DNA of 22,571 bases from Seison nebaliae. Taxonomy: Eukaryota > Rotifera > Pararotatoria > Seisonacea > Seisonidae. The stretch's first letter is position 1. Each line of letters starts with the position of its first letter. Both the position numbers and the translations under genes were made by a program. Of the stretch, positions 1 to 22,571 are shown in pieces. The DNA lies in the NCBI GenBank assembly GCA_023231475.1, contig JALJEE010001459.1:1-22571 (forward strand), given 5' to 3'. The notes beneath the pieces were generated by a model. It searched no databases. It worked only from the letters and a program-made list of their open reading frames with translations, and was not told the DNA's origin.

Positions 1-126
1 ACTTCTCATATTCCAGAATATTTAAGAGATGAAATCGTCATTGGAAGAAAACTTATCACTGATAACATGTACAGTAATCTATCTCATTTTCTTTTTAATT
101 TACCCCGAGGGGATTTGATTTTATAA
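1..126 (+). CDS. Probable 3' end of an unidentified protein-coding gene (partial)
   Basis: Frame 1 is open from the first base for 41 codons and ends at TAA 124-126. Overlapping AATAAA signals follow at once (from 125 and 129), as expected at a compact gene end. The encoded tail begins TSHIPEYLRDEIVIGRKL and ends FNLPRGDLIL. I do not recognise it. The bases around 5-16 (TCTCATATTCCAG) resemble a splice acceptor, so the last exon may begin near 17 rather than before the window. The evidence is the open frame plus the poly(A) context only. It could be a chance ORF in AT-rich DNA. Confidence 0.35.
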   Translation, partial: TSHIPEYLRDEIVIGRKLITDNMYSNLSHFLFNLPRGDLIL

Positions 127-1084
127 TAAATAAAATAAAAATAAATATACATACTGTCTTATTGACGTTTTAACTTAATCAATTTATTGAATCATATACA
201 TATAAAATGGTCAATACTCATATAATAGTCGAAAAATAACAACAAAGAAACATTAAGAAATTAGGATATTTTATTCCCTGTTTTCCGAAGAATTGTTTTC
301 TTTTATTCTATGTTACTCGGACAACTGAAGGATTCTTCTCAATCCTTCATTTTTTCTAATAACTTAATATAAGTATTAGAAAAATGGCCGTATTATTACA
401 ATTTCCGATTATTTTTAATTCTTGTTCTAAGAATATATAAGAATACAATATATATGTCTAACTAAAAATCGAAAGCATCAAAATTTCAATGAATTAAGAA
501 TTCTTAATAAATTCTACTATTGTATAATAGTAAATAAATATATATAATAAATATGTGTATATACAGTATAACTATTAACACTAAATTTTATTTTTTTATC
601 TTTCTTATGGAAGCAGAAATTAGGATGTAGAACTCTTAAAATCTACAGAAATTAGTAATCTAAGAATTAAAAGTAGATCTTTCCGGTTTGACGGACATAT
701 GATGGTATATGACATGGAGAACTAATGATCTCTCAAGTGTCATTATAAACATTATTATATATTATTATATATATGTATATGATAATAGAAAGTAATATTT
801 ATGTAACTTTTTCTCGAAATTTTTAACTAAAGTGTATTAGGGAATATTGCAATGTGATTAAAAGATTGAATATCCGTCCTTCACTTTTTTCTTTCCAACT
901 CTTTATTTTCATATACTATTCTGAAATTTCTAACAAAAAAAAATTAATTCTACTTCACTTCACGTTCGTTTTATTATATTTTTAATGAAACAAAAATTTT
1001 AAAAAGTTTAACCAAACAAAAAATTCTTTCTTAAGAAACAATTTCGAAACTTCAGTCACAAAATCGGCGACTACCGAATAATTA
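127..1084. other. Intergenic AT-rich stretch, nothing recognised
   Basis: Apart from the poly(A)-like run at 125-145 and AT-rich simple sequence (about 535-570 and 745-780), I see no ORF, RNA gene or strong repeat here. Confidence 0.5.
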
Positions 1085-1770
1085 ATGGATTCATTTATGT
1101 CATGGCTGAATGACAAAGTCAAACAGATGGTTTGTATCCATTTCTGTTTCCTTTTCGACGTTTCTTATTTCTTTGTACAATGTTCAAAAACTCAATATAA
1201 CGGATACTAAAAAGTGATTGTGTGATTAAGGAACCTGTCAACAGTTTGATGTTTTTTAACCACTAAAAATGAAAATTGATGTAAACCAGTTAGTGAAAGC
1301 ATTAATGTTTCCCAAGTAAAGAATCATATGTTGGGATATATGATTAGTAATGAACATGGATGATTACAAGGGTTCCATAAAAAATTTGTAACATTTGCTA
1401 GCATAGAGGAAGAGTGGATGTCAGATTTATTCGAAGAAAAGGAGTTCAATTCTAGTAGATCGAGTAAGATATAAATTGCTTAAACCTTTCTACCCATTCA
1501 TGTAGGATTACACCTGCATGCATATAAAAATTGAAATTGTTTGTTCGTTGTTGTTTTGACTATTCTATCTCAAATACCGTAATGTGATACTTTGATCGTA
1601 CATCTAATAGAACTGTACAGATGATACTTGGCTGTAATTAGCCATATAACTAGCTCTTTTGTCCTTACTCTTGGCGCTAAAGCATCTGAAGGTAGTTGAT
1701 TCTTTCGCAGTTCGGATCTTGCTGTTCTAAAGTCTATAGATTGCGAGGACTACTCGTCGCCTCGTACCCG
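1085..1770 (+). other. Exon-like segments of a possible unannotated gene
   Basis: Three short segments look coding and sit beside splice-like sites. The first is ATG 1085 encoding MDSFMSWLNDKVKQM, followed by a GTTTGT donor-like site at 1130. The second is an open frame around 1370-1458 that includes EEEWMSDLFEEKEFNSS and ends at a strong GTAAG donor. The third follows a strong acceptor (CTTTCGCAG, AG at 1709-1710) and reads SDLAVLKSIDCEDYSS before a GTAAAA donor at 1770. I could not make the phases of the second and third segments agree, so this is not a gene model. The segments could be exons of one gene, remnants, or chance. Confidence 0.2.
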
Positions 1771-2390
1771 TAAAAAGACGTTATCTTTTTTCTATAATTT
1801 TAAATTATTAATTTACCCGGCAGGGATTCAATATGAATAAAAAACTGAACTTTTAGAGTTATATCGACTATTATTTCTAATATTATAAATATTACAAGTA
1901 GGTTTTAAGACAAAATTAAAAAGTTAATAAAATAAGACTTCCAGTTAATAAATATTATGTTACAATTTCGCTTAATCTCCATATCCAATTTATAGAGTTT
2001 TTAATGGCTAAACGATCTTTCAATAAGGAATTCTTTGTTATTCAAAACTCAAATGATCCACATTTTTAAATCTCATGAAAATCGAAGAAATTCATTTACA
2101 TGCTATGTGAGCACAACTATAGATCTTATTGTATATAATGCAAATAAATATTTATTGTGTAGTCTTATAAGACACATGGAGTCTAACGTATTCCCGGTTA
2201 ATCGTTTATTTTTTCCTTCAATCGGGAAACCCCTAAACTTCCCTTGTTAAACTTTATAAAATTGTAAATCATTTTCCATTCAATTATTAGACTTTTCAAA
2301 TCATGTAAACTCCCGTTTTTCCCGCTTCAGCCATTATAATCATATCTGATTGTTTATATCTGTTAGTTGTCTAACGTCTTTCTTCAGTTC

Positions 2391-2410
2391 TAGACTACGT
2401 TCGTAGTCTA
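2391..2410. repeat. Perfect inverted repeat (hairpin)
   Basis: TAGACTACG-TT-CGTAGTCTA has 9-bp perfect arms around a 2-nt centre. It could be a palindromic protein-binding site, a hairpin, or the footprint of an excised element. No coding sequence overlaps it. Confidence 0.8.
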
Positions 2411-2589
2411 TTCGCGGGTCCTATTCTCAGACGAGAGGTAAAAATTTCTTTCAAAATTAGATTAAATGGGGGGAGGGCAGTTGGTAACCTACTGGCTAAA
2501 TCCTGTAAGAAAAAACTAAAATCATAAATCCTCAAGAAAAAACAATTGTGAGCATTGTGGAGATTAAAATTAGGATAATAAAAAAAATT

Positions 2590-2621
2590 GTATGGATTAA
2601 TCCATACAGAAACTATAGTTT
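2590..2621. repeat. Two adjacent perfect palindromes with inverted TAATCC sites
   Basis: GTATGGATTAATCCATAC (2590-2607) is a perfect 18-bp palindrome. Three bases later AAACTATAGTTT (2610-2621) is another perfect palindrome. The first contains GGATTAATCC, two overlapping inverted copies of TAATCC, which is the core bound by K50 homeodomains of the Otx/Pitx/Bicoid type. A regulatory role upstream of the JmjC gene is inference. Confidence 0.7.
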
Positions 2622-2626
2622 CTTAA

Positions 2627-2743
2627 AAAGAAGTACAACTGTCCAAAGAAGTGAAAAAACGGGGTAGAATTGTCCTAAAGAGTTTTTAAAAAGGAGTAAA
2701 ATTGTCCTTTTTTGCATAGCAACTCAAAAGGAGTAGAACTCTC
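2627..2743. repeat. Degenerate short tandem repeat
   Basis: Four related blocks recur every 31-37 bp: AAGTACAACTGTCC (2631), GGTAGAATTGTCC (about 2662), AGTAAAATTGTCC (about 2695) and AGTAGAACTCTC (about 2732). Each is preceded by an A-rich run with G. They look like diverged copies of one unit ending in a (A/G)TA-AA-TTGTCC core. They lie about 280 bp upstream of the JmjC start codon. Confidence 0.55.
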
Positions 2744-3017
2744 TGTCGATCTCGAATTCATATTCGCGCTCTCATTAGATTTGTAACATTAGAAAAATAA
2801 TTAAATATAATCGAAAGACATTGGTAGTTAGCTATATGATGCTCTTTCCATTTCTAACAGAAAATCTAATTTCAGATAGATGTTAATGAATTGAAATAAT
2901 TATGAACTACATTTAATTCTCTTAAATAAATTGGTAGCTTCTTCGTAAAATATTAAAGAATCATCGATTATCAACAAATTTTCGATTCAATGTGATTCGA
3001 CAAATTCTTTCTCCTTG

Positions 3018-4684
3018 ATGGATGAATTCGGAAAGATTTTAAATAAAGTGATTGAGCAAATTAAAAATGATCGTTTATCAGAGTCCATTCCGTTTGAAAA
3101 TGTGGGACAATTGAGTTTTGTCGAATGGTTGCAGAATAAGTGCGACTTTATTTCAGTGAATTCTTCTGACAAAATTTATATTGTAAAGCAAAGCAATGAA
3201 TTGAACGATCCGAATATTTTGATCAGTACCAAAAGTAAGAACGGAAACTTATTTTCCAAGCCGATCGTAACGGATGTAGGAGTTCTACCATTTGGATTGA
3301 AAGTGCCAAATTCATCATTACAGATTAAAGATATCGAGGAATTAATAGGAGAAAATTTCGAAGTGGAAGTAATAAATGTCAGGAAACAATTAACATCGAC
3401 CATGTTGTTTAAAGAGTTTGTGGATTATTGGAACAATAAGAAAAATGATTTCCATGACAATCTTTTAAATTTCGATAATGATGACGACGATTGTCGATTG
3501 AATATTTTATCGTTGGAATGTAGTAAAACGGCAATGAATCAAGAAATTAACTTACCAACTTTCGTTGAACGAATTAGTTGGCTGAGAAATGGAATTGTTG
3601 GTAAGACGATTCAAGACGAATTCCCATCGATCTTATCAGCCAACGTTGACAAATACTGCCTTATATCAACACAACATTCATACACTGATTTCCATATCGA
3701 TTTTGGAGGATCGTCAGTTTGGTATCATTTGTTGAAAGGTAATAAATGTTTCTACATTTATCCACCCACCAAATTCTTCATACATTCCTATAAAATGTGG
3801 ACGAAGTATTGTGCAAATAATTTATTCGATTTGCAATTGCATAACATTAATTATGATCTGGATGATTCAGAGGAGAAACTACTCAAAAAATTCCTTTGTT
3901 GGTTTCCAAATTTTCTCAAGGTCGCTTATCAATTTTGGCCGAACAAGAATAATTCTGATGAATTTTGGCTGAGAGGAAGATATATCGAACTAAAAGAATC
4001 GTCAACTTTATTTTTACCAAGTGGATGGATTCATTCCGTCCATACCACTCAACATTCAATTGTATTTGGTGGAAATTTTCTCACCAGTTATCACATAAAT
4101 CATCAAATGAAGTTTTATTTTTAAGATTTTTTTCTTTCATTTTCTGTACTTTTCAGCATTTACAAAATGGAAAGACAAATATCAACACCAGGAAAATATA
4201 TTTTCCCTTTCTTTGAAGAATGTCATTGGTTGACAGCGATCTACTTGTCGGATGATCTAAAAAAACGTCTTCGACTTCTCACACCAAATTCAGATATATT
4301 GCACAAGGTTACATAGTTTATTTGTGTGACAATTATTGGAAAAGTTCATCGATCCAGTTCCTCAAGAAGAAAGACAGTCATCAAATGGAATTAGTAATTC
4401 GTCCAATTATTTATGAAATGAATAATGTCATTCCAAGAAAGGAATTACTCGTTCAATATAATTCGTTGGTTATCGGACTGAAACAGTGGAGTAAAATGTT
4501 CACATTGGGAAGAACGGATAAAAAGAGTAAAAGTGTCTGTGATGGAAATATTCCTCCATTAAAATTATTTATTGGTCAATCACCATCGTCAACCATCGAA
4601 CGATTAGAACGACTGATGAAGAAGATATCCGTTATACAAATGCATATGATTAATTCAGAAAAGAAACTCGTCTCTTGTCTCTGA
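3018..4684 (+). CDS. KDM7-like: KDM7/PHF8-like JmjC histone lysine demethylase without a PHD finger
   Basis: Predicted Fe(II)/2-oxoglutarate histone lysine demethylase, nuclear by family. Exons are 3018-4111, 4157-4307 and 4358-4684 (introns 45 and 50 nt), giving 523 aa with agreeing phases. ATG 3018 is the first in-frame ATG after a TTG. The JmjC core is intact: SYTDFHIDFGGSSVWYHLLK holds the HxD iron ligands H226 and D228, K243 fits the 2-oxoglutarate lysine, and GWIHSV supplies the distal H339. The linker before the core (about 85-190) aligns in my memory with human KDM7A/PHF8. After the first intron IYKMERQ and FPFFEECHW continue the family helical domain. Two oddities: no Cys-rich PHD finger is encoded upstream, and about 45 extra residues sit between the PPT strand and the distal His (about 262-320). 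It ends 50 bp from a convergent gene. I am sure of the family, less sure of the N-terminus. Confidence 0.85.
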
Positions 4685-4734
4685 TCATCAATTAATGATA
4701 ATGATAAAACCATAAAAAGAACCATAAATTCTTT

Positions 4735-6868
4735 CTACCTCATTTCAAACGTTTCTAATTCTCCATCCATTAATTTAGAATAGTCGAGAACATTTTCTTC
4801 ATTATCTTCCTTTTCCATATAATTCAATAAATGGAAAGAATACACGTCATTTCCACTAATTTGTGCATTGAATAGGAAAAGAATTATTAATTTGATTAAT
4901 TGTTCCGGATAAGACTTGTTCGTTAATTCCATCAATAATGCAACAAAACCATTCTTCTCTTCATTTTTTAATTCTGCAAAATGAATGTAGACGAATAAAA
5001 TTTAAAAGTAAGTAATAATTAAACAAAGTAAGACATTAACCGAAAGATAAAAAATTGCAACAAATTAACGAATATCCAAGGAAGTTCGTTCGATGATAAA
5101 TGCTCAGTCGATTGTCTTCAATGAAACAAGATACTCTTTTGTATTCCTCACAATGATTTATAAATCGTTCCAGCATTTTTATTATTGAATAATTTCGATA
5201 TATTTTTTTGTTGGATTTGAGAAGATTTGTGAAATTACCCCGTAAGACAATCAGATGCAATGACAATTCATAAGAAGATTTATCGTCTGCAAACTCTTCC
5301 AAAAACTTATATGAAAGAAAAAGAATGATAGATAAATTTGTTATATTATCTAATTAATCAATGTTGAGAAAAGAAGAAAGAATTAAAAAGAAAACTTTCA
5401 TTAGTTAGAGCACGAATGATTTTCAAATAATCAGAAATTGATGATGTTCGGTAATGTTGATTAAGAATTGCCAGGACAAAATTATTGTTCGCTCTTATTT
5501 CATTAATTTTCTCGATGGATTGAAATGGTAATTGTTTAGTGATAAGAAAAGAAAGGAATTCATAGACAACCGTGTTAAGATGCATCGATTTTCCATTAGT
5601 TACTAAAAGACGATTATTCATCACATCTAACATTTGATTCCATTCTGATTTCTTATAAAGATTCTTTTTTTGAAAAAACAAAATGTTCAATTTCAATAAA
5701 GAAGAATTTTCGATTAAAAATCGAAACTTTCAAGAGTAATTCGTCACAAACATCATTGAAAAGGAATACGGATTCATCAGCATAAGTTATTGGATGAGAC
5801 GTATAATGAAAATGATTAGGTCTTTGTAACATCCAATAATGGATATTGGATTGTTTAGGTACTAAATTAATATCTAGACCTTCCATATATTTTTTTACCA
5901 ATTTCTCCTCCGATTTTAAATTTATTGATTTATATGTTTTCCATTGATCCATTAAGAGATCTTGTTGTCGAAGAAGATAAGAATAATAAAGATCTTTGTA
6001 ATTCTGAAATATTTTCGATTCATCTAAAATTCTATCATAATCTTGTAAGGAAAAATTTTTTAATTGAGAGATAATTTTAATTAAAAAAAGAGAAAACATC
6101 TAATGTGGAGGATGTAGAGATGATGGACCATAATGATCATATAGGTAGTCAAATATTGCATTGACATTTGTGGTATCGGATAACGTTCTATCTAAAAGGA
6201 AAATTAATTGAATGTTTCAATTGAAAGAATTTGGTGAACGGAATGACTGAATTTTGATAAATTTGTTAATTCTTCTAATTTTTCTTCGATTGTCATTGAA
6301 AATATATTCTTTTGAAATGTCATAAGTTTTTCTTGAAGTTGACGATGATAAATCTCACCGACGTATAAACAAAATGTTCTTATACAAAGTCTGAAAATAA
6401 AAAAATATTTTGATTTAGAGTGTATCAAAATTAACGAGATAAAATTGGAATGAAGTTGTTGATCATTGTTCCTGAGTGAAGTGATTATTCGAGGAACTTT
6501 ATCCACAATGAATCGTCGTATTGGTGACGTTCTCAAATTGGCATCGATTAATAATCGTAATAATAATTCGTATTCATCATTTTCAAATCTTCTCATTTTT
6601 AAAAGAAGTTTCATTAGAAACGATTGATAATGTGAAATATTTGATCGTTGGAATAATCGGTCAAATTCAATTTTCAGAAAGTGACTACTAATTTTTGTTG
6701 TGCGAGAGAAACGTATTCGATGATCCTTTGAGAATATAGATTGTTGCTTATATTCAATCATCAATCTCTTCTTTTTATGAGACTCCTTCATGGTTCCTAA
6801 AACAAATCGAATTAAATTAGAATCTCTAACTATAAAAATTAACTCTTTCCTGAAATATCGTCCATCAT
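4735..6868 (-). CDS. Unrecognised helical protein, eight exons, 573 aa
   Basis: Exons on the minus strand: 6868-6844, 6796-6436, 6390-6248, 6191-6129, 6041-5728, 5663-5396, 5349-5041 and 4973-4735. Introns are 47, 45, 56, 87, 64, 46 and 67 nt and every junction phase agrees. ATG 6868 has an in-frame TAA upstream. The protein starts MMDDISGKRTMKESHKKKRL, with a basic N-terminus, and is then Leu/Ile/Phe-rich and predominantly helical by inspection, for example LLLRLLIDANLRTSPIRRF. This suggests a HEAT/ARM-like scaffold, with no catalytic motif seen. The C-terminus is acidic (MEKEDNEENVLDY). The second intron is a stop-free 45-mer, and whether it is spliced is a choice. The exon 4/5 junction is uncertain because direct reading meets an in-frame TAG (6102-6100). 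The exon 6 start could also be 5651. I could not assign a family. It shares a promoter region with Rpt3. Confidence 0.6.
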
Positions 6869-7264
6869 ATTAATTTTTGACGATAATTAACGATTAAAAT
6901 GACAAAGTCTTTTATAAAAGACGATTATCAATTCATTCAATCCAATCAAAGTTATCATTCATCATTCGTTTGAAATTATCATGTTGAAACACATGAAACT
7001 TTTGAACTTAATCTGAAGCTTAAATTACAAAAATAAATATAATGTTTGACAATAATTTCAAATAATTACTAAAATACCGTCTTTTTTGAAAAGAAAAAAA
7101 CATTATGATTTTATAAATTAAAAAAGGAAAAGCGTTAATTTCAAATACGAAATTTACAGAAAGGACAATTTTTTCCCATGTTTCGAATGGTGATGATATG
7201 GAACATTCATTAACGAAAAAGAATTTGAAAGAAATTTCAATTTCGTTCAGAATAGAAAAAAAGT
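6869..7264. promoter_or_regulatory. Short head-to-head intergenic region, probable bidirectional promoter
   Basis: This 396-bp stretch separates the start codons of the minus-strand helical-protein gene and Rpt3. It holds one copy of the 64-66 nt repeat (6899-6962). A minus-strand ORF at 7020-7280 is low complexity and I do not consider it a gene. No clear TATA box is seen. Shared or divergent promoter function is inferred from geometry. Confidence 0.45.
6899..6962 (+). repeat. Dispersed direct repeat, copy 1
   Basis: This 64-nt segment begins ATGACAAAGTCTTTTAT and ends CAATCAAAGTTATCATTCAT. It is a close copy of 9317-9382, with most positions identical and a 2-nt length difference. The two copies lie on either side of the Rpt3 gene in the same orientation. 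Confidence 0.75.
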
Positions 7265-8734
<1,470 letters not shown>

Positions 8735-9316
8735 ACTACTTCCATGAAATTTATTGATATAATCATATCTTATTTGTTATCGTTCTCTTATTTCACAAAA
8801 AAAAATAAATTAATTTCCATTTGAACTCGCTTTGAAATGTTAAATTGAAGAAAGGAAAAATTTTCAAGGAAATACTAATAGGGAAAAGGAGAAGATTAAC
8901 TTCATTATCTATTTACATATTCATTCGCATGTAAGTGAATTGCTCGAAAAATAATTGGTGTGTGTCCAAACGAAAGAAATGAATGACACCGATGTCATAT
9001 GATTGATGGACTTTCAATTATCTTGTTTGATGGCGCTTTTCCTTACTCGACGAGAATATTCATTTTTCTTATAAATTTAATTTTCTTCCTTCTCTTCTCA
9101 TTTATGGATGAGATTCTCCTAATGAGATTAAAAATGGAAATTTATTGTATCGATTAATAATTCGTCTGTTAAATCTATTTGTTATGAGAAGTATTAAAAT
9201 GAATTCCACCAGAAATTCTTTTATTTCAACAAATTAATTTTTTTCTCTCATTGGCATTTTTTCTTATTTATTTCAGGAAGAAGAAAAGAGCATTTATCGG
9301 AAGGAAACGAATGAAA

Positions 9317-9382
9317 ATGACAAAGTCTTTTATGAAACACGATATCTGGAATTCACTCAATCCAATCAAAGTTATCATTCAT
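9317..9382 (+). repeat. Dispersed direct repeat, copy 2
   Basis: This 66-nt copy of 6899-6962 has the same orientation and shares the ATGACAAAGTCTTTTAT start and the CAATCCAATCAAAGTTATC core. Neither copy continues as a long ORF. A duplicated regulatory segment or a mobile-element remnant are both possible. Confidence 0.75.
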
Positions 9383-9962
9383 TCTCTTTTATTTTCCCAT
9401 TAAGAAAGACCAATTGAAATTGGTCGATATGTATATTTCGGTAAATAGTTCTTCCCTATTATAAAGTAGTTCATGTGTGAAATAGTTTTGTTCGAATATT
9501 TTACAAAAATATAAATTTGCTTTTTCTCTCTCTCTGCTTAAAGAGGTAATTTCAAGCTTAAAATACGTCAATCGGATAAGCTAAAGATTAGAAAATTAAT
9601 TTTATATAATGTAATTGTTCTTCAAGTAATATCGTTAGTTTAAAAATATTTTTGGGTGTCATTAAATTATTAATAATTCTCAGTTATTTCTATGTAGCTA
9701 TACGAAGAGTGAAAAAGAAAACTAGCTTCCGTAGGAGGAAAAATTAGTTATTTTCATGTGACTTGGAGGGACATCAATTGTACAATCACCAATACACATT
9801 TTTTAAGTAATCAATTTTTTTTAAAATAAGACATAATGTTTCTAATAATGTGTGGGAAATGAAAATTTAAACTGCCCATATGTCTAGAATATCAGTATGA
9901 CTTCCGATTTTAATCTTTTTAAGACTTGAACATTCTTGTAGAAGTTTCATGCGAAAACTATA

Positions 9963-9994
9963 ATATGATTCTGAGAAATTATGCGGAAAAATTC
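9963..9994 (+). repeat. 32-nt direct repeat, copy 1
   Basis: 30 of 32 bases match 14239-14270, including the exact core GAAATTATGCGGAAAAATTC. The copies are 4.3 kb apart on either side of Numb. Confidence 0.7.
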
Positions 9995-11037
9995 TTTTTC
10001 TCACAATCATTCAATGTGGATATCTTAATAAGATTACTAATTGTTTAGAGAATTCCATGAAGTAAAAGACGACTCTAACTTAATTTATTTTCAAACTTGA
10101 AGAATTCTTCTTCTTTTTATCTCGATGTCCATGAGCTACGAAGAAGAAGTCTTAACTAACTAACTCACAACGAATTCACACGTACATCCTATCGTGAGTG
10201 AGGGCAAGAGAAATAGAATGAGGAATACGTCTACAGACATTGATTAAGATTTCTCTTCCACAATATCCATTGAGAAGACACGTTCAACATACGATCGATC
10301 ATCATTGAGTCAATTCGATTGCATTTGAAATAAATGAAGATTTATTTCCTTTTTCATCGTCATTTCCTTTCTCTGTCTCCTGTTGGAGTCCTTCAATATT
10401 AACGAAATTTAACGCGGTTCTTTTCGTCGGAAAGAAAATGTTTCTTTTTCCCAAAGTTTCCTTCCTTCTCTTACTTACTTCCATCAAATGATGAGATACG
10501 ATGAAATGTGTTGCATCTCTTCTCCCATGTCGATGTGTCATAACAAACTTGATATGATGTTGAAGAGACGACTAGTCGAAAATGTTTGTAGGAGAATGGA
10601 AGAAAAAATTTGTTTCAACGGAAATTTCATCCGATTCGAAGAAAAGGTTTTCCTCATTCCAAATGAAATTTGAGATGAATTTCACCTTATTATTGTCTCC
10701 TTTTTTTCTTTGTTAAACAAAGAAATTTTTTAAGAAAAACGGATATTTGCAGTAGCTGAAAATGAAATGGTATTTAATTATTATTCCACCAAAATTTTTT
10801 ACCTTAAATTTAGACATAGGCAATTTTTTCCGACAACATTTCTTTACAATAAAATATTTATTATAGTAAAGTAGAAAATTTTCATCTTTTTTTTTGTAAT
10901 TAATTCTTAATTTTGGACTCATCTCTCCCCTCATTCCTTCCATTATCCTCCAATCTTATTCCACTCAACTTAAGTGGAAGTTGCTAATACGAATAATAAA
11001 TATTTTTCTTTTCTTTTCAAAGAGAACGTTGACCAAC

Positions 11038-13329
11038 ATGGGAAATGACTTCAATCGACATATTCGATCTCGTGCAGGTATTTTTAGTCGTACTTTCCTA
11101 TAAATTTTCTTCTCCGATTTATTCGATTAACTCCATAATTTTTTCCTGCTAAAAATCACTTCGAAACTTATTATTAGATCACTGGAAATAATTTACTCTC
11201 TTTAATAATGGGAATGATGATTAACAAATAAAAAATTTCATCTAGTTTCGATAAAAGTAAATGATAAATGGAAAAATTCATGTTTCGAGGAATGAGGAAA
11301 ATAGTAAAAATGAATATGTAAATTTTTTTGAAATTAATTTCCTGATATAATTTCATTTTGGTTTGTATCATTTTGACGATTTCCTTTCGGAATGAGAAAT
11401 TATATGAAAAAATGAAAATGAGTAAATGAAAAGAAGGGTTTAAGGGAGGAAGAAAACGGAATGTTTTTTTTTCATAACAAATTAATTGCTTCAACATTTT
11501 ATTTCTCTTCGAAAACAATAACATTAATTTCTAACATTAATTCCATCAATTTATTTTTTTTCTGTTTATCAACCAATTACATTGCTATTATATATTAATT
11601 CAACTCTCTTGCAATATTACTATGTTGTTTTTTCGAATTCCTTCAAATATATAACTGTCAACTGCAGGTACAGAAACAGGTGCAACAATTTTGAATGATA
11701 AAGAAGATAAGCGTCATAGAATGAAAAATTTGGAGAGGATAAGGAAGACGTTTTCGATGCGTCGGAAACAGAAGTTTTTAAGTCCGATCCTGGATGATGT
11801 TAATCTAACATCTCCAAATGTTGAACACACATTGTCGAATGGTGAGAATGAACAAATTGGCACTGACCCAGTAATGGCAGTCACTCCATCTGAAGAAACA
11901 TTTATTCCAAATACTCAAAAAAAATCGAAAAAATTTACAGAGAAAACGAATAATTTCCATAAGAAATTTCTCAGTGGTTCGTTTCTATTGTAATAATAAT
12001 AATTGTGATATAATTTGAATGAATTCTCATCATTTTCCTTTTGTAGCGTTAAAGAAAACGAATGAAGAGAATAAGGTGCCCGATAAACCTCATTCCTGGC
12101 AAATAGATGAAGAGAATGTTCGGAAAGGTCAATGTGAGTTCCAAGTGAAATATATGGGATTTGTGGAAGTGTTTGAATCGAGAGGACTCAATGTCTGTGA
12201 ACAATCGATTGCTGGTTTGAGAAAGAAGGAGAAGAATCATGTAAAAGCTGTTCTGATAGTGAGTGGTGATACTTTACGTGTAGTGGATGATCAGAAGAAA
12301 TGTCTCTTAGTCGATCAGACGATTGAGAAAGTTTCTTTTTGTGCTCCAGATCGATATCATTCGAAAGGATTTGCATATATCTGTCGAGATGGAACTACCA
12401 GACGATGGTTATGTCACGCTTTCCTCGCCAATAAAGAAAGTGGTGAAAGATTGTCTCATGCAGTTGGATGTGCATTTGCTATTTGTCTAGAAAGGAAACA
12501 GAAACGAGATAAAAAATCTTGTCAAGATGTTCATGTTACTTATTCGGCGAATGGTTGTCAATTTGAACGAACTGGTTCATTTCGTTCAATTTCATTGAAA
12601 GATAGACGTCTTGATCCACAATTGGCTATTCTACCACAAGTAACGGAAACAGCTGCTGCTACACCAACTGCCGCTCAGAAACGTCAATCATATGCCGCTT
12701 CCGAATTCGATTGTGTTCAATCGACTCAAGATTTTGAATTAGTCGATGATCATAATAAACCATTCGGAGATTTTACTCGTTCTTATACAATGACTGATAT
12801 GAATCGTACGAGACCAAGATCTAGTTTAAGTTTACATAAACCGATGACTCAATTCACTTCAATGATTCCTCCTATTCCACCACCGTCAGATACTCACATG
12901 TTCACTGATCTACCTTATCAATCATCTCTCGAAAATAATAATCAACAGTCATTCAATAACAGTAATAATAATCATCAAAATAACAGTAAAAACATTAACT
13001 TCCAGATAAATAATATTCAAAATATTAAGAAGCCTTCACAACAAGAACATCGTAATTCACTGAATCCTGAAGTTCTTAATACATTATTCACTCAATCTAT
13101 TCCCAATAATTGTACCAGTCGATCTCATCATCATCAAAGAGGTTTTCATTTCAAATTTTCTCTAAATATTCTCTATTTCTACTCATTTAATTTCATATTC
13201 CCAGCTGTATCTGAAGTGTTAAGTAATTCATCAAAACCTTTAAACCAACAATTCAACTGTCAAATGACATATCAACCTTTTAAAGCAAGTAATCCATTTG
13301 CGGCCGACGTTCTTAATGGTTATTCATGA
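11038..13329 (+). CDS. numb: Numb, PTB-domain cell-fate and endocytic adaptor
   Basis: Asymmetrically inherited Notch antagonist and clathrin adaptor acting at the cell cortex. Exons are 11038-11077, 11668-11976, 12047-13141 and 13205-13329 (introns 590, 70 and 63 nt), giving 522 aa. The tiny first exon starts MGN, as in fly Numb, and a Gly2 N-myristoylation site is plausible. A basic stretch [15 protein letters not shown] (exon 2) parallels the membrane-binding basic region of fly Numb. The PTB domain spans about 144-270 ([66 protein letters not shown]). [11 protein letters not shown] (about 289-299) matches the conserved aPKC phosphorylation site. An Asn-rich spacer follows, and the C-terminal SNPFAAD (NPF 511-513) is an EH-domain ligand. 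The last intron is stop-free and a multiple of 3. The exon 2 donor could also be 3 nt earlier. AATAAA lies at 13641. Confidence 0.94.
11078..11667 (+). other. Long first intron of Numb
   Basis: GT at 11078 and a CTGCAG acceptor at 11662-11667. At 590 nt it is nearly seven times longer than any other intron placed here, which suggests regulatory content. It holds poly-T and AT-rich sequence only. A 116-codon minus-strand ORF (11174-11524) is Phe/Ile/Lys-rich noise. The acceptor is followed by GTACAGAAACAG, so a second AG 12 nt downstream could be used instead. Confidence 0.7.
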
Positions 13330-13949
13330 TATCAGAATTAAATTAAAACATTCAACCTTCCATTCAACAAATATTGTGTCAACGTCCCTCCCACAAGTTA
13401 TAAAAGGTCAAACCAAAGTTGTATTAACCAATTAATTGACGTATGTATAGAATTCATCCACAAACTACTAATAATATCAACACCGTTCTCTAACATTATT
13501 TTAATTGTTTGTTCGCGTTTCTCATAATCGTACATTGATTATTTTGAAGTTTATCATCTTTCAACTGGTTTATTTTCTTGCGAAAGAGTTTTGTAATCAT
13601 ACATCTTCCGGTACTTATCTGCCAGTATTATCTAAAATTCAATAAAAAAAATGAACTCAAACCCTCAAAATTTTTTCTTTTATTAAATCATCTTTGTGAC
13701 AATTATTTCATCCAACATAACATTGAGATATTGATGGGAATACACGTGAAATGATAATAGAACATTAAAATAATTATTAATTTTTGACGAATAGTTTCGA
13801 TCAGTTTGTTGTAAATATGTGGCGAAGAACCAACGAAAGAATAATACGGAAATTTTGAATAGAAAATTTGGATAACATCAAAGTTATTCATCAGATAAGG
13901 AACTATACAAGTTATCAATAATAATAACGTAACGATTACCTAACATTGT

Positions 13950-13971
13950 AAGTTAAATGGTAATTTAACTT
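13950..13971. repeat. Perfect inverted repeat (hairpin)
   Basis: AAGTTAAAT-GGTA-ATTTAACTT has 9-bp perfect arms and a 4-nt loop. The arms are AT-rich, so chance is more plausible than for the other hairpins in the window. Confidence 0.6.
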
Positions 13972-14238
13972 CATATAGTAACAGATAAGATAACTGTTGT
14001 AGAATGACAACAAAGATACATCACGTGTACAGCCATCAAGATTTTTGAAAACTAAATTTTACGTTTCGAAGAATATGATTATGTTTAAATTAGATTGTGA
14101 TAATTATTGGAAACCAGATATTTTCAGAAAGATTATAAGAATATGTTAGTTGCCTTGTACCTAGTATACAAGAAAGAGAAGTAGCAATACTAAAAAGTTT
14201 CTATGTTAAAAAGAAAAATAATTCCATTATACATATAC

Positions 14239-14270
14239 ATATGATACTGGGAAATTATGCGGAAAAATTC
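14239..14270 (+). repeat. 32-nt direct repeat, copy 2
   Basis: Differs from 9963-9994 at two positions only. It lies about 160 bp outside the left end of the inverted-repeat-bounded segment at 14428-15590. Confidence 0.7.
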
Positions 14271-14427
14271 ATATTACAAACATAATACAAAATTTATTGA
14301 CATTAATTAAGATTATCGTAACTATAATCGCCAGTCAAGCAGCTTGAAGAAAGTTCAATACTAATGATCAAATTAACCAGAAGTACTTCCCGTCTTCAAC
14401 TATTACTTTGTTTTTTTTGTATAGGTG

Positions 14428-15590
14428 CCCTGTTAGCAAAACGTTCCCATTGAAATAATATAACGTATTTAATATTGAAAAATGGTTAGGACATAAAATT
14501 CTTTTAAAAAATTCAAAATTCCAAGATTACACCAAGCATCAGATAACGAAATGAGAGAAACAAATAAGATCAATGAGCAAAATACGACTACTTTGAATGA
14601 CATCCAATTTAATCAAGACCCAAATAATTCGGAAGGATCGGAAGATGGAAGGAACATCGATCATTCGGCGGGGGAATTTAATGAAATTGAAGAAATGGAC
14701 ATTCCGGAAACTGAATACAATTGTTCTTTGTTTGAACAAACTTTCTTTTTTGACATGTTCAGTAAAATTATCAAATTAATTAATAATTCTGATCGTGGGG
14801 TTGACCATCCGTGCGGCCAAGTGGATGATGATAATCAGGATATGGATCCCGTGGTGCCGGATAAGTCAATAATCCATAATAAAGATATTCCTATTAATAA
14901 TGATGGCAGGAGAGGAAGAGGTAGACCTAAAGGCAAAAGGGATAATGGTACTACAAGTAAAAGAATTTGCTGTGCTCCAGGTGCCGATGGAAGTTGCCTG
15001 ATCAAAACAACTGAATCAATCTCTCAACGGAAAATCGTGGATCGATCATTTCCTGATTGCTAATCAATTAAGGAAACAAGTTAAAGATTGTTATATTTCC
15101 AATCAGTTCGTATTATCTGATCATCTGGCAATGGTGTTGTGAATTGGTCTGCAAGATTGTACTGCTACAAAGTCGATTAGTTCGAGATTTGTTCCTATAT
15201 GTAAGAGTTCATTTTTATTTCAATTACAAGTTGACTGCATCAATAATTGTCATCATCATTCATATAAGGAATTATTGTAATATAAATTTTTAATTGAATT
15301 ATCGTATATATCTGAACACATTATTAGTTTTAAAAAAAAGTTTAAACTTAAATAGTAATAGTAATAATAATAGTAAGTAATACGAATTAAAAATACATCA
15401 GTATTCATCGTTTTATTAATCTATAAAATTAACGCTTTTTTAACGTTTAATTTAGAACATTGAAAATTAAGGATACAGTCACACTCATATAACATGTTAA
15501 TAAAACATAAGAATAACGTTTTATGTTAATGTTGAACCTCCTAACAAAACTTTTTTTTAACGTTTTAATAACATCTAATTGCTAACAGGG
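14428..15590. mobile_element. Candidate TIR-bounded element carrying an AT-hook ORF
   Basis: CCCTGTTAGCAA at 14428-14439 recurs as its exact reverse complement TTGCTAACAGGG at 15579-15590. Just inside each end, read inward, further short words are shared in the same order (ACGTT, then GTTAGGA, then ACATAAAA), as if a longer inverted repeat had diverged. The 1,163-bp interior holds the AT-hook ORF. A TG dinucleotide flanks both ends outside the repeats and is the only candidate target duplication. No transposase motif is visible, so a non-autonomous or decayed DNA transposon is the most economical reading. Chance pairing of 12-mers cannot be excluded by eye. Confidence 0.45.
14551..15063 (+). 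CDS. Small acidic protein with one AT-hook, unknown function
   Basis: A single open frame of 170 aa from ATG 14551 to TAA 15061-15063, with an in-frame TAA about 60 nt upstream. Residues 1-60 are Asn/Glu/Asp-rich and acidic (NNSEGSEDGR, EFNEIEEMDIPE). A short hydrophobic patch (about 58-78) follows, then an acidic linker, then GRRGRGRPKGKR (119-130). The GRP core flanked by Arg/Lys is a classical AT-hook that binds the minor groove of AT-rich DNA. The tail has four Cys (ICCAPGADGSC and the final C). It resembles nothing else I know. Nuclear DNA binding is inferred from the hook. It lies wholly inside the inverted-repeat-bounded segment, so it may be an element-encoded protein or a truncated exon of a larger one, since CCAG|GTGCCG after the hook could serve as a donor. 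Confidence 0.6.
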   Translation: MRETNKINEQNTTTLNDIQFNQDPNNSEGSEDGRNIDHSAGEFNEIEEMDIPETEYNCSLFEQTFFFDMFSKIIKLINNSDRGVDHPCGQVDDDNQDMDPVVPDKSIIHNKDIPINNDGRRGRGRPKGKRDNGTTSKRICCAPGADGSCLIKTTESISQRKIVDRSFPDC

Positions 15591-15731
15591 TGATATCTTT
15601 ACAACAATTGATCAAAACTTTTGAAAATATCTACTAAAACATCGATCTATCCGAGAGAATGTCATATCATGCCGAAATCAAACATGCCAACGTTAACCGG
15701 TCGTAGTAAATTCTATGAACCAACATCGAAT

Positions 15732-15753
15732 TTCTATACGATATCGTATAGAA
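15732..15753. repeat. Perfect 22-bp palindrome
   Basis: The arms TTCTATACGAT and ATCGTATAGAA are exact reverse complements with no spacer. Beyond a one-base bulge the flanks (GAATT and AATTC) could extend the pairing. Confidence 0.85.
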
Positions 15754-15757
15754 TTCT

Positions 15758-15797
15758 ATATTACACTATAGTCTAATATAAGACTATAGTGTAATAT
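15758..15797. repeat. Perfect 17-bp stem hairpin
   Basis: ATATTACACTATAGTCT (15758-15774) and AGACTATAGTGTAATAT (15781-15797) are exact reverse complements around a 6-nt AATATA loop. It starts four bases after the preceding 22-bp palindrome, forming a tandem pair of structures. It could be a small inverted-repeat element, a hairpin RNA gene or a binding site. No coding frame crosses it. Confidence 0.9.
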
Positions 15798-16353
15798 GAA
15801 TATCAGGTATTCAAAGGAGTAAGTCGAACTTTCAGAGCGAAGTGAGAAGCCAAATAACCAGGACGATATGAAGTGCGAAGGTAAAACAGAAGCAGCTATG
15901 ATATGGACAAGTACGTTTTTTTATATCTATATATGCTGGTCAAATATGGTTCCGGGGCTTCCGTTTTTTCCCAGAGTATGCGACCATTTATTTATTTTGA
16001 GATGTGATTATAGGAAAATGGTTATTCGATAATACTCGGCCAATAAAATTTCCATTTGAATTTCAATAAATTTAAGTCGTGTTTTATTGAAATGAGTCAT
16101 CAATTTTATCAGGATTGTTATTACCGAGAATTTTGTTTTTGATTGAACTTCCTGAGTAATTTATAGATGATAAAGTTTATAAAATAAATTTGAAACATCT
16201 GAATTTAGTACGAAGCAATATTAAAATTGAAAATTTTTATAAAAATGGAAAAAATTTGATTTTCTATTTTATCCAACAAATTTTTTTACATCTAATCTTA
16301 TTTTATCTTATTAATTTATATATCGATTATTTTTCTCAAATGACTGTTGGACC

Positions 16354-18191
16354 ATGTTTGCGTTTAGGGTTAGTTTGCTTAAAATTGATATCAATAAATT
16401 TAAAAACAATAGTCATAAAATATATACTACAAGATGCGGTCGTGGTATCCATAATTGCATTCTTAGAAATGTCGAAAAATCTAGAGAATGTCCTGTTTAC
16501 CATTCGTTCGTCCTTCCTCTATTGACGGAAGGTTTTTAACTTTTTGCCGGAAAACTTTAAAAAGCAATTGATATATTTTAAATATTGAACTAAATTGTTA
16601 GAAATTTGTGTACAACCAGTACCGGTGTTGGCAGATAATTTGGCATATATCGTTTGGAAACCGTCATCCAATCAATGTCTTTTAATTGATTGCGGTGCTT
16701 CAACCAATGTGATAGTTAATTTGGTTTTTTTCAAAGAGATATTCATATTTATTAGGAACAAATTGAAAATTTAAACTTAATACCATTTGCCATTCTTTCA
16801 ACACATAAACATTTTGATCATACTTTTGGAAATAAAAAATTGAAGAAAATGTATCCAAATATGAGAGTTTATGGTTCGATTACCGATAAGCCGCTTAAGC
16901 ATACACAGTTGGAACATTACTTAATTTTTGTATTTGCATTCCTAAACTTATTTACCTAGTTTAATCGAAGAAGATGGTCAAGTTTTAAAATTAATTGGCT
17001 TCGAAATTATTTGTATACAAACTGGTCCTCATACTAGGGGGCATCTTTGTTACTATTTCCCATCGACGACACCAGTTGTATTTGTTGGCGATTTTCTCTT
17101 TTATGGAACATATGGTTCTCAATGAATTGAATTGTTTTGAAATTTTATTATCACTCTATTATTAGGTTGTCTGTTCGAAGGAAGTACTGAAACATTTAAA
17201 GCATCGTTAAACAAATTCCTTCAAATAATCAATGTGGACACTCTCATGTATTTTGGTTAGAAAGATTTTTAAAAGATATTTTAGAATTTTTCTATTAGGT
17301 CACAGTGCAGTTGAGCAAGCGCTTACAAGAGATTCATATCGATATCTGATGAATATTCACTCGACTACGATCGAACAACTTGCATGGAAATATTTGACGA
17401 TTTTGATGTATATCTGCAACTATCAAGGTGGAACTCTAACAGAAGCAGGCGGACTTAACTATCGAACATTTAGTGTAGAATTGTTTTTAATATTGCAAGG
17501 AATGAAAGATATTTCCCATGAAGATGTAATAGAATTCTTGAAAAAAATTTTGGTGGATTTGGGTATAGAACGTCTGAGTCTTATTAATCCTTATATTTAC
17601 AATGCCGCAACCTATTTGGAGCATCATTTAAAAATTCGATTCAACCATCCTACCAAACCGAAAATATATGAAAGTAATAATATAACTCATCATAATACAT
17701 GTGGTTGTAAAGCATGCAAGAAATTTGAGGTCGTACATAAATCCACAGAAGATTATCTGAATGTTCCGGTCACTTTAACTTTTGAAATATTGAACAATAT
17801 CGAAATAGCGAAAGCTGTGTTACTATTAAAATGTAAAATTCCTGGTTGGGAGGATGACAAGAAGAAGATGTTCATGACAATAATAAGAAATCAAATAATA
17901 TTTTTGGAGAGCCGAGCCAGATTTTTTACCGTCGAACCCCTACGATTTCCGGACGATTCTTCGTCAGATTCAGGGATAAGACAAATCTGTCCTGCACATG
18001 TTAATACAAAGATCAAACCAAAAAAAATGGGTGAAATGGAACAACTTCGGGTCGAAACTGAGTTGTCGAACATAACTGCACAGAATTCCCTACTTCCTGG
18101 AAAGAATTCTCCTACTGCCTATTTGTCAGCCTATGAGAAAGAAGAGGACATTCCCTATATAGATGATTCAGATCATTCGACTTCACTGTAA
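16354..18191 (+). CDS. PNKD-like: PNKD/glyoxalase II-type metallo-beta-lactamase-fold hydrolase with a long novel C-terminal region
   Basis: Exons are 16354-16531, 16602-16714, 16756-16907, 16960-17114, 17166-17255 and 17299-18191 (introns 70, 41, 52, 51 and 43 nt), giving 526 aa with all phases agreeing. ATG 16354 follows an in-frame TAA. The N-terminal 50 residues (MFAFRVSLLKIDINKFKNN) are basic and could be a mitochondrial presequence. From about 61 the match to human PNKD and HAGH is clear: VPVLADNLAYIVW, STHKHFDHTFGN, RVYGS, HTRGHLCYYFP, VGDFLF, FEGSTETF, then FGHS. The putative metal ligands are all present: H114, H116, D118, H119, H172, D192 and H231. The usual GHEY is GHSA here. After about 270 roughly 250 residues follow that I cannot match, with HHNTCGCKAC (360-369), helical stretches and an acidic Ser-rich tail. 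In HAGH this position holds a short glutathione-binding helical domain. Substrate unknown. Confidence 0.82.
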
Positions 18192-18451
18192 AATAGAAGA
18201 TTTATTAAAAATATGATATTTACATATTTGAACTAATATTATTGATTTGGAAATATACTCCTTTAAAATATTATATCACAATTAGAGACAATATAAGAAA
18301 TGAGAAACGTGACAATTTTGAATTGTCTACATTTCAGTTTTAAATAATTAATTTAAGATTAACTGATGAAACAGTAAGTAAATAGAATTTATTAAAAAAG
18401 TTATTAAAAAATCGTGTTAAATTGAACAACTTTTCCTACAACAATGTTAAA

Positions 18452-18471
18452 CGATAAGCAAGTGCTTATCG
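18452..18471. repeat. Perfect inverted repeat (hairpin)
   Basis: CGATAAGCA-AG-TGCTTATCG has 9-bp perfect arms and a 2-nt centre. It lies 12 nt before the orphan coding-like frame. Confidence 0.8.
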
Positions 18472-18483
18472 GCAATTGCGTAA

Positions 18484-18687
18484 AATTTTGAGAGTTTAGG
18501 AGATGAAGTATATAGGAGCCGTGATGTCTTTATCGGTAATGGTAGGTATAATGCGGTATATCCCGAAGAGTTAAAGGCAATTGACTCCATAGTTCATTTA
18601 GGAGAAAGAAGTGGAATTGTATGTTATGTTAATGACGATAAAGAGAAATATCATGTCAATGTCACTTTGACAAGAGGTGGTAGGTGA
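18484..18687 (+). pseudogene. Coding-like open frame without ATG, exon or gene remnant
   Basis: After a TAA at 18481, 67 codons are open up to TGA 18685-18687. The translation includes VFIGNGRYNAVYPEELKAID and ERSGIVCYVNDDKEKYHVNV. Its composition (balanced charged and hydrophobic residues, more G and C than the surroundings) resembles true coding sequence more than intergenic noise. No ATG starts it. An acceptor-like TTTAG (about 18494-18498) and donor-like GTGGTAG/GTGATAG near the end would allow it to be an internal exon. I cannot name the family. It could be an exon of an unseen gene, a relic of an inserted coding sequence, or chance. Confidence 0.3.
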
Positions 18688-20112
18688 TAGTATGTAGAGT
18701 TACTCCCTATACTGTAATAAGTAAAGAAATATGAAAGGCATTTTTGTGATAAAATTGCTTATCAGAATGAGAGCAATATTGGTATTACGATTTCGTATTT
18801 TTAATAATTTTCCAGTAGAAAATTTATAGCGATGGTTCCTTCATACGAACGACGTAGAATAAATAAGAAAATAAAGAAGTAAAATGAATGAACTATTAAG
18901 AAAAGAAACCGTCTCGGAATATCGATGTTAATCATGGTGATGATGATTGAATAAATTTACCTCGTCCATACCTAATATTAATAGCAGTAGTGGTAGTGAG
19001 AGTAGTCGTAGGAATAAGAAGAAATGGTAGGTCTCTTAATAAATTGCTCTCGTGGTATGTTTATAGTTTTATGTAGGAAAACTCTATCTATTCCGATCGG
19101 GTCTTTTCGACTTCCTTTCAAAGATCACATACATGTCTCTGATTGGACCCACTTTCCTACATGGAATTACATAACATAAATGAATTCGTGTATTAGATCT
19201 CTCGTGTATGAAGTAGATCTATGTTTTGTGAACATTTTTTCCGTACAACATATCACTATTTTCGTATAAGTTTCACAAAAAAGGCATGGGAATATATTGG
19301 TAGAATGTAACATCTCTGAGAATGGTTTGTATATTCAGTGAATAAATGTATGAGTGGAACAATATTTAATTTGTGCGCAGAATACCCAATGTATCCTGAT
19401 GCAGTGATATGCCGATTATGTGTGTAAATATGAAGACACTTTAGTGTGCTTCTATGTGTGCAATTGGATAATAAAATCTATTACTCGGGCACGTTTGTGT
19501 GAAACGTATATGTGTGTCTTGTGTATCTATTTGTGCGTATGATAATGATGCTCTATATATTTGAGAGGAATTGAATAACAACAATGAAATGATCGATGTT
19601 AGAAGGAATATTTTCCAAGAGAGGTGATGTGATAAATAGATAAATATGTACAAGATGATGCGCAGAAATAATAATAATTTTGGTAAAATTTTATTGAATT
19701 TTCTTTCATCTTCATCTTTTATAGATGAAAAGGAAGTATTGAGCGATCCAATGTTAATTGTAGAGGTGGAACAGAAGAATAATTCTTGAAAATGATTATT
19801 TCTATTTATATATTGGATAGTTCCTATTCTTCTCATCCATCGTTTCCTTTAATTTAAACTGACTCAATAATTCGTTAATCTCAATACAATTATTTCTATT
19901 TTTCTTCTTCACCATCAACAACATCGCCTATTTTTCCTCAAATTCTATTTGTATCGTACACGCACCAACACTAGAAGAAGGGAAGGGAGGAAAAGAAGAG
20001 GAATTATTTTATCCTTATTCCTTTTCATTCTATTTTACTCGAATTATTCGATTATTTTCCCATATGGTGCGGGAGAGTTCCTCAACAAATTCCTATTCAA
20101 TGATTCTATTCA

Positions 20113-21444
20113 ATGACCGAAACAAATAAATTACCTGATGTTGGAGCTGAATTAAGCGAACGAGTTGTCATCAATGTTAGTGGCATGCGCTTCGAAACTC
20201 AATTGAAGACTTTAAATACATTCTCTGACACATTACTCGGCGATCCCAAACGACGTATTCGATATTATGATCCAATGAGGAATGAATACTTCTTCGATCG
20301 TAATCGACCAAGTTTCGATGCAATCCTTTATTACTATCAATCGAATGGTCGTTTACGTCGACCAGCTACTGTAGCTATCGATGAATTTACAGAAGAGATT
20401 CGATTTTTTGAATTGGGCGAGAAAGCCTTCGATCGATTTCGAGAAGATGAAGGTTTCGTTAAAGAACCGGATAGACTGTTGCCACAGAATGAAATGCAAA
20501 GAAAAATTTGGTTATTAGTCGAATTTCCTGAAACATCCAATGGCGCACGTGTAGTAGCCATCGTATCAATTTTTGTAATTATTTTATCTACCGTCATATT
20601 TTGTTTGGAATCTTTACCATCGTTTAAACGATATCAAGTAGAAATGAATCCGTATAATAATCGATCAATTATTAAGGAAGATGATCTGGGACAAATAGAT
20701 GAACCATTCTTTTATATAGAAACTCTGTGCATAATTTGGTTCAGTCTCGAATTTCTTGTGCGATTCTGGGCATCACCAAATCGTTTAGAATTTATTAAAT
20801 CAATAATGAACATTATCGATCTGGTCGCAATCCTTCCATATTTTTTTGCGTTACAGAACTTATTAGTACCTGATCATCATAAAAATAATCAAGCCACCTC
20901 ATTAGCCATATTCCGTTGCATCCGATTAATTCGAGTATTTCGAATATTCAAATTGAGTAGACATTCGAAAGGTTTACAAATTGTCGGTCAAACATTGAGA
21001 GCCAGTCTACAGGAATTGGCATTATTAATGGTCTTCTTACTATTGTTCGTCATATTTTTCTCATCAGCAATCTATTTCGCGGAAGTTGGTGTTCCCGATA
21101 CGCAATTTACATCTATTCCCGAAGCATTCTGGTGGGCTATGATTACAATGACAACTGTTGGTTTAGGTGATATGAAACCGGTTGGATTATTTGGCAAACT
21201 AGTTGGATCTGCGTGTGCCATCACCGGATTATTGATGATCGCCTTACCCGTACCTGTAATTGTGTCAAATTTTAATTACTTTTATCATCGTGAAACGAAT
21301 GACGCGCAAGATGAGAAGAAATTAGATAGCGCCTCCGAAAAAAAGAGAGATTCTTTGATTTCATTAAATGACAATAACGGTTATAATATCGTAACATTAG
21401 GTAACGACGACAATTCATTAATTTTTCAGCCAATAAAACAATAA
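20113..21444 (+). CDS. Sh/KCNA-like: Shaker-type (Kv1) voltage-gated potassium channel with non-canonical TVGLGD filter
   Basis: Single-exon 443-aa channel subunit. ATG 20113 follows an in-frame TGA. The T1 tetramerisation domain (about 17-105) has [19 protein letters not shown] and [16 protein letters not shown]1 is about 146-166, S2 200-221, S3 230-250. S4 is 265-283 ([17 protein letters not shown]) with R268, R271, R274, R277, K280 and R283 at every third position. S5 is 302-322. The pore ([14 protein letters not shown]) leads to LGDMKPVG, then S6 with the PVP gate hinge ([11 protein letters not shown]). Two positions depart from Kv1: the filter Tyr is Leu351 (TTA at 21163-21165), and the residue matching Shaker T449, the external TEA site, is Lys355. 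The N-terminus is too short for an inactivation ball and the C-terminus (FQPIKQ) lacks the usual TDV PDZ ligand. N183-R-S in the S1-S2 loop is a glycosylation sequon. AATAAA signals at 21432 and 21440 overlap the stop codon. Confidence 0.95.
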
Positions 21445-22426
21445 AGATTTTATATTCTTTTTTAAATAAGTCAAAATACCATTATAGAAATTGTAGTATA
21501 ACTCCTTAACTTCTTCATTAAAGCTGAAATGGATAGGGAATATGTAGCACCTAATCTACATAATGGTATGAAAGAAACACGTAATAATGTGATTGTTGAT
21601 GAACAGCAAAAAACTATTAACTTTTCTACGAATATCATCACAAAAGCGGAAATGTAATACGTCAAACTTCTCTTAGACTTTGATAGTAAAAGATTTACTT
21701 ACAGTTCGTTCAATTTAATAGAATTCTTTTACTACCATAGTCATCATTTAGGATAGGATTTAACCTTAAATGTTGGAACATCTAATTAAAAATCTATAAT
21801 GTTCTATAGGCTTAATGTTGTTGAATAAGTATTCATTTTTTCTCACATCTGTTTCACCAACATATCAGAAAATTGTTTCTGGCTATTTTCACGTTCGTTA
21901 GCTGAACATATGTCATTTTTATTACATGTCTACCGCTCTCAATCACAATGTTTATCATACGTATATATCCTTTCATTATAGTCGAACGATGATGATTCAT
22001 AAATTGAAGTGATACGAAATAATTACATTAAACTTCGAGAAAAGAAATGAAGAACTTGAGAAGAATTTTCTACAAATCTTCCGAATTCCCATATTTTATT
22101 CGAGTGAATAAAAGTCTTTTAATCATCAAATAAAGCCTACTTAAACACTTAAGAAGTTTGCATTCCATCTATTTAAATTTATTTAGTACTCATGCAATAA
22201 ATACTGATTTACTGTTAGCATCACAATTATTTAATGGATCGCTAAACTTCCAAGAGTTAATCGTAATTTATGGAAATTTGGTCTAACATGTTCAAAAAAT
22301 TATTGGAAAGAAGTTGAGAAACATTGTATTTTTTTGATTTCCTATTAAACATTCTTACTATTTATGTAAATTATATAATCCAAATGAAATTCGATTGACA
22401 TTCTTTAATACAAATGTCTAAATTAG
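21445..22426. other. Intergenic region downstream of the Kv channel
   Basis: Holds one coding-like small ORF (21529-21657) described separately. A stretch near 22230-22300 reads KLPRVNRNLWKFGLTCSKNY in one frame and could be an exon of the following gene, but its phase does not join to the exon at 22427. Otherwise nothing is recognised. Confidence 0.4.
21529..21657 (+). CDS. Possible small ORF or Kv 3' exon, 42 codons
   Basis: ATG 21529 to TAA 21655-21657 encodes MDREYVAPNLHNGMKETRNN and onward, hydrophilic and ending ITKAEM. The frame is open for about ten more codons upstream (FFIKAE). It lies 85 bp after the Kv stop on the same strand. It might be an alternative C-terminal exon of the channel, a microprotein, or noise. 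I see no obvious acceptor. Confidence 0.2.
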   Translation: MDREYVAPNLHNGMKETRNNVIVDEQQKTINFSTNIITKAEM

Positions 22427-22571
22427 ACGAATGTTAATCCTGAAGTCGGACCAGTATTTTTGAGGGAAATGAATCCAACATTAAATGAAGATCGATTCCG
22501 AGTTACATTGCACGACGCATGTGGAATGTTTGAAATTGAAACTTCATATTATGAAAATGAAACTTCACCAC
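22427..22571 (+). CDS. 5' part of an exon running off the window, unidentified
   Basis: An acceptor-like AAATTAG (AG 22425-22426) is followed by 48 open codons to the window end, starting TNVNPEVGPVFLREMN and including RFRVTLHDACGMFEIE. The residue mix is clearly protein-like. The LHDACGMFEIE and NETSP stretches recall extracellular repeat domains such as cadherin repeats, but this is weak. An upstream segment (about 22230-22300) may belong to the same gene. Identity is unknown. Confidence 0.4.

Follow-up and report, generated by a model that had tools for sequence, protein, structure and literature searches.

Two of four Kv1 channel genes in the rotifer Seison nebaliae carry leucine in place of the selectivity-filter tyrosine

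Analysis of a window of 22,571 nucleotides (positions 1-22,571 of contig JALJEE010001459.1, assembly GCA_023231475.1 of the seisonid rotifer Seison nebaliae) revealed a Shaker-type Kv1 potassium channel gene in which the tyrosine of the selectivity filter is replaced by leucine. The gene, here termed C606, is an open frame of 443 codons plus a stop codon on the forward strand (20113-21444), without introns or internal stops, and its codons at 21151-21177 read ACA ACT GTT GGT TTA GGT GAT ATG AAA. The leucine reported there by the initial annotation was borne out in both position and letters (TTA, 21163-21165), and a second gene of the same genome, C423b, was found to encode leucine at this position by a different codon, TTG (filter at C423:6572-6589). 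TTA lies two bases away from both TAT and TAC, so one miscalled base cannot account for the leucine, and A-to-I editing of TTA would yield only TTG, which still encodes leucine. The deposited protein SNEBB_001137 (P0094) is identical to the product of C423b (C423:5570-6796); it derives from the same contig and is therefore not an independent read. The GLG-type Kv1 of Seison is a real variant within a known family.

The best PDB match of the C606 protein was Drosophila Shaker chain 7sip (E 2.4e-171, 573 bits); the best rows for other channels were Kv1.2 (560 bits), Kv1.3 (550 bits), Kv4.2 (259 bits), Kv3.1 (257 bits), Kv2.1 (252 bits) and Kv7 (approximately 70 bits), a ranking that upholds the Shaker-type Kv1 identity first assigned to the gene. 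Judged from this ranking, the T1 domain, the S4 charges and the PVP hinge, C606 belongs to the Shaker/Kv1 family by descent. Its filter departs from the canonical TVGYGD signature by leucine at the fifth filter position, and we take that signature to define the filter, not descent. The protein shares with Shaker, Kv1.2 and Kv1.3 the T1 domain, six helices, S4 charges, WW pore helix, TMTTVG-GD frame and PVP gate, and differs from them in the filter residue and in its N-terminus, where the Pfam T1 match begins after 17 residues and no obvious inactivation ball was seen by eye. K2P channels have two pore loops per chain, usually one GYG paired with one GLG, and neither K2P nor TOK channels are known to carry a T1 domain; C606, with a T1 domain, a single Ion_trans domain and a single matched pore stretch in its 443 residues, differs from the K2P type. 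Alignment with 142 homologues showed that both GLG copies keep Shaker R362, R365, R368, R371, K374, R377, W434 and W435, as well as T439, T441, T442, V443, G444, G446, D447 and the PVP motif. The intact frame and complete S4 charges described initially were thus confirmed. Neighbouring frames at 7445-8490, 12019-13329 and 2949-4124 resemble a proteasomal ATPase, a PTB/PID-domain protein and a JmjC/cupin protein, respectively.

Table 1. Coordinates of the C606 gene and its features within the window
Feature	Position	Strand	Basis
Intronless gene for a Kv1 (Shaker-family) alpha subunit of 443 aa	20113..21444 (incl. stop codon)	+	ORF, Pfam, PDB search
T1 (BTB_2) tetramerisation domain, residues 18-107	20164..20433	+	Pfam PF02214, 90.8 bits (cut-off 21.4)
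S1-S6 Ion_trans domain, residues 146-394	20548..21294	+	Pfam PF00520, 170 bits
S4, all six Shaker gating charges checked kept, residues 268-283	20914..20961	+	Columns vs 142 homologues
S5 F312 and F315 (Shaker G406, L409)	21046..21057	+	Columns vs 142 homologues
W340 W341 (Shaker W434, W435), aromatic cuff, kept	21130..21135	+	Columns vs 142 homologues
T345 (Shaker T439), kept	21145..21147	+	Columns vs 142 homologues; partner role according to PMC3852034
Selectivity filter TTVGLGD, residues 347-353	21151..21171	+	Sequence
Leu351 codon TTA, position of Shaker Tyr445	21163..21165	+	Sequence; Tyr in 142/142 non-Seison homologues
Lys355 (Shaker T449, TEA site)	21175..21177	+	Sequence and homologue columns
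S6 PVP hinge, residues 379-381, kept	21247..21255	+	Homologue columns

When the genome (36.0 Mb in 846 contigs) was searched with the C606 protein, four full-length Kv1 genes were identified, namely C606, C110, C423a and C423b, with the next strongest matches at 45% identity over partial length. C606 is 62-72% identical to the other three. C423a (C423:2100-3311, protein identical to SNEBB_001136) and C423b adjoin on one contig. The filters read TTVGLGDLSP in C423b, TTVGYGDMHP in C110 and TTVGYGDMTP in C423a. The search for further Kv1 paralogues proposed in the initial annotation thus yielded three in the same genome, and its picture of a single odd gene gave way to one in which two of four genes are GLG. 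In the best 40-residue window of the T1 domain (residues 46-85), C606 shares 97% of its residues with C423a and 90% with C110. The most conserved of the four copies is C110 (G000:C110, L063:3340-5580). Its frame of 747 residues stands apart from the other three in having a long N-terminal region rich in Gln and His and a C-terminal tail rich in Thr. Shaker T469 in S6 (21235-21237 in C606), a residue of the inner quaternary-ammonium site, is methionine in all four Seison genes and threonine in 141 of the 142 other homologues. Genome-wide, the motif T(V/I/M)GLGD was found in C606, C423b and the K2P-like C578 (TIGLGDLVP); the remaining 8 of 11 matches to the degenerate pattern had phenylalanine. 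A second, divergent Kv tandem pair with Kv-type T1 stretches was also observed (G000:C181, L064:1421-3145 and L064:3917-5641), one copy having a GFG filter (ATTVGFGDFVP) and the adjacent copy a GYG filter (ATTVGYGDFVP); it echoes the C423 pattern in that one tandem copy lacks the filter tyrosine.

We also examined how rare the filter leucine is among homologues collected by two database searches (the best 120 of 5263 and the best 120 of 4849 matching proteins). The homologues are not independent, since isoforms and close relatives are among them and some gene models contribute two filter copies. In the 145 collected proteins, C606 included, tyrosine was present in 160 of 162 filter copies and leucine in two, those of C606 and C423b; one protein (P0031) was off-motif in the copy count and has tyrosine in the alignment, where the filter column was tyrosine in 142/142 non-Seison homologues. 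No GLG Kv1 from outside Seison occurred among the best 120 matches of either search, the named rows of which comprised no monogononts or acanthocephalans, and TVGLGD as a common form of described Kv1 channels, the finding that had been named as one that would undo the initial reading, was absent from the non-Seison rows among these same matches. A pore-region search (four candidates) returned, besides the C606 protein, P0121 and P0122, both GYG; it is a weak test because even P0094 was missed. In a prokaryote genome collection, the Kv-context pattern WW...TTVGLGD, with leucine as CTN only, gave no matches, whereas the GYG control matched at least 116 stretches. In the portions of the open-licence literature available to us, no description of a Kv1 channel with a GLG filter was found.

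Selection was assessed among the four Seison genes. Pairwise dN ranged from 0.22 to 0.33, dS was saturated (1.8-3.5 for five of the six pairs and undefined for the other), and identities at codon positions 1, 2 and 3 were 0.67-0.74, 0.78-0.86 and 0.41-0.49, respectively. These dN, dS and codon-position values show that all four copies, the two GLG genes among them, are under purifying selection, so that decay is unlikely, as had been supposed from C606 alone. Departures from consensus, counted with gaps over 209 columns invariant among 27 homologues, numbered 28 in C606, 33 in C423b, 23 in C423a and 9 in C110.

The explanation that we place first, at close to an even chance, is that C606 is a genuine Kv1 alpha subunit that would co-assemble with its GYG paralogues and make the resulting tetramers fast-inactivating or silent. 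The T1 domain, voltage sensor, pore helix, filter glycines and gate are kept, and within the filter only the tyrosine is replaced, by leucine. Co-assembly with GYG Kv1 paralogues would proceed through the very similar T1 domain, and we infer it from the near-identity of C606 and C423a in the best T1 window. In Shaker, the Tyr445 hydroxyl forms a bond with Thr439 in the adjacent subunit (PMC3852034). According to the same paper, inactivation is markedly faster in Y445F, gating current alone is left in Y445A, a loss that adding T449V does not rescue, and one Y445A subunit is enough to give a linked tetramer very rapid, near-complete inactivation. Leucine makes neither the Thr439-type bond nor the bond to the second tryptophan. 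Loss of the inter-subunit bond would be predicted to leave K+-selective tetramers with fast C-type inactivation, or silent ones when Leu subunits predominate, and the GLG subunit would then act as a built-in inactivation setter, with the lysine at 449 perhaps acting in the same direction. A different picture of the mammalian channels is given in PMC8001480, where Kv1.2 Y377F, Kv2.1 Y376F and Kv2.2 Y384F produced no current, T439-equivalent changes in Kv2.1, Kv2.2 and Kv1.2 left slow inactivation unaltered, and current loss was tied to the W435-Tyr bond; the Shaker bond network may therefore not carry over to Seison. The residue altered in the Shaker Y445 and Kv1.2 Y377 mutants is the one altered in C606, but those are laboratory changes to Phe, Ala or Val, whereas the Seison leucine is natural and kept by selection. 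Among the published mutants considered here, the filter tyrosine was changed to Phe, Ala and Val (Val only together with T449V), and a Leu mutant was not found.

At the TEA site (Shaker 449), the 162 filter copies had arginine in 109, threonine in 37 and lysine in one, that of C606. Lysine is also the residue of rat Kv1.4 in the TEA-site context. The initial annotation had taken TMTPVG as the Kv1 norm; this did not hold, since TTVGYGDMTPVG is not the commonest form among relatives and arginine occupies the site in most homologues collected. The lysine was accordingly rejected as a second anomaly, although lysine itself was found only in C606; basic residues are ordinary at 449 in homologues, so that it is a mild change. 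Shaker T449K shows fast P/C-type inactivation (PMC4977472), and changes of this residue in the mammalian channels Kv1.4 and Kv1.5 are reported to act unlike those in Shaker (PMC8001480). By analogy, a faster C-type inactivation predicted for C606 would fit the published Shaker T449K and Y445 mutants.

A coupling chain from voltage sensor to filter has been described in Shaker (V363/L366/V369 - L409 - S411 - S412 - F433 - W434 - Y445), in which replacing L409, S411 or S412 by alanine makes C-type inactivation slower (PMC7943188). Comparison of these positions revealed V363C and L409F in C606, V363C and S412A in C423b, V363C in C423a and no change in C110. Both GYG copies retain L409 and S412; among the other homologues, S412 is Ser in 142/142, L409 is Leu in 136/142 and G406 is Gly in 139/142, and G406F and L409F occur in C606 only among the four Seison copies. 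Separately, the S4 position V363 (20917-20919 in C606) is Cys in C606, C423a and C423b and Val in 142/142 others. By analogy with Shaker, S412A in C423b could offset fast inactivation; for L409F in C606 the analogy would be with L409A, which slows inactivation in Shaker, yet phenylalanine is larger, not smaller. By a rough estimate, approximately one of eight chain positions would be expected to change by chance at rates of 28 and 33 of 209, and two changes are not significant. The chain changes in the GLG copies are thus a lead to possible compensation, not evidence for it.

Against this preferred reading of C606 as an inactivation-setting partner, three further modes of action were weighed. 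The first, somewhat unlikely in our judgement, is a well-conducting homotetramer in which the four-Leu filter would behave as Leu strands do in K2P, TOK and some viral channels, and in which conductance or selectivity would be altered. The aromatic group is said, from the work of Heginbotham in 1994, not to be essential to selectivity. The filter strand TxGLGD is common to K2P and TOK channels and C606, and in 9pik, a TOK channel of solved structure, the first pore aligns as TIGLGD. XXGLGD has been counted among K+-selective filters (PMC3283738), the recognition of GLG as a K2P filter motif agrees with PMC8616229, and one review describes functional viral Kcv channels with leucine (PMC12332018); on the analogy of these K2P and Kcv channels, good conduction through a Leu filter is possible. 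It is opposed by the Phe, Ala and Val mutants of the tyrosine, in which conduction was lost or strongly shortened (PMC3852034, PMC8001480), by seven viral channels in an earlier paper, whose filters are given as TxxTxGF/YG, without leucine (PMC3369850), and by the prokaryote comparison above.

We regard as unlikely a second arrangement, in which the Seison Kv1 channels would be obligate GYG:GLG heterotetramers, probably with two subunits of each kind, giving a mixed filter like the two-plus-two filters of TOK and K2P channels. Each chain of 9pik has two pore loops, one GLG and one GYG, whereas C606 has one. If the arrangement were true, an asymmetric K+ filter, gated in its own way, would have been reached a second time and independently, here through separate subunits. 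More doubtful again is an electrically silent subunit, which would reach the membrane and move charge but never conduct, acting as a dominant-negative regulator or as a voltage sensor for some other function. The non-conducting Shaker Y445A (PMC3852034) and Kv1.2 Y377F (PMC8001480) are consistent with such a subunit, as is the long retention of two GLG copies indicated by saturated dS, but leucine is bulkier than alanine and is accepted in the filters of other channels, and the checked conduction residues other than the tyrosine are kept, which permanent silence would not obviously need. An artefact of sequencing, of assembly or of strain, or a functionless relic that is drifting, is very improbable: two lineages exist within the sampled population (published drafts with GC of 31.9% and 34.0% span two cryptic lineages; PMC8351084) and the GLG copies have more departures from the Kv1 consensus than C110, but the two-base distance, the second codon for leucine, the unbroken frame and purifying selection all speak against it, as does the Merqury value of 46.8 given in PMC8351084 for the published assembly GA2, which may not be the assembly used here.

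The history of the substitution was examined in trees of Kv1 rows only, built with the filter column dropped from 27 of the 142 non-Seison homologues, picked for taxon spread, and the four Seison rows. The four Seison genes formed one group (100/99) next to the Kv1 of bdelloid rotifers, the nearest non-Seison relatives in the tree, which are 64-68% identical among the matches listed and, unlike C606, have tyrosine at the filter column in all nine tree rows. C606, C423a and C423b grouped away from C110 (99/95), and the best tree placed C606 with C423a (97/60). Forcing the GLG copies together cost 1.6-2.1 log units and was not rejected (p-AU 0.169; 0.21 with spiralian rows only, 0.192 with two long rows removed and 0.174 under LG+G4). 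With C423a removed the GLG copies paired against C110 (97/92), and with C423b removed C606 paired with C423a (100/98); both trees fit either history. A GLG|GYG split appeared in a four-sequence codon tree, which is saturated, however, and includes the filter codon. Gene conversion between C423b and C606 was not supported: the protein window 316-355 showed a small excess of identity (0.75 compared with 0.72 and 0.70), and at the DNA level (0.71 compared with 0.72 and 0.72) C606 was not the closest copy. On these trees, the history may comprise one Tyr-to-Leu event, two, or one with a reversal.

The filter tyrosine is invariant in the non-Seison Kv1 channels compared. In Shaker, the hydrogen-bond network that sets the timing of C-type inactivation is anchored by this residue. 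Subunits such as these raise the questions of whether a Leu filter conducts, whether inactivation is imposed on partner subunits, and whether compensating residues exist. By maintaining two natural Kv1 genes without the filter tyrosine and two with it, one genome presents evolution's version of a classic mutagenesis experiment.
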